DNA of 64,000 nt, from assembly GCA_903835255.1 (NCBI GenBank), contig CAILMI010000012.1, forward strand, positions 62,001 through 126,000, given 5' to 3'. The position numbers were made by a program, and so were the translations under genes. The stretch comes from an uncultured Verrucomicrobia subdivision 3 bacterium. Lineage in GTDB: Bacteria; Verrucomicrobiota; Verrucomicrobiia; Limisphaerales; UBA11358. This document shows, piece after piece, positions 1 through 64,000 of the stretch. How positions within the stretch are numbered: the first letter of the stretch is position 1; each line of letters starts with the position of its first letter. Under the pieces are notes generated by a model. That model did no database searches. It was given only the letters and a program-made list of their open reading frames with translations, and was not told where the DNA came from.

Positions 1-63
1 GCGGGCGTCAAAATGGTTGGCGGGGTCGATCACCCGTCCGCCGGTGAGCAGCAGTGAATTCAC
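1..63 (-). CDS. pyrC: Dihydroorotase, N-terminal fragment (cut by window edge)
   Basis: Read on the minus strand from a GTG at 63, the first 21 codons give VNSLLLTGGRVIDPANHFDA and one more residue. The pattern LLxxGRVIDPxNxxD is the usual N-terminus of class I dihydroorotases, which close carbamoyl-aspartate to dihydroorotate in pyrimidine synthesis. The catalytic HxH motif would lie just outside the window, so the assignment rests on this short match. The gene is divergent from the peptide transporter genes; the 113 bp between them (64-176) hold an 11-nt CG alternation (133-143) followed by eight T residues. Related amidohydrolases such as dihydropyrimidinase share part of the pattern. Confidence 0.72.
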   Translation of the reverse strand, partial: MNSLLLTGGRVIDPANHFDAR

Positions 64-176
64 GGGCCCAGACTAGTGGCGGGGGTGGGGCAAGGCAAGG
101 TCAGACCACGGCCGGGCGGCCATAAATTGACTCGCGCGCGCGCCTTTTTTTTGACACGGTCGCGGCGGTAATTGCA

Positions 177-1142
177 ATGTGGCCATTCCTTTTCAAGCGT
201 CTGCTGCACCTGATTCCGCTCTTGCTGGGCGTTTCCCTGCTGACGTTCCTGCTCATGGCCCTGTCCCCGGGCGATTACTACACGGCGCTTTCGCAGAACC
301 CCCAGATCTCCCCGGAAACCCTCGCCCATCTCAAGGCCCGGTTTCATCTCGGCGAGCCCTGGTACGTGCAATACTTTTACTGGCTTAAAAACATCCTGCA
401 CGGCGATTTCGGCTACTCGATGGCCTACAAAATCCCCGCCAGCTCGCTCATTTTCGAGCGCCTCGGCAACACCTTTCTGCTGTCGTTCTCCGCCCTGATC
501 CTCGCTTGGGGCGTTGCCATCCCGCTCGGCATTTGGGCGGCGGTTAAAAAAGATTCGTGGGCCGACCGCGCCTGCTCGCTGGTGGCGTTCGTCGGCCTCT
601 CCGTGCCAGATGTGCTGCTGTCCCTGCTTGCCTTATGGTTCGCCGCCGCCACCGGCTGGTTTCCCGTGGGCGGCGCGCAAAGCCCGATTTACGATCTGCT
701 TTCACCGGCCCAGCAATTCTGGGATCGGGCCCATCATCTGCTGCTGCCCGCGCTGGTGCTGGCTGCCGCCGACATGGCGGGCATCATGCGACAGACCCGC
801 TCCAATCTGCTCGACACCCTCCGGGCCGAATACGTCACCGCCGCGCGCGCGCGCGGCCTTGGCGAAGGCTGGGTGATTTACCGGCACGCGCTCCGCAACG
901 CTATCAACCCCCTGCTCACGATTTTCGGCTACTCGCTGGCCGCGCTGTTGAGCGGCGCGTTCATTGTTGAAAACATCATGGCCTGGCCCGGCCTCGGACG
1001 CCTGACCCTCGAGGCGTTTTTTGCAAAGGATTCCTACCTGGTCGTGGACTCGGTCGTTTTGGCCACCGCCCTGCTGGTCGCAGGCAACTTCATCGCCGAC
1101 CTGCTCCTCGCCTGGAGCGACCCGCGCATCCGACTCAAATAA
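177..1142 (+). CDS. ABC transporter permease, OppB/DppB family
   Basis: Inner-membrane permease of an oligopeptide/dipeptide/nickel-type ABC importer, 321 residues, the usual family length. It starts with a hydrophobic segment (FLFKRLLHLIPLLLGVSLLTF), has about six membrane segments, and carries the EAA loop near residues 220-245 (YVTAARARGLGEGWVIYRHA), which contacts the ATPase. The C-terminus ends in the family-typical DPRIRLK. It is followed three bases later by an OppC-type permease and then an OppD-type ATPase, so it is the first gene of an operon. No solute-binding protein or second ATPase (OppF) gene adjoins it, so the substrate (peptide, nickel or other) cannot be named. Confidence 0.9.
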   Translation: MWPFLFKRLLHLIPLLLGVSLLTFLLMALSPGDYYTALSQNPQISPETLAHLKARFHLGEPWYVQYFYWLKNILHGDFGYSMAYKIPASSLIFERLGNTFLLSFSALILAWGVAIPLGIWAAVKKDSWADRACSLVAFVGLSVPDVLLSLLALWFAAATGWFPVGGAQSPIYDLLSPAQQFWDRAHHLLLPALVLAAADMAGIMRQTRSNLLDTLRAEYVTAARARGLGEGWVIYRHALRNAINPLLTIFGYSLAALLSGAFIVENIMAWPGLGRLTLEAFFAKDSYLVVDSVVLATALLVAGNFIADLLLAWSDPRIRLK

Positions 1143-1145
1143 GCG

Positions 1146-2228
1146 ATGAAGTCCTCTTTTAAAGAAGAAGTTGAGATGGTTGCCCTTTCGCCGGGGCGGC
1201 TCTTCTGGCAACGGTTGAAACGTCGGCGCTTGGCCATGGGGGGCGGGGTGATTCTCGGCGGATTATATCTTATCTCGCTGTTCGCCGGGTTTGTGGCCCC
1301 CTACAGCCATGACCGGCTGGATCGCGACCGTTTTTTTCACCCGCCCACCGGGCTCCGGATGCAAGGATGGCGTCTGGCCGTGCCGCGGTACGAACCCCAG
1401 CCCGGCCAGTTCCGGTATCATCCCGTGGCGGACGACCGGAAGCCGGTGCGCTGGTTTGTGGCGGGCGAGCCCTACCGGTTGTTTGGATGCCTGCCGGCGA
1501 CCGTCCATCTTTTTGGCACCGGGGATGACCGGTATCCCGTCTATCTGCTCGGAACCGACCAGTTTGGCCGCGACGTTTTTTCGCGGCTGCTTTACGGCTC
1601 GCAAATCTCGCTTTCGATTGGTGTCATCGGCATCGCTCTGTCGTTCAGCCTCGGCCTCATCATCGGGGGTATCTCCGGCTACTGCGCGGGCGGGGTGGAC
1701 ACGGTGATCATGCGGTTTTGCGAGCTGATCATGTCCGTGCCATCGCTGTATCTCATCATTGCGCTGCGCGGAACCTTCCCGCCAGGGCTGAGTTCGGCCC
1801 AGGTCTATGGCATGATCGTGGCGATCCTGAGCTTCATCGGCTGGGCCGGCATGGCGCGGGTCATCCGGGGCATGGCGCTCACGCTGCGCAAACAGCCCTT
1901 CGTGCTCGCCGCCCGCTCGTTGGGTGCGCCCCCCTGGCGCATCCTCGTCCGCCACGTTTTGCCCAGCACCTTTTCGTATGTCATCGTGGCGGCGACCCTG
2001 AGCGTGCCGTACTACATCCTGGGCGAGGTGGTCTTGAGCTTTCTCGGCGTGGGCATCCAGGAGCCGAGCGCGAGCTGGGGATTGATGCTTAATGCGGCCC
2101 AAAACATCGGGTACCTGCAGAATTATCCCTGGTTGCTCGCCCCCGGCGCGGCGATTTTTGTCACCGTTCTGGCTTTCAACTTCCTCGGCGATGGATTAAG
2201 AGACGCGGCGGACACCCGATCCCATTAA
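1146..2228 (+). CDS. ABC transporter permease, OppC/DppC family
   Basis: Second membrane subunit of the importer, 360 residues. After a first membrane segment (about 30-52) there is a periplasmic stretch of roughly 110 residues, longer than in many DppC proteins. It contains PVYLLGTDQFGRDVFSRLLY, the hallmark GTDxxGRDxxSR motif that precedes the permease core. The EAA motif is VLAARSLGAPPWRILVRHVL. The start at 1146 lies three bases after the oppB-like stop, which implies translational coupling. An in-frame ATG 12 codons in is an alternative start. Confidence 0.9.
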   Translation: MKSSFKEEVEMVALSPGRLFWQRLKRRRLAMGGGVILGGLYLISLFAGFVAPYSHDRLDRDRFFHPPTGLRMQGWRLAVPRYEPQPGQFRYHPVADDRKPVRWFVAGEPYRLFGCLPATVHLFGTGDDRYPVYLLGTDQFGRDVFSRLLYGSQISLSIGVIGIALSFSLGLIIGGISGYCAGGVDTVIMRFCELIMSVPSLYLIIALRGTFPPGLSSAQVYGMIVAILSFIGWAGMARVIRGMALTLRKQPFVLAARSLGAPPWRILVRHVLPSTFSYVIVAATLSVPYYILGEVVLSFLGVGIQEPSASWGLMLNAAQNIGYLQNYPWLLAPGAAIFVTVLAFNFLGDGLRDAADTRSH

Positions 2229-2301
2229 AACCAAAATCACATCCTGAAAGGTCCGGCGCCGGAAATCCGGCGGCTGCTTTTTATGAGCCGTTTTCATTGT
2301 T

Positions 2302-3258
2302 ATGCCCCTGCTTGAAATCAAAAATCTGAAGATGGACTTCGGCGCCGGTGCCGCGGCGCTGCGGGCCGTGGACGGCGTGTCGCTCACCATCGGCGCAGGC
2401 GAAACCGTCTGCCTGGTCGGCGAAAGTGGCTGCGGCAAAAGCGTCACGGCGCTGTCCGTCGCGCAGTTGGTGCCGTCGCCGCCTGCTCATTACGTCGGCG
2501 GCGAAATCCTGTTGAACGGCCGGGACACGATTAAAATGTCCCGGGCCGAACTGCAGCAGATCCGGGGCGGCGTGGTCAGCTACGTGTTTCAGGACCCGGG
2601 CGCCTCGCTGAACCCTGTGTTCCGGATTGGCAGCCAGATCATGGAATCGCTCAAGCTGCACCGGCCGGAGAAGGCGCAGGACGCCGAGGTCATCCGCCTG
2701 TTGAAACTCGTCGGCATTCCCGCGCCAGAATCGCGCCTCCGCAATTATCCGTTCGAGATGTCCGGCGGCATGCAGCAGCGGGTGATGATCGCCATGGCGC
2801 TGGCGAGCGAGCCCCGGTTGCTAGTGGCCGACGAGCCGACGACCGCCCTGGACGTTACTATTCAGGCGCAGATCCTCGACTTGCTGCGCGAGCTCAAGCA
2901 GCGGCTCGGAATGGCGATCCTGCTCATCACGCACAATTTGGGCATCGTCGGCGACATGGCTGACCGCGTGGCGGTGATGTACGCCGGGCAGATTGTGGAG
3001 CTGGCGCCCGCGCGCGAACTCCTCCTCCGCCCGCTGCACCCCTACACCCGGGCCCTGATCCAGTCCGTCCCCAAACTGGCCGGCGGGGCCCGCCGGCTCT
3101 CGGCCATTCCCGGCAATGTTCCGCGCATCGGCCATTTCCCGCCCGGCTGCCGGTTCGCCCCGCGCTGCCCGATCGCCCGCCCGGCGTGCGCGGAAAAAAT
3201 CCCCGAACTTATCGAAGTCGAACCCGGGCGCTGGGTGCGCTGCCCGTTCGGGTCCTGA
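2302..3258 (+). CDS. ABC transporter ATP-binding protein, OppD/DppD family
   Basis: Cytoplasmic ATPase of the importer, 318 residues. Walker A GESGCGKS is at 40-47, the signature SGGMQQR at about 154-160 and Walker B LVADEP at about 174-179. The C-terminal oligopeptide/dipeptide extension (about 250-318) has the conserved spaced cysteines (CRFAPRCPIARPAC and a final C), which in some relatives bind an Fe-S cluster. It is separated from the permease gene by 73 bp. These importers normally use two different ATPases; only this one is present, so a partner may be encoded elsewhere or the protein may work as a homodimer. Confidence 0.92.
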   Translation: MPLLEIKNLKMDFGAGAAALRAVDGVSLTIGAGETVCLVGESGCGKSVTALSVAQLVPSPPAHYVGGEILLNGRDTIKMSRAELQQIRGGVVSYVFQDPGASLNPVFRIGSQIMESLKLHRPEKAQDAEVIRLLKLVGIPAPESRLRNYPFEMSGGMQQRVMIAMALASEPRLLVADEPTTALDVTIQAQILDLLRELKQRLGMAILLITHNLGIVGDMADRVAVMYAGQIVELAPARELLLRPLHPYTRALIQSVPKLAGGARRLSAIPGNVPRIGHFPPGCRFAPRCPIARPACAEKIPELIEVEPGRWVRCPFGS

Positions 3259-3351
3259 GCGGCGCGGTTCGCCCTTGGCTCATTTTTTGGCCCGGCCTGT
3301 TCATTAACCCATTGCAAACGTGCGGGCGGTTTGTAATCTCCTTGCACAGTC

Positions 3352-4314
3352 ATGCGCCAATTTTTGACCATTGCTACCAACGCCTTCATGGAATTGATCC
3401 GGCAGCCGGTCTTTCTGCTGTTGATGACGAGCTCGGTGCTTTTCGAGATTTTCCTGGCGGTCCCCTATTATTTCGCGTTCGGGGATGAGCCGAAGCTGAT
3501 CAAGAACAGCGCGCTGGCGGTGATGCTTCTGTCGGGCCTGCTCGGCGCGGTGTTGAGCGCCTCGGCCTCACTGGCGCGGGAAATCCGCACCGGCACGGCG
3601 CTGGCGGTGCTATCCAAACCCGTTGGGCGCGCGCAATTCCTGCTGGCCAAATATGCCGGCGTGGCGATGGCGCTGACCGTATTGAGCTATGTCAATCTGA
3701 TCGGCGTGCTGCTGGCCAGCCGGATGGCATTTGATGCCTATGGTAAAACCGACCTAGCGGCGCTGGGAATTTTCGGGGTATTTGTGGTGCTGGCTTACGG
3801 GCTGGCGGGCTTCAGCAACTTTTTCCTGCGGCGACCCTTCGTGAGCGATGCCGTTCTGGCGCTGGTGGTGCTGGCGACGGTCGCGGCGTTTATCATTTTC
3901 CGGTTCACCCGCCAGATGGAGAGCCTGGGCACCGCAGCCGCGGTGGACTGGCGGCTGGTGCCGGCCGGTCTCTTAATTTTGTTTGCCCTGTGGACGCTGG
4001 CGGCGGTGGCGATCGCCTGCTCCACCCGCCTGGACACGATTCCGACGCTGGCGATTTGCTCGGGGATTTTTTTACTCGGGCTGATGTCGGATTACTTCTT
4101 TGGCCGGCGTGCGGAGGGGGGCGAGTGGTGGGCGTCCGCGCTTTACACTCTGGTTCCAAACTGGCAGCTTTTCTGGGTGGCAGATGCTCTGGACATGGGT
4201 AAAAGCACCTTTCATTGGGGCTATGTGGCCAAAGCCTTTGCCTATGCGGCCGGCGCCGCGGGCGCCGCGCTGGCCATCGCTGCAGCGCTGTTTGAAGAAC
4301 GGGAATTAAGTTGA
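3352..4314 (+). CDS. ABC-2 type transporter permease
   Basis: Polytopic membrane protein of 320 residues with about six hydrophobic segments and little soluble sequence. The segment ASASLAREIRTGTALAVLSKPVGRAQFLLAKYAG (about 65-100) is the typical ABC-2 signature region found in exporter permeases of the NatB/CcmB type. It ends in TGA at 4312-4314, directly abutting the ATG of the next gene, so the two are translationally coupled. Its ATPase partner is probably the ABC protein at 10403-11617, encoded further along the same strand. The exported substrate is unknown. Confidence 0.8.
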   Translation: MRQFLTIATNAFMELIRQPVFLLLMTSSVLFEIFLAVPYYFAFGDEPKLIKNSALAVMLLSGLLGAVLSASASLAREIRTGTALAVLSKPVGRAQFLLAKYAGVAMALTVLSYVNLIGVLLASRMAFDAYGKTDLAALGIFGVFVVLAYGLAGFSNFFLRRPFVSDAVLALVVLATVAAFIIFRFTRQMESLGTAAAVDWRLVPAGLLILFALWTLAAVAIACSTRLDTIPTLAICSGIFLLGLMSDYFFGRRAEGGEWWASALYTLVPNWQLFWVADALDMGKSTFHWGYVAKAFAYAAGAAGAALAIAAALFEERELS

Positions 4315-6186
4315 ATGGAACGCAACGTCCAAAAAAACGGCTTGGTGAACCTGGTCCTAGCGGCCTTGGTTTTCATCGCCACCCTGATTGTCACTGGTTA
4401 CGTCCATTCGCTGGCCGGGCTGGCGGCCTCGATGTTCCTCGGGCTGGGCGTGCTGGTGGCCTTGGTGAGCTGGTTCCAGATGCGGCTCGAGGAGGCGGTG
4501 CGGCTGGAACGGCTGGAGCTGGATGAGCTGGTCAAAAGCAAGGGCAGCTCAACGCTCTTTGAGGCGAAGGATCAGGAGGTTTTTCCGGCTGAAAAAGCGC
4601 GCGATCAATTCGAGCGGTATTGTGTTCCCGCTTTTGGCGTGCTGCTCTTCCTTCTGGAGGCGGGCTGCGCAGCCTACCTCTGGCGCTCGCTTTCCGGGGC
4701 ATCCGCCGGTTTTGCCGCCGACCGCGCTCTGCCGGCGCTGGCGCTGCTATCGATTTTCGCCCTGTTGCTCTTCCTGTTCGGACGTTTTTCCGTCACCCTG
4801 GCGCGGCTGGAAAATCACCGGCTTCTGCGCCCCAGCGCGAGCTTTTTGCTGCTGGGGGCCTACATGTGCTTCTTCGCGGCGCTCGGCATCGCCGGCGTTC
4901 AGGCGGAGTTTCCCCGCGCGGACTTTTATGCGGCCAAAGGCCTGGGCGCACTGCTGGGTCTGATGGCGGTGGAGATGCTGGTCACGCTGCTTCTGGAAAT
5001 TTACCGGCCGCGCGTGGCGGGCAAAATTTCCCGGCCGGTGTATGACAGCCGGCTCGCCGGGCTGCTGGGCCAGCCGGAAAGCCTGTTCACGACCGCGGCC
5101 CAGACGATTGACTACCAGTTTGGATTCAATGTTTCGAAGACCTGGTTCTTTCAACTGCTTAAAAAAAACCTGCTCATCCTGCTGTTCGCGCAGGGGGTGG
5201 TTTTAATGCTCTCCACCTGCTTCGTGTTCGTGGACGCGGGCGAGCAGGCGGTGCTTGAACGTTTTGGCAGGCCGGTGGCGGGCGGGCCGCTGTTGCCCGG
5301 CGCCCATGTCAAGCTGCCGTGGCCGGTGGAAAAAGCCTTCCGGTATCGGACGGAACAGATCCAGACCTTCGACGTGGGCTACACGCCGGATCCGCAAAGC
5401 GATCTGGTGAACACGATTCTCTGGAGCGTTGGCCATGCAAAAGAGGAAAACTTCCTCGTCGCCAACCATGAGTCGGTCACCATCAAAAATGCGGGGGCCG
5501 ATGACACGCTGAAGGCGCCGCCGGTGAGCCTGATCACCGTCAGCATTCCTGTGCAGTTTCAGATTCATGATGTGATGGCGTGGGCTTATCACAACGCCGA
5601 CCCGGCGGCCCTGCTGCAGGACTTGGCCGCGCGCACGGTGGCGCATTATCTCGCCGGGGTGGATTTGAGCGATGTGATGTCGCGCGCCCGCTCGGAGGCG
5701 GCGCAATTGCTGAGGGAACGCCTCCAGAGCGAAGCGGATGCGCGCCAGTTGGGCGTGCGAATCCTGTTTGTGGGGGTCCAGGACATTCATCCGCCGACCA
5801 CGGTGGCTGCGGACTATGAGAAGGTGGTGGGCGCGGAGCAGACCAAGCTGGCAGCCATCCTGAATGCCCGGGCTGAAGCCGTCCGCACCAACGCCATCGC
5901 CGGCGCGCTGGCCTTCACCATCACGAACATCGCCGCTGCCGCGCGGCAGCAGCTGGAGGTCTCCTCTCAGGCCCGCGGCGCGCTGTTCCGCAACCAGATT
6001 CCTGCGTTTGAGGCGGCGCCGTCGGTCTACCAGCAGCGCGCCTATTTCCAGGCTTTTACCGCCGCCACCGCCCCGGCGCGCAAATATGTTCTGCTGGTGA
6101 CCAACACGCAGGACGTGGTGATTTTCAATCTGGAAGACAAGATCCGCGATGACCTTTTGAATTTGAACGTGAACGAAAAACCTTAA
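4315..6186 (+). CDS. Polytopic membrane protein with C-terminal SPFH/band-7 (HflK-like) domain
   Basis: A 623-residue fusion-like protein. The first about 310 residues contain several hydrophobic segments (about 13-55, 100-125, 135-165, 175-230, 285-310). Next come VDAGEQAVLERFGRPV and LPGAHVKLPWPVEKAFRYRT, the characteristic opening of HflK-type SPFH domains. The last part (about 500-600) is an Ala/Glu-rich helical region like that of HflK. Ordinary HflK is about 400 residues with one membrane helix, so the multi-span N-terminus is unusual. SPFH proteins form ring-shaped membrane microdomain scaffolds and, as HflKC, regulate the FtsH protease. It heads a run of three SPFH genes, which suggests a hetero-oligomeric ring. 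Confidence 0.82.
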   Translation: MERNVQKNGLVNLVLAALVFIATLIVTGYVHSLAGLAASMFLGLGVLVALVSWFQMRLEEAVRLERLELDELVKSKGSSTLFEAKDQEVFPAEKARDQFERYCVPAFGVLLFLLEAGCAAYLWRSLSGASAGFAADRALPALALLSIFALLLFLFGRFSVTLARLENHRLLRPSASFLLLGAYMCFFAALGIAGVQAEFPRADFYAAKGLGALLGLMAVEMLVTLLLEIYRPRVAGKISRPVYDSRLAGLLGQPESLFTTAAQTIDYQFGFNVSKTWFFQLLKKNLLILLFAQGVVLMLSTCFVFVDAGEQAVLERFGRPVAGGPLLPGAHVKLPWPVEKAFRYRTEQIQTFDVGYTPDPQSDLVNTILWSVGHAKEENFLVANHESVTIKNAGADDTLKAPPVSLITVSIPVQFQIHDVMAWAYHNADPAALLQDLAARTVAHYLAGVDLSDVMSRARSEAAQLLRERLQSEADARQLGVRILFVGVQDIHPPTTVAADYEKVVGAEQTKLAAILNARAEAVRTNAIAGALAFTITNIAAAARQQLEVSSQARGALFRNQIPAFEAAPSVYQQRAYFQAFTAATAPARKYVLLVTNTQDVVIFNLEDKIRDDLLNLNVNEKP

Positions 6187-6191
6187 CCGCC

Positions 6192-7100
6192 ATGAAACAA
6201 AATTTCCTCACCGTCGTCATCGGCGCCCTGCTGCTGCTGATTTTTGGGCTGCTGCTGTTTGTGTTTCAGGTGCGCCAGTCCGAGGTGGCCGTGGTCACCA
6301 CCTTCGGCAAGCCGACCGCGCAGCCCTATGACCAGCCGGGCGCCTACTTCAAATGGCCGTGGCCAATCCAGAAGGTCTACAAATTCGACCAGCGCGTGCA
6401 GAATTTCAACGACAAGTTCAGCGAGAACCTCACCGCGGATAACAACAACCTGCTGACCAGCGTCTATGTGGGGTGGAAGATTTCCGATGCGAAATCGTTC
6501 TTCCCAAAGTTTGCCGGCGGCTCCGTGCCCGCCGCGCAGCGGATGCTTGAAAGCATGCTGCGCAGCGCCAAAAGCGCGGTCATCGGCCGGCACACGCTGT
6601 CCCAGTTTGTGAACGCCAACCCGCAGGAGCTGCAGTTTGAGGCGATCGAGCAGGAGATTGCCCAATCCGTCCAGGCCCAGTTGCAGACGAACCGTTGCGG
6701 CATCGCCTTGGAATTCCTCGGCTTTAAAAAAATCGGGCTGCCGGAAAGCGTGACGCAGGCGGTGTTTGCCCGGATGACCTCCGAACGGGCGATGCTCATC
6801 AGCCGCGCCCAATACGAGGGCGAAGCCGAGGCCCAGAAAATCAAGTCGGCCGCCAACCGCCAGGCTTCCGAAACGGTTAACAACGCGGTCGCTGGCGCCA
6901 CGCGCCTCCGGGGCGAGGGCGAGGCCCAGGCCGCCAAGGTGCTTCCGGTGTTCCAGCAAAACCCCGCTCTGGCGAATTTTCTCCTGCGCATCGATGCCCT
7001 CCAGCAGTCGCTCAACCAGCGCGCCACCCTGATTTTCGACGAGCGCACGCCGCCGTTCGACCTGTTCACCGGCCTGCCCGCGAATGCGGCGGCGAAATAG
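6192..7100 (+). CDS. hflC: SPFH domain protein, HflC-like
   Basis: 302 residues with one N-terminal membrane helix (about 5-27) followed directly by the band-7 domain: VRQSEVAVVTTFGKPT and PGAYFKWPWPIQKVYKFDQR are the canonical HflC opening. A long helical stretch (about 205-265) contains the EGEAEAQKIKSAANRQASET type repeat, and the end RATLIFDERTPPFDLF is like the HflC C-terminus. It lies five bases after the previous SPFH gene. In characterised bacteria HflC pairs with HflK around FtsH. No ftsH gene is present here; the neighbours are transporters, so the assembly may serve a transporter instead (inference). Confidence 0.85.
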   Translation: MKQNFLTVVIGALLLLIFGLLLFVFQVRQSEVAVVTTFGKPTAQPYDQPGAYFKWPWPIQKVYKFDQRVQNFNDKFSENLTADNNNLLTSVYVGWKISDAKSFFPKFAGGSVPAAQRMLESMLRSAKSAVIGRHTLSQFVNANPQELQFEAIEQEIAQSVQAQLQTNRCGIALEFLGFKKIGLPESVTQAVFARMTSERAMLISRAQYEGEAEAQKIKSAANRQASETVNNAVAGATRLRGEGEAQAAKVLPVFQQNPALANFLLRIDALQQSLNQRATLIFDERTPPFDLFTGLPANAAAK

Positions 7101-7206
7101 GTAATTGAGATTTGAAAATGGACCAGTCCATCGCCCATAGCCCGCGAACCACACCCCTGCCTTCGGCGTTGCGGGTGCAGGGCTCGCTGTTTCCCAACGG
7201 ACGCCC

Positions 7207-8298
7207 ATGAGCCACAAACCCGAAGATCATCAATCTGTGTCGAGCGGCGCCGCTCCAGGGACGGCGGAGGATGCTGGTTCACGCGCTCTCGCCGAGGCGC
7301 TGGGCAGCAGTTTTGCGATTGTTAAAATTGTGATGGGACTGATGGTGGCGGCATTTTTCGCCTCCGGATTTTTCACCGTCGGCCCTCAGGAAAAGGCGGT
7401 GATTCTCCGTTTCGGACAACCGGTCGGCGCCGGGTCGAAAGCCTTGTTGACCGCGGGATTGCACTGGTCGCTCCCCTATCCCATCGATGAAGTTGTGCGG
7501 ATCCCCATCACGGAAATCCAGAAAGCTTCCTCCAATACCGGCTGGTACCTGACGTCGCCGGAGGCGGAATTGAGCGGTGCGGAAGCGCCCCCGGGCGCGT
7601 CGCTGAATCCGGCGGTGGACGGCTATGTGCTGACCGCCGACCGCAACATCCTCCACACGCGGGCCACGCTCTATTATCACATTGAAGATCCGATCCGGTT
7701 TGTGTTCGACTTCGCGTCTGCATCAAACACCGTTCAGAATGCGTTGAACAACGCGCTGCTGTTCACTGCTGCCCGGTTTAACGTGGACGACATTCTCACG
7801 CGCGATGTGGCCGGTTTTCATGACGCGGTGCTCGGGCGCGTCAGCGCCCTTGCCGACCGGGCGCAGCTGGGCATCGTCATTGACCAGATCGAAGTGCAGA
7901 GCATTCCGCCGCGCCAGTTGCAGCCGGTGTTCGCCCAGGTCACCACCGCCCGGGAAAACCGCAACAAACTGCTCAACGAGGCCCACACCTACGAGAATCA
8001 AGTCCTGAACCAGTCCGGGGCGCAGGCCACCTCCATCACCAACGCCGCCGCCGCGGAGAGTGCGCGCGCCTTGGAATCCCTCAACGCCGAGGCCAAGCGA
8101 TTCACTGATTTGCTGCCTCAATACCGGGTCAACCCCGGCCTGTTTGAGCAGCAGGCGTTGGTGCAGGCGCTGGGGCAGGTGTTCACGAACGTGCAGGACA
8201 AAATCTATCTGCCCCAGCGAATCGATGGCAAGCCGCGCGAGCTCAGACTGCTGTTGAACCGGGAACCGCCCCAGCCGAAATCGGCGGCAGCCCCGTGA
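7207..8298 (+). CDS. hflK: SPFH domain protein, HflK-like
   Basis: 363 residues with a single membrane helix (about 38-58). The sequence TVGPQEKAVILRFGQPV starts the band-7 domain and VDGYVLTADRNILHTRATLYYHIEDP is the conserved HflK core. The C-terminal third is helical with NAAAAESARALESLNAEAKR. It ends Pro-rich (REPPQPKSAAAP). Its start ATG at 7207 follows a 106-bp gap. It completes a trio of SPFH genes; the order hflC then hflK is reversed relative to E. coli hflKC. Assignment to the SPFH family is firm; the specific hflK symbol is a best match by length and architecture. Confidence 0.83.
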   Translation: MSHKPEDHQSVSSGAAPGTAEDAGSRALAEALGSSFAIVKIVMGLMVAAFFASGFFTVGPQEKAVILRFGQPVGAGSKALLTAGLHWSLPYPIDEVVRIPITEIQKASSNTGWYLTSPEAELSGAEAPPGASLNPAVDGYVLTADRNILHTRATLYYHIEDPIRFVFDFASASNTVQNALNNALLFTAARFNVDDILTRDVAGFHDAVLGRVSALADRAQLGIVIDQIEVQSIPPRQLQPVFAQVTTARENRNKLLNEAHTYENQVLNQSGAQATSITNAAAAESARALESLNAEAKRFTDLLPQYRVNPGLFEQQALVQALGQVFTNVQDKIYLPQRIDGKPRELRLLLNREPPQPKSAAAP

Positions 8299-8349
8299 GG
8301 TCCGGACTAAAATCGCGCCGGGAATCCGGCCAAGGCCTTTTATAATTTT

Positions 8350-10362
8350 ATGCAAGTCACTTCCCTCATCAGCCAGACCGGACATCACGAGCATGGTGAC
8401 GGGTGCGGCTGCGGCCACGACCACGAACATTCGGTGGTGCACCTGTGGCAGGCCATCACCGGCGTGGTCTTCGTCCTCAACGCCTATGTGGTGGACGGAT
8501 TGTTCCAGCAGGGCGGCACCATTGCCAGCGCCAGCGCCATGATTGGCGCGGTGATCCTTGGCTACCCCATCCTGCAGACGGCCGTCAAGGATCTGCGCCG
8601 CGGCCGGCTGAGCATCAACGAGCTCGTCGCCATCGCCGTGCTCGCCGCCTTCGCCTCGGAGGATTACAAGACCGCCGGCATCGTCGCCTTCTTCATGCTC
8701 ATCGGCGAAATCATTGAAACCCGCACCGCGGAAGGCGCGCGCGATTCAATTGAATCGCTCATCAAACTCACCCCCACCAAAGCGCGGCGCCTCCGGAAAG
8801 ACGGCGGGGAAGAAGAGATCGCCGCCAGCCAGCTCGCGGTCGGCGATGTCATCCGCATCCGGCCGGGCGACAACGTCGCGGCGGACGGCCTGATCGTGAA
8901 CGGGCAGGGCTCGTTCAATCAGGCCACCATCACCGGCGAATCCCTGCCCGCCGACAAGAAAGCCGGCGACGATGTTTTCGCCGGCACGCAAAACCTCACC
9001 GGCGTGCTGGAGATCCGCGTCACTCGCGCCGGGACCGACACGACCTTGGGCCGTGTGCGCGAGCTGATCATTGCCGCAGAGCAGACCAAATTGCCAATCC
9101 AGAAAATCGTGGATCAGTACATGGGGTTTTACACGCCGCTGGTGCTGGTCATCGGAGCGCTCGTCTGGGCGTTCACTCATGACCTGAGCCGCGTCATCGC
9201 TGTTTTCGTTGTCTCCTGTCCGTGCGCGTTTATTCTGGCGACCCCGACAGCCATGGTGGCGGCGCTGTCGGCGGCGGCGCGTCTGGGGATTCTGATCAAG
9301 AATGTGGCCGACATCGAGCTGGCCGCAAAGATCAACGCGTTCGTGTTCGACAAGACCGGAACGCTGACGACCGGTCAGCTGGCCGTCAGCCGCCTGATGC
9401 CGATCGGAGAGACGAAGCCCGCCGAACTGCTGCGCTTCGCCGCCTCCGCCGAAAAATACAGCAATCATCCGACCGCGAAGGCGCTCGCGAAGCTGGCGGG
9501 CGAAGCGGGGGTGCCGCTGGTCGAGCCGGGGAATTTTTCCGAAGCCGCCGGGCGCGGCGTGACGGCGCATATCGATGGCGCCGTCGTTTTGGTCGGCCGT
9601 GCGCAATGGCTCAAGGACAATGGCGTGACGGAATCATTCCTGAAATCCGTTGACCTCGACGAGGCGGAAGGCTGGAGCCTGATTTTTGTCGCGCGCGACG
9701 GTCACTGCATCGGCTGGATCGGCTTGCAGGATCAGACGCGCCCGGAGGCCGCGGAGGCGCTTGCGGATTTGAAGGCTGCCGGGGTGCGGCGGATCGCCAT
9801 GATTTCCGGCGACCGGCAGGCCGTGGCCACCCGGGTCGCCGCCGAGATCGGTTGCGCGGAGGCCCAAGGCGATTGCCTGCCGCAGACCAAGGTGGAATTC
9901 GTGCGCGCCATGAAGCTCAAGGGCTATACGGTCGCGGTCATCGGGGATGGCGTGAATGACGCGCCGGCGCTGGCGGCTGGGGACCTCGGCATCGCGATGG
10001 GCGCGGCGGGCAGCGAGGTGGCCATCCACAGTGCGACGATTGCGCTCATGAACAACGATCTCCGGCGCTTGCCGTTCCTCGTGAAGCTGTCACGCAGCAC
10101 GCGCGCGGTCATCAATCAGAATTTTGCGTTCGGCGTCGCCTTCATCATCGTCGGGCTGGCGGCGTCGGCGTTCGGCTTCATCGGCCCCATCACCGCCGCC
10201 CTGCTGCATGTGGCCGGCACGCTCATTGTGGTTTTCAACAGCGCGCGACTGGTGCGCAAAGGCGAAGAGCTCGAGCATTTTCATTCCGAGGCGGTCGCGG
10301 ACACGCGCGGCCCCGGCTCGCCTTCGAAACCCGCGGGCGAATGGATGCCGAAGACGGTGTGA
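8350..10362 (+). CDS. Heavy-metal translocating P-type ATPase (P1B)
   Basis: A 670-residue metal pump. It has actuator motif TGES (195-198), membrane metal site CPC (290-292), phosphorylation motif DKTGT (Asp334), the SNHPTA motif with His373, and hinge GDGVNDAP (532-539). There is no N-terminal HMA (GMTCxxC) domain. Instead residues 12-27 form a His/Cys-rich tract (HHEHGDGCGCGHDHEH), suggesting metal buffering. The CPC motif allows Cu+, Zn2+, Cd2+ or Pb2+. The last helix has LLHVAGTLIVVFNSARL, which resembles neither the standard CopA nor the ZntA signature, so the metal is left open. It lies within a run of SPFH and ABC genes on the same strand. Confidence 0.93.
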   Translation: MQVTSLISQTGHHEHGDGCGCGHDHEHSVVHLWQAITGVVFVLNAYVVDGLFQQGGTIASASAMIGAVILGYPILQTAVKDLRRGRLSINELVAIAVLAAFASEDYKTAGIVAFFMLIGEIIETRTAEGARDSIESLIKLTPTKARRLRKDGGEEEIAASQLAVGDVIRIRPGDNVAADGLIVNGQGSFNQATITGESLPADKKAGDDVFAGTQNLTGVLEIRVTRAGTDTTLGRVRELIIAAEQTKLPIQKIVDQYMGFYTPLVLVIGALVWAFTHDLSRVIAVFVVSCPCAFILATPTAMVAALSAAARLGILIKNVADIELAAKINAFVFDKTGTLTTGQLAVSRLMPIGETKPAELLRFAASAEKYSNHPTAKALAKLAGEAGVPLVEPGNFSEAAGRGVTAHIDGAVVLVGRAQWLKDNGVTESFLKSVDLDEAEGWSLIFVARDGHCIGWIGLQDQTRPEAAEALADLKAAGVRRIAMISGDRQAVATRVAAEIGCAEAQGDCLPQTKVEFVRAMKLKGYTVAVIGDGVNDAPALAAGDLGIAMGAAGSEVAIHSATIALMNNDLRRLPFLVKLSRSTRAVINQNFAFGVAFIIVGLAASAFGFIGPITAALLHVAGTLIVVFNSARLVRKGEELEHFHSEAVADTRGPGSPSKPAGEWMPKTV

Positions 10363-10402
10363 CCCTCGCCGGCAACTGCTTCAAATTTAAATTCATTGGA
10401 CT

Positions 10403-11617
10403 ATGCCTGTCGCTGAACTCAATCCGCAGTCCGCAGTCCGCAGTCCGCCATCGCCCGGCGAGGTGGTCGTGTCTGTGCGCGGGCTGACGAAGGTGTTTAA
10501 GGATTTCTGGAATCGCCCCAAGGCGCGCGCCGTGGACAACGTGGATTTCGAGGTCCGCCGCGGCGAGGTTTTTGGCCTGCTCGGGCCGAACGGTTCCGGC
10601 AAGTCCACGACCATTAAGCTGCTGCTGGGCCTGCTGAACCCCACGCGCGGGCACATCGAGGTGTTTGGGCATTCGCCCCGGCACGTGCAGACCAAGGCGC
10701 GCTTGGGCTATTTGCCGGAGGAATCCTATCTCTACCGCTATCTCAATTCGCGGGAGACGCTGGATTTTTTTGGCAACCTGTTTCAGCTCTCAAAAGGCGA
10801 CCGGGACAAGCGCGCGGAGCAGCTGCTGGAAATGGTCGGCCTCAGCCGGACCCAGACCCGCGCGGTGGGCGAATTTTCCAAGGGCATGCAGCGCCGCATC
10901 GGACTGGCGCAGGCGCTTATCAATGACCCGGACCTTGTGATCCTGGACGAGCCGACGGCGGGGCTGGATCCGATCGGCTGCCGCGAAGTGAAGGATCTGA
11001 TCCTCGCGCTGGCGCGTCGCGGGAAGACGGTGATCCTGAGCAGCCACCTGCTTTCCGACGTGGAGGACGTGTGCGACCGGGTGGTGATTTATTATGGCGG
11101 AAAAATCCAGGCGGCCGGGACGCTCAAGGAGCTGCTCGCCGTGCCGGATACGGTGCGCATCACCTCGCCGGTGCTCCCGCGGGAAACCCTGGAACAGGTT
11201 TTAGCCCTCCTTCGCCGGGACCTATCCCATGGCGAGGTGCGCGTGGACAACCCCACCCAGAACCTGGAGAGCTACTTTCTCGATGTGGTGCGCAAGGCGC
11301 GCGCGGCGCAGGAAACCAGCGGCGCCCAGTCCGGCGCTCGCGTGGCCGAGTACCTGCGCGGGGGGCTGGAGGTCCGGCCGGCGGCGGCAAAGGTCTTGGA
11401 ACGGCTGACCCAGGTTTCCCCGCCGCCTGCCCCGGCGAATATTCCTGAACCGGTCCGCCCGGCCGTGGATGACAAAAAACTGGAGGCGCTGTCTCAACCC
11501 GGCGGGCCGTCGCCGTTGATGGAACTGCCCGCCAACGCTGTTGCGTCGGGGAATCCGGCGGATTTTTCGAAGGCGGATGAGAAGCTTTCGTCGCTGCTTG
11601 GAAAACTGAAACAATGA
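10403..11617 (+). CDS. ABC transporter ATP-binding protein (ABC-2 exporter type) with C-terminal extension
   Basis: 404 residues. Walker A GPNGSGKS is at 61-68, the signature FSKGMQRR at about 158-165 and Walker B LVILDEP at 178-184, followed by AGLDP. The order matches NatA/CcmA-type exporter ATPases. The ATPase core ends near residue 245; about 160 further residues are not ABC sequence, rich in Pro, Ala and Lys, and may bind a partner. The first about 20 residues contain three 7-bp repeats (10424-10444). A GTG at 10463, after the repeats and just before the ABC fold begins, is a plausible alternative start. Partners are likely the permeases at 3352 and 11699. Confidence 0.88.
   Translation: MPVAELNPQSAVRSPPSPGEVVVSVRGLTKVFKDFWNRPKARAVDNVDFEVRRGEVFGLLGPNGSGKSTTIKLLLGLLNPTRGHIEVFGHSPRHVQTKARLGYLPEESYLYRYLNSRETLDFFGNLFQLSKGDRDKRAEQLLEMVGLSRTQTRAVGEFSKGMQRRIGLAQALINDPDLVILDEPTAGLDPIGCREVKDLILALARRGKTVILSSHLLSDVEDVCDRVVIYYGGKIQAAGTLKELLAVPDTVRITSPVLPRETLEQVLALLRRDLSHGEVRVDNPTQNLESYFLDVVRKARAAQETSGAQSGARVAEYLRGGLEVRPAAAKVLERLTQVSPPPAPANIPEPVRPAVDDKKLEALSQPGGPSPLMELPANAVASGNPADFSKADEKLSSLLGKLKQ
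10424..10444 (+). repeat. Three tandem copies of heptamer CCGCAGT inside the ABC ATPase 5' end
   Basis: CCGCAGT occurs three times in a row and is followed by a partial CCGCC. Because seven is not a multiple of three, gain or loss of a copy would shift the reading frame between the ATG at 10403 and the ATPase core, although a GTG at 10463 would bypass this. Confidence 0.85.
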
Positions 11618-11698
11618 TTTTGACGCGTCCTCTGGGAATGGCCGCTCCTTAAATCCGCCGGCGCCGCGGCACTTTTTAAAATCCGCATCCACGTCTCA

Positions 11699-13087
11699 AT
11701 GCAAAAAATTCTCGCCATTGCCGGGTTGACCTGGAAGGCCGCCTTCCGATTCCGGCTGTTCTTGGTGCTGGCTGGGTTGCTGCTGGCGGCGGTGGTGGCG
11801 TTGCCGCTGCTGATCCAGGATGACGGCACGGCGCGCGGGTTCACCCAGATTCTGCTGACCTACACGCTGGGCGCCATCACCGTGCTGCTGGGGCTGTCCA
11901 CGCTCTGGCTGGCGTGCGGCACGCTGGCGCGCGACATCGAGGAATGTCAGATGCAGGTGGTGGCGACCAAGCCGGTCGCGCGCTGGCAGATTTGGATTGG
12001 CAAATGGCTGGGCATCCTGGCGTTGAACGCGGCATTGCTGGGATTGTCCGGCGGCTGTGTCTATGCCCTCTTAGAGTGGCGGGCCGGAAAACTGCCCGCC
12101 GCCGAACAGCAGGTGCTGCGCGAACAGGTGCTGGTGGCCCGCGGGTCGGCGAAGGAAAACGATCTATCGGCGGAGATTGATGCAGAGACGAAGCGTGTCC
12201 TTCAGGAGCGGCTGAAGAACAGTCCGGTGACGACGGTCGATTTGCCGGAGGTGCAGCGGCAGATCCGGGAACAGGTCAAGGCGGGGTACCAGGTGGTGCA
12301 GCCGGGTTATTCGCGGGTGTGGCGGATCGACCTGGGATTCGCCCGGAATTATTTACAAGGCAAGCCCCTCCAATTGCGGGTGAAGTTTAATGCGGCGCAG
12401 AAAAGCGCGTCCGGCACCTTTCTCGCCCTCTGGCAGGTGGGCGTGCCGGAAACGGCAAAACTGTGGCGCACGGAAACGCCCATGAGCCTGGCCCCGGACG
12501 CGGTCCACGAGTTTCAAGTCCCGGCCAACCTTTTTGATGACCGGGGCGTGCTCACGGTGCTGTTCGCCAATCCCAACAGCACCTCCCTGCTGTTCCCCTT
12601 GGAGGACGGCATGGAAGTGCTGTATCCCGAAGGGGGCTTCGCATTGAATTTCGCGCGCGGGCTGGGGATTATTTTTTGCTGGATGGCGTTGCTCGCGGCG
12701 CTGGGGCTGGCGGCGGCCAGCTTCCTTTCGTTCCATGTCGCGACTTTCTTTTCGCTCGCGATGCTGGTGATCGGCTTGTCCAGCGGCACGCTCGCGGATG
12801 CGGTGGACTCCGGCTCGGTGGCGGCCGGCAATGAGGAGACGGGCGTGGCTGGCTATTCGGGGGCGGATGTGATCTTAATTCCTTTGTTTAAGGGGATGCT
12901 GGCGGTCATCCGGCTGGTGAAGGATTTTTCGCCGGTAGATGCGTTGAGCAGCGGGCGCGCTATCACTTGGGGGGAACTGGGGCGGGCCGTCGGACAGATT
13001 CTGGTCCTGGTCGGCGGGGGATTGGCGCTCGCGGGCATTGCGCTGTTTCAGCGCCGAGAACTGGCGACGGCGCCGGGAACGTCATGA
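11699..13087 (+). CDS. ABC-2 family permease-like membrane protein with large extracytoplasmic domain
   Basis: 462 residues. An N-terminal block of about three membrane segments (18-140) includes LACGTLARDIEECQMQVVATKPVARWQIWIGKWLG, the ABC-2 family signature around the first cytoplasmic loop. A soluble domain of about 180 residues (about 145-310) with beta-type sequence comes next. Three or four more membrane segments (about 315-450) follow. This permease-insert-permease layout resembles GldG/NosY-like exporters. It is 81 bp after the ABC ATPase gene and overlaps the next gene by ATGA (13084-13087), so these three genes form a translationally coupled unit. The substrate is unknown. Confidence 0.78.
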   Translation: MQKILAIAGLTWKAAFRFRLFLVLAGLLLAAVVALPLLIQDDGTARGFTQILLTYTLGAITVLLGLSTLWLACGTLARDIEECQMQVVATKPVARWQIWIGKWLGILALNAALLGLSGGCVYALLEWRAGKLPAAEQQVLREQVLVARGSAKENDLSAEIDAETKRVLQERLKNSPVTTVDLPEVQRQIREQVKAGYQVVQPGYSRVWRIDLGFARNYLQGKPLQLRVKFNAAQKSASGTFLALWQVGVPETAKLWRTETPMSLAPDAVHEFQVPANLFDDRGVLTVLFANPNSTSLLFPLEDGMEVLYPEGGFALNFARGLGIIFCWMALLAALGLAAASFLSFHVATFFSLAMLVIGLSSGTLADAVDSGSVAAGNEETGVAGYSGADVILIPLFKGMLAVIRLVKDFSPVDALSSGRAITWGELGRAVGQILVLVGGGLALAGIALFQRRELATAPGTS

Positions 13088-14625
13088 GCCCGCGCGCAAA
13101 AAAAATCCTCTGGCTGCTGCTCGCCGCCGCACTGGTGCTCGGTTCGGGGCAGATGCAGAAGGCCTTGAATCGCGACCGGGAGCGGCTGGGGCTGACGCGG
13201 GTGAGGCCGCTGGACAATGCGCCTCCCGTGCTGGCTTTTACGACGGTTGCGCTGGGCGGCTTCCGCGGCTTGATCGCCAACGTACTTTGGATCCGGGCCA
13301 ACGACCTGCAGCAGGACGACAAGTTTTTCGAGGCGGCGCAGCTGGCCACCTGGATCACCCAGCTGGAGCCGAGTTTCACCCAGGTCTGGCTCTTCCAGGC
13401 CTGGAATATGGCCTATAACATCTCGGTCAAGTTCAAGGAGAATGGGCCCGGCGATTTTTCGGACCGCTGGCGCTGGGTGGAACGCGGCATCGAACTGCTG
13501 CGGGATGACGGCCTGAGCTATAACCCGAACGATACCCTTCTCTATCGCGAGCTGGCCTGGTTTTTTCAGCACAAGATGGGGGCAAACCTTGACGACGGGA
13601 ACCAGTTTTATAAACGGCAATGGGCGGCGGAAATGACGCCGCTGTTCGGCCCGCAGGGAACTAATTTGGACGGCCTGATCCACCCGGCCACCGCCGAAGC
13701 CAGGACTAATGCCCAGGTGCTCCTGCGCAAATACAAAATGGACGCGGCATTCGCGCAGGCCATTGATGATCGCTATGGCCCGCTCGACTGGCGGCTCCCC
13801 GAGGCGCACGCAATTTACTGGGGCGCGCGCGGCCTGGAGGCGGCCCGGGAAAACCCCGGCAAGGTGAAGGCGGATGATCTGATCACCGTGCGCCGCAACA
13901 TCTACCAGTCCATGCTGCAGGCGTTTCATCATGGCCGCATCATCCCAGATCCCTTCAATAAAACCTACGCCCTCGGACCCAACCTGGATTTGATTCCCAA
14001 GGTCAATGACGCCTACGAAATCCTGATGCAGGAGGATCCGGGGAACCGCGACCACATCTCCATCGCCCACCGAAATTTCCTGAGGGATGCGGTTTATTTT
14101 CTTTATGAAGCCAACCGCTTGCGGGAGGCGGCGCGGTGGTTCCATTATCTGGGTGAAAAATATCCTGATAAGCCGATCGTGGAGAACCAGCCGGACTCGC
14201 TGCCCAAGAATCTGACGCTGGATGAGTACGCCGTGGCCGTCGTCCAGATTGACATCGGCGAAACCTCGCAGGAGCGGGTGACGGCTGCGGTGCAGGGCCT
14301 GCTCACCCGGGCCTATTACGAGCTCGCGATCGGTCAGGACGACCGCTATGCCGGATTTAAGCTCATCGCCGGGAAGGTGTACGAAAACTATCAGAAAAAA
14401 ACCGCCTCGGTGAAGAGCAATGCGGGCCGCATTGGCCTGCCGGCCTATGATCTCCTGAATCGCACCGTGCTCAATCAGTTGCTCGACCCAGAGAAGGGCG
14501 CGCCGTTCGCGATGCGCGCCGTGCTGCGCACTCAGTTGGGGATGCCGGCGGAAACCGTCCCGACCCCGTCCGCGCCCGTGACCGGCCCCGGGGAAAGTTC
14601 AACGAACAACGCGCCTGCAAAATAA
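13084..14625 (+). CDS. Membrane-anchored helical-repeat (TPR-like) protein of unknown function
   Basis: Start ATG at 13084 overlaps the preceding TGA, giving 513 residues. Residues about 6-24 are a single membrane anchor (KKILWLLLAAALVLGSGQMQ). The rest is soluble and mainly helical, with pairs such as FFEAAQLATWITQLEPSF and LREAARWFHYLGEKYPDKP that look like degenerate TPR units. It contains no catalytic motif I recognise. The C-terminus is a Pro/Thr/Ser tail. An in-frame open stretch extends 117 bp upstream but overlaps the permease gene and is not expected to be translated. Coupling to the ABC permease suggests it is an extracytoplasmic or scaffolding subunit. Confidence 0.75.
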   Translation: MSPRAKKILWLLLAAALVLGSGQMQKALNRDRERLGLTRVRPLDNAPPVLAFTTVALGGFRGLIANVLWIRANDLQQDDKFFEAAQLATWITQLEPSFTQVWLFQAWNMAYNISVKFKENGPGDFSDRWRWVERGIELLRDDGLSYNPNDTLLYRELAWFFQHKMGANLDDGNQFYKRQWAAEMTPLFGPQGTNLDGLIHPATAEARTNAQVLLRKYKMDAAFAQAIDDRYGPLDWRLPEAHAIYWGARGLEAARENPGKVKADDLITVRRNIYQSMLQAFHHGRIIPDPFNKTYALGPNLDLIPKVNDAYEILMQEDPGNRDHISIAHRNFLRDAVYFLYEANRLREAARWFHYLGEKYPDKPIVENQPDSLPKNLTLDEYAVAVVQIDIGETSQERVTAAVQGLLTRAYYELAIGQDDRYAGFKLIAGKVYENYQKKTASVKSNAGRIGLPAYDLLNRTVLNQLLDPEKGAPFAMRAVLRTQLGMPAETVPTPSAPVTGPGESSTNNAPAK

Positions 14626-14695
14626 ACTCGGACCTCTTCGCACTGGCGTAATGCGCCGTGCGCAAGATTGCTTCACGACCCCGCTCTGGTAGCCT

Positions 14696-16387
14696 GTGGT
14701 GACTGTGACGAAGAATAATTCCAGTTCCAAGCCGTTGCGCGTGGGTTTGATTTCGCTGGGCTGCGCTAAAAACCTGGTGGACGCCGAAATCATGCTCGGC
14801 TCGCTGATGAAGGGCGGGGTGGAGATCACCAACGACGCGTCCTTGGCCGACGCCGTCATCATCAACACCTGCTCCTTCATTGACTCGGCGCAGGAGGAAA
14901 GCGTCGACACGATTCTGGAATCCGTTGAGCTGCGCGAGGCAAACCACCGGGGACAGGCCGTCATCGTCTCCGGCTGCCTTTCGCAGCGGTTCCGCGAGGA
15001 GCTGCCTAAGCTCATGCCCGAGGTGGACGCCTTCATGGGCATTGATCAGGTGGCGCAGGTCGGGGACATCGTGGGCCAAGCTATCGCCAATCGGGCGGGG
15101 AAAGCCCGGGATCCAAAGTCGGAAGCCCGAAGCCGGAAGCAAAAAGTCGTTGGCCGATTGAATGAGCTGGAAAAGAATCGAGATTTCACCGGACATGAAA
15201 AGGAAGAATCCCTCCGCGGCTCGGACAAATTCGGAAAAACAAAAACGGTCCTAGCTTCCAAAGCTTCCCTGCCCGGGCCCCTGCTCGACGTCACCGCGCG
15301 CCCGGTTTTCATCCCGGATTTTGAGACGCCGCGATTCCGTCTCACGCCGAAGCATTTCGCGTATCTGAAAATCGCCGAGGGCTGCAATCACCCGTGTAGT
15401 TTTTGTATCATTCCCCGGATGCGCGGATCGCATCGCAGCCGGACGCAGGCGGATATAGTGCGGGAAGCCCGGGCGCTGATCGCCGATGGCGTGAAGGAGA
15501 TTAACCTGATTTCCCAGGATTCGACGTATTACGGGCTCGATCTTCGACCGAACCACAGCCGCGCGATTTCGTCGCCGGAGAAATTCGCCGCTGCCACCCA
15601 ATCGCTGGCGGCCGATGCCACGACCATCTGCACGCTGTTGCGCGAATTGAATGCGCTCAAGGGCGATTTCTGGATTCGCCTGCTGTACACCCATCCGGCG
15701 CACTGGACGGACGAACTCATCACAACCATCGCCCAGTGCAAGAAAGTCGCCCGCTACGTGGACATTCCGCTGCAGCACATCCACGAGAATATGCTGGAAC
15801 GGATGCGGCGCGAGACGTCGCAGTCGTACATTGTGGATTTGATCCGGCGGATCCGCGCCGGCATCCCCGGCATCGCTTTGCGGACGACGTTCATCGTCGG
15901 TTTCCCCGGCGAGACGGAGGCGAGTTTTCAGGCGCTGCTCGATTTCATCCGTGAGACGCGGTTCGAGCGGCTGGGGGTGTTCACCTATTCCCAGGAAGAC
16001 GGGACGCTTGCGGGCAAGATGGCCGGCCAGATTCCCGATAAGGTGCGCCAGAAGCGGCGAGAGCTCGTGATGGCCGCGCAGCACGAGATCGCCCGGCGGG
16101 TTTCCCAATCCTTCGTGGGCCGTGAGATCAAGGTTGTCGTCGAAGGGGAGGCGAACGCCAAACAATTACAGAGCGCGAATGTCAGCTCCTGGGAGCACGG
16201 CCTCATCCGCGAAACCAGCCGGCCGGCATCCCAGCTGAAAGGCACCTACCTTGTGGCGCGCGGCGAGGCCGATGCCCCGGACATCGACGGTCGTGTTTAT
16301 GTGCGCGGGAAATTGCCAGTGGGCCAATTCGCCACGGTCAAAATTGTCGGCCACACGGATTACGACCTGATCGCGGAACCGGCTTAA
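14696..16387 (+). CDS. rimO: Ribosomal protein S12 methylthiotransferase RimO, with extra insertions
   Basis: Radical-SAM enzyme that methylthiolates Asp88 of ribosomal protein S12. The N-terminal UPF0004 domain (LISLGCAKNLVDAEIMLGSL, INTCSF, VSGC) supplies the second Fe-S cluster cysteines. The radical-SAM motif CNHPCSFC gives Cys230, 234 and 237, and a TRAM domain closes the protein. GTG at 14696 is the start. At 563 residues it is over 100 longer than usual. The surplus sits in three places: about 135-192 between the first two domains, about 285-305, and about 490-520 in the TRAM domain. The first insertion contains a repeat-like tract (15104-15150). All catalytic parts are intact. Confidence 0.93.
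   Translation: MVTVTKNNSSSKPLRVGLISLGCAKNLVDAEIMLGSLMKGGVEITNDASLADAVIINTCSFIDSAQEESVDTILESVELREANHRGQAVIVSGCLSQRFREELPKLMPEVDAFMGIDQVAQVGDIVGQAIANRAGKARDPKSEARSRKQKVVGRLNELEKNRDFTGHEKEESLRGSDKFGKTKTVLASKASLPGPLLDVTARPVFIPDFETPRFRLTPKHFAYLKIAEGCNHPCSFCIIPRMRGSHRSRTQADIVREARALIADGVKEINLISQDSTYYGLDLRPNHSRAISSPEKFAAATQSLAADATTICTLLRELNALKGDFWIRLLYTHPAHWTDELITTIAQCKKVARYVDIPLQHIHENMLERMRRETSQSYIVDLIRRIRAGIPGIALRTTFIVGFPGETEASFQALLDFIRETRFERLGVFTYSQEDGTLAGKMAGQIPDKVRQKRRELVMAAQHEIARRVSQSFVGREIKVVVEGEANAKQLQSANVSSWEHGLIRETSRPASQLKGTYLVARGEADAPDIDGRVYVRGKLPVGQFATVKIVGHTDYDLIAEPA
15104..15150 (+). repeat. GGAAGC-type short degenerate repeat inside rimO
   Basis: Within an extra linker of RimO the DNA runs through three spaced variants of the motif (C)GGAAGC / CCGAAGC (about 15118-15140) and encodes RDPKSEARSRKQKVV, a low-complexity basic stretch. 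It looks like an in-frame insertion of an interspersed short tandem repeat and is similar in style to the heptamers at 10424-10444. Confidence 0.5.
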
Positions 16388-16463
16388 ACCGCCCCGCGGC
16401 ATTTCAAACCAACCAGAATAATTTTCTTGGCGTCTTCGGCGTCTTGGCGGTTAATCTTCCCCT

Positions 16464-17183
16464 ATGGCGACCCTAGTATTTGACATTGAGACGACCGCCC
16501 AGCCGCTCGAGAATTTCGACGAGGCGCAGCAGGAATACCTGTTCCGCGAGGCTGGAAAAATTGCTGATGAGCCGGCGCGGGAGAAGAAGCGCGCCGAGAT
16601 CCAGCAGCTCTTCAGCCTCTGGCCGCTCACGGGCCAGGTCGTCTGCATTGCCATGCTCAACGCGGAAAAGCAGCGCGGCCAAACGCTGTTCCTCGCCGAG
16701 GATTTTGAGGAGGACGCGGAGGAGGCCTCCCCGGTGAAATTCGTCCCCTTTGCGGAGGAGGCGGAATTGCTGACGGCTTTCTGGGATGTGGCCAAACATT
16801 ACGACCAGGTGGTCACCTTCAACGGGCGGGGGTTTGACGTGCCCTTTCTGTACCTGCGGTCGGCGCTGCTCAACGTGCCGATCTCAAAAAAGAACTGGCT
16901 GGGCTATCGTTACGCGGTCGAGCCGCACTGCGATTTGGCGGAGCAGTTCACCTTTTATTCCGTCGGTGGGCAGGGCGGCGCGGCGCGGCGGTTTAACCTG
17001 GATTTTTACTGCAAGGCGTTCGGGATTGAATCCCCCAAAAGCCACGGGGTGACGGGCATGGACGTGAGCGCGCTGATGGCGGAGCAGAAATTTCGCGAGA
17101 TTGCCGACTATTGCCTGCGGGATGTCCGTGCCACGGTGGAGCTGCATAAAATCTGGAAGGAAAGGCTGGCCGGAATCAAATGA
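16464..17183 (+). CDS. DEDDy-type 3'-5' exonuclease / PolB-exonuclease-like RNase H fold protein
   Basis: 239 residues. MATLVFDIETT supplies the first acidic pair (Asp7, Glu9). TFNGRGFDVPFLYLR is the second exonuclease motif with its Asp, and YCLRDV is the third, with the Y-x3-D spacing of DEDDy enzymes. The layout matches the 'predicted 3'-5' exonuclease related to the PolB exonuclease domain' family. It probably removes nucleotides from single-stranded DNA or RNA ends; the substrate is not shown. The 76 bp upstream contain the phrase GGCGTCTTCGGCGTCTTGGC, seemingly an interspersed repeat. It overlaps the following gene by ATGA (17180-17183). Confidence 0.82.
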   Translation: MATLVFDIETTAQPLENFDEAQQEYLFREAGKIADEPAREKKRAEIQQLFSLWPLTGQVVCIAMLNAEKQRGQTLFLAEDFEEDAEEASPVKFVPFAEEAELLTAFWDVAKHYDQVVTFNGRGFDVPFLYLRSALLNVPISKKNWLGYRYAVEPHCDLAEQFTFYSVGGQGGAARRFNLDFYCKAFGIESPKSHGVTGMDVSALMAEQKFREIADYCLRDVRATVELHKIWKERLAGIK

Positions 17184-17839
17184 GAACGGAAGTGCAAGCG
17201 GGGAAGGCGTCCGTGAAAACGCTGGTGTGTTTCGCGCTCGAGGTGGAGGCGGTGCCGTTCCGGAAGCGAGCCTTGAAAACACCCGGGGTCGCAATTCTCG
17301 TCACCGGAATCGGACCCCGGAACGCTGAAAATTCCCTGCGCCGGTTTCTTGAAAATACCCGGCCCGAGCAGGTGTTGACCTGCGGTTTTGCCGGCGGATT
17401 GAATCCGGAACTCAAGAGCGGCGAGGTGGTTTTCATGACCGCATCCGCCCCGCTGGAGGCGCGGCTGTTGGCGGCGGGGGCACAACCGGCAACTTTTTAC
17501 AGCGCGCCGCGCATTGCCACAACCGTGGCGGAGAAGCGGCAGTTGCGCGAGCAAACCGGGGCCGATGTGGTGGAAATGGAGTCCGGAGCGATTCTGGCGG
17601 TGTGCCACGAAAGTCAAATTCCCTGCGCCCTGGCGCGGGCGATATCCGATACGGCCCACGAAGATCTCCCGCTGGATTTCAACCTATTATCCAAGCCGGA
17701 TCTGAGCCTGGACTCCGGCAAGCTGGCGTGGGCGATTGCCAAAGCGCCGTGGAAAATCGCGGCGCTGATCCAGCTGCAAAAAAAGACGAGCCGCGCCGCC
17801 CAGCAGCTGGCGGATGTGTTGGTTAAAGTCCTCAGGTGA
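17180..17839 (+). CDS. Phosphorylase/nucleosidase superfamily protein (MTA/SAH nucleosidase-like)
   Basis: 219 residues with the fold markers of the purine phosphorylase/MTAN superfamily. VCFALEVEAVPFRKR is the first strand and substrate loop, VLTCGFAGGLNPELKSGEVV is the GxAGGL phosphate/ribose region, and ADVVEMESGAI is the ribose-binding MES motif with the catalytic-type acid. Start ATG at 17180 overlaps the exonuclease stop; a GTG 11 codons further in could also serve. Members of this group act in S-adenosylhomocysteine or futalosine metabolism or hopanoid synthesis. The neighbours do not decide between these. Confidence 0.7.
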   Translation: MRTEVQAGKASVKTLVCFALEVEAVPFRKRALKTPGVAILVTGIGPRNAENSLRRFLENTRPEQVLTCGFAGGLNPELKSGEVVFMTASAPLEARLLAAGAQPATFYSAPRIATTVAEKRQLREQTGADVVEMESGAILAVCHESQIPCALARAISDTAHEDLPLDFNLLSKPDLSLDSGKLAWAIAKAPWKIAALIQLQKKTSRAAQQLADVLVKVLR

Positions 17840-17863
17840 GGTCGGCAGGTGCCTCCGCGCGGG

Positions 17864-18346
17864 CTATGCGACGGAGACGATGCGGGCCGGTTGACGCGTG
17901 CCGCCCAGGGTGAGGGGAAGACGCTCGCCCTGTCTCTTGCCCAGCAGTTGTTCGCCCAGCGGGGACTGGGGGGTGATGACGAGAATCTCTTTTTTATCGT
18001 ATACCACTTCCGTGCCGCCGGCCCGGGGGCCAATGAGGTAAAAGGAGGAGGGGTCCCCGCCGTGCTCCAGTTCCACCAGGGCGCCGAGTTCGATGGCATC
18101 CTCCGGACCGAGCTTTTTCACGGGGAGCTTTTGGAATTCAGCGATGGCGGATTCGATCTCCGCCGCCTGACGGGACTGGCCGCGGGCGAGGTAGGAGGCC
18201 TCGAGGCCGCGGGTGTCGTATTTGCTCTCGGCCCGGCTGGACTCGTGTGTGGCCTCGGCGCGGGAGAATTGGGCGGCGCGAAAATAAACCGCCAGCTCCT
18301 CGGTGAGTTTGGCGATGACCTTCTGCAACAGGATGCGCTTATTCAT
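17864..18346 (-). CDS. GreA/GreB-family transcription elongation factor
   Basis: 160 residues. The N-terminal half (about 1-75) is the helical coiled-coil hairpin that enters the RNA polymerase secondary channel. The C-terminal half (about 85-160) is the FKBP-like domain with ITPQSPLGEQLLGKRQGERLPL, matching the xSPxGxALxGkxxGD motif of GreA/GreB. The acidic tip typical of GreA (D-E pair between the hairpin helices) is not obvious; DTRGLEASYLARG occupies that place. It may therefore be a Gre-like factor with altered cleavage activity, such as an Rnk/TraR-like modulator. It converges with the nucleosidase-like gene. Confidence 0.75.
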   Translation of the reverse strand: MNKRILLQKVIAKLTEELAVYFRAAQFSRAEATHESSRAESKYDTRGLEASYLARGQSRQAAEIESAIAEFQKLPVKKLGPEDAIELGALVELEHGGDPSSFYLIGPRAGGTEVVYDKKEILVITPQSPLGEQLLGKRQGERLPLTLGGTRQPARIVSVA

Positions 18347-18438
18347 TTGTCCCGGCAGAGTGTTCCCGGCGGCGATGGGAAGTCAACGCCCAAGCTCCTC
18401 AACCGCCAGCTCTCTCCCTGAAAATCCCCGCGGGAGGC

Positions 18439-21400
18439 TTACTGTTGCAGGCGGTAGAAATTCTGTGTCGCCCCGTTGAGGATGGGATTGGTGAAGAGGA
18501 ACCCGCCGTTCGCATCAAACTGATTGGTGGCGATGCGCAGCCAGTTGGTGAGGGGCGTGGTGAGATTAGTGGCAGCCAGCACATAGTAATTAAGGAAGGG
18601 CGTGCCATTGCTGCCGCTGAAAACCAGCTGGGAGCCGTCGAGGCGGATGTTCCCAAAAGTCGGCGGCGCATCGATCGACACGACCAGCTTCACGGTGCCG
18701 GGTGTGTTGGTATTAAAGCTGTATTGATAGCCGGCGGGTGCAGTGGTGAGCACGAAGTTGCCCAAATTAAGCGAGCCGCTGCAGGTGAATAGCGTGTAGG
18801 TGCCTGCACCGAAACCGGCGGTGTTTGTCACCTGCAATAAGCCGGCGAGCACGAGGTTGCCCCCTACAACAACGCGGTCGCTGCTGGCGCCCAGGGCAAA
18901 TTTCAAAACCGAGCTCTCATTCAAGGTGAGGCTGTTAGTGAAGGTCAGCGCGCCGAAAGGGTCGCCGGGCGCCAGGGTGGCGCCCCCGTCCAGGGTGGTG
19001 GCGCTGCCGATGATGCCGGCGCCAGAAAGGGTGGCCCCCGTGAAAATTTCCAGGTCGCCCGTGCCGGTGCCGCTTCCGGTGGGGGTGTTCACGCATAAGG
19101 TGCCGCTCTCCACGGTGAGGCCGCCGGTGAAGGTGCTCGCACCGCCTAAGGTCAATTTTCCGCTGCCGGTCTTGGTGGCGCCGGTTTCGCTGCCCGCCAC
19201 GGCAGAGTTGCTGCTGATATTGCCGTTGAAAAGGGAATCAGAATGATTGCCGCCGAGGATATAGAGCGTATCGCCGCTGCCGGCATTGGACTGCGGCCCC
19301 GCCAAAGTGCCGGAGCCGGTGAGCGTGCCGATCTGAATGGTATTGCCCGCGTCGCGCGGTTGCAGCGTGCCGTCCACCTGCATCACGGGCGACAACGATC
19401 CAAACGTGTTGCCGGTGGAATCGGAGGAATAACGCAGGGCGCTGCTGAAGGGGATGTGGAGCGTGCCGTGGAAATTGTCAAACTGGGCAGAGGTGGTGCC
19501 GCTGAAGCTGACGCCGCTGACGATATTCAAAGTGCTGTTTGTATTGCCGGAGTAAAGCGGCCCTGAAATGTTATAAGCCAATCCGCCGGCGGTGAGATTG
19601 CCGGCGGTGTTCGGGGCAACGGTGATGGAGCCTCCGTAATAAACTGCGGCACCACTTAAGGGCAGCGAAAACGTCCCGTTATTGCTGAGGGTCATCGAGC
19701 TGGAGCCGATGGAGCTGCCGCTGCCCAGCACGAGCGTGCCGCCAAAAATATTGACCCCTCCGGCGAAGGAGCTGTTGGTGTTGGCAATCGTCAGCGTGCT
19801 GCTGCCGAGCTTGGTAAGCGCGCCCCCGCCGGTGAGCGCGCTGCCACTGAATGTATAATTCTGCGACGAGTTGACGGTGATCGAGGCGGGGGAGACAGGC
19901 GCGGGCAAAGTGACGTTTGCCGCGTTGGATCCGGTGTCGTCGAACAGGACGGCATCGAGGTTGTAGAAGGTACCGGGCGTGGAGCCGTTCGCCCAGTTCA
20001 CCGTGCTGGTGTCCCAGTTTGCGCCCTGGGTGCCGCGCCACACGAGGCTCGCCGCATTGCCGGCGACGACCAGGCGCACATAAGACGGATTGCTGCCCGC
20101 CGGCGGGCATACGAGTGAAAATGTCTGACGGGTGGAGCTGGGTAGGTTGTGAACGAGCGAGACGCTGGAGGCGGTGGAATTCGTCGCGCCTTCAATCAGT
20201 CCGTAGGTTCCTGCGCTGAGGGCAAATTCGGTGAGGTTGAAATAAAAATTCTGAGCGCCGGACATCGCCAGCGTGCCGGAGAGATGGATGCGGTCGTTGG
20301 TGCCCGTGGGCGAAGCCGAGAGGTCAAAACACATTGCGGGTGCGGCATTCGTCAGGTGCCCGGCGATGGTGAGAGTGCCGATGCTGCCGGCGCCGTGTGC
20401 ACCGGGCGCCAAGATGCCGCCGGACCGAATGGTGACCGGGTTAGTGATGACGCCGCTGCCGCCGAGCGTGGCGCTTGTGTAAACAGTGGTGAGCGAAGGG
20501 GTGAGGGTGCCGTTGATGAGCAGCATGCCGGCAGCAACGGTGTTGGTGCCGGTGAAGGTGTTATTGCCCGTCAACGTGAGTCGTCCGGTGCCGGTCTTGA
20601 TAAGGCAGGTCGGGTTGGTATTGATTAAAGCGTCGGTGATGGTGCCGGTGAAGGTGGAATCCGTATTGTTGCCGCCGATGTTATAAAGGACGTTACCCAC
20701 GCCCCCGTTTGCAGCATCTTTTTCCTGACCGGTGAGGGTGCCGGCACCCGAGATGGATCCAAGCAGAAGTGTGCTGCCGCCCATGCGCGGTTTAACGGTG
20801 CCGTTTACTGTAAAGCTGGGAACCAAAGCCCCGAAGGTGGTGCCGTTGGTGGTGGAGACAAAGCGAAGCGTGGCATTGGGTTGGATTTGAATAGTGCCCA
20901 AAAAACCGCCGAACTGGCTTGCGGGAGCACCGGCAAAACTCACGGAGTTGCTCACGTTCAGCACCGAGTTGGTGCTGCTGGTTGAAACCGCGCCGTTGAA
21001 CGAGGTGGAAAGTTGGCCGGAGGAAATTGTGACAGTGTCTCCTGGCGAAACCGTGATTGGCCCGCTGATGGTTGAACCGCTGCCGCCGCCCTGCACTTCA
21101 AAAGTGCTGCCATCCGCCAGCACGATGCTGCCTGAACCGAGATTTGCCCCAGAAGAGAGCGATACTTTACCGTCGCGGATATTTACCGTTCCCGAAAGAC
21201 TATTAGTGGTGCCGATGGAGAGAGTGCCGGTGCCAGATTTGATCAAAGATCCGGAGCCGCTCCATGAGCCGCTGCCGGTGATGGTGTAATCCCGCCTGTG
21301 GCTAAATAGCAGCGCGCCGGGCGACAGCGCGCCAGAAACCAGGATGGCGGGCGTGTTCGAGCCGGTGTCATCCAGCGTCGCTACGTCATTGTTTTTGAAC

Positions 21401-23166
21401 GCAGCCAATCGGGTGCCGTTAAACCAGTTTGAAGCCGTCGTGTTCCACGCATTTGAGGCGCCGTCGCCGCGCCAAGTCAGGTTTGCTGGCTGCGGTGCAG
21501 ATGCGGTCGCCACGGTCACGCCGATGAGCGTGCCATTGAAAGCGGCTGTGCTTGAGGGCGGCGCGACGGGGGTGACGCAGACCGTGACTGCAACGATCAA
21601 GCTGTAGCTGCCTTCCGTGACGTTGAAATTAAAACTGCCGAGGCCGGAGAAGTTTGCAGTCGGGGTAAATACCGCATTCGTTCCGTTGATCAGCGAAACG
21701 GTGCCGTTCGTTGCATTGGTCAGGCTGAAGGTGGCGCTGGCTGCAAATCCCCCGGCGAATTGGCTGAGGTTGACCGTCACCGTCGAATTGCTCTGCGTGA
21801 CGGCGTGCGGGGCGGCAAGGAAATTCAAATAGTTTTCCAGCAGCGTGTAGCCGGTCAAGGTGTTCGTCAGCGGGTTGGCGGCGTTGGGATTGGAACCGGT
21901 GGCCAGTTCCCAGTAATCCGGCATGCCGTCATTATCGGCATCCGTCAGCGCCGTCAGGCCTGCCAGAGTGCCATAGCCGTTATTGCCCAAACCGGTCTGG
22001 GCCTGGCTGGTATACAGTCCGCCACCCGGACCCGCGGTGCCGGATCCGGTGCCGGTGGTGCCGGACCCGAGCGTTTTCATCTGACTGATGACGAGCGCGT
22101 CCACTTCGTCGCGTGGAAAGGCACCGGCGGCAGAAATACCATAGCGCCAAGCCAGGGCGGGAGACATCGTCGGGATGATTGAGGTCCAAGAGGACCACGG
22201 CGCGCTCAAAATCGTCCCGCCGCCTTGATAGCCGGGCAGAGGAGCCGTGGTGCTGCCGCCAAGGATCCCGTTCTTATCCGAGTCGTTCAGATTCCCCGTG
22301 AAATAAATGCTTTGGTTGTTGTCCATCTGATACCACGGGAAATTTCCGCCGCTGGCGGGCCCCCAAACAAAATAATTATTCACGATATCGTGTTTGAACT
22401 TGGTGCTGGTGTGCGTGGTGTACCCGGCAGAATTGTTGTATTCGATATTATTGATGAAGACATTGTTCACCTTCGCGAGCGGGTTGCGATTGTGGGAATT
22501 GGCAAAAATGTTGTAGCACCAAGTCCAGTCACTGCTCACCGATTCGGTGTGGGCGCCGAACTGCTGGCCGGTGGGGTTGGCGTTGATGCAATGCTGAAAC
22601 GTAATGTCGGTCACGGGTGTGGTCTGCCAGGCGGTGCTGACCGCGCCGACGTTGTTCCAGGGCGCAAAAGCGATGGAGCAGTGGTCGAAAATCATGGCGC
22701 GCCCGTTGGCAAAGGCAATGGCATCATCCGTGGAAGAGGCAGTGTCGCTCCCGGGTCGGATGCGGATGAAGCGGCAGATGATATTGCTGCGGCTGGAGAA
22801 GGAGATTTCGCCGCCGTCAAATTTGATGCCGCCCGGGGCCGTCTGGCCGGCGATGGTGAGATTGCCCTTGGCGGAAACGGCCGTGAGCAGTTTGATGGTT
22901 CCTCCCACATCAAAAACAATGGTGCGGCTTGAGGAGCTGACGGCGTCGCGGAACGAGCCCGGGCCGCTGTCCGCAAGCGTGGTGACATGATAAACCGTCC
23001 CGTTGCGCCCGCCGGTGGTGTAGGCGCCAAAACCCAGAGCCCCGGGGAAGGCGATGGTTTGTGACCGGGCGGCGGGGGCGAGGGAGAAAAGAGACGCTCC
23101 CAGGAACGCTAGAAAGAGCAAGCCGAGACGGGCTCGGAAAGGGCTTGGGCCACAGGGCGGAAACAT
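18439..23166 (-). CDS. Giant secreted protein: pectate-lyase-like N-terminus plus autotransporter-associated beta-strand repeats
   Basis: 1575 residues with a signal peptide (about 1-35, LLFLAFLGASLFSLAPAARSQ). Residues about 36-380 resemble polysaccharide lyase family 1-like parallel beta-helix proteins (FPGALGFGAYTTGGRNG, VTTLADSGPGSFRDAV, DDAIAFANGRAMIFDHCSIA). A D-x-D-x-D-G calcium-type motif (ALTDADNDGMPDYWE) lies near 405-415 and an Ig/cadherin-like stretch near 455-540. Two homologous blocks starting WRGDGASNAW (about 563) and WRGTQGANW (about 1043) carry many LTKxGxGTLTL-type strands, the autotransporter-associated repeat. The last about 75 residues (NYYVLAATNLTTPLTNWLRIATNQFD ending NFYRLQQ) look like a sorting domain; no beta-barrel is present. 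Its role in polysaccharide binding or cleavage is inferred. Confidence 0.85.
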   Translation of the reverse strand: MFPPCGPSPFRARLGLLFLAFLGASLFSLAPAARSQTIAFPGALGFGAYTTGGRNGTVYHVTTLADSGPGSFRDAVSSSSRTIVFDVGGTIKLLTAVSAKGNLTIAGQTAPGGIKFDGGEISFSSRSNIICRFIRIRPGSDTASSTDDAIAFANGRAMIFDHCSIAFAPWNNVGAVSTAWQTTPVTDITFQHCINANPTGQQFGAHTESVSSDWTWCYNIFANSHNRNPLAKVNNVFINNIEYNNSAGYTTHTSTKFKHDIVNNYFVWGPASGGNFPWYQMDNNQSIYFTGNLNDSDKNGILGGSTTAPLPGYQGGGTILSAPWSSWTSIIPTMSPALAWRYGISAAGAFPRDEVDALVISQMKTLGSGTTGTGSGTAGPGGGLYTSQAQTGLGNNGYGTLAGLTALTDADNDGMPDYWELATGSNPNAANPLTNTLTGYTLLENYLNFLAAPHAVTQSNSTVTVNLSQFAGGFAASATFSLTNATNGTVSLINGTNAVFTPTANFSGLGSFNFNVTEGSYSLIVAVTVCVTPVAPPSSTAAFNGTLIGVTVATASAPQPANLTWRGDGASNAWNTTASNWFNGTRLAAFKNNDVATLDDTGSNTPAILVSGALSPGALLFSHRRDYTITGSGSWSGSGSLIKSGTGTLSIGTTNSLSGTVNIRDGKVSLSSGANLGSGSIVLADGSTFEVQGGGSGSTISGPITVSPGDTVTISSGQLSTSFNGAVSTSSTNSVLNVSNSVSFAGAPASQFGGFLGTIQIQPNATLRFVSTTNGTTFGALVPSFTVNGTVKPRMGGSTLLLGSISGAGTLTGQEKDAANGGVGNVLYNIGGNNTDSTFTGTITDALINTNPTCLIKTGTGRLTLTGNNTFTGTNTVAAGMLLINGTLTPSLTTVYTSATLGGSGVITNPVTIRSGGILAPGAHGAGSIGTLTIAGHLTNAAPAMCFDLSASPTGTNDRIHLSGTLAMSGAQNFYFNLTEFALSAGTYGLIEGATNSTASSVSLVHNLPSSTRQTFSLVCPPAGSNPSYVRLVVAGNAASLVWRGTQGANWDTSTVNWANGSTPGTFYNLDAVLFDDTGSNAANVTLPAPVSPASITVNSSQNYTFSGSALTGGGALTKLGSSTLTIANTNSSFAGGVNIFGGTLVLGSGSSIGSSSMTLSNNGTFSLPLSGAAVYYGGSITVAPNTAGNLTAGGLAYNISGPLYSGNTNSTLNIVSGVSFSGTTSAQFDNFHGTLHIPFSSALRYSSDSTGNTFGSLSPVMQVDGTLQPRDAGNTIQIGTLTGSGTLAGPQSNAGSGDTLYILGGNHSDSLFNGNISSNSAVAGSETGATKTGSGKLTLGGASTFTGGLTVESGTLCVNTPTGSGTGTGDLEIFTGATLSGAGIIGSATTLDGGATLAPGDPFGALTFTNSLTLNESSVLKFALGASSDRVVVGGNLVLAGLLQVTNTAGFGAGTYTLFTCSGSLNLGNFVLTTAPAGYQYSFNTNTPGTVKLVVSIDAPPTFGNIRLDGSQLVFSGSNGTPFLNYYVLAATNLTTPLTNWLRIATNQFDANGGFLFTNPILNGATQNFYRLQQ

Positions 23167-23339
23167 AAGGGAACTATTAAATTAATCGCCCTCCGCTAAC
23201 TGTCGGCTGTTCATCCGACAATTGAATTGGCGGTGGGCTTTGACTCCAGCAATCATACCCCTTGCCGCCGGACTGTCACCCTCCCCCGTATTGGCGATGC
23301 TGCCAAAAAACTTAAGAAAAGTGCCGCGCCAGCAGGAAC

Positions 23340-24758
<1,419 letters not shown>

Positions 24759-24842
24759 TTGGGAAGAATAGAATAAGAAGCCCCCCAAAAAAAGAATTAT
24801 TCTGCCCCGGGCTTCAAGATTGCTTCGGCAGAATGGGCCTGG

Positions 24843-24866
24843 AATCGGTGTCCGCGCACACCGATT
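24843..24866. repeat. Perfect inverted repeat between pyk and the ArsR regulator
   Basis: AATCGGTGT (24843-24851), a six-base loop, then ACACCGATT (24858-24866): a perfect 9-bp stem. No T-run follows on either strand, so it is not a classical terminator. It could be an operator or an RNA hairpin at the end of the regulator transcript. Confidence 0.7.
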
Positions 24867-24914
24867 GCGAGAATGGCGGGCGCGACGGGCTTTGCGTTAA
24901 CCTTGATGCGTCTG

Positions 24915-25223
24915 TCAGCCAGCCCGCTGCGACTGCACCAGCGCGCACATCTTTAACGTCAACTTATCCTGCAGCCCGTAGTAAATGCTCTGCCCGGCCC
25001 GCTGGCGCGAGAGGATCCCCGCCGCCGCCAGCAGGGAGAGATGCTTGGACACGTTCGCCTGCGTCGCGCCCACGGCGGTGACAATGTCGTTCACCTTCCG
25101 GGGCTCATGGCAGACCGCTTGCAAAATTTTCAGCCGCATCGGTTCGCCGAGCATCCGGAAGTGCGCGGCGATCTGCTCCAGCTCATCGCCGGTCAGCAGC
25201 CTCTTCTTTTTTTCGGTTGACAT
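24915..25223 (-). CDS. ArsR/SmtB-family transcriptional regulator
   Basis: 102 residues, one winged-helix domain. HFRMLGEPMRLKILQAVC is helix 1-2, VNDIVTAVGATQANVSKHLSLLAAAGIL is the helix-turn-helix with recognition helix, and RQRAGQSIYYGL is the wing. Only two cysteines are present, Cys38 and Cys93, in positions comparable to the redox pair of the sulfide/persulfide sensors BigR and SqrR. The metal-binding motifs of ArsR or SmtB (ELCVCDL, DxHx10HxxE) are absent. It is divergent from a rhodanese gene across 42 bp, so it probably represses that gene and itself in response to reactive sulfur (inference). Confidence 0.88.
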   Translation of the reverse strand: MSTEKKKRLLTGDELEQIAAHFRMLGEPMRLKILQAVCHEPRKVNDIVTAVGATQANVSKHLSLLAAAGILSRQRAGQSIYYGLQDKLTLKMCALVQSQRAG

Positions 25224-25265
25224 ATATCTATTTAGTTATACATTTATATATTGCTGATAAAAACG
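25222..25265. promoter_or_regulatory. Divergent promoter/operator between arsR-type gene and rhodanese
   Basis: A very AT-rich strip in otherwise GC-rich DNA carries ATATAT at 25222-25227 and again at 25246-25251, 24 bp apart, enclosing TTTAGTTATACATTT. It abuts the regulator's ATG and lies 14 bp before the rhodanese ATG. The placement fits an auto-regulated divergent operator of an ArsR-family dimer. Confidence 0.5.
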
Positions 25266-25826
25266 ATGCAAACCAAAACGTCGATTCTGCCCCGCGAGCT
25301 CCATCGGCTCATCGCTGCGGGCCATCCTGCCGAGCTGCTCGATGTCCGCACCCCGGCCGAATTCGCCAGCGCCCACGTTCCTGGGGCAACCCTTGTCCCG
25401 CTGGATGAGCTGGATGTTGCCGGGTTTTTGAATCAGCGCGGTCCGGACGCCCCGCCCCTTTACGTCCTCTGCCAGTCCGGCGGTCGCGCCCTCCGCGCCA
25501 TCGAGAAGTTTCGGCGCGCTAGCTTCCACGCCTGCGTGCTGGTTGAGGGCGGCACGCAAGCGTGGATGGACGCAGGTCTGCCGGTGAACCGGGGCGAAAG
25601 CAAGGTGCTCCCGCTCATGCGCCAGGTGCAGATTGCCGTCGGTTTGGTCTCCGCCGTCGGCGCGGCGCTGGCGCTTGGGGTTGATCCCCGGTTCGCACTT
25701 ATTTCGTTGGTGATGGGCTGCGGACTTTTGTTCGCTGGCGTCACAGGCTTTTGCGGTCTGGCGCGGGTGCTGGCAAAGATGCCGTGGAACAGGACCGGCA
25801 AATCCACTTCCTGTTGCGCCGATTGA
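25266..25826 (+). CDS. Rhodanese-domain membrane protein
   Basis: Start taken at the ATG at 25266 (186 residues); a TTG at 25251 in the same frame is possible. Residues about 7-105 form a rhodanese domain with LLDVRTPAEFASAHVPGA and the active-site loop VLCQSGGRA, whose Cys carries the persulfide; GGTQAWMDAGLPV closes the domain. The C-terminal part has a membrane hairpin (about 115-160) as in DUF2892-type fusions, and ends CCAD. It probably transfers or detoxifies sulfane sulfur at the membrane, under control of the divergent ArsR-type regulator. Confidence 0.85.
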   Translation: MQTKTSILPRELHRLIAAGHPAELLDVRTPAEFASAHVPGATLVPLDELDVAGFLNQRGPDAPPLYVLCQSGGRALRAIEKFRRASFHACVLVEGGTQAWMDAGLPVNRGESKVLPLMRQVQIAVGLVSAVGAALALGVDPRFALISLVMGCGLLFAGVTGFCGLARVLAKMPWNRTGKSTSCCAD

Positions 25827-25982
25827 TCCGCTATAAAAACTCCCCGCAAAATCATCGTCGGCGGTGGGGCGGGCGGCGCATTATGACGTATCGCCAGAAA
25901 AGCTGATGCGGTTATCTGGCCGCTTCTGGGTACACGGCGGCTACTTACAGCCCAAGCTAAACGGATATAAAAAACTTTTCGG

Positions 25983-27083
25983 TTAAGCCCGCCGCTCTTT
26001 GATGCTCGCCAGAATATCCGCCACGACCTCCGCCTTCGGCTTTGCGCCCTGTTGACCGCCGTGGTGCAAGCGAACGGAAACCGCGCCGGCTTCCATGTCG
26101 CGGCCGCCGATGACCAGCATGGTGTGGACGCGCAATTGTTCCGCGTTGGCAATCTTCGCCTTGAACGGCGTCGCGCTGAAGTCCGCATCCACCCGCACCA
26201 TGTTGGCGCGCAGTTCGGCCACGATGGGCTGGGCGTAGGCGATCAACGCGTCGTCGTCGTTCAGCGTGATGACGCGCACCTGATCCGGCGCGAGCCAGAG
26301 CGGGAAGTTCCCGGCGTAATGCTCGATGAGAAAACCGATGAACCGCTCATGCGTGCCGAGCGGCGCGCGATGGATGCACAACGGCGTCTTGTTCGAGTTG
26401 TCCTTGTCGCGATAGGTCAGGCCGAACTTGGCAGGCACGGCGAAGTCCACCTGGTTGGTGGCGATGGTGAATTCGCGGCCGATGGCGCTCCACACCTGCA
26501 CGTCAATCTTCGGCCCGTAGAACGCCGCCTCGTTGGCGACCTCCACGTAGTTGATGCCGGATTCGATCAACACCTTGCGCACCATGTCCTCGGTTTTCTT
26601 CCACAACTCCGGTTCGTTGACGTATTTCTTGCCGAGCCCTTCCGCCGCGTGCGTGCTGAAGCGCATCTGATATTTTTCCAGGCCGAAGATTTTGAAATAC
26701 TTCAGATACATGTCGTTGACGGCGCGGAACTCGTCGGCGAACTGCTCCTCGGTGCAATAAATGTGCGCGTCGTTCATGTTGAGCGAGCGCACGCGCATGA
26801 GGCCGAACAGCTCGCCGCTCTGTTCGTAGCGATAGCACGTGCCGTATTCCGCGAGGCGCAGCGGCAGGTCGCGGTAACTGTGCGGCTCCGCCGCAAAAAT
26901 GCGGTGATGATGCGGACAGTTCATGGCCTTGAGGTAATAACTCTCCGGCTCGCCCAGCTTTTTCAATTCCGCGCGCAACGCGGACAACTCGTTGAACGCA
27001 GCGGCCACGGGCTGCGGCGCAACGCCGGCTTTGACGGCAGCTTCAACGGCAACAAATTCTTCGTCTTTCAAAATGGCAGACAT
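25983..27083 (-). CDS. thrS: Threonyl-tRNA synthetase, C-terminal part of a split gene
   Basis: Contains the rest of the class II catalytic core and the anticodon-binding domain. The three zinc ligands of E. coli ThrRS have counterparts here: Cys in AMNCPHHH, His in NDAHIYCTEE and His in CIHRAPLGTHERFIG. Motif 2 (YGTCYRYEQSGELFGLMRVR) is intact, and the anticodon domain (VRVITL to the end) is complete. The most likely start is the ATG at 27083 (366 residues); the frame stays open to a TTG at 27197, adding about 38 residues that look like repeat-derived sequence. Before YYLKAMNCP lies a helical stretch (NELSALRAELKKLG). The N-terminal part is at 30676-31674, beyond a restriction-modification island. 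No frameshift or stop is seen. Confidence 0.9.
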   Translation of the reverse strand: MSAILKDEEFVAVEAAVKAGVAPQPVAAAFNELSALRAELKKLGEPESYYLKAMNCPHHHRIFAAEPHSYRDLPLRLAEYGTCYRYEQSGELFGLMRVRSLNMNDAHIYCTEEQFADEFRAVNDMYLKYFKIFGLEKYQMRFSTHAAEGLGKKYVNEPELWKKTEDMVRKVLIESGINYVEVANEAAFYGPKIDVQVWSAIGREFTIATNQVDFAVPAKFGLTYRDKDNSNKTPLCIHRAPLGTHERFIGFLIEHYAGNFPLWLAPDQVRVITLNDDDALIAYAQPIVAELRANMVRVDADFSATPFKAKIANAEQLRVHTMLVIGGRDMEAGAVSVRLHHGGQQGAKPKAEVVADILASIKERRA

Positions 27084-27173
27084 GCCGGAGAAAATAGCCG
27101 TTTGCAGTGCGCGAAGGAACTTCAATTTTTCGGCAGGCCGAAATGCCGACCAGAAGCACGTTTTGGAGCAGCC

Positions 27174-27225
27174 GTAGTTTAGCTGCGTGGAAAGCAATTG
27201 GCCGTTGTGGTAGTTAAACTGCGTG
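27174..27225 (+). promoter_or_regulatory. Tandem 16-bp boxes upstream of the C-like regulator gene
   Basis: GTAGTTTAGCTGCGTG (27174-27189) and GTAGTTAAACTGCGTG (27210-27225) match at 14 of 16 positions and start 36 bp apart in the same orientation. The core AGTT-A-AACT of the second copy is a perfect palindrome around one base, as expected for a dimeric XRE operator. It touches the regulator's GTG start (27223), so the transcript would be leaderless, as known for several C genes. The same 13-mer recurs in front of the methyltransferase gene. Confidence 0.6.
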
Positions 27226-27441
27226 CTTCAACGAAAACTCGGCCAACAAATCGCCAGCCTCCGCAAAGCAAGAAAGCTCACCCAAGAGCAGCTTGCCGAG
27301 GCCATCGGATGTTCGGTTGAGTTCATCAGCCTCGTCGAACGTGGAGTGAATGCGCCATCGGTCGCCGGTTTGGAGAAGTTTGCCAAGATTCTAAAGACCG
27401 AGGTGAAGGAACTGTTCAACTTTGAGGACAAGAAGCGATGA
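27223..27441 (+). CDS. XRE-family regulator, probable restriction-modification controller (C) protein
   Basis: 72 residues, one helix-turn-helix domain filling the protein. LGQQIASLRKARKLTQEQLAEAIGCSVEFISLVERGVNAPSV is a canonical XRE fold of the size of C proteins, which delay endonuclease expression after an R-M system enters a cell. The start is GTG at 27223, directly at the end of a quasi-palindromic box. Its TGA overlaps the next gene's ATG (27438-27441), so it is coupled to the nuclease genes. The role is inferred from size, order and the shared boxes. Confidence 0.85.
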   Translation: MLQRKLGQQIASLRKARKLTQEQLAEAIGCSVEFISLVERGVNAPSVAGLEKFAKILKTEVKELFNFEDKKR

Positions 27442-28091
27442 GCAGCTTGTCTTTTAAGAAAGTTGCAGCTTGTTGCCAAAAGATCCGCACTTCGCTGAAC
27501 ACGCTTTGTGATGGCCTTGGGCCAATTCAAATTGGCAGCGTTGAACAATTTCCAAATGGCTGGGGAAAAGCGGCAAAGGGCCGCACCGTATGGCGCATTG
27601 TTGAAGAAGCCATCAATCAGAATCTTAAGAAGGAGTCTGAAAATCTTGGAGTTGATGAAGTGACACCTTCCGAATCTGAATCGAGCATTTATGATGTTTC
27701 GCTTCGCGTTTCCAGTGTAGAAACCAAGTTTTTTCTTAATTTTAAGGCTGCGGTCGAGGGTAACGAAACGGAGAAGGGAGACATTTCGAAAGCGAGGAAG
27801 CTCGTTGAGTTTTATGATGAGGGGGCAACAAGGCAGTTATTGATAGTGACATTTGTCATTAGCTTTCACGACGACATGACGATTCAAATTAGGCGGTGTC
27901 TCGTCACACCGATTGCGTGGCTGCCTGACATTTATGTGAACCCGAGTAACAACGGAAATCTACAATGCAGCCAGCTAGAAAATTTGGAAGACGCAACCCG
28001 AAGAAGTAATAAGAGGTTTTTAAAATTGCTGAAACGCGCCATTTCAACCGCCAAAAGAAAACAGGCCGCTAAACGGGGGGAAAAGCAGTAA
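27438..28091 (+). CDS. Predicted PD-(D/E)XK-like protein of the R-M island, possibly a restriction endonuclease
   Basis: 217 residues. The segment around YDVSL (Asp86) followed by FFLNFKAAV (Asn101-x-Lys103) has the hydrophobic-strand pattern of a PD-(D/E)XK nuclease core with Asn in place of the acidic residue. DISKARKLVEFY and MPIAWLPDIYVNPSNNGNLQ-like sequence (here TPIAWLPDIYVNPSNNGNL) recall type II restriction enzymes. The end is highly basic (KRKQAAKRGEKQ). It is co-transcribed between the C gene and the AccI-type endonuclease gene. Having two nuclease-like genes for one methyltransferase is unusual. It might be a second endonuclease sharing the methyltransferase specificity, an inactive subunit, or a remnant. 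I do not recognise a named family with certainty. Confidence 0.6.
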   Translation: MSSLSFKKVAACCQKIRTSLNTLCDGLGPIQIGSVEQFPNGWGKAAKGRTVWRIVEEAINQNLKKESENLGVDEVTPSESESSIYDVSLRVSSVETKFFLNFKAAVEGNETEKGDISKARKLVEFYDEGATRQLLIVTFVISFHDDMTIQIRRCLVTPIAWLPDIYVNPSNNGNLQCSQLENLEDATRRSNKRFLKLLKRAISTAKRKQAAKRGEKQ

Positions 28092-28113
28092 TCAAAACAA
28101 AGCTATAATCTCA

Positions 28114-29013
28114 ATGGCTTCATCCCATATCCAACAATTGCAGTCCACCCTTGAGGAAGTCGTTGCCGTATTGACGGCCAAAGGTATTCAGCCTCAGCGC
28201 CTCAACTTTGGTGGCGAAGGTCCTGCACCAACACAAAAACCGAGAGTGCCAACGGACGCGCGTTCCGAGTTTCTCGCCAATCGCGCAATGGGTGATTGGG
28301 CGGAACGAATGTTGAGTGCAGCAATTGTCTCTGCGCTGCCGGAATGGAAGGTTGTGCAATATGGCAACACCGACACCATTGCAGCCGGACATCCTGAGTT
28401 CAAAGCTCGTTACCTTGCTGGTTTGGAGGAGACGCGACTATTTGGCAAACGCCCGGACTTGCTTGTGTTTCCAAAATCCTTCGCCGTGAACAGCAACTTG
28501 TCGGAACTCCGGCACACGGAAATTGAATCTCTGGTCAAACAAGCCTCGGCAGCCGTCGAAGTGCGCTCCAGCAAGTTTGAAGCTTTGAAATACATGGCCG
28601 TGCGACAAAAGCAGCGTGATGACGGCGAAAAGGGCGGACGTGAAACGCCAAGCTTCACGGTCAAAGTCGAAGACCTTGTCATCGTTTATCGCTGGCTGGA
28701 ACGTCATCGCGTGTCACAGAGTTATTGCCAAGTCTTCTTCGACTCGGTTTTTGCCATTAACTTCTTGGATATTTTTGCGACGATTGCCAGCGGGGAAGGT
28801 TTTTCGATCGAGACACCTGCGAAGAGCCAGGAGAAGGCGACCATCATGATTCCGATCACCTGTGGCATTCAGGTGGGAAAAGCTACCGGCCTTCCAACAT
28901 TCGCAGCCGAACATCACGTCACGAAACTGGGACGGCATGATGCCTACGTTGTCCCACAGGGCGGCGGATTTGAACTCGATGCGGCGGCAATTAAACAGGT
29001 TCTGCTGCCTTGA
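28114..29013 (+). CDS. Type II restriction endonuclease, AccI family
   Basis: 299 residues. KRPDLLVF (Pro114-Asp115) and, 33 residues on, AAVEVRSSKFEALKYM (Glu149) form the nuclease centre. Downstream, ETPSFTVKVEDLVIVYRWLERH and QSYCQVFFDSVFAINFLDIF are the stretches I associate with AccI-type endonucleases, whose prototype cuts GT^MKAC. If the specificity is conserved, the target would be the same, but that is an assumption. It lies 22 bp after the preceding gene and converges with the methyltransferase gene, overlapping its 3' end by 23 bp (28991-29013). Confidence 0.8.
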   Translation: MASSHIQQLQSTLEEVVAVLTAKGIQPQRLNFGGEGPAPTQKPRVPTDARSEFLANRAMGDWAERMLSAAIVSALPEWKVVQYGNTDTIAAGHPEFKARYLAGLEETRLFGKRPDLLVFPKSFAVNSNLSELRHTEIESLVKQASAAVEVRSSKFEALKYMAVRQKQRDDGEKGGRETPSFTVKVEDLVIVYRWLERHRVSQSYCQVFFDSVFAINFLDIFATIASGEGFSIETPAKSQEKATIMIPITCGIQVGKATGLPTFAAEHHVTKLGRHDAYVVPQGGGFELDAAAIKQVLLP

Positions 29014-30631
29014 TGTCAAAGTAGCTCACGGCGAGTTCGTCGATGCCCGCCAGTTGTTCGGGTGAGGAAAGCTTTTCCAAAGCTGCCAGTTTTTCGACAA
29101 GCTCAGCCGATTCTTCCTGACTCAGCCTTGTCATCGCCGGACACGGCATTTCTTCCACATCCTTGGGTTCAAGTTTGTTGAGTCCGTTTCCGTAAAACCG
29201 GTTTACCATCGAAAACGAACGGCTTCCGCCGGAACTGTTGAGAAACAGAGTCATCAGCGGGGAGATGGACTCCCAACCCGGTTTGGCGTAAAGGCCGTGG
29301 AAGCACGTCAGATTCTTTGCGCCCGAAGTGTTGAGGATATATTTGACGGAAGCGCGCGAAAACACGGCGACCCAAATGTCAGCAGCAGCGCGGTTTTCTG
29401 GAAGATACCAAACGGGCCGATGGCTTGGCAGATGCCGCTGCGGGATGCCTTGCTGCTCGCCAAGTTTCAAGTAACGCATCAAGTCTTGCCCGTTGCGTGA
29501 AGGATTCAACAGAAAGCATCGGCGCTCGCGGGCCGCCAATGAATCAAATTTGTCAGGGGTGAAAACGAGTCCGTCCGCATCAACGGCCTTGGTGATACAC
29601 GGCTCAACATGAGCTTCCGTCAAATGATGCTCGCGGATGTCGGCTCGGCTAAAACAAAAAAAGTCGTTTGCTCCGGTGGCAATGCCGCGACGACAATTGA
29701 AATAGTCACCAACCCGATTCGACAACGCATCTGAACCGGTTGGCCTCTCACCATTAAACAAAAGATTAAGCCACTTGGTGCAAGGCTGTAGTTTTTTCAG
29801 GTCAACACAGCCATCACCTGCGCACGTCGCTGCCTCCGAAAGCAACCCGTTCAAGAAATGCGATGCGTCCTCAATTGAGTCCACTCTCTTAACCCAACAT
29901 GGCAATTTTGGTGAACGGCTTTTTTCCAGAAACACAATTGCGCTGGTGGTGAGCGCATCCTCGAAAATGTTTAGCGACGGCGCGAAAACGGTAATCGCCA
30001 CAGGCCGAATTATCCGCACAAGCTGCTCCTTGATTTCTTCGCCAAAATTCGCGTTCAGAAATTCGGCCGGCAGAATGACAGCGGCGCGACCGTGTGGCGC
30101 AAGGTCTTCCCAAATCTTCAGCAGGAACAACGCGTAGATATTTGTAAGGCGATCCAAAGGAGTGCCGAATCGTTCCTCGAAATAGCACCAATCCTTTTCG
30201 GAATAATCCAGTCGTTGGGATTTTACATACGGCGGGTTGGCAATAATTCCATCAAACTGGCCGGCATCAGATTTGAGATAATCTGCCAGAATCAGCTTTG
30301 TCCCGCTGGGCGCAGCGGTTTTTGCGCGCTGCAATGTTTCAATGTCGCGTTCAACGCCAATCAGAACCGTTTGCTTTTGGAACTTCCGGCAGGCAGCCAA
30401 CAAACCGCCCAAGCCCGCAGCCGGATCAAGCACAGCAGCAGGTCTTGCCGACATCACCCACTTTGCCATCAAGTCTGCAATCGGTTCAGGCGTTGCCACC
30501 TGACCAAACTGCTTGGTATTGCGCTCCCAGTTCTCGGCAGAAAGGAATGAGTCCGCTTCGCCAGTGGCAAATTCCACTGAATTCGGATCGAAATACAGCG
30601 ACATGAAAGTTTGATTGTCGCGCAGCTTCAT
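28991..30631 (-). CDS. Type II N6-adenine DNA methyltransferase
   Basis: Start ATG at 30631 (MKLRDNQTFMSLYFD), 546 residues; a TTG two codons upstream is in frame. TPEPIADLMAKWV leads into motif I (VLDPAAGLGGLLAACRK), and the catalytic motif is NPPY (132-135, in IIANPPYVKS), which marks adenine-N6 methylation in a TaqI-like (gamma) arrangement. The C-terminal half is the target recognition region. It protects host sites against the neighbouring endonuclease. It is transcribed toward the nuclease genes from its own promoter (30639-30667), which contains the box shared with the regulator gene. Confidence 0.92.
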   Translation of the reverse strand: MKLRDNQTFMSLYFDPNSVEFATGEADSFLSAENWERNTKQFGQVATPEPIADLMAKWVMSARPAAVLDPAAGLGGLLAACRKFQKQTVLIGVERDIETLQRAKTAAPSGTKLILADYLKSDAGQFDGIIANPPYVKSQRLDYSEKDWCYFEERFGTPLDRLTNIYALFLLKIWEDLAPHGRAAVILPAEFLNANFGEEIKEQLVRIIRPVAITVFAPSLNIFEDALTTSAIVFLEKSRSPKLPCWVKRVDSIEDASHFLNGLLSEAATCAGDGCVDLKKLQPCTKWLNLLFNGERPTGSDALSNRVGDYFNCRRGIATGANDFFCFSRADIREHHLTEAHVEPCITKAVDADGLVFTPDKFDSLAARERRCFLLNPSRNGQDLMRYLKLGEQQGIPQRHLPSHRPVWYLPENRAAADIWVAVFSRASVKYILNTSGAKNLTCFHGLYAKPGWESISPLMTLFLNSSGGSRSFSMVNRFYGNGLNKLEPKDVEEMPCPAMTRLSQEESAELVEKLAALEKLSSPEQLAGIDELAVSYFDIKAAEPV

Positions 30632-30638
30632 CGCCAAA

Positions 30639-30667
30639 AATATGCCAGCAGTTTAACTACGGGTCAA
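30639..30667 (-). promoter_or_regulatory. Methyltransferase promoter with C-box-like element in the spacer
   Basis: On the minus strand TTGACC (30667-30662) is followed after 17 bp by CATATT (30644-30639), and the ATG comes seven bases later. The spacer holds GTAGTTAAACTGC (30660-30648), identical to the box before the regulator gene. A protein bound there would block RNA polymerase, the known way C proteins repress methyltransferase genes. The message would be nearly leaderless. Confidence 0.6.
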
Positions 30668-30675
30668 TTGGAATC

Positions 30676-31674
30676 TCATTTTCCAGAATTCGTGGTGTGG
30701 TCGCCAGTTTTCTTCGCGTAATCGGCCAGTTGTTTTTCCAGTTCGGCGATGCGGGCTTCAAGTTTCTGGCGGTCGGCGCGGTGTTCATCCATTTCCATTT
30801 TCGGAAACATCGACTCCGCGTAATACGGCAGGTGGCCGGAGGTTTTATACATTTTCTCCTTGGCCAGATGCGGCGTGCGGACGCGCACGTAGCCCGCCGC
30901 GAATTCGGTTTCCTTGGCCAGCTTCTCCAGTTCCTCGACCAGCACCGTGCCCTTGGGCAGCCACAGCGGCATGCCCGGCCCGACAAATTCCGTGTCAATC
31001 GCGAACAGCCCCATCTCCGCGCCGATTTTGCGATGGTCGCGGCGCTTGGCCTCCTCGATCATCTTGAAGTACTCGTCCATGGCGGTCTTGTTCTTGAACG
31101 CCGTGCCGTAAATGCGCTGAAGCTGCGGACCTTTTTCGTCGCCCTTGTAATACGCGGCGGCCACGCTGGTGAGCTTGAACGCACCGATGTTGCCCGTGCG
31201 CATCACGTGCGGCCCGGCGCACAGGTCAACGAAATCACCGTTCTTAAAATAGGAGATCGGTTCGCTCTCGGGAATCTGCTTGAGCAAATCCAGCTTGAAC
31301 TTCGAGGCGTTGCCGGGCCGCTCACCGAGTCCGCCCAGCCGTCCGCTCTCCGCGTCTTTGATCGCCTGCTCGCGGGTGACTTCGCTCTTCTCGAAGACGT
31401 TGTTCGCCTTGATCTCCTTCTTCATCTCCGCCTCGATCTTTTCAAAATCTTCCGGCGAGATACGGTGGGAGCATTCGAGGTCGTAGTAGAAGCCGTTCTC
31501 GACGGGCGGGCCGTAGGCGAACTGGGCGTCGGGCCAGAGGCGCAGGATAGCGGTGGCCATGACATGGGCGCAGGAGTGCCGGAGGCGCTCCTGCTCGGTC
31601 ATCTTCGCGCGGTCGTCGAGGGTTTTGCGTTCGGGATTGGGTGCCGCCGGCGACGGGGATTGTTCTTCAGCCAT
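30676..31674 (-). CDS. thrS: Threonyl-tRNA synthetase, N-terminal part of a split gene
   Basis: 332 residues ending in TGA a few bases before the R-M island. HSCAHVMA (His33, His37) and DLCAGPH are the editing-domain motifs that remove mischarged serine. GLFAIDTEFVGPGMPLWLPKGTVL opens the class II catalytic domain, which stops after AKEKMYKTSGHLPYYAESMFPKMEMDEH. The usual TGS domain at the N-terminus is missing. After that point comes a helical, heptad-like tail (RQKLEARIAELEKQLADYAKK) that ordinary ThrRS lacks here; its counterpart helix begins the C-terminal part at 25983-27083. The catalytic domain is thus divided between two ORFs. Confidence 0.9.
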   Translation of the reverse strand: MAEEQSPSPAAPNPERKTLDDRAKMTEQERLRHSCAHVMATAILRLWPDAQFAYGPPVENGFYYDLECSHRISPEDFEKIEAEMKKEIKANNVFEKSEVTREQAIKDAESGRLGGLGERPGNASKFKLDLLKQIPESEPISYFKNGDFVDLCAGPHVMRTGNIGAFKLTSVAAAYYKGDEKGPQLQRIYGTAFKNKTAMDEYFKMIEEAKRRDHRKIGAEMGLFAIDTEFVGPGMPLWLPKGTVLVEELEKLAKETEFAAGYVRVRTPHLAKEKMYKTSGHLPYYAESMFPKMEMDEHRADRQKLEARIAELEKQLADYAKKTGDHTTNSGK

Positions 31675-31743
31675 AATTAAAAGACGACTTTAAAGGATTT
31701 TCGGGATTAGGAAAGAATTCTGTCAGGCCTTAAGGATCCCATT

Positions 31744-33033
31744 TTAGCGCCGGTTCATGAGCGACTCGATTTCATCGGCTTCAATCGGGATGTCAGCCAT
31801 CAGGTCCAGGGGCCCGTCCGGGGTGATCACTACTGTGTTTTCCAGGCGGATGCCGAAGCCTTCTTCCGGGATGTAAATACCCGGCTCCACGGTGAGCACC
31901 CAGCCAGGGCCGATTTTTGCGTCCGCACTCATCACGTCGTGCACGTCCAGGCCGATGGAATGGGAAACGCCGTGCATGAAGTAGCGTTTCACGGCGGGGT
32001 TTTCCGGGTTTGACTTCCGGATCTCGGACAGTTTGAGTAGGCCGAGGTCCACGCATTCCCGGGCGGTGCGCTCCTCGCATTCGCGCCGCAAATCCCGGGT
32101 GGTCTTGCCGGGCGTCAGCGCGGACACTTGGGCGCGGAAGAGGCGCAGCACCGCGTTATAAACCTGCCGCTGGCGGCGCGTGAACCGTCCGCTGACGGGA
32201 ATCGTGCGCGTGAGGTCGCTCATGTAATTGCCCAAGCCGGCCGCGACATCCAGCAGAAGCAGGTCCCCCTTGCGGCAAATCTGGTCATTCTGCGTGTAGT
32301 GTAAAATAGTGTTGTTCGCGCCGCTCGCAATGATGGGCGGATAGGCGAACTGACCTTTGTTCCGGATGAATTCATGGGCGAAAATGGCTTCGACCTCGGC
32401 CTCGTTGACGCCGGGTTTTACGCCTTTGCAGGCCCGGCGGAAACCCTGTCCGGTCAGCGTGCAGGCGGCCCGGATGGCGTCAATCTCCGGCGGCGATTTG
32501 ATGGCGCGCAGCGCATGCATCAGCGGGGCGAGGCGCTCGTAGCGGTGCAGCGGAAAGGACCTCTGGCAGTCGCGGAGAAACCGGGCGTCGCGCGTCTCGA
32601 CCCTGGCGTCGGTGCGCCCGTGTTCATTGGTATTCAGATAGATCCGCTCCAGCTCGCAGGCGACTTGCCGGAAAACAGCCGGGAACTCGGAGAGCCATTT
32701 GACATTCGCGATGCCCGAGATGGCAGTGGCTTGTGCCCGGGTCAGCTTATGCCCCTCCCAGATTTTTAGATGATCATTGGGCTCGCGCAGGAATAGGATT
32801 TCGCGCTGAGCCGGATCGGCGGCGTCCGGGGCGAGCAGCAGGAGGGTTTCCTCCTGATGAATGCCGGTGAGGTAGAACAGGTCGGCGTTCTGGAGATGCC
32901 CCATGACCCCGTCGGCGTTGGTGGGCATAGGGTCGTTGGCATTCAAAACCGCCAGGGAGCGCGGCCGCAGTTTTCGCACAAGCCGGGCGCGGTTACCTAT
33001 GAACAGGGCGTGGGGCAGCGGGACAGCTTTCAT
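31744..33033 (-). CDS. pepP: Xaa-Pro aminopeptidase (M24B family)
   Basis: Start ATG at 33033 (MKAVPLPHALFIGNRARL), 429 residues, close to aminopeptidase P. The upstream open frame lacks family character. The N-terminal creatinase-like domain (about 1-170) is followed by the pita-bread catalytic domain, with metal ligands in LLLDVAAGLGNYMSDLTRTIP (two Asp), FMHGVSHSIGLDVHD (His), VLTVEPGIYIP (Glu) and GIRLENTVVIT (Glu). It removes N-terminal residues preceding proline. It lies downstream of the MFS gene and upstream of split thrS on the same strand. Confidence 0.92.
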   Translation of the reverse strand: MKAVPLPHALFIGNRARLVRKLRPRSLAVLNANDPMPTNADGVMGHLQNADLFYLTGIHQEETLLLLAPDAADPAQREILFLREPNDHLKIWEGHKLTRAQATAISGIANVKWLSEFPAVFRQVACELERIYLNTNEHGRTDARVETRDARFLRDCQRSFPLHRYERLAPLMHALRAIKSPPEIDAIRAACTLTGQGFRRACKGVKPGVNEAEVEAIFAHEFIRNKGQFAYPPIIASGANNTILHYTQNDQICRKGDLLLLDVAAGLGNYMSDLTRTIPVSGRFTRRQRQVYNAVLRLFRAQVSALTPGKTTRDLRRECEERTARECVDLGLLKLSEIRKSNPENPAVKRYFMHGVSHSIGLDVHDVMSADAKIGPGWVLTVEPGIYIPEEGFGIRLENTVVITPDGPLDLMADIPIEADEIESLMNRR

Positions 33034-33134
33034 GTTAAGCCACGGGATACACCACCCCGCTGAAAAGTGACAGGAAGAAAAGCAGCGGTGCGGGATGCGT
33101 TTTGGTAGCCGCCTTCCGGCGCGAGGCCGGGAGT

Positions 33135-34298
33135 TCAGGTTTTTTTTCGCAGCCAGACCAGTCCGCCAAAGCCCAGCGCCAGCAGGGCGGAAACCGACCA
33201 GGCGCCGGCATTCATGCTTTGTGGTGCCAGCCAGAGCGCCGCGGCGCCTGCTGCGGGCCCAACGCAATTGCCTATTCCAATAGCCGCTTCATGGATGCCC
33301 CCATGCTCGGCCTTGGTGTCGCTGTCGTCCATCGAATAGAACAGGGACGAATAATAAATCAGACCGATGGCGGCGCCGAAAACCACTTGGGCGGCCAGCA
33401 CCGTCTCCAGGTTGGGCACGGTGAGGATGATGGCGAATGAGAGGACGAGCAGTGCAAAAGCGGACGCCAGCCAGCCGAACCGATAATGCCAGCCGCTCCA
33501 GCGCCACAACACCACAAACGCGGCGAGCCGGGCAAATCCCCAGAGCGAGCAGGCGAAGCCGGCCAGCATGGGGGAGAGTCCAAATTTCATCGCGACGCCC
33601 GGCAGGACGGCGATGAGCGTGTTGATGGCGATGTAGGCAAACGGGTTGGCCAGCCAGGCCAAGCGAACAAAGTGCTGATTGCGGGCCGCCGGCACCTGCC
33701 CCGGCTCCGGTGGGGTTGCGCACAGTGGCGCGGCGGCCGGCAGCTTTATTTTTTCCAGTGACACGGTCAGTGCCCACTGCAGGGCAAGGATGCCCAGCGG
33801 CAGGTAATAAAGACTCGCGTAGCCTAATTTTTCAACAATGGCTCCGCCCAGAAAGAGCGCCGCGGCATTGGTCCACGCCCAAGTGATATTGTAAAGCCCC
33901 ACGGCGTGGGGGATGTGGCCGGGCTCCTCGCCTTCGCTAACGAGCGCCTCCAGCACGGGCCAGGTGAAACACATTCCGAGAGAGATTACCACCGCGCCCG
34001 CAATTTGCCCGGCCGCGGTATTTAGCTGCGAAGCGACGGCGTAGCCCGCCGCCATGATCCCGAGTCCCACTTTGAGCGCGGTGAAGTTGCCCCGGCGCTG
34101 CGCAAATTTTCCGGCCTGCCATGCCGACCCGGCATAGACCAGGCCTAGCAGCGCCGCCACCGCCAGTCGCGCCTTGTCGTCGTAGCCGAAGCGGTCATAC
34201 AGGAGAAAATAAAGGTAGGTGAAATAAAGGACGGTGGCGAAGGAGTTGAGTCCTTCGATCGTGTAGCAGAGCGTCTGGTGCCGTTGGCGGGGCGTCAT
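33135..34298 (-). CDS. Major facilitator superfamily transporter
   Basis: 387 residues with about twelve hydrophobic segments. It begins MTPRQRHQTLCYTIEGLNSFATVLYFTYLYFLLYDRFGY, reminiscent of sugar or drug MFS proteins. The loop between helices 2 and 3 (GKFAQRRGNFTALKVG) has the MFS motif A pattern in weakened form, and a short cytoplasmic loop divides the two halves near residues 180-210. The end WLRKKT is cytosolic. The substrate is not predictable. It lies 39 bp after the NUDIX gene's stop on the same strand, so the two may be co-transcribed. Confidence 0.8.
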   Translation of the reverse strand: MTPRQRHQTLCYTIEGLNSFATVLYFTYLYFLLYDRFGYDDKARLAVAALLGLVYAGSAWQAGKFAQRRGNFTALKVGLGIMAAGYAVASQLNTAAGQIAGAVVISLGMCFTWPVLEALVSEGEEPGHIPHAVGLYNITWAWTNAAALFLGGAIVEKLGYASLYYLPLGILALQWALTVSLEKIKLPAAAPLCATPPEPGQVPAARNQHFVRLAWLANPFAYIAINTLIAVLPGVAMKFGLSPMLAGFACSLWGFARLAAFVVLWRWSGWHYRFGWLASAFALLVLSFAIILTVPNLETVLAAQVVFGAAIGLIYYSSLFYSMDDSDTKAEHGGIHEAAIGIGNCVGPAAGAAALWLAPQSMNAGAWSVSALLALGFGGLVWLRKKT

Positions 34299-34337
34299 GA
34301 GGTCTTGTTCGCAGGAGGATCGGTGAAGATGCTCCGG

Positions 34338-34829
34338 TTACTCCCCGACAGTTTTTACTATCCCCGTGATTTCCTCGAGAGCCTTGGTGCAATACCACTT
34401 CACCGCCTCCGTCATGGGAGGAGACAGGCTGTCCAACTCTTCTCTTCGGCACCAGCGAATGGCGTGATGTTCGCCGGCAGCCAGGATGGGGTCCGTATTA
34501 CTGGCGCCATATTTGGGTCGCGCCCAGTAAATCAGGCCGATGTGCTCATGCGTTTCATTGATGCGATGGATGTCTAGGAAGCGCGGGGCGATGAGCGCGC
34601 GGGTGCCGGGCGAGGTCGTGGGCGGGCGTTCGCCGAGCAGTTCCACGTCCAGCCCGCTCTCCTCCCGGGCCTCGCGCAACGCCGCCTGTTCGGGGTCTTC
34701 GTCCAGCTCAATGTGCCCGCCCAGCGGCAGCCATTTGCCGAGCTTGCGATGGTGGATGAGCAGGATTTTTGCGTCGTGAACGATAAAAATCGCGACGGTA
34801 AAATCAATTTTTTCGTGAAGATGCGGCAT
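34338..34829 (-). CDS. NUDIX hydrolase
   Basis: Start ATG at 34829 (MPHLHEKIDFTVAIFIV), 163 residues; the longer frame adds 13 residues. The Nudix box GX5EX7REUXEEXGU is complete at 38-60 (G38, E44, R52-E53, E56-E57, G59). The family hydrolyses nucleoside diphosphates linked to other groups, using Mg2+ bound by the Glu residues. LGKWLPLGGHIELDEDP in front of the box is typical of MutT/ADP-ribose-type members. The substrate is unknown. It sits downstream of korBA and its terminator. Confidence 0.88.
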   Translation of the reverse strand: MPHLHEKIDFTVAIFIVHDAKILLIHHRKLGKWLPLGGHIELDEDPEQAALREAREESGLDVELLGERPPTTSPGTRALIAPRFLDIHRINETHEHIGLIYWARPKYGASNTDPILAAGEHHAIRWCRREELDSLSPPMTEAVKWYCTKALEEITGIVKTVGE

Positions 34830-34925
34830 GGCTTTTACGAAAATAGCAATAAACAGGTGCGGGCGCAAAACTTTGACGCGGGGAATCGGTTTTCAATGCG
34901 GCTGGCTTATTCCATTGGAGGGTAG

Positions 34926-34960
34926 AAACAAAAAAGCGGCTTCCATTTCTGGAAGCCGCT
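34926..34960 (-). terminator. Rho-independent terminator after korBA
   Basis: On the minus strand a perfect 10-bp stem (34960-34951 paired with 34944-34935, AGCGGCTTCC) with a six-base loop is followed by six T residues and then GTTT. It lies 16 bp beyond the korB stop codon. Confidence 0.93.
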
Positions 34961-34976
34961 GGAGTGCTGTGAAAAA

Positions 34977-35921
34977 TCACTTCATCCGGTCAAAGTTCTT
35001 CTGGAGAATCTGCCAGTCTTTCAGGCCGGTCACCTTGCTCTGAAGGGATTGGACAATCTCCGCCTCTTTCGCATTTTTAGTCGGCTTGTTGGCTTTATAG
35101 AAGATGCCGAAGTGGCCCGGGAAGGGTTCGCCGGAGAGCTTGTAGGCTGCCAGTTCATCGGTGACGTCATGCGTCTTGGGAACCTCGTTGAACACGCCGC
35201 CCTTGCGCGGGTTGCTGGCGTCGAAGGCGCCCTCATAGAACTCCACGCACTCGCTCAGGCATTCGATGAAGCTGAATCCGTCGTGATCCATCGCGGCCTC
35301 CATCATCTGCAGCACATGGTTCGGATTGGTGTGCGTGGTGCGCGCCACAAAGGTGGCCCCGGCGGCGATCGCCTGCTTCATGGGGTTGATCGGATAATCC
35401 ACCGCGCCCCATTGATCCGTTTTGCTCTTGAAGCCGAGCGGGGACGTGGGCGAGGTCTGCTTCTTGGTCAGGCCGTAGACCCAGTTGTCCATGACGCAAT
35501 AGGTCATCTTGATGTTCTTGCGCGCCGTGTGGCTGAAATGGTTGCCGCCGATGGAGAACGCGTCGCCGTCGCCGCCGAACACAAACACGTGGAGGTCGGG
35601 GCGGGTCAGGGAAATGCCGCTGGCAAAGGGAAGGGCCCGTCCGTGGATGTAATGGGCGCCGTGGGCCTGCACGAAATACGGAAAGCGGCTGGAGCAGCCG
35701 ATGCCTGCGACGGTGGTGATCTTCTCGTGCCACATCTTGCGCTTCTCAATCAGCTTGAAGTAGAGCGCGAGCACGGAAAAGTCCCCGCAGCCGGGGCACC
35801 AGGTCGGATGGTCGGCGGCGACTTCTTTTTTGGTCAGCCCCTTGCGCTCCTCGGATCCGGTCGCCGGCGGGTTCACAAGGGCGGGGGTTGCGGACGGTTT
35901 TTCGGTCAAAGTTTGGCTCAT
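34977..35921 (-). CDS. korB: 2-oxoacid:ferredoxin oxidoreductase, beta subunit
   Basis: 314 residues. It holds the thiamine-diphosphate site: WCPGCGDFSVL, GIGCSSRFPYF, HGRALPFASGISLTRPDLHVFVFGGDGDAFSIGGNHF (the GDGxx...N motif) and NWVYGLTKKQTSPTS are signatures of the KorB/PorB family. With KorA it oxidatively decarboxylates a 2-oxoacid (2-oxoglutarate or a relative) to the acyl-CoA and passes electrons to ferredoxin. It follows korA by 21 bp and is last in the operon, ahead of a strong terminator. The precise 2-oxoacid cannot be read from sequence by eye; 2-oxoglutarate is the commonest for this architecture. Confidence 0.92.
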   Translation of the reverse strand: MSQTLTEKPSATPALVNPPATGSEERKGLTKKEVAADHPTWCPGCGDFSVLALYFKLIEKRKMWHEKITTVAGIGCSSRFPYFVQAHGAHYIHGRALPFASGISLTRPDLHVFVFGGDGDAFSIGGNHFSHTARKNIKMTYCVMDNWVYGLTKKQTSPTSPLGFKSKTDQWGAVDYPINPMKQAIAAGATFVARTTHTNPNHVLQMMEAAMDHDGFSFIECLSECVEFYEGAFDASNPRKGGVFNEVPKTHDVTDELAAYKLSGEPFPGHFGIFYKANKPTKNAKEAEIVQSLQSKVTGLKDWQILQKNFDRMK

Positions 35922-35942
35922 ACGTTTTGTGGCGGTTTAAAA

Positions 35943-37766
35943 TTACAGCTTCCGCAATCCGGCGGTCATGTTGGTTTTGGCCCGTTCTAGGATTTCCTTC
36001 ACCTTCCAAGTGAGGCCGTCGGTCTTGTTCATACCTTGGATTTTCGGGTCGCAGAAGCGCGCCCGCAAAATTGACCCCAGCTGGCCAAAGCCGTACAGGC
36101 CCTCATCGTTCATCTCGACCACCAGCACGTGGTTGAAGCCGGAGAAGATGTTTTCCAAGCCGGGCGGCAGCGGATTGACGTGCCGGATATGCACGGAGGA
36201 AACGCTGTCGCCGGCGGCGCGCGCGCGGTCCACAGCCTCCTTGATGGGACCCTCGGTGGACCCCCAGCCGACCAGGAGCACGTTTCCTTCCGCCGGCCCG
36301 TAAACCTTGGGCACCGGCAGGGAGGCGCCCAGCGCCTGCAATTTCTTGCGGCGCTTGGCGGTCATCTGCATGTGCAATTTCGGCGAGCCTGTGGGATGGC
36401 CCAGCTCGTCGTGTTCCAGGCCGGTGACGATGGGGTATTTGCCGCTGTTGATTTTGGTGCCGGGCGCCAGATGCGTGGTGATGCCGTCGGCTTTTGAAAG
36501 ATCGTAGGGCTTGTGATCTGCCACCGGGGTGAAATCGGGGGAGATGTCCTGGCAGACTTTTTCCAGGTTCGGCTCCACGAATGCCTCGATGCGCGTGGCG
36601 ATGCCCTGGTCGGTCAGGATGATGACCGGCACGCTGTACTTGCGGGCGATGTTCACGGCCTCGATCGCCATGTAAAAACAATCCTCCACGTTCGCAGGAG
36701 CGATGACGACGCGCGGGGCGTCGCCGTGGCCGCCGTTGACGGCGATATTCAGGTCGGACTGCTCAATGTTCGTGGGCATTCCGGTGGAGGGCCCGCCGCG
36801 CTGCACGTCCACGATAACGAGCGGCATTTCCGCCATGATGGCCCAGCCGAGCGCTTCGGTCTTGAGCGAAATTCCAGGGCCGCTGGAGCCGGTCACCGAG
36901 ACGCGTCCGGCGTAGCTGCCTCCGATGGCCATGGAGATTGCGGCGATTTCGTCCTCGGTCTGGATGAAGGTGCCGCCGTACTTGGGGAGTTCGCGCCGGA
37001 GCAATTCCATGATGTCCGACCACGGCGTGATGGGATAGCCCGCGCCGAAACGGACGCCGGCCGCGATGAGGCCGTAGCCGAGGGCTTCGTTGCCGTTCAT
37101 CACAATCTGGTGGCCGTTTTTTTTCTGGGCATCCACGAACTTGAACGTCTCCAGCACATTGCCAAGCGGGTTGGCGTGGCCGGCATGAAAGGCGGCGAGC
37201 GCGTTATTCAAGATGCTCGGGTCCTTGCCGGTGAAACGCTCGCCGATAAGCTTCTCGAGCTTCGGCAGGTTCAGGTCGAACATTTTGGCGATGAGCCCCA
37301 ATGAGAAAATGTTTTTGCCCTTATCTTTGGCGGTGCCGCCGATGGCCTCGACCGTGAGGCCGGAAATAGGGATTCCCAGGTGATGGTAGTCCTTCTTCCA
37401 CTCTTCCTTCGGTTCGATGTGATCGGAATCGTACAGCACGATGCCCCCCTTCTTGAGGGAGCTGATGTGGGCGTCGTAGCTGTGCTGGTAAAAGGCGAGC
37501 AGCACGTCCGCTTCGTCGCCCGAACTCAAAACCTCGCCGCTGCCCATGCGGACCTGAAAGATGGAGGCGCCGCCGGAAATCGTGGCGGGAATGGTCATGA
37601 AGGTCATGACCTCCTGCTCGCTGCGGCCGGCAAGCCGGGCCAGAAATCCCCCGATGGCCTGAATGCCGTCTTGGGAGTTGCCCGCGATGCGGATGACCAC
37701 TTCTTGGATGGGGGAGATGGTTTTGGCGGCGCCGGGAGACGGGGAACCTGCAGTTGTATCGCTCAT
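35943..37766 (-). CDS. korA: 2-oxoacid:ferredoxin oxidoreductase, fused gamma-alpha subunit
   Basis: 607 residues. Residues about 20-205 are the gamma domain (VVIRIAGNSQDGIQAIGGFLARLAGRSEQEVM, FQVRMGS). Residues about 220-600 are the alpha domain (NGNEALGYGLIAAGVRFGAGYPITPWSDIMELL, EDEIAAISMAIGGSYAGRVSVTGSSGPG, MPLVIVDVQRGGPSTGMPT), which binds substrate and contributes to the cofactor site. The gamma-alpha fusion is the common KorA form of aerobic and facultative bacteria. It is the first gene of korAB; its 224-bp upstream region contains an inverted repeat (37873-37903). Confidence 0.93.
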   Translation of the reverse strand: MSDTTAGSPSPGAAKTISPIQEVVIRIAGNSQDGIQAIGGFLARLAGRSEQEVMTFMTIPATISGGASIFQVRMGSGEVLSSGDEADVLLAFYQHSYDAHISSLKKGGIVLYDSDHIEPKEEWKKDYHHLGIPISGLTVEAIGGTAKDKGKNIFSLGLIAKMFDLNLPKLEKLIGERFTGKDPSILNNALAAFHAGHANPLGNVLETFKFVDAQKKNGHQIVMNGNEALGYGLIAAGVRFGAGYPITPWSDIMELLRRELPKYGGTFIQTEDEIAAISMAIGGSYAGRVSVTGSSGPGISLKTEALGWAIMAEMPLVIVDVQRGGPSTGMPTNIEQSDLNIAVNGGHGDAPRVVIAPANVEDCFYMAIEAVNIARKYSVPVIILTDQGIATRIEAFVEPNLEKVCQDISPDFTPVADHKPYDLSKADGITTHLAPGTKINSGKYPIVTGLEHDELGHPTGSPKLHMQMTAKRRKKLQALGASLPVPKVYGPAEGNVLLVGWGSTEGPIKEAVDRARAAGDSVSSVHIRHVNPLPPGLENIFSGFNHVLVVEMNDEGLYGFGQLGSILRARFCDPKIQGMNKTDGLTWKVKEILERAKTNMTAGLRKL

Positions 37767-37794
37767 GAAAGTTTAAATAAAGTTGACCGCGTTG

Positions 37795-37906
37795 CAGCGC
37801 GGTCCGCAGCTGAATCGCAGGCAGCGGGCACGGTTGCATTTTCATAGTAGGCAGCGGGCAGGAATGTGTCAATTTCTAATGCACGATTTGCTGTCATTAG
37901 AAAATT
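37795..37906. promoter_or_regulatory. Repeats in the korA / TPR divergent region
   Basis: TTTCTAATG (37873-37881) and CATTAGAAA (37895-37903) are perfect 9-bp inverted arms around 13 bases. The nearby 12-mer AGGCAGCGGGCA occurs twice (in about 37817-37860). Such symmetry about 110 bp upstream of the korA start suggests a regulator site, but no consensus is recognised. Confidence 0.4.
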
Positions 37907-37990
37907 TAATTAAACCGCCCTGCAATCGGAATTGAACTATTGCCGTGCCGCTTGCGCTGCGGGGCGGACCTGTTAGCGTGGCGGGGACGC

Positions 37991-38503
37991 ATGGATTTGC
38001 AGGAACGCTACGACGACGCGATGTTCGATTTCAGCCGGGGTGAGTTTGCCCGCGCCATTGGCGGCCTGCGGGCGGTGCTGGCGGCGGACCCGGCTTACTT
38101 TGACGCCCAGCTCGCCCTGGGCATGGCGCATTACCGGACTGGGGATTTTGCGGCGGCGATTGCCGAGGGGCACAAAGCGGAGACGCTGCGACCCAAGGAG
38201 CAGCTGGTTCACACCAACCTCTCCCTATTCTATATGAAGTCAGGGGACAAGGTGACGGCGGAGCATCACGGCCTGCAGGCGCGCATCGCCGGGTGGCGCG
38301 CGGAAAACCAGGCTGCGAAAGCCGGCGAGCCGACGGCTCCGACCGCCATCGACCCAGAAATGCAGATGGCCCGCCCCCAATCGCCGGCGGTCAGTCCCCT
38401 CCGCCGTCCCGACACCTTCCCCGAGCAGCCTTGGAAGAAGAAAAAAACCGATAGTGGACCGGGGCCTGCCGCGGGTAGCACAGCTCATCAGATGCCGGAA
38501 TGA
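37991..38503 (+). CDS. Small TPR-repeat protein
   Basis: Start ATG at 37991 (MDLQERYDDAMFDFSRGEF), 170 residues. About three TPR helix pairs cover residues 1-95 (ARAIGGLRAVLAADPAYFDAQLALGMAHYRTGDFAAAIAEGHKAETLRP). The remainder is a Pro-rich, probably disordered tail ending in KKKKTDSGPGPAAG. TPR proteins mediate protein-protein contacts; no partner is evident. It leads a short same-strand group with the coiled-coil protein at 38520, a membrane-anchored protein and gatB. The function is unknown. Confidence 0.75.
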   Translation: MDLQERYDDAMFDFSRGEFARAIGGLRAVLAADPAYFDAQLALGMAHYRTGDFAAAIAEGHKAETLRPKEQLVHTNLSLFYMKSGDKVTAEHHGLQARIAGWRAENQAAKAGEPTAPTAIDPEMQMARPQSPAVSPLRRPDTFPEQPWKKKKTDSGPGPAAGSTAHQMPE

Positions 38504-38519
38504 ACCCGCTGACAATGTT

Positions 38520-38807
38520 ATGAAATCCTCCTATGAACTGGCGATGGAACGCCTCAATAAAACCGCGCCCGCCGGAAAACTCACCCCGGCACAGAAGCGG
38601 CAGCTTGCCGAGCTGGAATCGCAATACACCGCTAAACTCGCTGGGCGGGAGATTGCTTTGGCCAGTGAAATCCAAGCGGCGACTGAGGCGGGTGATGGGG
38701 ACACGGTGGAGATGCTCCGGCGCCAGCTGGCCGCCGAACGCAAAAATCTCCAGTCCGATCTGGAAGACAAAAAAGAAGCGGTCCGCCAAGCGCCGGCCAC
38801 ATCCTAG
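38520..38807 (+). CDS. Small coiled-coil protein of unknown function
   Basis: Start ATG at 38520, 95 residues, nearly all predicted helical and charged: LAELESQYTAKLAGREIALASEIQ and DTVEMLRRQLAAERKNLQSDLEDKKEAVRQ have heptad character. No membrane segment or cysteine is present. The start follows the TPR gene by 16 bp, which supports co-transcription. I do not recognise a named family; proteins of this kind occur as small conserved hypotheticals in Verrucomicrobiota and Planctomycetota. Confidence 0.68.
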   Translation: MKSSYELAMERLNKTAPAGKLTPAQKRQLAELESQYTAKLAGREIALASEIQAATEAGDGDTVEMLRRQLAAERKNLQSDLEDKKEAVRQAPATS

Positions 38808-38900
38808 CCTTCGCGGAATCTTCGGCCCGCCCCACCGCGCCGGCGCAGGACGAAAATACAGATGAAACCCGGTAAAGCCGGTAGCCGTCTGGTGGTGGAC

Positions 38901-39365
38901 ATGAATAAAAAGACTGCCTTCCAGATTCTTCTGCTGGCCCTGCTGGTTGGCGGCGGCCTTTACTGGGTCGCGGGGCTGTTCCGGCCGGAAAAAATCCAGA
39001 TTCTTTGCGACATTCACCCTCCCCGGGTTTCAAAGAAAAATCCACGCGCCGCGAATCCCCCACCCGCATTCGAAGTGGCATTCGGCTTTGACCAGAAATG
39101 CACGCTGACGGATGTCAGGGTTGTCGCGCTGGAGGAATGGGCGACCAACCAGCTGGCGCGTCCGCTCTGGCACCTGGTTGCCGATTCCAATGCGGTCCCG
39201 ACGCGGGCGGTTGTTTACGGCCAGTGGGTCCGAGGCATGCGCCCCGCTGTCAAGGGTAAGCGCGCTGAGCCATTGCAACCCAATGTGGCTTATCGCCTGC
39301 TGATCGAGGCGGGCTCGAGCACGGGCGAATGCGACTTTAAGCTCTCCGCTTCGCCGGCCCGATGA
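38901..39365 (+). CDS. Membrane-anchored protein of unknown function
   Basis: Start taken at ATG 38901 (MNKKTAFQILLLALLVGGGLYWVAGLF), 154 residues; an in-frame ATG 39 bp upstream is the alternative. Residues about 7-27 form one membrane anchor, and the remaining about 125 residues are extracytoplasmic with beta-type sequence (FEVAFGFDQKCTLTDVRVVALEEW, AYRLLIEAGSSTGECDF) and two cysteines that could form a disulfide. No domain is recognised. It lies 66 bp upstream of gatB on the same strand. Confidence 0.65.
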   Translation: MNKKTAFQILLLALLVGGGLYWVAGLFRPEKIQILCDIHPPRVSKKNPRAANPPPAFEVAFGFDQKCTLTDVRVVALEEWATNQLARPLWHLVADSNAVPTRAVVYGQWVRGMRPAVKGKRAEPLQPNVAYRLLIEAGSSTGECDFKLSASPAR

Positions 39366-39431
39366 ATCATGGTTAGGCGGAAAAATCCGTGTTCTTCCGC
39401 GCCCATCTGTGGTTAAACTTTCCCCGCCTTT

Positions 39432-40928
39432 ATGGAATACGAAGCTGTCATCGGTCTGGAAACCCACGTCCAGCTCAAAACCAAATCGAAGATGTGGTGC
39501 GGCTGCGCCAACGCCTTCGGCTCCGAGCCGAACACGAATGTCTGCCCGGTCTGCCTCGGCATGCCGGGCGTGCTGCCCGTGCCGAATGACGAGGCCCTGC
39601 GCCTGACCGTGCTGACCGGTTATCTCCTGAACTGCGAAATCCCGCGCTTCGCCAAGTTCGACCGCAAAAGTTATTTCTACCCCGACGCATCCAAAAACTA
39701 TCAGCTCACTCAATTCGACAAGCCGAGCACAGCGAACGGCTTCGTGGATTTTGAATTCAGCGGTCTGGGATCGGTCGAGGGTATGGGCCGCGTCCGCATC
39801 ACCCGGGCGCATCTCGAGGAGGACGTGGGCAAGAATTCCCATCTGGAGCGGTTCAGCGGCGTGGACTTCAACCGCGCCGGCGTGCCGCTCCTGGAAATCG
39901 TTTCCGAGCCGGATATCACCGGCTCCGACATGGCCTATGAATACCTCAACGCGCTTAAGGACATCCTAATCCATGGCGGCGTGAGCGATTGCGACATGGA
40001 AAAGGGGATGGTGCGCTGCGATGTGAACGTCAGCGTGCGCCCCGTCGGCACCCGGGAGCTCGGCGCGAAGATTGAGATCAAGAACATGAACAGCTTCTCC
40101 GGCGTGCGCCGCGCGCTGGATTACGAGATCCCCCGCCAGATTGCGGCGGTGAAGCGCGGCGACAAGCTGATCCAGTCCACCCGCCGCTGGGATGATGTGG
40201 CGGGCATCACTGAGGAGATGCGCACCAAGGAGCACGCGCACGATTACCGCTATTTCCCCGATCCGGATCTGATGCCGCTGGCGCCCACGGAGGCCTGGCT
40301 CGCCGAGGTCAAATCGCGCGTGGTGGAGCTGCCGCTGGCCCGCAAGCGGCGGTTCATGCAGGCGTATCAGCTGCCCGCGCCGGATGCGGAATCATTTGTA
40401 AACGACGTGCCGCTGGGAAATTATTTTGAGGCGATGGCTGGGCTGTCCAAGAGTCCTAAAGCCGTTGCCAATTGGGTCATCAACAATCTCCGGGCAAAAA
40501 TCGCCGAGGCGAACACCCGGGACGCTGCCGAGCAGATGTCCATGGGCATTGAGCCAGGGGAAGTGAAGCGGCTGACGCTGACGGATTTGAAATTCAAGCC
40601 GGAAGCGTTGCTCGAGCTGGTCGGTCTCGTGGAAGCCAAAGCCATTAGCAATGCCGCCGCGCAGCAGGTGTTCGGAGAAATGTTCGACACCGGCAAGGCG
40701 CCGGCTGCCATCGTCCAGGAAAAGGGGCTGGCGCAGGTTAGCGACACTGGGGCGATTGAAACGTTCTGCGACGAGGCGATTGCTGCGAATCCGGCCCCGG
40801 TGGCTGATTACAAAGCCGGCAAGGTGGCGGCGCTCAATTCGCTGAAGGGGCAGGTGATGAAGCTGTCCAAGGGCAAAGCCAACCCCGCCCTGGTCGGCGA
40901 GATTTTGGAGCGGAAGCTGAAGGCCTGA
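39432..40928 (+). CDS. gatB: Asp-tRNA(Asn)/Glu-tRNA(Gln) amidotransferase subunit B
   Basis: 498 residues. VIGLETHVQLKTKSKMWCGC and NTNVCPVCLGMPGVLP hold the four zinc cysteines, and SYFYPDASKNYQLTQFD is the GatB signature. The kinase-like core is followed by the helical linker and the C-terminal YqeY/tail domain (about 330-498) that contacts the tRNA. With GatA and GatC it converts Glu-tRNA(Gln) or Asp-tRNA(Asn) to the amide form; gatA and gatC are not next to it. The 66 bp upstream contain CCATCTGTGGTTAA, a phrase that looks interspersed. Confidence 0.96.
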   Translation: MEYEAVIGLETHVQLKTKSKMWCGCANAFGSEPNTNVCPVCLGMPGVLPVPNDEALRLTVLTGYLLNCEIPRFAKFDRKSYFYPDASKNYQLTQFDKPSTANGFVDFEFSGLGSVEGMGRVRITRAHLEEDVGKNSHLERFSGVDFNRAGVPLLEIVSEPDITGSDMAYEYLNALKDILIHGGVSDCDMEKGMVRCDVNVSVRPVGTRELGAKIEIKNMNSFSGVRRALDYEIPRQIAAVKRGDKLIQSTRRWDDVAGITEEMRTKEHAHDYRYFPDPDLMPLAPTEAWLAEVKSRVVELPLARKRRFMQAYQLPAPDAESFVNDVPLGNYFEAMAGLSKSPKAVANWVINNLRAKIAEANTRDAAEQMSMGIEPGEVKRLTLTDLKFKPEALLELVGLVEAKAISNAAAQQVFGEMFDTGKAPAAIVQEKGLAQVSDTGAIETFCDEAIAANPAPVADYKAGKVAALNSLKGQVMKLSKGKANPALVGEILERKLKA

Positions 40929-41091
40929 ATTCCATTCCTGGCAGCGCAATCCTTGATCTGCTCTGTCCGCAAAAGTACATCCATTTGCCGCGGGCCGCGT
41001 GGGCTCCCATCTTGTCGCCGCCACCCGCGTTTTCAGGTTCATCAGTGAAATCCCGTTGGAGGTGGTGAGGACCGCCCGCTTCCCGTCCAGA

Positions 41092-41280
41092 TTTAGCCCG
41101 AATTCCGCAGCGAGTTTTTAAGCAAAATGGTAGGTGCAGCGCGCCATCCAGGTCCCCGAGCGCAGCGCCAGGCGACGGAAAGCAATGAGGCAAGGCGGAT
41201 GTCCTACCCGTTCGTTCCGCCCTCCCGGGCGGGGGCATCGCAGCGCGATTGCCCCTACCTATTTTGGAATTCGGGTTAAG
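41092..41280. repeat. Inverted-repeat non-coding element between gatB and mpl
   Basis: The 485 bp between gatB and mpl hold no convincing gene. CCCGAATTCC (41097-41106) pairs with GGAATTCGGG (41266-41275). Inward of these, AAAATGGTAGGTGCA (41124-41138) resembles the reverse complement of the other side, AAAATAGGTAGGGGCA (41250-41265). The left arm carries about 17 extra bases between the two parts. The result is a roughly 190-bp element with imperfect inverted arms and a GC-rich centre, in the style of a MITE or large REP unit. I see nothing in the flanks 40929-41091 and 41281-41413. Confidence 0.65.
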
Positions 41281-41413
41281 TCTGAAAAATAGTTTTAGGG
41301 ATGCGGTGGAAGCACCCGGATTTTGGCTGAGCGACAGAACTTCAGACATCGAATTTTATTTTTGATTTCAAAAAGCTTTGTGCCCCGGCGCCCGGGCGGT
41401 TAATTTCGTCATA

Positions 41414-42811
41414 ATGTTTTCCTCAGAAATTAAATCGGTTCACTTTGTTGGCATCGGCGGCACGGCTATGGCGTCCGCTGCCGCCGCCATGCATGACAAG
41501 GGCTTTCTGGTCACCGGCTCTGACCAGAATGTCTATGAGCCGATGGCGTCGTTCCTGGCCGCCAAAAAAATCGCAGTGATGAACGGCTACGACGAAAAAA
41601 ATCTGGCGCATCAGCCCGACCTCGTCGTCATCGGCAATGCCATCTCTCGCGGGAATCCCGAGGCGGAGCATGTCCTCGATCACAAGAAGCGCTACACGTC
41701 GCTGGCGGCCCTGCTGGCGGAGTTTTTCATCCGGGGCCGTCGCGCGCTGGTGGTCAGCGGCACGCACGGCAAGACCACCACCGCGTCCCTGCTTGCCTGG
41801 GTATTCGAGCACAGCGGCCTGAACCCCAGCTTCCTCATCGGCGGCATCCCGGCCAATTTTGGACAGGGGGCGCGCTTCACCGACAGCGACTGGTTCGTCA
41901 TCGAGGGCGACGAATACGACACGGCCTTCTTCGACAAGCGGAGCAAGTTCATCCATTACCAGCCGGAGGTGGCCATCATCAACAACCTGGAGTTCGACCA
42001 CGCGGATATTTTTGAGGATCTCAGCGCGGTCAAAAAAACCTTCTCGCACTTCATCCGTCTGGTGCCGCGCAACGGCCTGCTACTGGGCAATGGCGATGAC
42101 CCGAACCTTGCGCCGCTGCTCAACGTGACCCACTGTCCGGTCAAGCGCTTTGGTCTGGGAAACGATTGCGCGGTGCAGGCTTTCAATGCCCGTTACGGCC
42201 CGACCGCGACGGAATTCGAAATCCCGAGCTTCACGTTCCATATCAATCTCGTCGGCGAACTGAATCTGCGGAATGCCCTGGCCGTGGTCGCCTGCGCCAA
42301 GCACTGCGGCCTGTCGAACAAGCAGATCCAGTCGGCCTTCGACACCTTCCGGGGCATCAAGCGCCGGATGGAGGTGCGCGGCATCGCGGGCGGGGTGACC
42401 TTGATCGATGATTTCGGCCATCACCCGACCGCCCTCCGTGAAACGCTCAAGGCCTTGCGCATCAAATATCCGCTCCAGAAAATCTGGGCCGTTTTTGAGC
42501 CGCGCTCCAATACGACGCGCCGGAATGTTTTTCAGGCCGAGCTGGCAGAGGCCTTCGCCGACGCCAACGCGGTGGTGGTCGCCGAAGTCGCCCGCCTCGA
42601 GCAAATCAGCGTCGATGAGCGACTCGACCCCGAAAGGCTGATGCGGGACCTCAAGGCAGCTGGCAAGGAGGCTGCCTACTTGCCGGACACGGACGCGATC
42701 GTGGCTCATCTCGCCAAAAACGCCCGCGGCGGGGATATTGTCTGCGTCTTCAGCAATGGCGGCTTCGGCGGGATTCATGGAAAGCTCTTGAATCGGCTCG
42801 GCAGAGCGTGA
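41414..42811 (+). CDS. mpl: UDP-N-acetylmuramate:L-Ala-gamma-D-Glu-meso-DAP ligase
   Basis: Start ATG at 41414 (MFSSEIKSVHFVGIGGTAMA), 465 residues; a 12-codon upstream extension is less likely. It re-uses recycled murein tripeptide by joining it to UDP-MurNAc. VHFVGIGGTAMASAAAAM is the N-terminal UDP-binding domain. GTHGKTTT (116-123) is the ATP loop, DEYDTAFFDKRSKF is the Mpl-type central motif and NNLEFDHADIFEDL follows. DDFGHHPTALRETL is the C-terminal domain motif, with DFGHHP diagnostic for Mpl over MurC. It is a single gene downstream of the inverted-repeat element. Confidence 0.95.
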   Translation: MFSSEIKSVHFVGIGGTAMASAAAAMHDKGFLVTGSDQNVYEPMASFLAAKKIAVMNGYDEKNLAHQPDLVVIGNAISRGNPEAEHVLDHKKRYTSLAALLAEFFIRGRRALVVSGTHGKTTTASLLAWVFEHSGLNPSFLIGGIPANFGQGARFTDSDWFVIEGDEYDTAFFDKRSKFIHYQPEVAIINNLEFDHADIFEDLSAVKKTFSHFIRLVPRNGLLLGNGDDPNLAPLLNVTHCPVKRFGLGNDCAVQAFNARYGPTATEFEIPSFTFHINLVGELNLRNALAVVACAKHCGLSNKQIQSAFDTFRGIKRRMEVRGIAGGVTLIDDFGHHPTALRETLKALRIKYPLQKIWAVFEPRSNTTRRNVFQAELAEAFADANAVVVAEVARLEQISVDERLDPERLMRDLKAAGKEAAYLPDTDAIVAHLAKNARGGDIVCVFSNGGFGGIHGKLLNRLGRA

Positions 42812-42833
42812 CCCCCTGAGAGGCATGCTTTTC

Positions 42834-42850
42834 TGGCACATGAATTGCAT
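42834..42850 (+). promoter_or_regulatory. Sigma-54 (RpoN) promoter
   Basis: TGGCAC (42834-42839), five bases, TTGCAT (42845-42850): a full match to the -24/-12 consensus TGGCAC-N5-TTGCW, with GG and GC at the required spacing. The predicted transcription start is about 42860, two bases before the ATG of a 73-codon ORF. No enhancer-binding site could be identified by eye upstream, which lies within the end of mpl. Confidence 0.75.
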
Positions 42851-42861
42851 CTCTTCTGGGC

Positions 42862-43083
42862 ATGGCAAAAAAAATAAATGCGTTGCGGCTGGCGCAATTG
42901 TCCCGCGGACATGCCGAAATCACGAATCGCCGGATTGCTGCGGTTTCGCCCGCCCTCTATCTCATGCAGTTGCGGCTTCCGAGGTTGAGGATTCCCTTGC
43001 CGGCCCAAAAACTGCTGGTGACTGGCGAGTCTTCAGACCGGGCCCAGGTCGAGTGCGCAGTCAGGATTAGACACATCGCCTGA
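42862..43083 (+). CDS. Small ORF directly downstream of a sigma-54 promoter
   Basis: 73 residues beginning MAKKINALRLAQLSRGHAEI. Basic and moderately hydrophobic in the middle (LYLMQLRLPRLRIPLPAQKLLV), with no signal peptide and one cysteine. It matches no family I know. The support is positional: its ATG falls within about two bases of the start predicted for the sigma-54 promoter, so it would be read from a leaderless message. It could equally be a chance ORF within a regulatory RNA. The following stretch to 43280 has no gene that I can see. Confidence 0.45.
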   Translation: MAKKINALRLAQLSRGHAEITNRRIAAVSPALYLMQLRLPRLRIPLPAQKLLVTGESSDRAQVECAVRIRHIA

Positions 43084-43280
43084 AATCAGGACAACGGGAT
43101 GGGGGCTGTTTCTTTCTCAAGTTGCCCCACCTCGAACCCCGTCGGGCACAGCTCCTAATTTGCCTTTCAATCCGGTGATGGGGCGGATCACTTCCTGGAT
43201 CCCAGCTCGCGCCTAAGCATAGGGCCGGGTTACAGGCTTTCCCAAAAGCGGCCGAGCCGTTATGTTTTGCCCCGGATTTT

Positions 43281-44408
43281 ATGCCGCAACCGAAAATCAA
43301 TCGCACCGCCCTCCCGGCGACCCTTGGCTACCGCATGCCGGCCGAATGGGAAAAGCACCAGGCGACCTGGCTTGGCTGGCCCCACAATGCCAGCGACTGG
43401 CCCGGTAAGTTTGAGGTGATCCCGTGGGTCTATGGCGAGATGGTCCGGAACATCTCCGCCGGCGAAAAAGTGAATCTGCTCGTCCGGCACGCGGCCGACG
43501 AAAAACAGGCCCGCCGCATTTTTAAGCACGTCGGCGTGGACCTCCGAAAAATCCGTTTTGTCACGCATCCGACCAATCGCGGCTGGACGCGCGACACCGG
43601 CCCGCTGTTCATCCGGCGCGAGCGCCCGGGCGCCCGGTCCCGGCCCGTCGCAACCGAGACCGACATTGTCCATTTTCATTTCAATGGCTGGGCCAAATAT
43701 GACAACTGGCGCAAGGACACCCGGGTGCCCGAGACCGCCGCGCGTCTGCTGGGCAAAACGCTGTTCCACGCCGAGTGCCGGCGGGCCGGTTCCCCCCGCA
43801 CTCCCCCGCAGCCCTTCGTGATAGAGGGCGGCGGCATTGAGGTCAACGGACGCGGCACCCTGATCTCGACTGAGGAATGCTATCTGCATCCGAAAATCCA
43901 GGTGCGCAACCCCGGCTTGGGCAAGGCGGAGATCGAGGCGACGCTCAAAAACTATCTCGGCGTCACCCACATCTTCTGGCTGGCCAAGGGCCCGAAAGGC
44001 GATGACACCCACGGTCACATCGACGACATCTGTCGTTTTGTGAATGCAAAAACGCTGGTGTTGGTCCGGGAGAAAAATCCCCGGGACGAGAATTACCGGC
44101 CGCTGGCGGAAAACTGGGACCGGATTCAGGATTTGAGGCTTGAAAATGGCACCCGGCCTGAAGTTGTGGAGCTGCCCATGCCGGGACCGCTGTATTTCGA
44201 CGGCGTGCGGCTGCCGGCCAGCTACGCGAACTTTTATATCTGCAACGCGGCCGTCATCGTTCCGACCTTCAATGACCCAAACGATCGCGTGGCCCTGGGG
44301 ATTTTAGGCGACCTGTTCCGCGACCGGCCCGTGGTCGGCATCCACGCCGTGGATCTGGTCTGGGGCTTCGGCTCTCTGCACTGCCTCACACAGCAGCAGC
44401 CGGCATAA
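43281..44408 (+). CDS. aguA: Agmatine deiminase family protein
   Basis: 375 residues, guanidino-modifying fold. MPAEWEKHQATWLGWPHNASDW opens the family. NRGWTRDTGPLFI carries the substrate-binding Asp, FVIEGGGIEVNGRGTLISTEECYL follows, and GDDTHGHIDDICRFV holds the catalytic His. The nucleophile is Cys368 in GSLHCLTQQ near the C-terminus. Agmatine deiminase makes N-carbamoylputrescine on the way to putrescine; the same fold includes peptidyl-arginine deiminases of the Porphyromonas type, but length and motifs favour agmatine. It is a single gene on its strand, followed by the GHL10-like gene. Confidence 0.9.
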   Translation: MPQPKINRTALPATLGYRMPAEWEKHQATWLGWPHNASDWPGKFEVIPWVYGEMVRNISAGEKVNLLVRHAADEKQARRIFKHVGVDLRKIRFVTHPTNRGWTRDTGPLFIRRERPGARSRPVATETDIVHFHFNGWAKYDNWRKDTRVPETAARLLGKTLFHAECRRAGSPRTPPQPFVIEGGGIEVNGRGTLISTEECYLHPKIQVRNPGLGKAEIEATLKNYLGVTHIFWLAKGPKGDDTHGHIDDICRFVNAKTLVLVREKNPRDENYRPLAENWDRIQDLRLENGTRPEVVELPMPGPLYFDGVRLPASYANFYICNAAVIVPTFNDPNDRVALGILGDLFRDRPVVGIHAVDLVWGFGSLHCLTQQQPA

Positions 44409-44510
44409 AGCCCCTCCGGCGTCGAGGATCCCCGGGATGAAGGGGCGCCGACAATTTTAGAAAAAACCTTTGCCAAAACCGGTTCCGCGGCGTTTCATCC
44501 TGAAATCACT

Positions 44511-46043
44511 ATGCGTCCAATGATTGCCATCGCCGCTGCGGTTCTCTTCGGGTTGATGCCGCGTCTGCTCGCGGCGGAAGAAAAGCCGTCCTCCATTGAA
44601 ATCATTCCGCCGCCGCCGGCGCGCGAGTTTCGCGCCACATGGATTGCGACGGTGGGGAATTCGTGCTGGCCTTCCAAGCCTGGCCTGACGACGGCGCAAC
44701 AAAAGGCCGAATTGATCGCCCTGCTCGATCGCGCGGCGGCGCTGAAGTTGAACGCCGTCATTTTTCAGGTGCGTCCGGCATGTGACGCGCTTTATTCGTC
44801 CCGACTGGAGCCGTGGTCGGAATATCTCACCGGCGTGCAGGGCCGCGCCCCATCCCCCTTCTACGACCCGCTCGCCTTCGCCATCGCCGAGGCCCACCGG
44901 CGCGGGTTAGAATTGCACGCGTGGTTCAACCCGTTCCGCGCTCACCATTTTCAGGCGGTGTCCCCAATCGCCCCGGGCCACATCAGCCGGACGCGCCCCG
45001 AGCTGGTCCACAGCTACGGGAAATATCTGTGGCTGGACCCCGGCGATCCCGCCGTCCGCGAGTACTCGCAGCGCGTGGTGATGGACGTGCTAAAACGCTA
45101 TGACGTGGACGGCATCCACTTCGACGATTATTTTTATCCGTATCCTGAGAAGAGCGCAGCGGGCCAGGAGATTGATTTTCCCGATGCTGCGAGCTGGAAA
45201 AAAAACGGTGCGGCCAGCGGTCTGGCGCGGGACGACTGGCGTCGGCGCAACGTGGATGTTTTCATGCAGCAGATTTACCGCGCCATCAAGGCCGAGAAGC
45301 CGTGGGTGAAGTTTGGCATCAGCCCCTTTGGCATCTGGCGGCCAAAAGTCCCGCCGACCATCCGCGGCTTTGACGCCTACGCGGAGCTGTATGCTGACGC
45401 GCGCACCTGGCTGCGGGAGGGGTGGTGCGATTATTTTGCTCCGCAGCTTTACTGGGGCATTGCGCCGCCCCAGACGAGTTTCACCGTCCTGCTGGACTGG
45501 TGGAACGGCGAAAACGTCCGGCACCGCCATATCTGGCCGGGAATGAACTCGCTCAATGCCGGCGGGAAGTGGCCGCCCTCGGAGATCGTGAACCAGATCC
45601 GGGCCACGCGCCGCTATGCGGACGCCGGGCACATCCATTGGAGCAGTTCGGCCTTGATGAAAAACGCCGCGCTGGATGAGGCCCTGCTCCGGGACGCCTA
45701 CCAGCAGCCGGCGCTCATCCCCGCCTCGCCCTGGCTGGATGCCTCTCCCCCCGACCGTCCTAAACTGACGGTGACGCCGTGGAAGAAAACCATGACCCTC
45801 GGCTGGAAAAAAACCGGGGCGGAACCTGTGTGCTGGTGGGTACTGCAATGCCGGACCAACGGGGTGTGGACCTCTGAGATTTTACCGGGGAACGAATCCG
45901 GCCGTTACCGCGAAAACTTCTCGCCGGACGCCGTCGCTCTTCGCGCCGTGGATCGCGCGGGCAATCTGAGCCCGGCGGCGGTCTGGGCGCCGGCATCGGG
46001 GAGGCCCGGGGCGGGGATTGGGAAGCCGGGGCCGGCCCGCTGA
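44511..46043 (+). CDS. Secreted glycosyl-hydrolase-like family 10 protein (GHL10/DUF187)
   Basis: 510 residues with a signal peptide (about 1-22, MRPMIAIAAAVLFGLMPRLLAA). Residues about 38-390 are a TIM-barrel-like GHL10 domain: EFRATWIATVGNSCWPSK, LKLNAVIFQVRPACDALYSS, GLELHAWFNPFRAHH, YDVDGIHFDDYFYPYP (catalytic-type acidic pair) and KFGISPFGIWRP are family hallmarks. The C-terminal about 100 residues (from PDRPKLTVTPWKKT) look like an Ig/FN3-type module. Relatives are thought to act on cell-surface or peptidoglycan-linked glycans; activity is not established here. It converges with rnpB. Confidence 0.88.
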   Translation: MRPMIAIAAAVLFGLMPRLLAAEEKPSSIEIIPPPPAREFRATWIATVGNSCWPSKPGLTTAQQKAELIALLDRAAALKLNAVIFQVRPACDALYSSRLEPWSEYLTGVQGRAPSPFYDPLAFAIAEAHRRGLELHAWFNPFRAHHFQAVSPIAPGHISRTRPELVHSYGKYLWLDPGDPAVREYSQRVVMDVLKRYDVDGIHFDDYFYPYPEKSAAGQEIDFPDAASWKKNGAASGLARDDWRRRNVDVFMQQIYRAIKAEKPWVKFGISPFGIWRPKVPPTIRGFDAYAELYADARTWLREGWCDYFAPQLYWGIAPPQTSFTVLLDWWNGENVRHRHIWPGMNSLNAGGKWPPSEIVNQIRATRRYADAGHIHWSSSALMKNAALDEALLRDAYQQPALIPASPWLDASPPDRPKLTVTPWKKTMTLGWKKTGAEPVCWWVLQCRTNGVWTSEILPGNESGRYRENFSPDAVALRAVDRAGNLSPAAVWAPASGRPGAGIGKPGPAR

Positions 46044-46076
46044 AGGGTTTCGGGATTTCCTGCCCTGGCTTGAAGT

Positions 46077-46472
46077 GGTTTTGGAAGGGCTGTAAGCCGA
46101 ATTCTGTCTGCGTTCTTGCGAACGGAGAGAATCATTTGTCTGAGCGACCGATACCCGAAACCTGTTTCGCTTTCACGAAACCCGGAGCGGACAACTCCTC
46201 GGTTTCCTATTTGGCCTTGCACCCGATGGGGTTTTCCGTGCCGCGTTGCTTGCGCTTCGCGCGGTGGTCTCTTACACCACCTTTTCACCCTTACCGCCTC
46301 AAACAGACGGCGGCGGTCTTATTTTCTGTGGCACTTTCCGTCGGAACGTCTTTCAACTTTCCTCCCGCGTGTATCTCCGGCCGAACCGGAGTTACGCGGC
46401 ATCACGCCCTGCGGTGTTCGGACTTTCCTCCCCCCGCTTGCGCCGGGAGCGATTCTCCGCCCTTCCAAAACC
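46077..46472 (-). ncRNA. rnpB: RNase P RNA (bacterial class A)
   Basis: Transcribed on the minus strand from about 46472. The 5' part GGTTTTGGAAGGGC pairs with the 3' part GCCCTTCCAAAACC (46090-46077), forming helix P1. The conserved core is present: GAGGAAAGTCCGAACACC near the 5' end, GGGTAAGGGTGAAAAGGTGG in the middle, and GACAGAATTCGGCTTACAG before the 3' end. The length, about 396 nt, is normal. It makes the catalytic RNA that trims tRNA 5' leaders. Open frames crossing it on the plus strand are spurious. The ends are set by P1 pairing and may be off by a few bases. Confidence 0.96.
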
Positions 46473-46503
46473 AGACGGAGGATAAACGATCTTGGGGGAG
46501 TTC

Positions 46504-47202
46504 TCAAGCACGGACCCTGTCCTGGATTTGAGGGGCTCGCTCGCGTTCCCGCCGGCGCAGTTGGCGCTCCCGTCTTCCGATCTCCGCCTCCAGCAATTCT
46601 TCCGCGCTCCAGCCGCGAGACCGGGCCAATGCCACTAGGGAAAAAAGCTCTCCCGCCAACACGGATTTCCGGAGGGGGCGGGCGGCGGCGCGGGCTCGCG
46701 GACCCTGTGGGGCATCTAAAAGCTGAGCTTTATCCGCCTTTTTCAGGAGCTTCTCGGCGCGCAGGAGCGCAGGCAGATGCCGGGGAATGCCGTCCAGCGC
46801 AGAAGGACGCGCATGTTTGGTCCCATGCTTTTCCGCCTTCTTGATTTTCTCCCAGTTCGCCCAGACCTCGTCCACGTTCTTCACCTTGGTGGTGCCAAAG
46901 ACGTGCGGATGGCGGCGGACCAGTTTGGCAACCAGCCCGCGGCAGACCCGTTCAAAATCGAAGGCCCCGCGCTCCCGGGCCAGCTGGCAGTGAAAAACCA
47001 CCTGCAACAGCAGGTCGCCCAGCTCCTCCGCCATCTCGGAGTCGTCGCCCGCCTCAATGGCGTCAATCAATTCATACACTTCCTCGATGGCATGACGGCG
47101 CAGCGTCCGATGCGATTGCTCGCGATCCCAGGGGCAGCCCGTGGGGGAACGCAGCGTGGCCATGACCTCCAGCAGACGATGAAGGGCAGATTGTTTTTTC
47201 AT
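46504..47202 (-). CDS. mazG: Nucleoside triphosphate pyrophosphohydrolase MazG
   Basis: Start ATG at 47202 (MKKQSALHRLLEVMATLRSPTGCPWDREQ), 232 residues. CPWDREQSHRTLRRHAIEEVYELIDAI and AEELGDLLLQVVFHCQLARE form the EExxE...ExxD metal site of the MazG fold. E. coli MazG has two such domains; this one has only the N-terminal one, followed by VWANWEKIKKAEK and PSALDGIPRHLPALLRAEKL from the linker. The C-terminal domain is replaced by a basic tail (GRRERQLRRRERERAPQ). It cleaves NTPs to NMP and pyrophosphate. It lies 72 bp downstream of proB on the same strand. Confidence 0.9.
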   Translation of the reverse strand: MKKQSALHRLLEVMATLRSPTGCPWDREQSHRTLRRHAIEEVYELIDAIEAGDDSEMAEELGDLLLQVVFHCQLARERGAFDFERVCRGLVAKLVRRHPHVFGTTKVKNVDEVWANWEKIKKAEKHGTKHARPSALDGIPRHLPALLRAEKLLKKADKAQLLDAPQGPRARAAARPLRKSVLAGELFSLVALARSRGWSAEELLEAEIGRRERQLRRRERERAPQIQDRVRA

Positions 47203-47274
47203 AGGGTTCAAATGCAGGGAAAACTCAGCCGGGCGTGACGTCCGGGTCGGCATCGTCTCCTTCCCCTGGACCTG

Positions 47275-48351
47275 TCACAAAATCACCAGATCGTCGCGGT
47301 GCACCAGCTCCTCCTTGGACAAAGTGCGCTCGCGCACGGCGACGGAACCGGCCCGGGCAATGCCGCGTGCGAACTCCAGGCCGTCCAGGTCGCAGAGGCG
47401 CACGACGTCGCCGGCCACAAAATCGCCCTCGCAGCGTGCCACGCCCGGCGGCAATAAGCTTTTACCCGCCTCGCGCAACGCTTTCTTGGCGCCGTCATCC
47501 ACGAACAGCGCGCCTTTGGGGTGATGAAAGAAGGCGATCCAGCGCTTGCGACCCTGCAGCCGCGTGGGCGGGGCTACAAACAAGGTGCCCTCATCCTCGC
47601 CCGCCAGGATCCTGGCCAGGGCATCGGTCTTGTGACCGGATGCGATCACCAGCGGGATGCCGGATCGGACGGCGATTTTTGCCGCTTGAACTTTTGACGC
47701 CATGCCGCCCACGGCGGTGTCGCTGGTGGTGCCGCCCGCCAGGCCTTCAATGGCGGCGTCAATCTGCTCGATCACCGGGATGGTTTTGGCGTGGGCCTGT
47801 CCGAAATGTTCCATGACGCCGTCCACGGTTGTCAGGATCACCAGCAAATCGGCCGGCAGAAGCGACGCGACCAGCGCGGAGAGCTTGTCGTTGTCGCCGA
47901 ACTTGATTTCCGTGAAGGACACCGCGTCGTTCTCGTTGATGATCGGCACCACGCCGCGGTCCAGCAGCGTGACCAGCGTGTTGCGCGCGTTGAGATGGCG
48001 CTCGTGGTGCTCGAGGTCGTCGTGCGTGAGCAGCACTTGCGCCACGAGGAGGCCGTGCGCGGAGAAAAGCTTGTCATATGCCGCCATAAGCCGGGACTGG
48101 CCGACGGCGGCGCAGGCCTGCTTTTCCGCGAGGTGGGCCGGCCGCGATTCGTAGCCGAGAGCGCCCATGCCCGCGCCGACCGCGCCCGAAGTCACCAGGA
48201 CGACTTCCCTGCCTGCCCGCCGCAGGGCCGCGACCTGGGCGACGAGCTGCTCCAGTTGCGCGGGATCAATCAGCTTGCGGCTGTCGGTCAACACGCCGGT
48301 GCCCAGCTTGACCACGATGCGGGCGGCGGACTTGATGGATTCGCGATGCAC
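47275..48351 (-). CDS. proB: Glutamate 5-kinase
   Basis: GTG start at 48351 (VHRESIKSAARIVVKLGTGVL), 358 residues; a TTG 16 codons upstream is less likely. It phosphorylates glutamate, the first step of proline synthesis. The amino-acid-kinase domain (about 8-250) has VVKLGTGVLTD, LVTSGAVGAGM and IINENDAVSF with FGDNDKLSALVA; TTSDTAVGGMASKVQAA is the ATP-binding end. A PUA domain (about 270-350) completes the protein, as in E. coli. ProA, the next enzyme, is in this window at 59167 on the opposite strand, so the pathway genes are not in one operon. Confidence 0.95.
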   Translation of the reverse strand: MHRESIKSAARIVVKLGTGVLTDSRKLIDPAQLEQLVAQVAALRRAGREVVLVTSGAVGAGMGALGYESRPAHLAEKQACAAVGQSRLMAAYDKLFSAHGLLVAQVLLTHDDLEHHERHLNARNTLVTLLDRGVVPIINENDAVSFTEIKFGDNDKLSALVASLLPADLLVILTTVDGVMEHFGQAHAKTIPVIEQIDAAIEGLAGGTTSDTAVGGMASKVQAAKIAVRSGIPLVIASGHKTDALARILAGEDEGTLFVAPPTRLQGRKRWIAFFHHPKGALFVDDGAKKALREAGKSLLPPGVARCEGDFVAGDVVRLCDLDGLEFARGIARAGSVAVRERTLSKEELVHRDDLVIL

Positions 48352-48475
48352 AGGCGTCAGGTTAGGAAAAAGTGGGCAGGCGCACAACGGGGATTCCAAC
48401 CCCGAAAAATTGTCCCGGTGTCCGACATGGAAGCCGGTGCGGCGATTTCAGCGGGGCCGCTGGAGCTGCGGGCGG

Positions 48476-49204
48476 TCAATCCCCGCCGGTCAAATCCATG
48501 TCGCGCGTGTAATACAAGATCCGGCCGCAGCTGGAGCAGGTGACCAGGTCTTTCTGGGCCTGACAGGTCACGATCAGCTGCTGTTGCAGTTTCATATGGC
48601 AGCCGCCACAGACGCCATGCTGGATGCCGACCACCGCGTTGTCGCCCTTGTTCTTGAGCAGGCGATCGTAGCGGCTGCGGGTGGATTCCTCCACGGCGGA
48701 CGCCAATTCCGTTCGGCCCTGCTGCAGTTCGGCGAGTTCCCTCTTGAAATTTTCCTCGCGCTGGCCCAGTTCGGTGATCTGGCCCTCCGCCAGCTTCTGC
48801 GCGGCATTTGCGGCGCTGTTAGCGCGGGCGACTTCGGCTTGGGCGACTTCGGCCTGCTCCATGAGGCCGATTTCCCGGTCCTCAACCTTGTGGATATCGG
48901 CTTTGCAGGTCTCGATTTCGTGGGCGAGCGCCTTGTATTCCTCGTTCTTGCGCGTCTCAAGCTGCTGGTTGGCGTAGCGGGCGATCTGCGCCTGCTTCGC
49001 CTGCACCTCCAGCTCCAGCTGCTTGCGTTCCGACTCGTTCTGTTTGACGCGGGTCTTGGCGGCGGCGAGTTGCGCCTGGGTGGCGGCGGTCAGATTGCGC
49101 AGGGATTCGCGTTCCGGAGCGATCTGGGCGAGTTCCTCTTGCACCCGGTGAATTTTGCGGTCGCGATCCTGCAAAATCAGAAGTTTTTCCATTGAGTCCA
49201 GCAT
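48476..49204 (-). CDS. Coiled-coil protein with C4-type zinc ribbon
   Basis: Start ATG at 49204 (MLDSMEKLLILQDRDRKIHRV), 242 residues. Residues about 5-185 form a long coiled-coil hairpin rich in Glu, Gln, Ala and Lys. The C-terminal zinc ribbon has CGGC and CSSC pairs about 24 residues apart (GVCGGCHMKL and VTCSSCGRILYY). This is the architecture of the C4-type zinc-ribbon family typified by Chlamydia CT398 and H. pylori HP0958, linked to RpoN, flagellar or secretion functions in those species. The function here is unknown; the gene diverges from pta. Confidence 0.86.
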   Translation of the reverse strand: MLDSMEKLLILQDRDRKIHRVQEELAQIAPERESLRNLTAATQAQLAAAKTRVKQNESERKQLELEVQAKQAQIARYANQQLETRKNEEYKALAHEIETCKADIHKVEDREIGLMEQAEVAQAEVARANSAANAAQKLAEGQITELGQREENFKRELAELQQGRTELASAVEESTRSRYDRLLKNKGDNAVVGIQHGVCGGCHMKLQQQLIVTCQAQKDLVTCSSCGRILYYTRDMDLTGGD

Positions 49205-49387
49205 TAATGAAAGAGCGTATCGACCCCACTCCGGCAAGTCAATTCGCAGACACAAGAGTTTTGGGCGCCAGAAATCTGGAGCCGGCCGGCGCTGGCGGAT
49301 GACCCGCTGCGTGGCTGGACTCGGGCGCCCATCGGAACCGCGCCAATTTCATTGTGCAGTTTCCGCTTTCACGGCTAATCTTGCCCC

Positions 49388-50440
49388 ATGCGTTTCATCG
49401 GCAGCGTCATCGAAAAATTGCAGCGGCACCCCAAGCGGGTGGTGTTTCCCGAGGGCGAGGAGCCCCGCATCCTGCAGGCGGCACGGCAATTCCAGTCCCT
49501 GCGGCTGGGCGCGCCCATCCTGCTGGGCGACCCGGCAAAAATCAAAGCCGTCGCGGAAGAGCTCAACCTTCCGCTCGAGGGCATTCGCATCATCAATCCC
49601 GCCACCAGCGAGGATACGGACTCCTTCGCCCGGCGCTTTCTGGCGCTGCGCCGCGACAAGGGGCTGCGCGCTGCGGAAGCCCGCGAGGCGATTCTGCAGC
49701 CGAACTATTACGGCGCGATGATGCTGGCCATGCATCAGGCGGATGGCTGCATCTCCGGGGCCTCGCATATTTCCGGCAGCGTCCTGCGGCCGCTATTCCA
49801 GATCATCAAGGTCGCCCCCGATATCAAAACCGCCTCCAGCTGCATGGTCATGGAGGTCGAAGACACGCGCATCGGTGAAAACGGCGTCCTGTTCATGGCC
49901 GATTGCGGGGTCATCCCCGACCCCACGGTCGACGAGCTGGCGGACATTGCGGTGACCACCGCGCGACTGGCCCGGCATCTGCTCGGCGTGAAGCCGCGCG
50001 TGGCATTGCTCTCGTTCTCCACCAAGGGCAGCGCGACCCATCCCTCCATTGGCAAAGTCCAGGCCGCAACGGCCATGGCCCGACGGAAGGCGAAGCAGTT
50101 ATTTCTGGAGGCGGACTTCGATGGCGAAATGCAGGCGGATGCGGCGCTGGTGCCGGAAATCGCACGGCGGAAGCTTCCCGATGGCAAGGTGGCTGGACGC
50201 GCCAACGTGCTGGTTTTCCCCGACCTCAATTCCGGGAACATCGCCAGCAAGCTGGTCCGCACGGTGAGCCGCGCCAACGCGTACGGCCAGATCCTGCTCG
50301 GCCTCAACCGGCCGGCGGCGGATGTCTCCCGCGGCTCCAGCGCGCACGACATCTTGGGCGTGGCAGCGATCATCGCCATCCAGGCGACCGATTACCAGAA
50401 GCTCTATCCCGGAGCGGATGCGCAATTGCCCGGCGAGTAA
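49388..50440 (+). CDS. pta: Phosphate acetyltransferase (catalytic domain protein)
   Basis: 350 residues, the PTA_PTB catalytic domain alone. RVVFPEGEEPRILQAARQ opens the fold, LQPNYYGAMMLAMHQADGCISGASHISGSVLRP is the Pta signature, and LSFSTKGSATHPSIGKVQAAT and NVLVFPDLNSGNIASKLVR are the CoA and phosphate site regions. It converts acetyl-CoA and phosphate to acetyl phosphate. E. coli Pta carries an additional N-terminal P-loop/DRTGG region; here that part is a separate gene starting at the very next base. ackA is not in the window. Confidence 0.93.
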   Translation: MRFIGSVIEKLQRHPKRVVFPEGEEPRILQAARQFQSLRLGAPILLGDPAKIKAVAEELNLPLEGIRIINPATSEDTDSFARRFLALRRDKGLRAAEAREAILQPNYYGAMMLAMHQADGCISGASHISGSVLRPLFQIIKVAPDIKTASSCMVMEVEDTRIGENGVLFMADCGVIPDPTVDELADIAVTTARLARHLLGVKPRVALLSFSTKGSATHPSIGKVQAATAMARRKAKQLFLEADFDGEMQADAALVPEIARRKLPDGKVAGRANVLVFPDLNSGNIASKLVRTVSRANAYGQILLGLNRPAADVSRGSSAHDILGVAAIIAIQATDYQKLYPGADAQLPGE

Positions 50441-51535
50441 ATGAACACTTCCACTCCCCGCGTCTTCATCGCCGCCACCCGTCAGAACGACGGCAAGACC
50501 ACCACCTCCCTCGGGCTGATCGCAGCGCTCCAGCGGCATTTCCCCCGCGTCGGCTACATCAAGCCCGTCGGCCAGCGCTTCGTCGAGATCGAGGAGCAGA
50601 AGATTGATGAGGACTCCGTGCTGATGGATTCCGTTTACCACCTCAACTGCCCGCTTGGGGACATGAGCCCGATCGCCGTCGAGCCCGATTTCACCCGCAA
50701 ATATCTCATGGCGGCCAACAACGAGACGCTGGTCCGCAAAATCCAGAAGGCATTTGACCGGGTGGCTTGGGAAAAAGATTTCGTGCTCTGCGAAGGCAGC
50801 GGCCATGCCGGCGTTGGCTCGGTATTTGACCTCTCCAACGCACAGGTCGCTAAAATACTCGGAGCAAAAGTCATCCTCGTCTCCCAGGGCGGCATCGGCA
50901 AGCCGATCGACGAAGTGGCTCTCAACCAAGCCCTGTTTCAAAAGGAGGGCGTCGAGATCATCGGGGTCATCTTGAACAAAGTGCTCGAAAGCAAGGTGGA
51001 GTACATTGCCGACTTCGCGCGGCGCGGCCTCAAACGCAGGGGACTGGAACTGCTGGGCGTGCTCCCTTATGAGCAGACCCTCAGTAATCCCTCAATGGAT
51101 TTAATCCGCGAAGAACTGCGAGCCGAGCCGCTGAATGCCGCCCCCACGCTCCATGCGCTCGTCGGGGATGTGGTGGTGGGGGCGATGAGTGCCCAGAATG
51201 CGATGAAGTTCTTTAAGCCCGGCGTGCTGCTCATCACCCCCGGGGATCGCGATGACATTGTGCTGACGGCCTGCACCGCCATCGACGCTCAAAGCAAAGA
51301 AAAAATGGCGGGCATCGTCCTTACCGGCGGCCTGCGACCGCCTGAGAGCATCCTTAAAATTATCCGCACCATGCCCATCCCCGTCCTGCTCGCTCAGGCG
51401 GACAGCTATCAGGTTGCTTCCCGGGTCCATAATCTGACCGTCAAAACCCGACCCTCGGATTCGGAGAAAATATCGCTCATCCGCGACATCGTCGCTAAAA
51501 ACGTCAACCTTAAGAAAATTCTCCAAGCCATATGA
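50441..51535 (+). CDS. P-loop (BioD-like) plus DRTGG domain protein, Pta N-terminal module
   Basis: 364 residues. FIAATRQNDGKTTTSLGLIAAL is a BioD/CobQ-type P-loop, and GYIKPVGQR and VLCEGSGHAGVGSVFDLSNAQVAK complete the AAA_26 domain (about 1-205). Residues about 215-325 match the DRTGG domain seen in long Pta proteins (LVGDVVVGAMSAQNAMKFF, KPGVLLITPGDRDDIVLTAC). Together these are the N-terminal, regulatory half of E. coli-type Pta. The start immediately follows the pta stop and the gene overlaps hisC by ATGA (51532-51535), so expression is coupled. It probably regulates Pta allosterically (inference). Confidence 0.85.
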   Translation: MNTSTPRVFIAATRQNDGKTTTSLGLIAALQRHFPRVGYIKPVGQRFVEIEEQKIDEDSVLMDSVYHLNCPLGDMSPIAVEPDFTRKYLMAANNETLVRKIQKAFDRVAWEKDFVLCEGSGHAGVGSVFDLSNAQVAKILGAKVILVSQGGIGKPIDEVALNQALFQKEGVEIIGVILNKVLESKVEYIADFARRGLKRRGLELLGVLPYEQTLSNPSMDLIREELRAEPLNAAPTLHALVGDVVVGAMSAQNAMKFFKPGVLLITPGDRDDIVLTACTAIDAQSKEKMAGIVLTGGLRPPESILKIIRTMPIPVLLAQADSYQVASRVHNLTVKTRPSDSEKISLIRDIVAKNVNLKKILQAI

Positions 51536-52632
51536 TCCCCCCGCCCACCAATTCTGCGCTCAGTACTCTGCCGCGATACCAACCGGGCCGTCCGATAGAA
51601 GAGGTGGCTCGCGAACTGAATCTGCCGGCGAATGAAATCATCAAGCTGGCATCCAACGAAAACCCGCTCGGCCCATCGCCGCTCGCCCTGGCCGCGATGC
51701 AGAAAACCCTAGCCACCCTGCATCTTTATCCGGACGGCAACGCCTTTTACCTCAAGCAAAAACTGGCGGAAAAAGTCGGCGTGGCGCCCGCCAACTTGGT
51801 GCTGGGAAATGGCTCCAATGAAATCATCGAGTTTGTCGGCCATGCCTATTTTGCACCCGGCGTGGACGTGGTAGTTTCGCAGTTCTGCTTCGCCATTTAT
51901 CCCCTGGTGGCAAAAATGTTCGGGGCAAACCTAGTGACTGTTCCGGCTAAAAATCACGGGCACGATCTGCCGGCAATGCTCCGGGCCATCACGCCGCAAA
52001 CGCGGGTGGTGTTCGTGGCGAATCCGAATAATCCGACCGGAACGCTGGTGCCGCGCGAGGAGGTCATCGCGTTCGTCAATGAGATCCCCGACCATGTGCT
52101 GCTGGTGATGGATGAGGCCTATCTGGAATTTCTGGAGGACCCGGCGGATTTGGCCTCGTTGGTGCGGCTCGGCGTGCGGCCGAACCTGCTGCTGATGCGG
52201 ACGTTCTCGAAGATCTACGGGCTGGCCGGCCTGCGGATCGGCTACGGCATAGGGCATCCGGATTTGATCAGCGCCCTCGAAAAAATCCGGCAGCCTTTCA
52301 ACATCAATTCCCTCGCCCAAGCGGGCGCGCTCGCGGCGCTGGATGATCAGGAATATGTGCGCCGGACGCGGGCGAACAATCTCGCCGGGCTGCAATTTTT
52401 CCAGCGCGCGTTTCGCGCCCTGAAGCTGGAATATGTCCCCTCCGCCGCCAATTTCATCCTGGTGCGCGTGGGCCGCGGGCAGGCCGTGTTCGCGGCGATG
52501 CAGAAGCAGGGAGTGATCGCGCGCCCCATGGACGGCTATCAGCTGGGCGAATGGCTCCGCATCTCCGTCGGCACCCCCGGGGAAAACGAGCGGTGCCTGA
52601 GCGCCCTGAAAAGCGCGCTGGACCCGAAATAA
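51532..52632 (+). CDS. hisC: Histidinol-phosphate aminotransferase
   Basis: 366 residues, fold-type I PLP enzyme. YQPGRPIEEVARELNLP and KLASNENPLGPSPLAL are the HisC opening, with NPNNPTGT, DEAYLEF and TFSKIYGLAGLRIGYGI, where Lys227 binds PLP. Arg in the C-terminal LRISVGTPGEN contacts the substrate carboxylate. It converts imidazole-acetol phosphate to histidinol phosphate; such enzymes also often serve as aromatic aminotransferases. Translation is coupled to the DRTGG gene by a four-base overlap, though no other his gene is nearby. Confidence 0.92.
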   Translation: MIPPPTNSALSTLPRYQPGRPIEEVARELNLPANEIIKLASNENPLGPSPLALAAMQKTLATLHLYPDGNAFYLKQKLAEKVGVAPANLVLGNGSNEIIEFVGHAYFAPGVDVVVSQFCFAIYPLVAKMFGANLVTVPAKNHGHDLPAMLRAITPQTRVVFVANPNNPTGTLVPREEVIAFVNEIPDHVLLVMDEAYLEFLEDPADLASLVRLGVRPNLLLMRTFSKIYGLAGLRIGYGIGHPDLISALEKIRQPFNINSLAQAGALAALDDQEYVRRTRANNLAGLQFFQRAFRALKLEYVPSAANFILVRVGRGQAVFAAMQKQGVIARPMDGYQLGEWLRISVGTPGENERCLSALKSALDPK

Positions 52633-52697
52633 TTGATTTGAATCGCGGCCGAAACCGATTACTTATTCCGTTCTGAAACCCAACTGACCAGCCAAAC

Positions 52698-53978
52698 GTG
52701 AAACCCACTGACCTGCGGGGCATCCTGCAATACATCCCCCAATTCCGGGAGAAGACCTTCATCCTCGCGATCGACGGCGCAATTGTCACCGACGAGAACT
52801 TCGCCACGCTGCTGCTGGACGTGGCGGTGCTGCGGTCGCTGAACATCCGTGTCGTCCTGGTGCACGGCGCCTCGGCCCAGATCAAGTCCCTCGGCGCGGA
52901 GCAGAACACGAAAGTGTCCGATCTGGACGGAACGGGGATTACCGACGCGCCCACCCTCAAGCTGGCGCTCACGGCGGCCAACCGGCTCACCCATGAGATT
53001 CTCGAGGGGCTGTCCGCCAACGACCTCCGCGCCGCCAGCACCAACGTCATCATTGCGCATCCGCTGGGCATCCTCGGCGGGGTGGATCACCAGTTCACCG
53101 GAAAGGTTGAGCGGGTCGATACCGAATTGCTCCAGACGCTGCTCGCTCAGGGCGTGGTGCCGGTCATTCCGCCGCTCGGCTTTGACGGCGACGGCAAGAC
53201 CTACCGGGTGAATTCCGACGGGGTCGCGCTGGCGGTCGCCGAGGCGCTGAAGGCGATCAAGCTGATTTTCATCACCTCGAGCGACGGCCTGATCTGCAAC
53301 GGCCAGCTCATCCGGCAGCTGCTGGTGGCGGAACTGGAAAAGCTGTTGCAGACCAACAGCGCGGGCTTTGCGCCGCCGCTCCTTTCGAAGGCGCAGCACG
53401 CCGCCGCCGCGTGCAAGGCAGGAATTCCGCGCGTCCATGTCATCAATGGCCGGGTGGATGAGGGCCTGCTCGCAGAAGTTTTTTCTAATGAGGGCATCGG
53501 CACGCTGGTGTATGCCAACGAATATCAGCAGATCCGGTCTGCCAAAAAGAAGGACATCCGCGCAATCCAGTTGCTCACCCAAGCCGCGGTTGATTCGGAT
53601 GAACTGGTGAAGCGCAGCCGGGCGACGATCGAGAAGAGCTTGGGGGATTACTACCTCTTCGAGATTGATAAAAACCCGGTCGCCTGTGTCGCGCTGCATA
53701 TCTATCCGGAACAGAAAAAAGGCGAGCTGGCGTGCCTTTATGTCAGCGCCTCCCACGAGAACCAGGGCATCGGCCGCAAGCTCATCCAGTTCGTCGAGAG
53801 CAAGGCGAGGGAGTTGAACTTGGTCGAGCTGCTCACGCTCTCGACCCAGGCCTTCACCTATTTCCAATCCAAGGGCGGCTTCGCCGAGGGCACGCCCGAC
53901 GATCTGCCGGCGGGCCGCCGTGAAAAATACGATCTGAGCGGGAGAAACTCCAAGGTGCTCGTTAAGAAACTGAAATAA
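52698..53978 (+). CDS. argA: Amino-acid N-acetyltransferase (kinase-like plus GNAT domains)
   Basis: 426 residues, close to the 440-residue ArgA family. Residues about 1-275 form an amino-acid-kinase-like domain (LRGILQYIPQFREKTFILAIDGAIV, VVLVHGASAQI, VDTELLQTLLAQGVVPVIPPLGF). Residues about 280-426 are the GNAT acetyltransferase (GELACLYVSASHENQGIGRKLIQFVESKA, with the acetyl-CoA loop NQGIGRK). It makes N-acetylglutamate, the first step of arginine synthesis, and the kinase-like domain normally gives arginine feedback inhibition. It follows hisC by 65 bp and is followed two bases later by an L,D-transpeptidase gene. Confidence 0.92.
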   Translation: MKPTDLRGILQYIPQFREKTFILAIDGAIVTDENFATLLLDVAVLRSLNIRVVLVHGASAQIKSLGAEQNTKVSDLDGTGITDAPTLKLALTAANRLTHEILEGLSANDLRAASTNVIIAHPLGILGGVDHQFTGKVERVDTELLQTLLAQGVVPVIPPLGFDGDGKTYRVNSDGVALAVAEALKAIKLIFITSSDGLICNGQLIRQLLVAELEKLLQTNSAGFAPPLLSKAQHAAAACKAGIPRVHVINGRVDEGLLAEVFSNEGIGTLVYANEYQQIRSAKKKDIRAIQLLTQAAVDSDELVKRSRATIEKSLGDYYLFEIDKNPVACVALHIYPEQKKGELACLYVSASHENQGIGRKLIQFVESKARELNLVELLTLSTQAFTYFQSKGGFAEGTPDDLPAGRREKYDLSGRNSKVLVKKLK

Positions 53979-53979
53979 C

Positions 53980-54501
53980 GTGGAAACGATCCTAATCGCC
54001 TGCCGCCAGCAGGGCGTCGTTCCGACCCCCTTTATACTGGCTGTCAGCATCGCCGACCAGACCCTTTCGCTTTTTGACCGGGGCCGGTGCATTCGACAAT
54101 TCTCCTGCTCCACATCGCGTTTCGGCATCGGCCAGACGGAAGGTTCCAATTGCACGCCGCTGGGCCTGCATCGCATCGCCGAAAAAATCGGTGCCGGCGA
54201 ACCCGCGGGGACGGTGTTCCAGAGCCGCGAAATCGTCGGCCACACATCCCAGGCGGACTTTGCGGCGGCCGGCATCACCACGCGCATCCTCTGGCTGGAG
54301 GGCCTGCAGCCAGGCTTCAACCGGGGCGGATCCGTGGACACGCATGACCGCTACATCTATATCCATGGCACCAGCGACCAGAAATCCGTCGGCCGGCCTG
54401 CATCCCACGGCTGCATCCACCTGGCGGACCCCGACTTGATTGCTCTGTACGATCAGGTCCCGAGCGGAACATTGGTTTGGATTTCGGCAGATTCGGCGTA
54501 G
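53980..54501 (+). CDS. L,D-transpeptidase (YkuD domain)
   Basis: GTG start at 53980, one base after the argA stop, 173 residues. The YkuD domain covers most of the protein: LAVSIADQTLSLFDRGRCIRQFSCSTS at the front and HGTSDQKSVGRPASHGCIHLADPD at the end, with catalytic Cys145 and the two His residues of the HxX14-17[ST]HGChN motif. It cross-links or modifies peptidoglycan through DAP residues. No clear signal peptide is present, which is unusual for an enzyme working in the periplasm; the true start could be further in or export may be atypical. Confidence 0.88.
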   Translation: METILIACRQQGVVPTPFILAVSIADQTLSLFDRGRCIRQFSCSTSRFGIGQTEGSNCTPLGLHRIAEKIGAGEPAGTVFQSREIVGHTSQADFAAAGITTRILWLEGLQPGFNRGGSVDTHDRYIYIHGTSDQKSVGRPASHGCIHLADPDLIALYDQVPSGTLVWISADSA

Positions 54502-54604
54502 CCGGCGGTGTGGCAAAGTTGCGCTCTGGCAGCCCAGTTTTCTGGGGGGAATTTGAAGTTTGAATTCAAAACGGATGCAGCCAAAAAGTTTGAAGCTTTA
54601 ACAC

Positions 54605-55018
54605 TTGACTGAGTGGGATCCTGATTTAAAGTGGCGCGTGCTCTTCCGTTTTGGCCATGTGCTGATGCTCGTTGCGCTGCTCGCCGCCAGCGGCACGCAT
54701 TGGGCCGCCCTGCAATCGGTCGCGTGGGCGACGATGTTGGCCCAGAACTGGCAGTCCGCGCCCCTCACGCAGGCGCTGGAAAAAACCTTCGACGGAAAGC
54801 ACCCGTGCCCGCTCTGTAACGTCGTGGCAGCCGGACAAGCGGAGGAACAGAAGTCGGATTTCACTCGGGAGCTAAAAAAGCTCGAATACCCGCCTGCCCC
54901 GGAGCGCTGGGTCCTAATGGGGCCGGCGCAATTCCGCCTTTTGCCGGAAATCACTTTCTCCTCAGAAGCGCTCACTCAAGAGCCGCCCGTGCCGGTTCCT
55001 CGAAGCCTCTTCGTTTGA
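54605..55018 (+). CDS. Small protein with HPCPLC motif, first gene of a copper/oxidase-assembly-like cluster
   Basis: 137 residues from a TTG start; an in-frame ATG or GTG a few codons on is possible. A hydrophobic segment (about 14-35, GHVLMLVALLAASGTHWAAL) anchors it or acts as a signal. GKHPCPLCNVV (about 63-75) is a CxxC-type metal or redox motif. The rest is polar and Pro-rich. I do not recognise a named family. Its neighbours (prepilin, PepSY, two SCO1 proteins) suggest a role in periplasmic copper handling or cytochrome oxidase assembly (inference). Confidence 0.6.
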   Translation: MTEWDPDLKWRVLFRFGHVLMLVALLAASGTHWAALQSVAWATMLAQNWQSAPLTQALEKTFDGKHPCPLCNVVAAGQAEEQKSDFTRELKKLEYPPAPERWVLMGPAQFRLLPEITFSSEALTQEPPVPVPRSLFV

Positions 55019-55194
55019 TTCAATCGTAGTCTTTTCCCGCTCAGGTCGCGAGGCTTGGGCAAATTGTATTCCTTTTAAACTCGAGGGCGTCGCGTCGCGT
55101 GGCGGTCTCGAAATCTCCACTTTAAAAAAATTATTGCTTACGGCAGTCCGGTTGGGCCGCCAAAACCAGCAACCCTAAACAACTTTTTTGTACC

Positions 55195-55908
55195 ATGAAA
55201 CTGTTAGAACTGAATACGGCTCGAAAATCATTTACAGGCTTTACCCTGATTGAACTCCTCGTAGTTATAGCCATCATTGCCATTCTAGCCGCGCTGCTTT
55301 TGCCCGCGCTGGCAAAGGCCAAGGAAAAAGCCAAAAGCATCCAGTGCCTGGGCAATACCAAACAAATCGCCCTTGCGAACGCGCTGTATGGCAATGACTA
55401 CGAAAAGCATATCGGATATGTCGCCGGCACGGACCGAAAAATGCTCCTTTACCCCTACCTCGCGCAGGGCCAAAACAATGCGGACGTGACAAACAATCAA
55501 GTGTGGAATTGTCCCGCCAACTCGTTCCCGACGAACGCGGCGGGCTATGGCTTCAACACGCTCATGAACCTCGTCAAATTGGCTTCCATAATCCGGCCGT
55601 CGGATAAGGTGGATGTAGCGGACGCTGGCCTGGGCGAGTCTGCTGCCGGGTCCAGCCTGCTTGTACCCACGCTGTCCACCCATCTGTATCCGCCGTCGGC
55701 CGTCAGCGTCTCTGGCATTGGCCGTCCCAATCCCAGGCATGGGCGTGGTGGCCTGGGGGTCAATGTTGGATACATCGATGGCCACTCCGCGTTGACGCCG
55801 ATGAACCCCCCATTTTATCCCGATGTTTTGGGACATTGGTGGGGCAACGGGATTACCGATCCAGCCAATCCGGAATTCAAGAACGGGCTCTGGACGCCCA
55901 ACTACTGA
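55195..55908 (+). CDS. Prepilin-type N-terminal methylation domain protein with H-X9-DG motif
   Basis: 237 residues. The leader ends KSFTG, followed by [20 protein letters not shown], a class III signal cleaved after Gly15 with Glu20 at position 5 of the mature protein. The C-terminal half carries [20 protein letters not shown], the H-X9-DG processing-associated motif abundant in Verrucomicrobiota, Planctomycetota and Lentisphaerota. Such proteins form type II secretion-like pseudopili or surface fibres. It stands alone among copper-type genes, three bases before the PepSY gene. Upstream (55019-55194) no clear promoter is visible. Confidence 0.92.
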
Positions 55909-55911
55909 TTT

Positions 55912-57345
55912 ATGACCAGGCAAAAAACAACTTTCGCACTGGCGCTCGATTGCCGCACGGTCTGGCGCTGGCATTTCTACGCCGGTCTGCTCACGTTACC
56001 CTTTGTGATTATTCTGGCGGTGAGCGGCGCTATTTATCTTTTCAAGGATCAAATTGAGGCCTGGAGCGACCGAGCTTATGACCGCTTGGAATATAGTGGC
56101 GACTCCGCCAGTGTGGCGGATCAGGTTGGGGCTGCCCTGGCGGCCTTACCGGGCTCAATACCCGTCGGCTACGAATTACCGACCGGTACGAATGCTGCTG
56201 CCCGGGTGATCGTCAGCCAGAGCCAGGTTTCTATCCGGGTGTATGTGCATCCTGGAACTTTGCAAATCTTGCATATGATTCCTGAAAACGACCGTTTGAT
56301 GAGGACGCTGTTCCGGCTGCACGGGGAACTACTCATGGGCGATCGCGGCTCCAATCTGGTAGAACTCGCGGCATCTTGGACAATCATCTTGATTATCACT
56401 GGCCTTTATCTCTGGTGGCCCCGCCATGCAAAGGGCTTGGGCGGGGTGCTCTACCCGCGGCTACGGAGCGGCTCCGCCCCTTTCTGGCGCGACTTGCACA
56501 GCGTCACCGGCGTCTGGATTTCAACTTTGGCGTTGTGCCTGCTTGTCACTGGGCTGCCATGGGCAAATTGTTGGGGAAATTATTTCAAGACCCTACGCCA
56601 CATCACTGGCACGGCGGTGGCACAGCTGGATTGGACAACTGGCAGTGAACGGCTCGTTGCTGCGACAGGCGCCCCCGGTCATGCTGGCGAACACAGCGGT
56701 CATGGTGGCCGGGAGGGGGGAGATTCAGGGCCTTGGCGGCGTGACAGTGGCATGCCAAAAGATATGACCGGCTTCGACCGGGTTGTCGCGGCAGTGTTGC
56801 CACTGAAGCTTGAACCTCCCGTGGTCATCGCCCCACCCCCATCAAACTCCGAGAATTGGTCCGCCAAATCAATGACTCCCAACCGCCCACATCGGGTCAG
56901 CTTGCTCATCAATGGAACAACGGGTGAGATTGTCAGCCGCAAAGACTTTAAAAATGGCCATCTTTTGGACCGCATTGTCGGAACCGGTATCGCAGCTCAC
57001 GAAGGCCGGCTCTTCGGCTGGCCGAATCAACTGCTCGGCCTTTTAACGGCGTTGGGTTTAGTTATGCTGAGTGTGAGTGGCGCAGTCATGTGGTGGCGTC
57101 GCCGCGAACAAGGCGTTCTGGGTGCGCCGAAAATCCTACTTAATCAGGGCGTTTCATTCGGCCTGGTTGTGCTGGTCGTGGCGTTTGGCATTTACCTGCC
57201 GCTGTTTGGCGCCTCGCTGCTAATTGTACTGCTGGCCGAAAAGTTTTTTTTAAGCCGTATCCCCCGCGTGCGCCACTGGTTGGGGTTGCCGCTGCCCAGA
57301 GCGCACTCAAGGTCGGGAGCGGTCTGTCTCCCCCCTAAAAAATAA
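55912..57345 (+). CDS. PepSY-associated transmembrane protein
   Basis: 477 residues. WRWHFYAGLLTLPFVIILAVSGAIYLFKDQIE (about 18-50) is the first membrane helix with its conserved His, and FRLHGELLMGDRGSNLVELAASWTIILIITGLYLWWPR the second. RDLHSVTGVWISTLALCLLVTGLPWANCWGNYFK is the third, and a hairpin near the C-terminus completes four to six helices. A His/Gly-rich linker (APGHAGEHSGHGGREGG) near 255-270 may bind metal. The family (PiuB/iron-regulated, PF03929) acts in iron or copper uptake and reduction. It lies immediately upstream of two SCO1 genes. Confidence 0.85.
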   Translation: MTRQKTTFALALDCRTVWRWHFYAGLLTLPFVIILAVSGAIYLFKDQIEAWSDRAYDRLEYSGDSASVADQVGAALAALPGSIPVGYELPTGTNAAARVIVSQSQVSIRVYVHPGTLQILHMIPENDRLMRTLFRLHGELLMGDRGSNLVELAASWTIILIITGLYLWWPRHAKGLGGVLYPRLRSGSAPFWRDLHSVTGVWISTLALCLLVTGLPWANCWGNYFKTLRHITGTAVAQLDWTTGSERLVAATGAPGHAGEHSGHGGREGGDSGPWRRDSGMPKDMTGFDRVVAAVLPLKLEPPVVIAPPPSNSENWSAKSMTPNRPHRVSLLINGTTGEIVSRKDFKNGHLLDRIVGTGIAAHEGRLFGWPNQLLGLLTALGLVMLSVSGAVMWWRRREQGVLGAPKILLNQGVSFGLVVLVVAFGIYLPLFGASLLIVLLAEKFFLSRIPRVRHWLGLPLPRAHSRSGAVCLPPKK

Positions 57346-57524
57346 TCCGGCCCATGATTCGAGAATCCATTTTGCCTGCATTCATAGGGATGAAAGCAAC
57401 CGTGAATTCAATGTTTTATGATGCATCGCTCCCAGCCCTGATTCCCGTGCGCGCCGCCCTCGCCTCAATTCGTGACTTCCCCCTTTTTTCAAAAGTGGTT
57501 ATTATTAACGGGGGAAGGTTTAAA

Positions 57525-58175
57525 ATGTCCCACAATAAAAAAAACAGCCGTTGGCGCGAGGAGTATACCTTTCTCGGCGTCGCCCTCGCGCTCGCCGCCC
57601 TCGCGGGCTTGGGCGGCTGGCTTATCGCTGCCGCCCGGCATTCGCACGGCACGCCGCCGGACCGGCCCCGCGAATTAGCCGCCTTCACCCTGACCGACCG
57701 CACCGGCCGCACCGTCACCCGGGCGGAGCTGGCCGGAAAATACCTGGTGGTGAATTTTGTTTTCACCGGCTGCTCCATCAGCTGTCTGGACGTGAACCGG
57801 CGCATGGCGGAAATCCAAGCGCTGACCGCCGGGCAGCCGGACGTGAAGCTGGTTTCGCTGACCGTGGACCCGCGCTCGGACACGCCCGCGGTGCTGGCTG
57901 AGTTCGGCAGCCGTTTTGGCGCGGACACCAATCGCTGGCTGCTCCTCACGGGCGACAAGTCCGCATTGTACAGCCTGATCGAGAATAGTTTCATTCCGCG
58001 CAATCCCGCGGATCCCTACAACTTCATGCCCGGGGGCTTCGCTCACACCGAGCGCATCGCCGTGGTGGACGCCCGCGGACGCCTGCGCGTTTTCTATGAC
58101 GGGATGAAGCCGGAAACCTCGCAGGCCGTGGTTGAGGCGATTAATCAGTGGCGCGCCCAAGGCGATTCATTATGA
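57525..58175 (+). CDS. SCO1/SenC family copper-binding protein
   Basis: Start ATG at 57525 (MSHNKKNSRWREEYTF), preceded by GGGGGAAGG as a good ribosome-binding site; the open frame upstream lacks family features. 216 residues with one membrane anchor (about 16-37). The thioredoxin-like domain has FTGCSISC, giving the CxxxC pair Cys83/Cys87, and GGFAHTERIAVVD with the third copper ligand His. SCO proteins deliver copper to the CuA site of cytochrome oxidase or act as thiol-disulfide reductases. It overlaps the second SCO gene by ATGA (58172-58175). Confidence 0.92.
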   Translation: MSHNKKNSRWREEYTFLGVALALAALAGLGGWLIAAARHSHGTPPDRPRELAAFTLTDRTGRTVTRAELAGKYLVVNFVFTGCSISCLDVNRRMAEIQALTAGQPDVKLVSLTVDPRSDTPAVLAEFGSRFGADTNRWLLLTGDKSALYSLIENSFIPRNPADPYNFMPGGFAHTERIAVVDARGRLRVFYDGMKPETSQAVVEAINQWRAQGDSL

Positions 58176-59086
58176 AAAAAACAGTCCCGCTCCTCATCCT
58201 CATGCTGTCCCTGCTCGCTGGATGCAAACCTACAGCCCCCGCGCCCGTGGCGACTTCCGACGCCGCGTCTTCTGCCGTCCGGACCTATGAGGCCCGCGGC
58301 ATCGTCCGCCAGATTGCGCCCGACCGGCGCGAGGCCACCATCCAGCACCAGGCCATCCCCGGCTTCATGAGTGCCATGACGATGGATTTTACCCTGATAG
58401 ATAGGAATGACCTTCAAAATATTTCGCGCGGCGATGAAATCACTTTTAAGCTGTGCGTCACCGAAACGAATTCATGGATTGAGTCGGTGCGCCTGGTGGC
58501 CCACGTCGTTGAGAGTGTGACCAACGGCGTGTTCGTTTTTCACGCGCCCTCGTCTGAGCTCAAGCCTGGAGATCTCCTGCCTGATTTTACTTTGACCGCC
58601 GAAGACGGGCGGCCTATTCGCTTCTCGGACTATCGCGGGCGCGTGCTGGCCTTCACCTTCTTTTTCACCCGGTGCCCGCTGCCGGATTTCTGCCCGCGCA
58701 TGGATTTGAATTTCGCCGAGGCGCGCGTCCTGCTCCGGGCTGCGACGCCTGCGACCAATTCCTGGCAGTTCCTTTCCATCTCCTTTGATCCCGAGCACGA
58801 TTTGCCCGATACCCTGACGAATTATGCGGCGTATTATCGACAGCAGGATGCCGACCGCTGGCTGTTTTCCGTGGCCGACACCAACACGCTGGCCCGCCTT
58901 GCCCCCTTGCTGGACCTGATGATCACCCGTGAGGACAACACCATTTCCCATAATCTCCGCACGGTCGTCCTGGACCCGGAAGGCCGCATCGCCCGCCAGT
59001 TTGACGGCAACCGGTGGACACCCCGGGAGCTTGCAGACGCGATGCAGTCTGCCGCCTGCCCCGGGACGAACGCTCCGGCGCCGTAA
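58172..59086 (+). CDS. Lipoprotein with CusF-like copper-binding domain fused to a SCO1-like domain
   Basis: Start ATG at 58172, 304 residues. A lipoprotein signal ends LSLLAGC (Cys18). Residues about 36-105 resemble the CusF/copper-binding domain (ARGIVRQIAPDRREATIQHQAIPGFMSAMTMDFTL, with a His and Met pair as copper ligands). Residues about 125-300 are a SCO1-like thioredoxin fold with FFFTRCPLPDFCPRM. There the two cysteines (Cys168, Cys174) are separated by five residues, not three, and the His is in ISHNLRTVVLD. The fusion implies periplasmic copper capture and transfer. It is coupled to the upstream SCO1 gene. Confidence 0.88.
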   Translation: MKKTVPLLILMLSLLAGCKPTAPAPVATSDAASSAVRTYEARGIVRQIAPDRREATIQHQAIPGFMSAMTMDFTLIDRNDLQNISRGDEITFKLCVTETNSWIESVRLVAHVVESVTNGVFVFHAPSSELKPGDLLPDFTLTAEDGRPIRFSDYRGRVLAFTFFFTRCPLPDFCPRMDLNFAEARVLLRAATPATNSWQFLSISFDPEHDLPDTLTNYAAYYRQQDADRWLFSVADTNTLARLAPLLDLMITREDNTISHNLRTVVLDPEGRIARQFDGNRWTPRELADAMQSAACPGTNAPAP

Positions 59087-59166
59087 CGGGGGGTGGGCGT
59101 GGCGCTCCACGCTCCGTTTTGACTTCCCCTGCATTTCGTCTACCTTGGCGGCACTCTATTTCAGCC

Positions 59167-60453
59167 ATGAACTTGAATGAACAAATGACGCGACTGGCTC
59201 AGCAGGCCAAGGCCGCGTCGCGCGCGCTGGCCCAGATGACCACGGCCGAGAAAAACGCCTGTCTGCTGGCAATGGCCGCAGCCCTCGAACAGAATGCCGC
59301 CGCCATCCAGAACGCCAACGCGCTCGACATGGCCGCCGGCGCGAAGCAGGGGCTCTCCGCCGCCATGCTCGACCGGCTGAAGCTGGATGACCAACGCATC
59401 GCCGGCATGGCCAAAGGCCTGCGCGAAGTGGCCGCCCTGCCTGACCCCGTCGGCAGGATTCTGGACGAGCGACTCCGCCCCAACGGGCTCACGCTGCGAA
59501 AGATCTCCACGCCCATCGGCGTGGTGGTTATCATCTACGAATCGCGGCCCAATGTGACCGCAGACGCGGCCAGCCTGTGCTTCAAGTCCGGCAATGCCAC
59601 GATTCTGCGGGGCGGCAAGGAGGCGTTGAACTCAAACCTGATCATCGCCCAAACCCTCATTGAGGCGGGCAAAAATGCCCACCGCCTGTTCCCTGAACAC
59701 GCGATCCAGGTCGTGCCCACGCCCGACCGCGAGGCAATCCCCCTGCTGCTGTCGCTCACTCAATACGTGGACCTCTGCATGCCCCGCGGGGGTGAGAGCC
59801 TCATCCGCGCCGTCGCGGAGTGCTCCAAGGTTCCCGTCATCAAGCATTACAAGGGCGTCTGTCACGTCTTTGTGGATGCCGACGCTGATTTAAAGATGGC
59901 AGCGGACATCGTGATGAATGCCAAAGTCCAGCGCCCCGGCGTCTGCAATGCGATGGAAACCCTCTTGGTGGATTCCGCCGTCGCCGCAGCCTTCCTCCCG
60001 CCCATGGCGCAGAAGCTTGCCGAAAAAAAAGTCGAGCTGCGCTGCGACCCGGTTTCGCTCGGGCTCATTCAATCCGGAATCCGGAATTCAATAGCGCCGA
60101 TTCACGCGGCTACCGAACAGGATTGGTTCACCGAATACAACGACTACATCCTGAATATCCGCGTGGTGGACGGGGTGAAGGCGGCCATTGATCACATCCA
60201 TCACTATGGCTCGGCGCATTCGGACAGCATCGTTACGAAGAATGAAGGGCGCGCGAAACAGTTTCTTGCCGAGGTGGATTCGGCGGCGGTGTACTGGAAT
60301 GCGTCAACGCGTTTCACTGACGGCGGAGAATTCGGCATGGGCGCGGAGATCGGCATCAGCACCGACAAGATCGGCGCGCGCGGCCCGATGGGTCTGGACG
60401 AGCTGACCAGCTACAAGTGGCTTGGCCTCGGGAGCGGACAAGTGCGAGGCTGA
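59167..60453 (+). CDS. proA: Gamma-glutamyl phosphate reductase
   Basis: Start ATG at 59167 (MNLNEQMTRLAQQAKAASRAL), 428 residues; the longer frame reaching back to 59014 overlaps the SCO gene and lacks ProA character. RKISTPIGVVVIIYESRPNVTADAASLCFKSGNATILRGGKEA is the NADP-site region, and QRPGVCNAMETLLV holds the catalytic Cys260. FTDGGEFGMGAEIGISTDKIGARGPMGLDELTSYKW is the family C-terminus. It reduces gamma-glutamyl phosphate to the semialdehyde in proline synthesis. The following gene starts seven bases later. Confidence 0.96.
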   Translation: MNLNEQMTRLAQQAKAASRALAQMTTAEKNACLLAMAAALEQNAAAIQNANALDMAAGAKQGLSAAMLDRLKLDDQRIAGMAKGLREVAALPDPVGRILDERLRPNGLTLRKISTPIGVVVIIYESRPNVTADAASLCFKSGNATILRGGKEALNSNLIIAQTLIEAGKNAHRLFPEHAIQVVPTPDREAIPLLLSLTQYVDLCMPRGGESLIRAVAECSKVPVIKHYKGVCHVFVDADADLKMAADIVMNAKVQRPGVCNAMETLLVDSAVAAAFLPPMAQKLAEKKVELRCDPVSLGLIQSGIRNSIAPIHAATEQDWFTEYNDYILNIRVVDGVKAAIDHIHHYGSAHSDSIVTKNEGRAKQFLAEVDSAAVYWNASTRFTDGGEFGMGAEIGISTDKIGARGPMGLDELTSYKWLGLGSGQVRG

Positions 60454-60459
60454 TTCAAA

Positions 60460-61782
60460 GTGAATCCTCCCACCCACCCCGCCCAAGGCATCCGGGATGC
60501 TCTTCCCCCTGGCGGTTTATTCGCCGGCCAGTCGTGGCGGATCTCCCCGACCCCGTTTCCGCTGGGCGAGACTCTGGCGCAGGAGATCGAGTCGCTCGGG
60601 CGGGTGCTGCTCCAGTTTTATCGTGCGACCAATCTGCTCTACCGCAAGAGCGTCGAGGGCAAGCAGCCGGAATGGGTCGCGCGCTGGCTCGACCTCGGTA
60701 AACCGCGAGAGTTGATCGAGCTTCAGCGTTCCGCCGCCTTCAAGCACGACGTGCCGCGCGTCATCCGCCCCGATCTTTTGCTGACGGACAACGGCTTCAG
60801 CATCACGGAGCTGGATTCGGTGCCCGGCGGCATCGGGCTGACGGGGTGGCTTAATCAGATCTACTCCCAACCCGGGGTCCGCGACTCGTCCTCAAAAATA
60901 CTGGGCGGCGCCGACGGGATGCTGCGGGGGTTTGAATCCATTTTTGGCGACGCGAAGCAGGTACACATTGTCGTTTCGGAAGAAGCAAAAACTTATCGAC
61001 CGGAAATGGAATGGGTAGCGGCCCAGCTTGGTGGCCGATTTACGGTTCACGATGCGCGATTCACTGATATTGGTGACTGCAGCGCTGTTTATCGTTTCTT
61101 TGAGCTGTTCGATTTGCCAAACGTGTCGAACGCAAAACAGATTTTCGACCTAGCGATGGAAAAGAAAATCCGCCTCACGCCGCCGCCCAAGCCGATTTTC
61201 GAGGAGAAGATGCTGTTCGCTCTGTTGTGGAACCGGAATCTGCATCATTTCTGGCGGCAGGAACTGGGTGAAGGATTTCTCATGCGGTTGAAGAAAATCA
61301 TCCCCTACACCTGGCTTGTGGATCCGGCGCCGCTGCCGCCACACGCGGCCATCCCGGAACTGAACCTGACAGACTGGGCGCAGCTCAAGGCGATGTCGCA
61401 GAAGGAGCGCGATCTGATTTTGAAGGTGTCCGGCTTCTCGGAAAATGCCTGGGGCGCGCGCGGGGTCCATCTTGGCAGCGACTTGTCGGCGGGCGATTGG
61501 AGCGCGGCGGTGGACGCGGCGCTGGCAAACTTCGAAACCTCTCCGAGCGTGCTGCAGCGGTTCCACAAGCCGTCGCTCGTGGATGCCAGCTGGTTTGATT
61601 TTGAAAAAAACGAGCGGGTGCCAATGAAGGGCCGGGCGCGGCTGTGTCCGTATTATTTCGTGGGTGGCGATGGGGACGCCCTGCGCTCGGAGCTGGGCGG
61701 GGTCCTGGCCACGATTGTTCCCGCCGACAAGAAAATCGTCCACGGGATGAGCGATGCCATCCTCGCCCCCTGCTCCGTTTGA
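60460..61782 (+). CDS. Conserved protein with weak ATP-grasp-like features, function unknown
   Basis: 440 residues from a GTG start seven bases after proA. VIRPDLLLTDNGFSITELDSVPGGIGLTGWLNQIY (about 105-140) resembles the pre-ATP-grasp/glutathionylspermidine-synthase-like pattern RPDxxLTxxGxxxxELNxxPxG. The later PYTWLVDPAPLPPH, KVSGFSENAWGARGVHLGSDLSAGDW and DFEKNERVPMKGRARLCPYYFVGGD have the spacing of a circularly permuted ATP-grasp fold. Catalytic residues cannot be assigned with certainty. If correct it would form a peptide-like bond using ATP. Proximity to proA suggests co-transcription but not a shared pathway. Confidence 0.6.
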   Translation: MNPPTHPAQGIRDALPPGGLFAGQSWRISPTPFPLGETLAQEIESLGRVLLQFYRATNLLYRKSVEGKQPEWVARWLDLGKPRELIELQRSAAFKHDVPRVIRPDLLLTDNGFSITELDSVPGGIGLTGWLNQIYSQPGVRDSSSKILGGADGMLRGFESIFGDAKQVHIVVSEEAKTYRPEMEWVAAQLGGRFTVHDARFTDIGDCSAVYRFFELFDLPNVSNAKQIFDLAMEKKIRLTPPPKPIFEEKMLFALLWNRNLHHFWRQELGEGFLMRLKKIIPYTWLVDPAPLPPHAAIPELNLTDWAQLKAMSQKERDLILKVSGFSENAWGARGVHLGSDLSAGDWSAAVDAALANFETSPSVLQRFHKPSLVDASWFDFEKNERVPMKGRARLCPYYFVGGDGDALRSELGGVLATIVPADKKIVHGMSDAILAPCSV

Positions 61783-61911
61783 CCTGAAGGCCGAAGTGAA
61801 CTCCTGCTGAGGACGGAAGAGCGGGTGTGCCGGGCTAGGCTGGGTGACGCCAAGCCGTATGGCAATGATGCTTGGGAAGCGGAAGCCTGAAAGCCTTTGT
61901 AGGCGCTCAGG

Positions 61912-61925
61912 CCGCGGCGCCGCGG
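61912..61925. repeat. 14-bp perfect palindrome between converging genes
   Basis: CCGCGGCGCCGCGG is its own reverse complement. It lies 14 bp beyond the PII stop codon in a 156-bp gap and could form a short stem at the end of the glnK message, but no T-run follows. Confidence 0.5.
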
Positions 61926-61938
61926 GGCGGCATTCGGA

Positions 61939-63712
<1,774 letters not shown>

Positions 63713-63831
63713 GAGTCGTGATAATTGAACAAAATCGTCGTACCCCGTCAACCCTTCATGACGCGGAAGGGCTTTCGCTTCCCTGTGGAATCCGCATCAG
63801 CTCTCCGCGAACTTGTGCCGGAATCGCTTCG

Positions 63832-64000
63832 TTAATCGCGGGAGGCCGATTCCTCGCGGGTCGGCGGCTCCGCTGGTTCCTGCGGTTTTGAAGGCTCCGG
63901 CCGTTCCACACGTTCCGGCCGCATCGGCCGGTCGGAACGGTCAGGACGGTCAGGACGGTCAGGACGGTTTTGGCGCTCGGGGCGCTCGGGGCGCTCTGAG
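63832..64000 (-). CDS. C-terminal fragment of an Arg/Pro-repeat protein (cut by window edge)
   Basis: On the minus strand the frame is open from the window edge to TAA at 63832-63834. It encodes a tail built of RPE and RPD units (SERPERPERQNRPDRPDR, then SDRPMRPERVERPEP), ending PTREESASRD. The DNA contains three 9-bp repeats (CGGTCAGGA on the plus strand). Such charged, disordered tails occur on DEAD-box helicases, Rho, RNase E/R-type and other RNA-binding proteins, but the body of the protein is outside the window and no function is assigned. The 119 bp to amtB hold its promoter region. Confidence 0.6.
   Translation of the reverse strand, partial: SERPERPERQNRPDRPDRPDRSDRPMRPERVERPEPSKPQEPAEPPTREESASRD

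Follow-up and report, generated by a model that had tools for sequence, protein, structure and literature searches.

The stretch of DNA analysed here (the window, 64,000 nucleotides) comes from an uncultured Verrucomicrobia subdivision 3 bacterium and carries a restriction-modification (R-M) island that interrupts thrS, the only threonyl-tRNA synthetase (ThrRS) gene of the genome, a point absent from the initial annotation of this DNA. The island opens with the gene of a 72-residue XRE/C-protein-like regulator (27223..27441, + strand), which begins with GTG (ATG in some homologs) and whose product matches HTH_3 (E 2.4e-12), the PADLOC Control_protein model (E 6e-9) and the structures of C.AhdI (1y7y, E 2.6e-5) and C.BclI. 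Further along lies an AccI-like restriction endonuclease (REase) gene (28114..29013, +; Pfam RE_AccI PF09545, E 7e-43; PADLOC REase_II), and convergent with it is the gene of an adenine-specific (N6) DNA methyltransferase (MTase; 28991..30631, -; N6_Mtase/Eco57I; PADLOC MTase_II, E 7e-71), for which the ATG at 30631, conserved at other loci, is preferred over the TTG at 30637 of the listed open reading frame (ORF). A RE_AccI-family REase with an adjacent N6-adenine MTase is the composition of an AccI-type R-M system, although the likeness to the AccI system itself holds at the family level of the REase only. As in C-protein R-M systems, the regulator is a small helix-turn-helix protein encoded next to the REase and in the same direction, and conserved palindromic boxes lie upstream of its gene and at the MTase promoter.

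Between regulator and REase, the window copy of the system, and no other copy, has an ORF of 217 codons (27438..28091, +). Family searches gave no match for its product apart from a single weak one to R.SwaI (E 0.86), its fold model was unusable (pLDDT 43), and neither the homologous R-M systems nor 288 further genomes from the phylum contain it, with no homologs found in the viral contigs or plasmids searched. In the related genome G006 the stop codon of the regulator overlaps the start of the REase gene, a coupling whose place is occupied in the window by the 217-residue ORF.

The two halves of thrS flank the island on the minus strand. The N-terminal half (30676..31674), which runs from the editing domain to motif 1 and covers positions 1-256 of TIGR00418, ends in a helical tail, KMEMDEHRADR...IAELEKQLADYAKK, followed by a stop codon, and the same tail and stop occur in other split genomes. 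The C-terminal half (25983..27083), from motif 2 onward and including the anticodon-binding domain (TIGR00418 256-561), has its own start (MSAILKDEEF...) and is preceded by a conserved promoter-like segment (27084..27130, -; ...GGCTATTTTCTCCGNCATG) that is 88% identical to a segment common to other split genomes, in which the head of this half is conserved as well. Alignment with solved ThrRS structures places the break between GHLPYYAESMFP and YYLKAMNCP, a point that we take to lie after motif 1 and before motif 2 in the catalytic domain. No full-length thrS was found in this 97%-complete genome, where the only matches were the two halves and, beyond these, weak ones to paralogous synthetases. 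Two ORFs, both under selection, together cover the enzyme where no intact copy exists, as in a split synthetase, and the two halves presumably assemble into one working enzyme. The leucyl-tRNA synthetase of Aquifex aeolicus is similarly encoded as two polypeptides and is broken in an insertion region, as opposed to the ThrRS described here, which is broken between motif 1 and motif 2 and has unrelated genes between its halves.

The same split of thrS has been found in at least 11 other genomes from two orders, and so in at least 12 with the window genome, mostly with different cargo. Both the N-half tail (KMEMDEHRADR..IE.RIAELEKQL.. and a stop) and a related C-half head (..AVKAGVAPQPVAAAFNELSALRAELKKLGEPES) are seen in G006, G009, G013 (whose halves are on two contigs), G019, G028, G002, G289, G056, G064 and, from another order, G611; G116 was counted from its two halves, which are 3.5 kb apart. 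Parts of the split arrangement are also present in G038 and G301. Among the cargo genes that separate the halves are a DNA methylase (G028), AbiGi-like and deacetylase-like genes (G019), DUF3800 (G013) and PRiA4_ORF3 (G002). In G006, the arrangement is that of the window and is colinear with it over about 12 kb, and divergence at fourfold sites between the two is 0.38-0.43 for the R-M genes and 0.25-0.32 for the thrS halves; this similar or slightly higher divergence of the R-M genes suggests that the island is a long-term resident of thrS. Both halves are under purifying selection, with a median pN/pS of 0.10-0.13 for split halves, no higher than the 0.16-0.20 of one-piece genes.

An alternative is that the split thrS is a pseudogene or an assembly artefact and that tRNA-Thr is charged by another enzyme, a concern raised by the fact that most of the genomes are metagenome assemblies, many of whose contigs end inside thrS. 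This is very unlikely, as the same split, with the same tail and stop codon and the same C-head, recurs in the other genomes listed above, mostly with the two halves together on a contig, purifying selection acts on both halves, and the window genome offers no other thrS-family match than the weak paralogous ones. The picture is of an essential synthetase gene broken within its catalytic domain and separated into halves by R-M systems or unrelated genes, and no earlier report of a split ThrRS or of a thrS hot spot was found in the literature searched, which gives partial coverage. If the halves do assemble, ThrRS would be an enzyme split by nature, and the locus a case, open to direct testing, in which an essential gene holds mobile genes in place.

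Three putative operators lie near the edges of the island. Box 1 (GTAGTTTAGCTGC; 27174..27186, +), the distal one of the regulator gene, spans -49 to -37 from the start codon, a position kept in nearly all homologous systems; box 2 (GTAGTTAAACTGC; 27210..27222, +), the proximal one, adjoins the start codon of the regulator and is likewise kept; and the MTase box (GTAGTTAAACTGC; 30648..30660, -) sits inside the -35/-10 spacer of the MTase promoter. This promoter (TTGACC-N17-CATATT, with TG before the -10; 30639..30667, -), recognised by sequence match, is the only sigma70-like match between 27000 and 30800, and the region between the two regulator boxes has no recognisable consensus promoter. 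The initial annotation had described identical quasi-palindromes at 27210-27222 (+) and 30660-30648 (-), a near copy ahead of the first, and a gene directly after each full copy, and all of this was borne out: both full boxes have 0 mismatches to GTAGTTAAACTGC, the near copy GTAGTTTAGCTGC lies 36 bp upstream of box 2 (start to start), and the genes that follow begin at GTG 27223 (regulator) and ATG 30631 (MTase).

The two full boxes are not due to chance, because the exact degenerate consensus GTAGTTWAACTRC is found at these two sites only in the whole 3.17-Mb genome; when up to three mismatches are allowed, the window has 9 matches to the box against a mean of 5.1 in shuffled sequence, which is the level of chance. 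It had also been claimed that CAATTG outside both copies was a sign of terminal repeats, and this did not hold, as the window has 19 copies of the motif where 25 are expected. One occurrence (27195-27200) lies between the two regulator boxes and another (30665-30670) overlaps the -35 element of the MTase promoter, neither being conserved across homologous systems, and CAATTG was rejected as an outer repeat on both counts.

The comparison with homologous R-M islands that the initial annotation had proposed has now been made. REase homologs are present in 13 other genomes of the order and at 17 loci of a species-level collection, two sets that overlap, and the operators of about 15 homologous XRE/AccI-like-REase/MTase systems, located at unrelated loci, were compared. 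Among the closer systems (L092-L097, L099-L103, L107, L108 and others), a box ends immediately before the GTG or ATG of the regulator; a second box lies exactly 36 bp upstream of the proximal one in nearly all systems; and, wherever the MTase promoter is present, a third follows directly after TTGAC, as in the -35/-10 spacer. The regulator boxes are conserved while the N23 stretch separating box 1 from box 2 is divergent, all three boxes of the L099-L103 subgroup end 3' in CTCC as opposed to CTGC, and the recognition-helix region of the regulator is almost invariant. In a few distant members (L082, L098, L105 and L106) no box can be recognised at these positions. Apart from the window and G006 (L040/L092) systems, which sit in thrS, the systems have unrelated flanks, and the boxes thus keep their spacing wherever the genes are found. 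Since they accompany these genes while other thrS islands lack them, their reading as operators of the C-protein-like regulator is strongly supported by sequence comparison, which gives an AccI-like controlled R-M family a well-conserved set of operators and settles the ambiguity between operator and terminal repeat. The outermost position of the boxes has a simple explanation in that the REase and MTase genes are convergent and nothing past their promoters needs conserving.

The initial annotation had suggested that the operators double as recombination ends. The operator part of this suggestion stands, given the fixed spacing at unrelated loci with unrelated flanks, and occasional recombination between inverted boxes would be compatible with the data; the dual role as such is nonetheless highly improbable, as every objection to terminal repeats applies to it, repeats of 13 bp offer little length for homologous recombination, and none of the copies showed the island inverted or excised. 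That the boxes are instead terminal inverted repeats of a mobile unit, serving as its recombination ends, is the least credible reading and is already largely refuted, for although they are inverted and placed at the island's outer edges, and the conserved sequence of the module stops near them in all copies, the two sides are unequal (two boxes against one) with the MTase box internal to a promoter, target-site duplications beside the boxes were rejected as not above the cross-locus control at 13 loci, neither junction-marking repeats with target-site duplication nor a recombinase among the island genes, the marks of a transposon, were found, thrS islands with other cargo (G009, G056, G019, G028, G002, G038 and G013) lack boxes at their junctions, and the G006 locus, colinear and diverged about as far as thrS itself, points to long residence.

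It is therefore the operator reading that is developed here, and it is very probable that all three boxes bind the 72-residue XRE regulator of the island and that the island is parked in the ThrRS linker between separately expressed halves. Both the binding of the regulator and the sign of each of its effects are what we infer from the DNA. A regulator dimer on the MTase box, within the -35/-10 spacer, would block RNA polymerase and so limit the MTase, and regulator bound at box 2 would keep its own transcript, apparently a leaderless one, from being started, resulting in autorepression. Box 1, centred at about -43 from the start codon, would be in an activator-like position; its cooperation with box 2 is uncertain because a spacing of 36 bp does not correspond to an integral number of helical turns. 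On entry of the island into a cell, the MTase would be made first, and as the regulator builds up, the MTase would be throttled and the REase operon tuned.

Several of these features have been described in other C-protein systems, where leaderless C transcripts are common (PMC4824078) and both repression of the MTase and combined activation and repression are known (PMC4824078; PMC6237814). Like the C.PvuII, C.AhdI, C.Esp1396I and C.EcoRV types, the island combines a small XRE/HTH regulator and the REase in one operon and has quasi-palindromic boxes before the regulator gene, and, as in Esp1396I, before the MTase gene as well. The boxes themselves are different, GTAGTT-W-AACTnC as opposed to GACT-tat-AGTC or CTAAG-N5-CTTAG, and, unlike in those systems, the regulator boxes are 36 bp apart, unconserved between them, with the proximal one adjoining the start codon. 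The motif was compared with the PvuII-like and EcoO109I-like boxes given in PMC4824078 and is unlike both; its novelty cannot be claimed with certainty. In the Kpn2I system, the binding site of C.Kpn2I coincides with the very beginning of the regulator gene, which points to a roadblock or a block of initiation, and C.Kpn2I represses the MTase promoter (PMC6237814). This is like box 2 of the island, which adjoins the start of the regulator gene, while the motif is different, the MTase box is placed within the -35/-10 spacer, and the regulator and MTase promoters do not overlap.

Relatives with a one-piece thrS have a hypervariable segment of 17-243 residues between the same two flanks (L012-L035, L065-L075, L117-L150). 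From one species to another it mostly cannot be aligned, even at 94-96% identity of the C-terminal halves, and three unrelated linker types are found among G001, G018, G027 and G279. A linker that is unalignable between such similar flanks raises the question of what drives its change. In trees, which are poorly resolved, split and one-piece genomes are interspersed, with six changes between states in each tree, so that the split may or may not have had a single origin. The possibility that the C-half travels with islands apart from the N-half was not supported, as divergence at fourfold sites differs strongly between the two halves in none of 190 pairs, and the halves show no strong mosaic signal.

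Remnants of thrS are found in series at several loci. The G009 island contains a series of N-tail remnants, and in G001 (L041, C9:113001-133000) at least five decaying 3' thrS fragments, separated by unrelated genes, follow one another over ~17 kb downstream of an intact gene; these serial remnants show that the locus is repeatedly rearranged. At L038 (6058-7587) and L143, the cargo genes of the split locus have serial copies of the N-half tail with its stop codon between them, joined at L143 by a C-head remnant. At L054, L055, L139 and L140 there are copies of the start of the C-half gene, with its promoter and 30-50 codons, at a distance from an intact C-half, the copy in G285 (L139) being directly upstream of a thrS N-half.

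For the history of the locus, we tentatively propose, as a possibility rather than an expectation, that the linker between motifs 1 and 2 is a tolerated break in these Verrucomicrobia, that the enzyme acts as two polypeptides joined by helical tails, and that the gap serves as a recurrent dock for foreign genes, including defence genes, which cannot be cleanly lost without harming an essential gene, with split and one-piece alleles and hypervariable linkers being swapped between lineages.

Two further observations concern the window as a whole. The AccI-type site GTMKAC occurs 9 times against 16.6 expected, a deficit that comes mostly from GTCGAC (2 against 10.4) and is a weak hint of site avoidance. 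A gene for bacterial RNase P class A RNA lies at 46077-46468 (-).

Follow-up and report, generated by a model that had tools for sequence, protein, structure and literature searches.

A conserved small gene behind a sigma-54-type promoter in Limisphaerales and its predicted leaderless message in one genus

The locus described here lies in the window, by which we mean the whole 64-kb stretch of DNA that was analyzed. The gene mpl (positions 41414 to 42811, forward strand) encodes a UDP-N-acetylmuramate:tripeptide ligase (NCBIfam TIGR01081, above cut-off); it is placed outside the unit and serves as a marker of the locus within the genus. It is followed on the same strand by a sigma-54 -24/-12 element (42834 to 42848), which matches TGGCAC-N5-TTGC in all ten specified bases, continues with AT to TGGCAC-N5-TTGCAT (42834 to 42850, TGGCACATGAATTGCAT) and is situated about 24 nt 5' of an ATG. 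The distance from GG to GC is 10 bp, as in sigma-54 promoters, and this is the only exact match to TGGCAC-N5-TTGC in the window. With the C of the -12 GC at position 42848, transcription is predicted to start at position 42860 (within ±1–3 nt, deduced from the spacing), which would place a leader of 2 nt (42860 to 42861, forward strand) in front of the ATG at 42862. Both the complete element and a start at about 42860, two bases ahead of the 73-codon ORF, had been proposed in the sequence-only reading, and the positions agree. The ORF itself (42862 to 43083, forward strand) encodes a basic protein of 73 residues with a mass of 8.2 kDa and a pI of 11.7. Downstream, an agmatine deiminase-like gene (PF04371; 43281 to 44408, forward strand) follows, which scored below the cut-offs of the agmatine deiminase equivalogs.

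The consensus is not enriched genome-wide: its bare form occurred at 6 sites against 6 for the reversed control, and a looser form at 20 sites against 28. Both counts speak against our preferred reading, so that the site alone was no proof of function and conservation had to decide. Relatives of the ORF were sought by a protein search in 59 related genomes and by a profile search across the order (Verrucomicrobia subdivision 3), for which 320 genomes were covered; one of the relatives (L001) belongs to an uncultured Verrucomicrobia subdivision 3 bacterium. The profile matched at one place each in 55 of the 320 genomes. Its weakest match, in genome G007, contains an internal stop and is no real member; a gene of the subfamily B described below was found elsewhere in the same genome. 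Among 384 genomes of the class, the search outside the order returned only three marginal matches, each interrupted by stops. Within the genus of the window the small gene is carried by 32 of 49 genomes (12 with the first type and 20 with subfamily B), and in the other 17 no member was detected by the searches used, which was counted against the preferred reading.

For the comparison of the promoters, the 75 nt upstream of the start codon were scanned at 53 loci for the best GG-N10-GC element, with 10,158 segments from the same 53 loci as controls. At least eight of the ten consensus bases were present at 49 of the 53 loci versus 125 of the 10,158 control segments, at least nine at 40 loci (12 control segments) and all ten at 18 loci (no control segment); the 53 loci are mutually related and therefore not independent trials, and they span many families with differing upstream genes. 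At one locus (G024) the GG and GC are 9 bp apart, an exception that weighs on the negative side. Conservation of promoter and ORF in relatives, which had been named beforehand as a check, was thus borne out. In a search that started from the promoter, the pattern TGGCAYRYGANNTGC followed by ATGGC after 8 to 28 nt was found at 37 sites in the 320 genomes, versus two for the reversed pattern. Thirty-four of these sites lay at family members, three of which (G002, G236 and G057) had been missed by the profile search; two sites belonged to other ORFs (G214 and G249), and the remaining one is situated on contig C141 of G084. A looser pattern with an RTG start yielded 95 matches in the genus versus 62 for the control, counted among the matches listed and with overlaps included, and 43 loci from this search were examined. 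A promoter arisen by chance was rejected on the comparison with the control segments and on the promoter-first counts. Since promoter and gene are kept as a pair in many related Verrucomicrobia, the gene is probably real.

The frame is open in all family members used. In pairs with appreciable divergence dN/dS amounted to 0.12–0.33; less favorable to the preferred reading are the values of 0.44–0.81 in very close pairs, with one exception of 0.27, and the median pN/pS of 0.62 within subfamily B (28 pairs). Judged by these ratios, the small ORF is protein-coding and the frame is under purifying selection, which is less pronounced among the closest pairs and within subfamily B. The product is small, strongly basic (median pI of 10.7–12.0 in the three groups compared) and devoid of an evident signal peptide, and many family members carry RRPAPRPP or RVPPR stretches. 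The ORF had been described as lacking known relatives; this is wrong for genomes but stands for Pfam, NCBIfam, PHROGs and the sequences of the PDB, where no family match was obtained. A phage origin was discarded after a comparison of 41 members with PHROGs, in which each family was hit by a single member at most. An AlphaFold model calculated from two sequences was too poor for use (pLDDT 54.4, pTM 0.19).

In 18 further genomes of the genus the promoter site precedes an ORF of 82–93 codons that starts with GTG and shows the same layout, with MA[KR]K at the start, RRRLPVT and then PV.IRH. These loci, together with those of G002 and G236, constitute subfamily B (20 loci), whose profile matched that of the first type with a probability of 95–96%. 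Most members of subfamily B start with GTG, and at 12 of the 20 loci mpl is the immediate upstream neighbor, as it is in the window.

Within the genus the distance from promoter to start codon is nearly fixed. Behind the C of the -12 GC, the start codon follows after 12–14 intervening nt at the 12 loci of the first type, and after 12 nt (19 loci) or 13 nt (one locus) in subfamily B, compared with 15–28 nt at 41 loci of other families. The bases between the -12 element and the start vary in the genus loci, their number stays constant. As the pattern used in the genome search for subfamily B allowed 7–20 nt, the constant 12 nt were not imposed by that search; the later spacing count took only gaps of 12–13 nt. 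Shine-Dalgarno-like tetramers were present at none of the 32 genus loci versus 18 of the 41 loci of other families. From the C at -12 and the gap of 12–14 nt, a 5' leader of 1–3 nt is predicted for all 32 genus loci, and we infer from this arrangement transcription, the exact start nucleotide and leaderless translation in the genus. The element corresponds to the -24/-12 promoters that work with enhancer-binding proteins, in its TGGCAC-N5-TTGC sequence, in the 10 bp between GG and GC and in the presence of RpoN and activators. It differs from the usual sigma-54 promoters in that only 12–14 nt separate the -12 region and the start codon, too few for a leader to fit in, and in that no upstream activator site was recognized at the loci compared. 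The predicted messages resemble leaderless mRNAs of Sinorhizobium meliloti (PMC3616915) in that they have no Shine-Dalgarno-like site and that their start codon would lie at or beside the RNA start, but the starts in S. meliloti were mapped, whereas those reported here are predicted and would be sigma-54 dependent. According to the same paper all leaderless mRNAs mapped in S. meliloti start with AUG, in contrast to the GTG of most subfamily-B members, a difference worth testing.

The neighborhood of the small gene changes across the order. The gene mpl lies directly upstream at 15 genus loci, in both subfamilies; besides mpl, other genes take this place in the genus of the window, and at 30 loci lptD is found upstream on the opposite strand. 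Downstream, a convergent DUF4230 gene occurs in many loci. No conserved block common to the compared loci was found that could represent an upstream activator site, and synonymous conservation at the 3' end of mpl, checked for the same reason, was raised only modestly. This negative outcome at the loci compared was likewise counted against the preferred reading. A conserved block, CTGCCAAG...GATTT with AGCTAA.CA.AA, is present between lptD and the small gene (e.g., L070, L071, L084 and L095). It was rejected as an activator site, as it recurs at lptD-linked loci and is absent from most loci of the window's genus; it is probably an element of the lptD side, belonging to the lptD promoter region. 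At several lptD-linked loci (L123, L124, L125, L126 and L127) a histidine kinase gene is located a few kb upstream. No activator-type regulator gene was recognized beside it, and the two copies of the kinase scanned resemble AtoS below the cut-off.

The machinery for sigma-54-dependent transcription is encoded widely: rpoN was present in 57 of the 59 relatives, and in the genome of the window (G000) the RpoN domain PF04552 was found on contig C20. The same genome encodes four strong PF00158 sigma-54 activators, all of which combine a receiver, an AAA+ and an HTH_8 domain. The gene of one of the four, an NtrC-type activator, lies on contig C47 of G000 (20542 to 22002, L128) and adjoins a gene that was named serA-like from its sequence. 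Orthologues with 77–87% identity occur in 42 of the 49 genus genomes, including that of the window, and this distribution makes the protein a candidate without amounting to proof; at low confidence, it may activate the promoter of the small gene. Three genomes that carry the small gene (G007, G010 and G014) gave no match to this activator at the cut-off, which was again counted against the preferred reading. For their regulator class, these orthologues are unusually conserved.

Further sigma-54-type elements were noticed in the course of this work. The gene of a GAF-domain enhancer-binding protein starts with GTG 12–13 nt behind its own -24/-12 element, TGGCACAYGCCTTGC (loci L247, L248, L249 and L208 in G001, G240, G009 and G015; of these copies, L249 was the one checked for its domains), an arrangement which suggests leaderless sigma-54 autoregulation from this element. 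A prepilin-like gene, named from sequence, has its GTG start 12 nt behind TGGCACATGACGTGC (L216 and L217 in G235 and G236). On contig C55 of G000 (166077 to 166572; L113, L199), TGGCACAAGTTTTGC is located 88 nt upstream of a small lipoprotein-like gene; this gene was rejected as a second conserved target, as its relative in G001 is devoid of the site.

Comparison of the genomes shows, on the level of sequence, a conserved promoter, a coding frame, a fixed spacing and the presence of RpoN and enhancer-binding proteins. We therefore regard it as highly probable that the locus harbors a conserved gene which depends on RpoN and encodes a small basic protein; in the genus of the window this gene would be leaderless. 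The same element might instead deliver a non-coding regulatory RNA with the ORF being incidental, and small sigma-54 transcripts of this size are known from other bacteria. We consider this very improbable: the open frame and the dN/dS of the diverged pairs speak against it, a 251-nt RNA beginning at the predicted start gave no better fold than shuffled sequences did (z-score 0.45), and matches to Rfam stayed far below the gathering score. Of the two products offered in the sequence-only reading for its sigma-54 promoter, the leaderless mini-ORF is upheld by promoter, spacing and frame, which are conserved together in many genomes, while the small RNA is disfavored by purifying selection and by the lack of a fold beyond that of shuffles.

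It would also be conceivable that the gene is real but is expressed by read-through from mpl, which ends 33–53 nt upstream on the same strand at 14 of the 15 mpl-linked loci, or from another promoter, the -24/-12 match being of minor importance. The promoter is kept, however, next to different upstream genes, including the lptD on the opposite strand at 30 loci, the genus loci lack a Shine-Dalgarno-like site, and a search of positions 42700 to 43400 found no sigma-70-like promoter, so that we judge this explanation unlikely. Hardly any probability is assigned to the ORF being a RAPP-type leader peptide through which translation arrest would control a gene downstream; the RRPAPRPP or RVPPR stretches of many members recall the RAPP-like ends known in arrest peptides (PMC12992588, as summarized there), but these stretches are internal instead of C-terminal and the usual downstream gene, DUF4230, is encoded on the opposite strand.

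For the RpoN-dependent small protein gene, the following course of events is proposed. RNA polymerase with RpoN would transcribe the gene from the -24/-12 element once an enhancer-binding ATPase is active, and in the genus the message, having no Shine-Dalgarno-like site, would be translated as a leaderless one. At a guess, and with low confidence, the product could be a small regulator that is induced by a signal and binds to RNA or to an acidic partner. The inactivating factor IF7 of cyanobacterial glutamine synthetase is a small basic inhibitor under a global regulator. Small size, high charge and control by a global regulator are shared with the small protein by analogy only; IF7 comes from another phylum, depends on another regulator and is not known to be related in sequence. 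Such small basic inhibitors make a role in nitrogen metabolism an alternative. With low confidence we favor a small regulator that is possibly tied to the envelope, on account of the neighbors mpl and lptD, which are weak evidence, and of a survey that ties sigma-54 to the bacterial exterior (PMC3162934).

In the titles and opening lines of abstracts of the literature, no description was found of this small gene or of a sigma-54 regulon or its targets in the order. As a tentative proposal, to which we give somewhat less than even chances, the small basic protein would belong to the core output of RpoN throughout the order Limisphaerales. In the course of evolution, one genus would have fused the starts of transcription and translation, so that sigma-54 activation would lead directly to a leaderless message. 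The gene would there be part of a small sigma-54 regulon of leaderless messages, to which in some species the enhancer-binding-protein gene and the prepilin-like gene would also belong. The small gene offers a testable RpoN target with a strongly conserved promoter in mostly uncultured bacteria in which RpoN is nearly universal. Its loci also form a natural series of shrinking distance between a sigma-54 promoter and the start codon: at one end stands a short leader of the ordinary kind, in many cases with a Shine-Dalgarno-like site, and at the other next to no leader.
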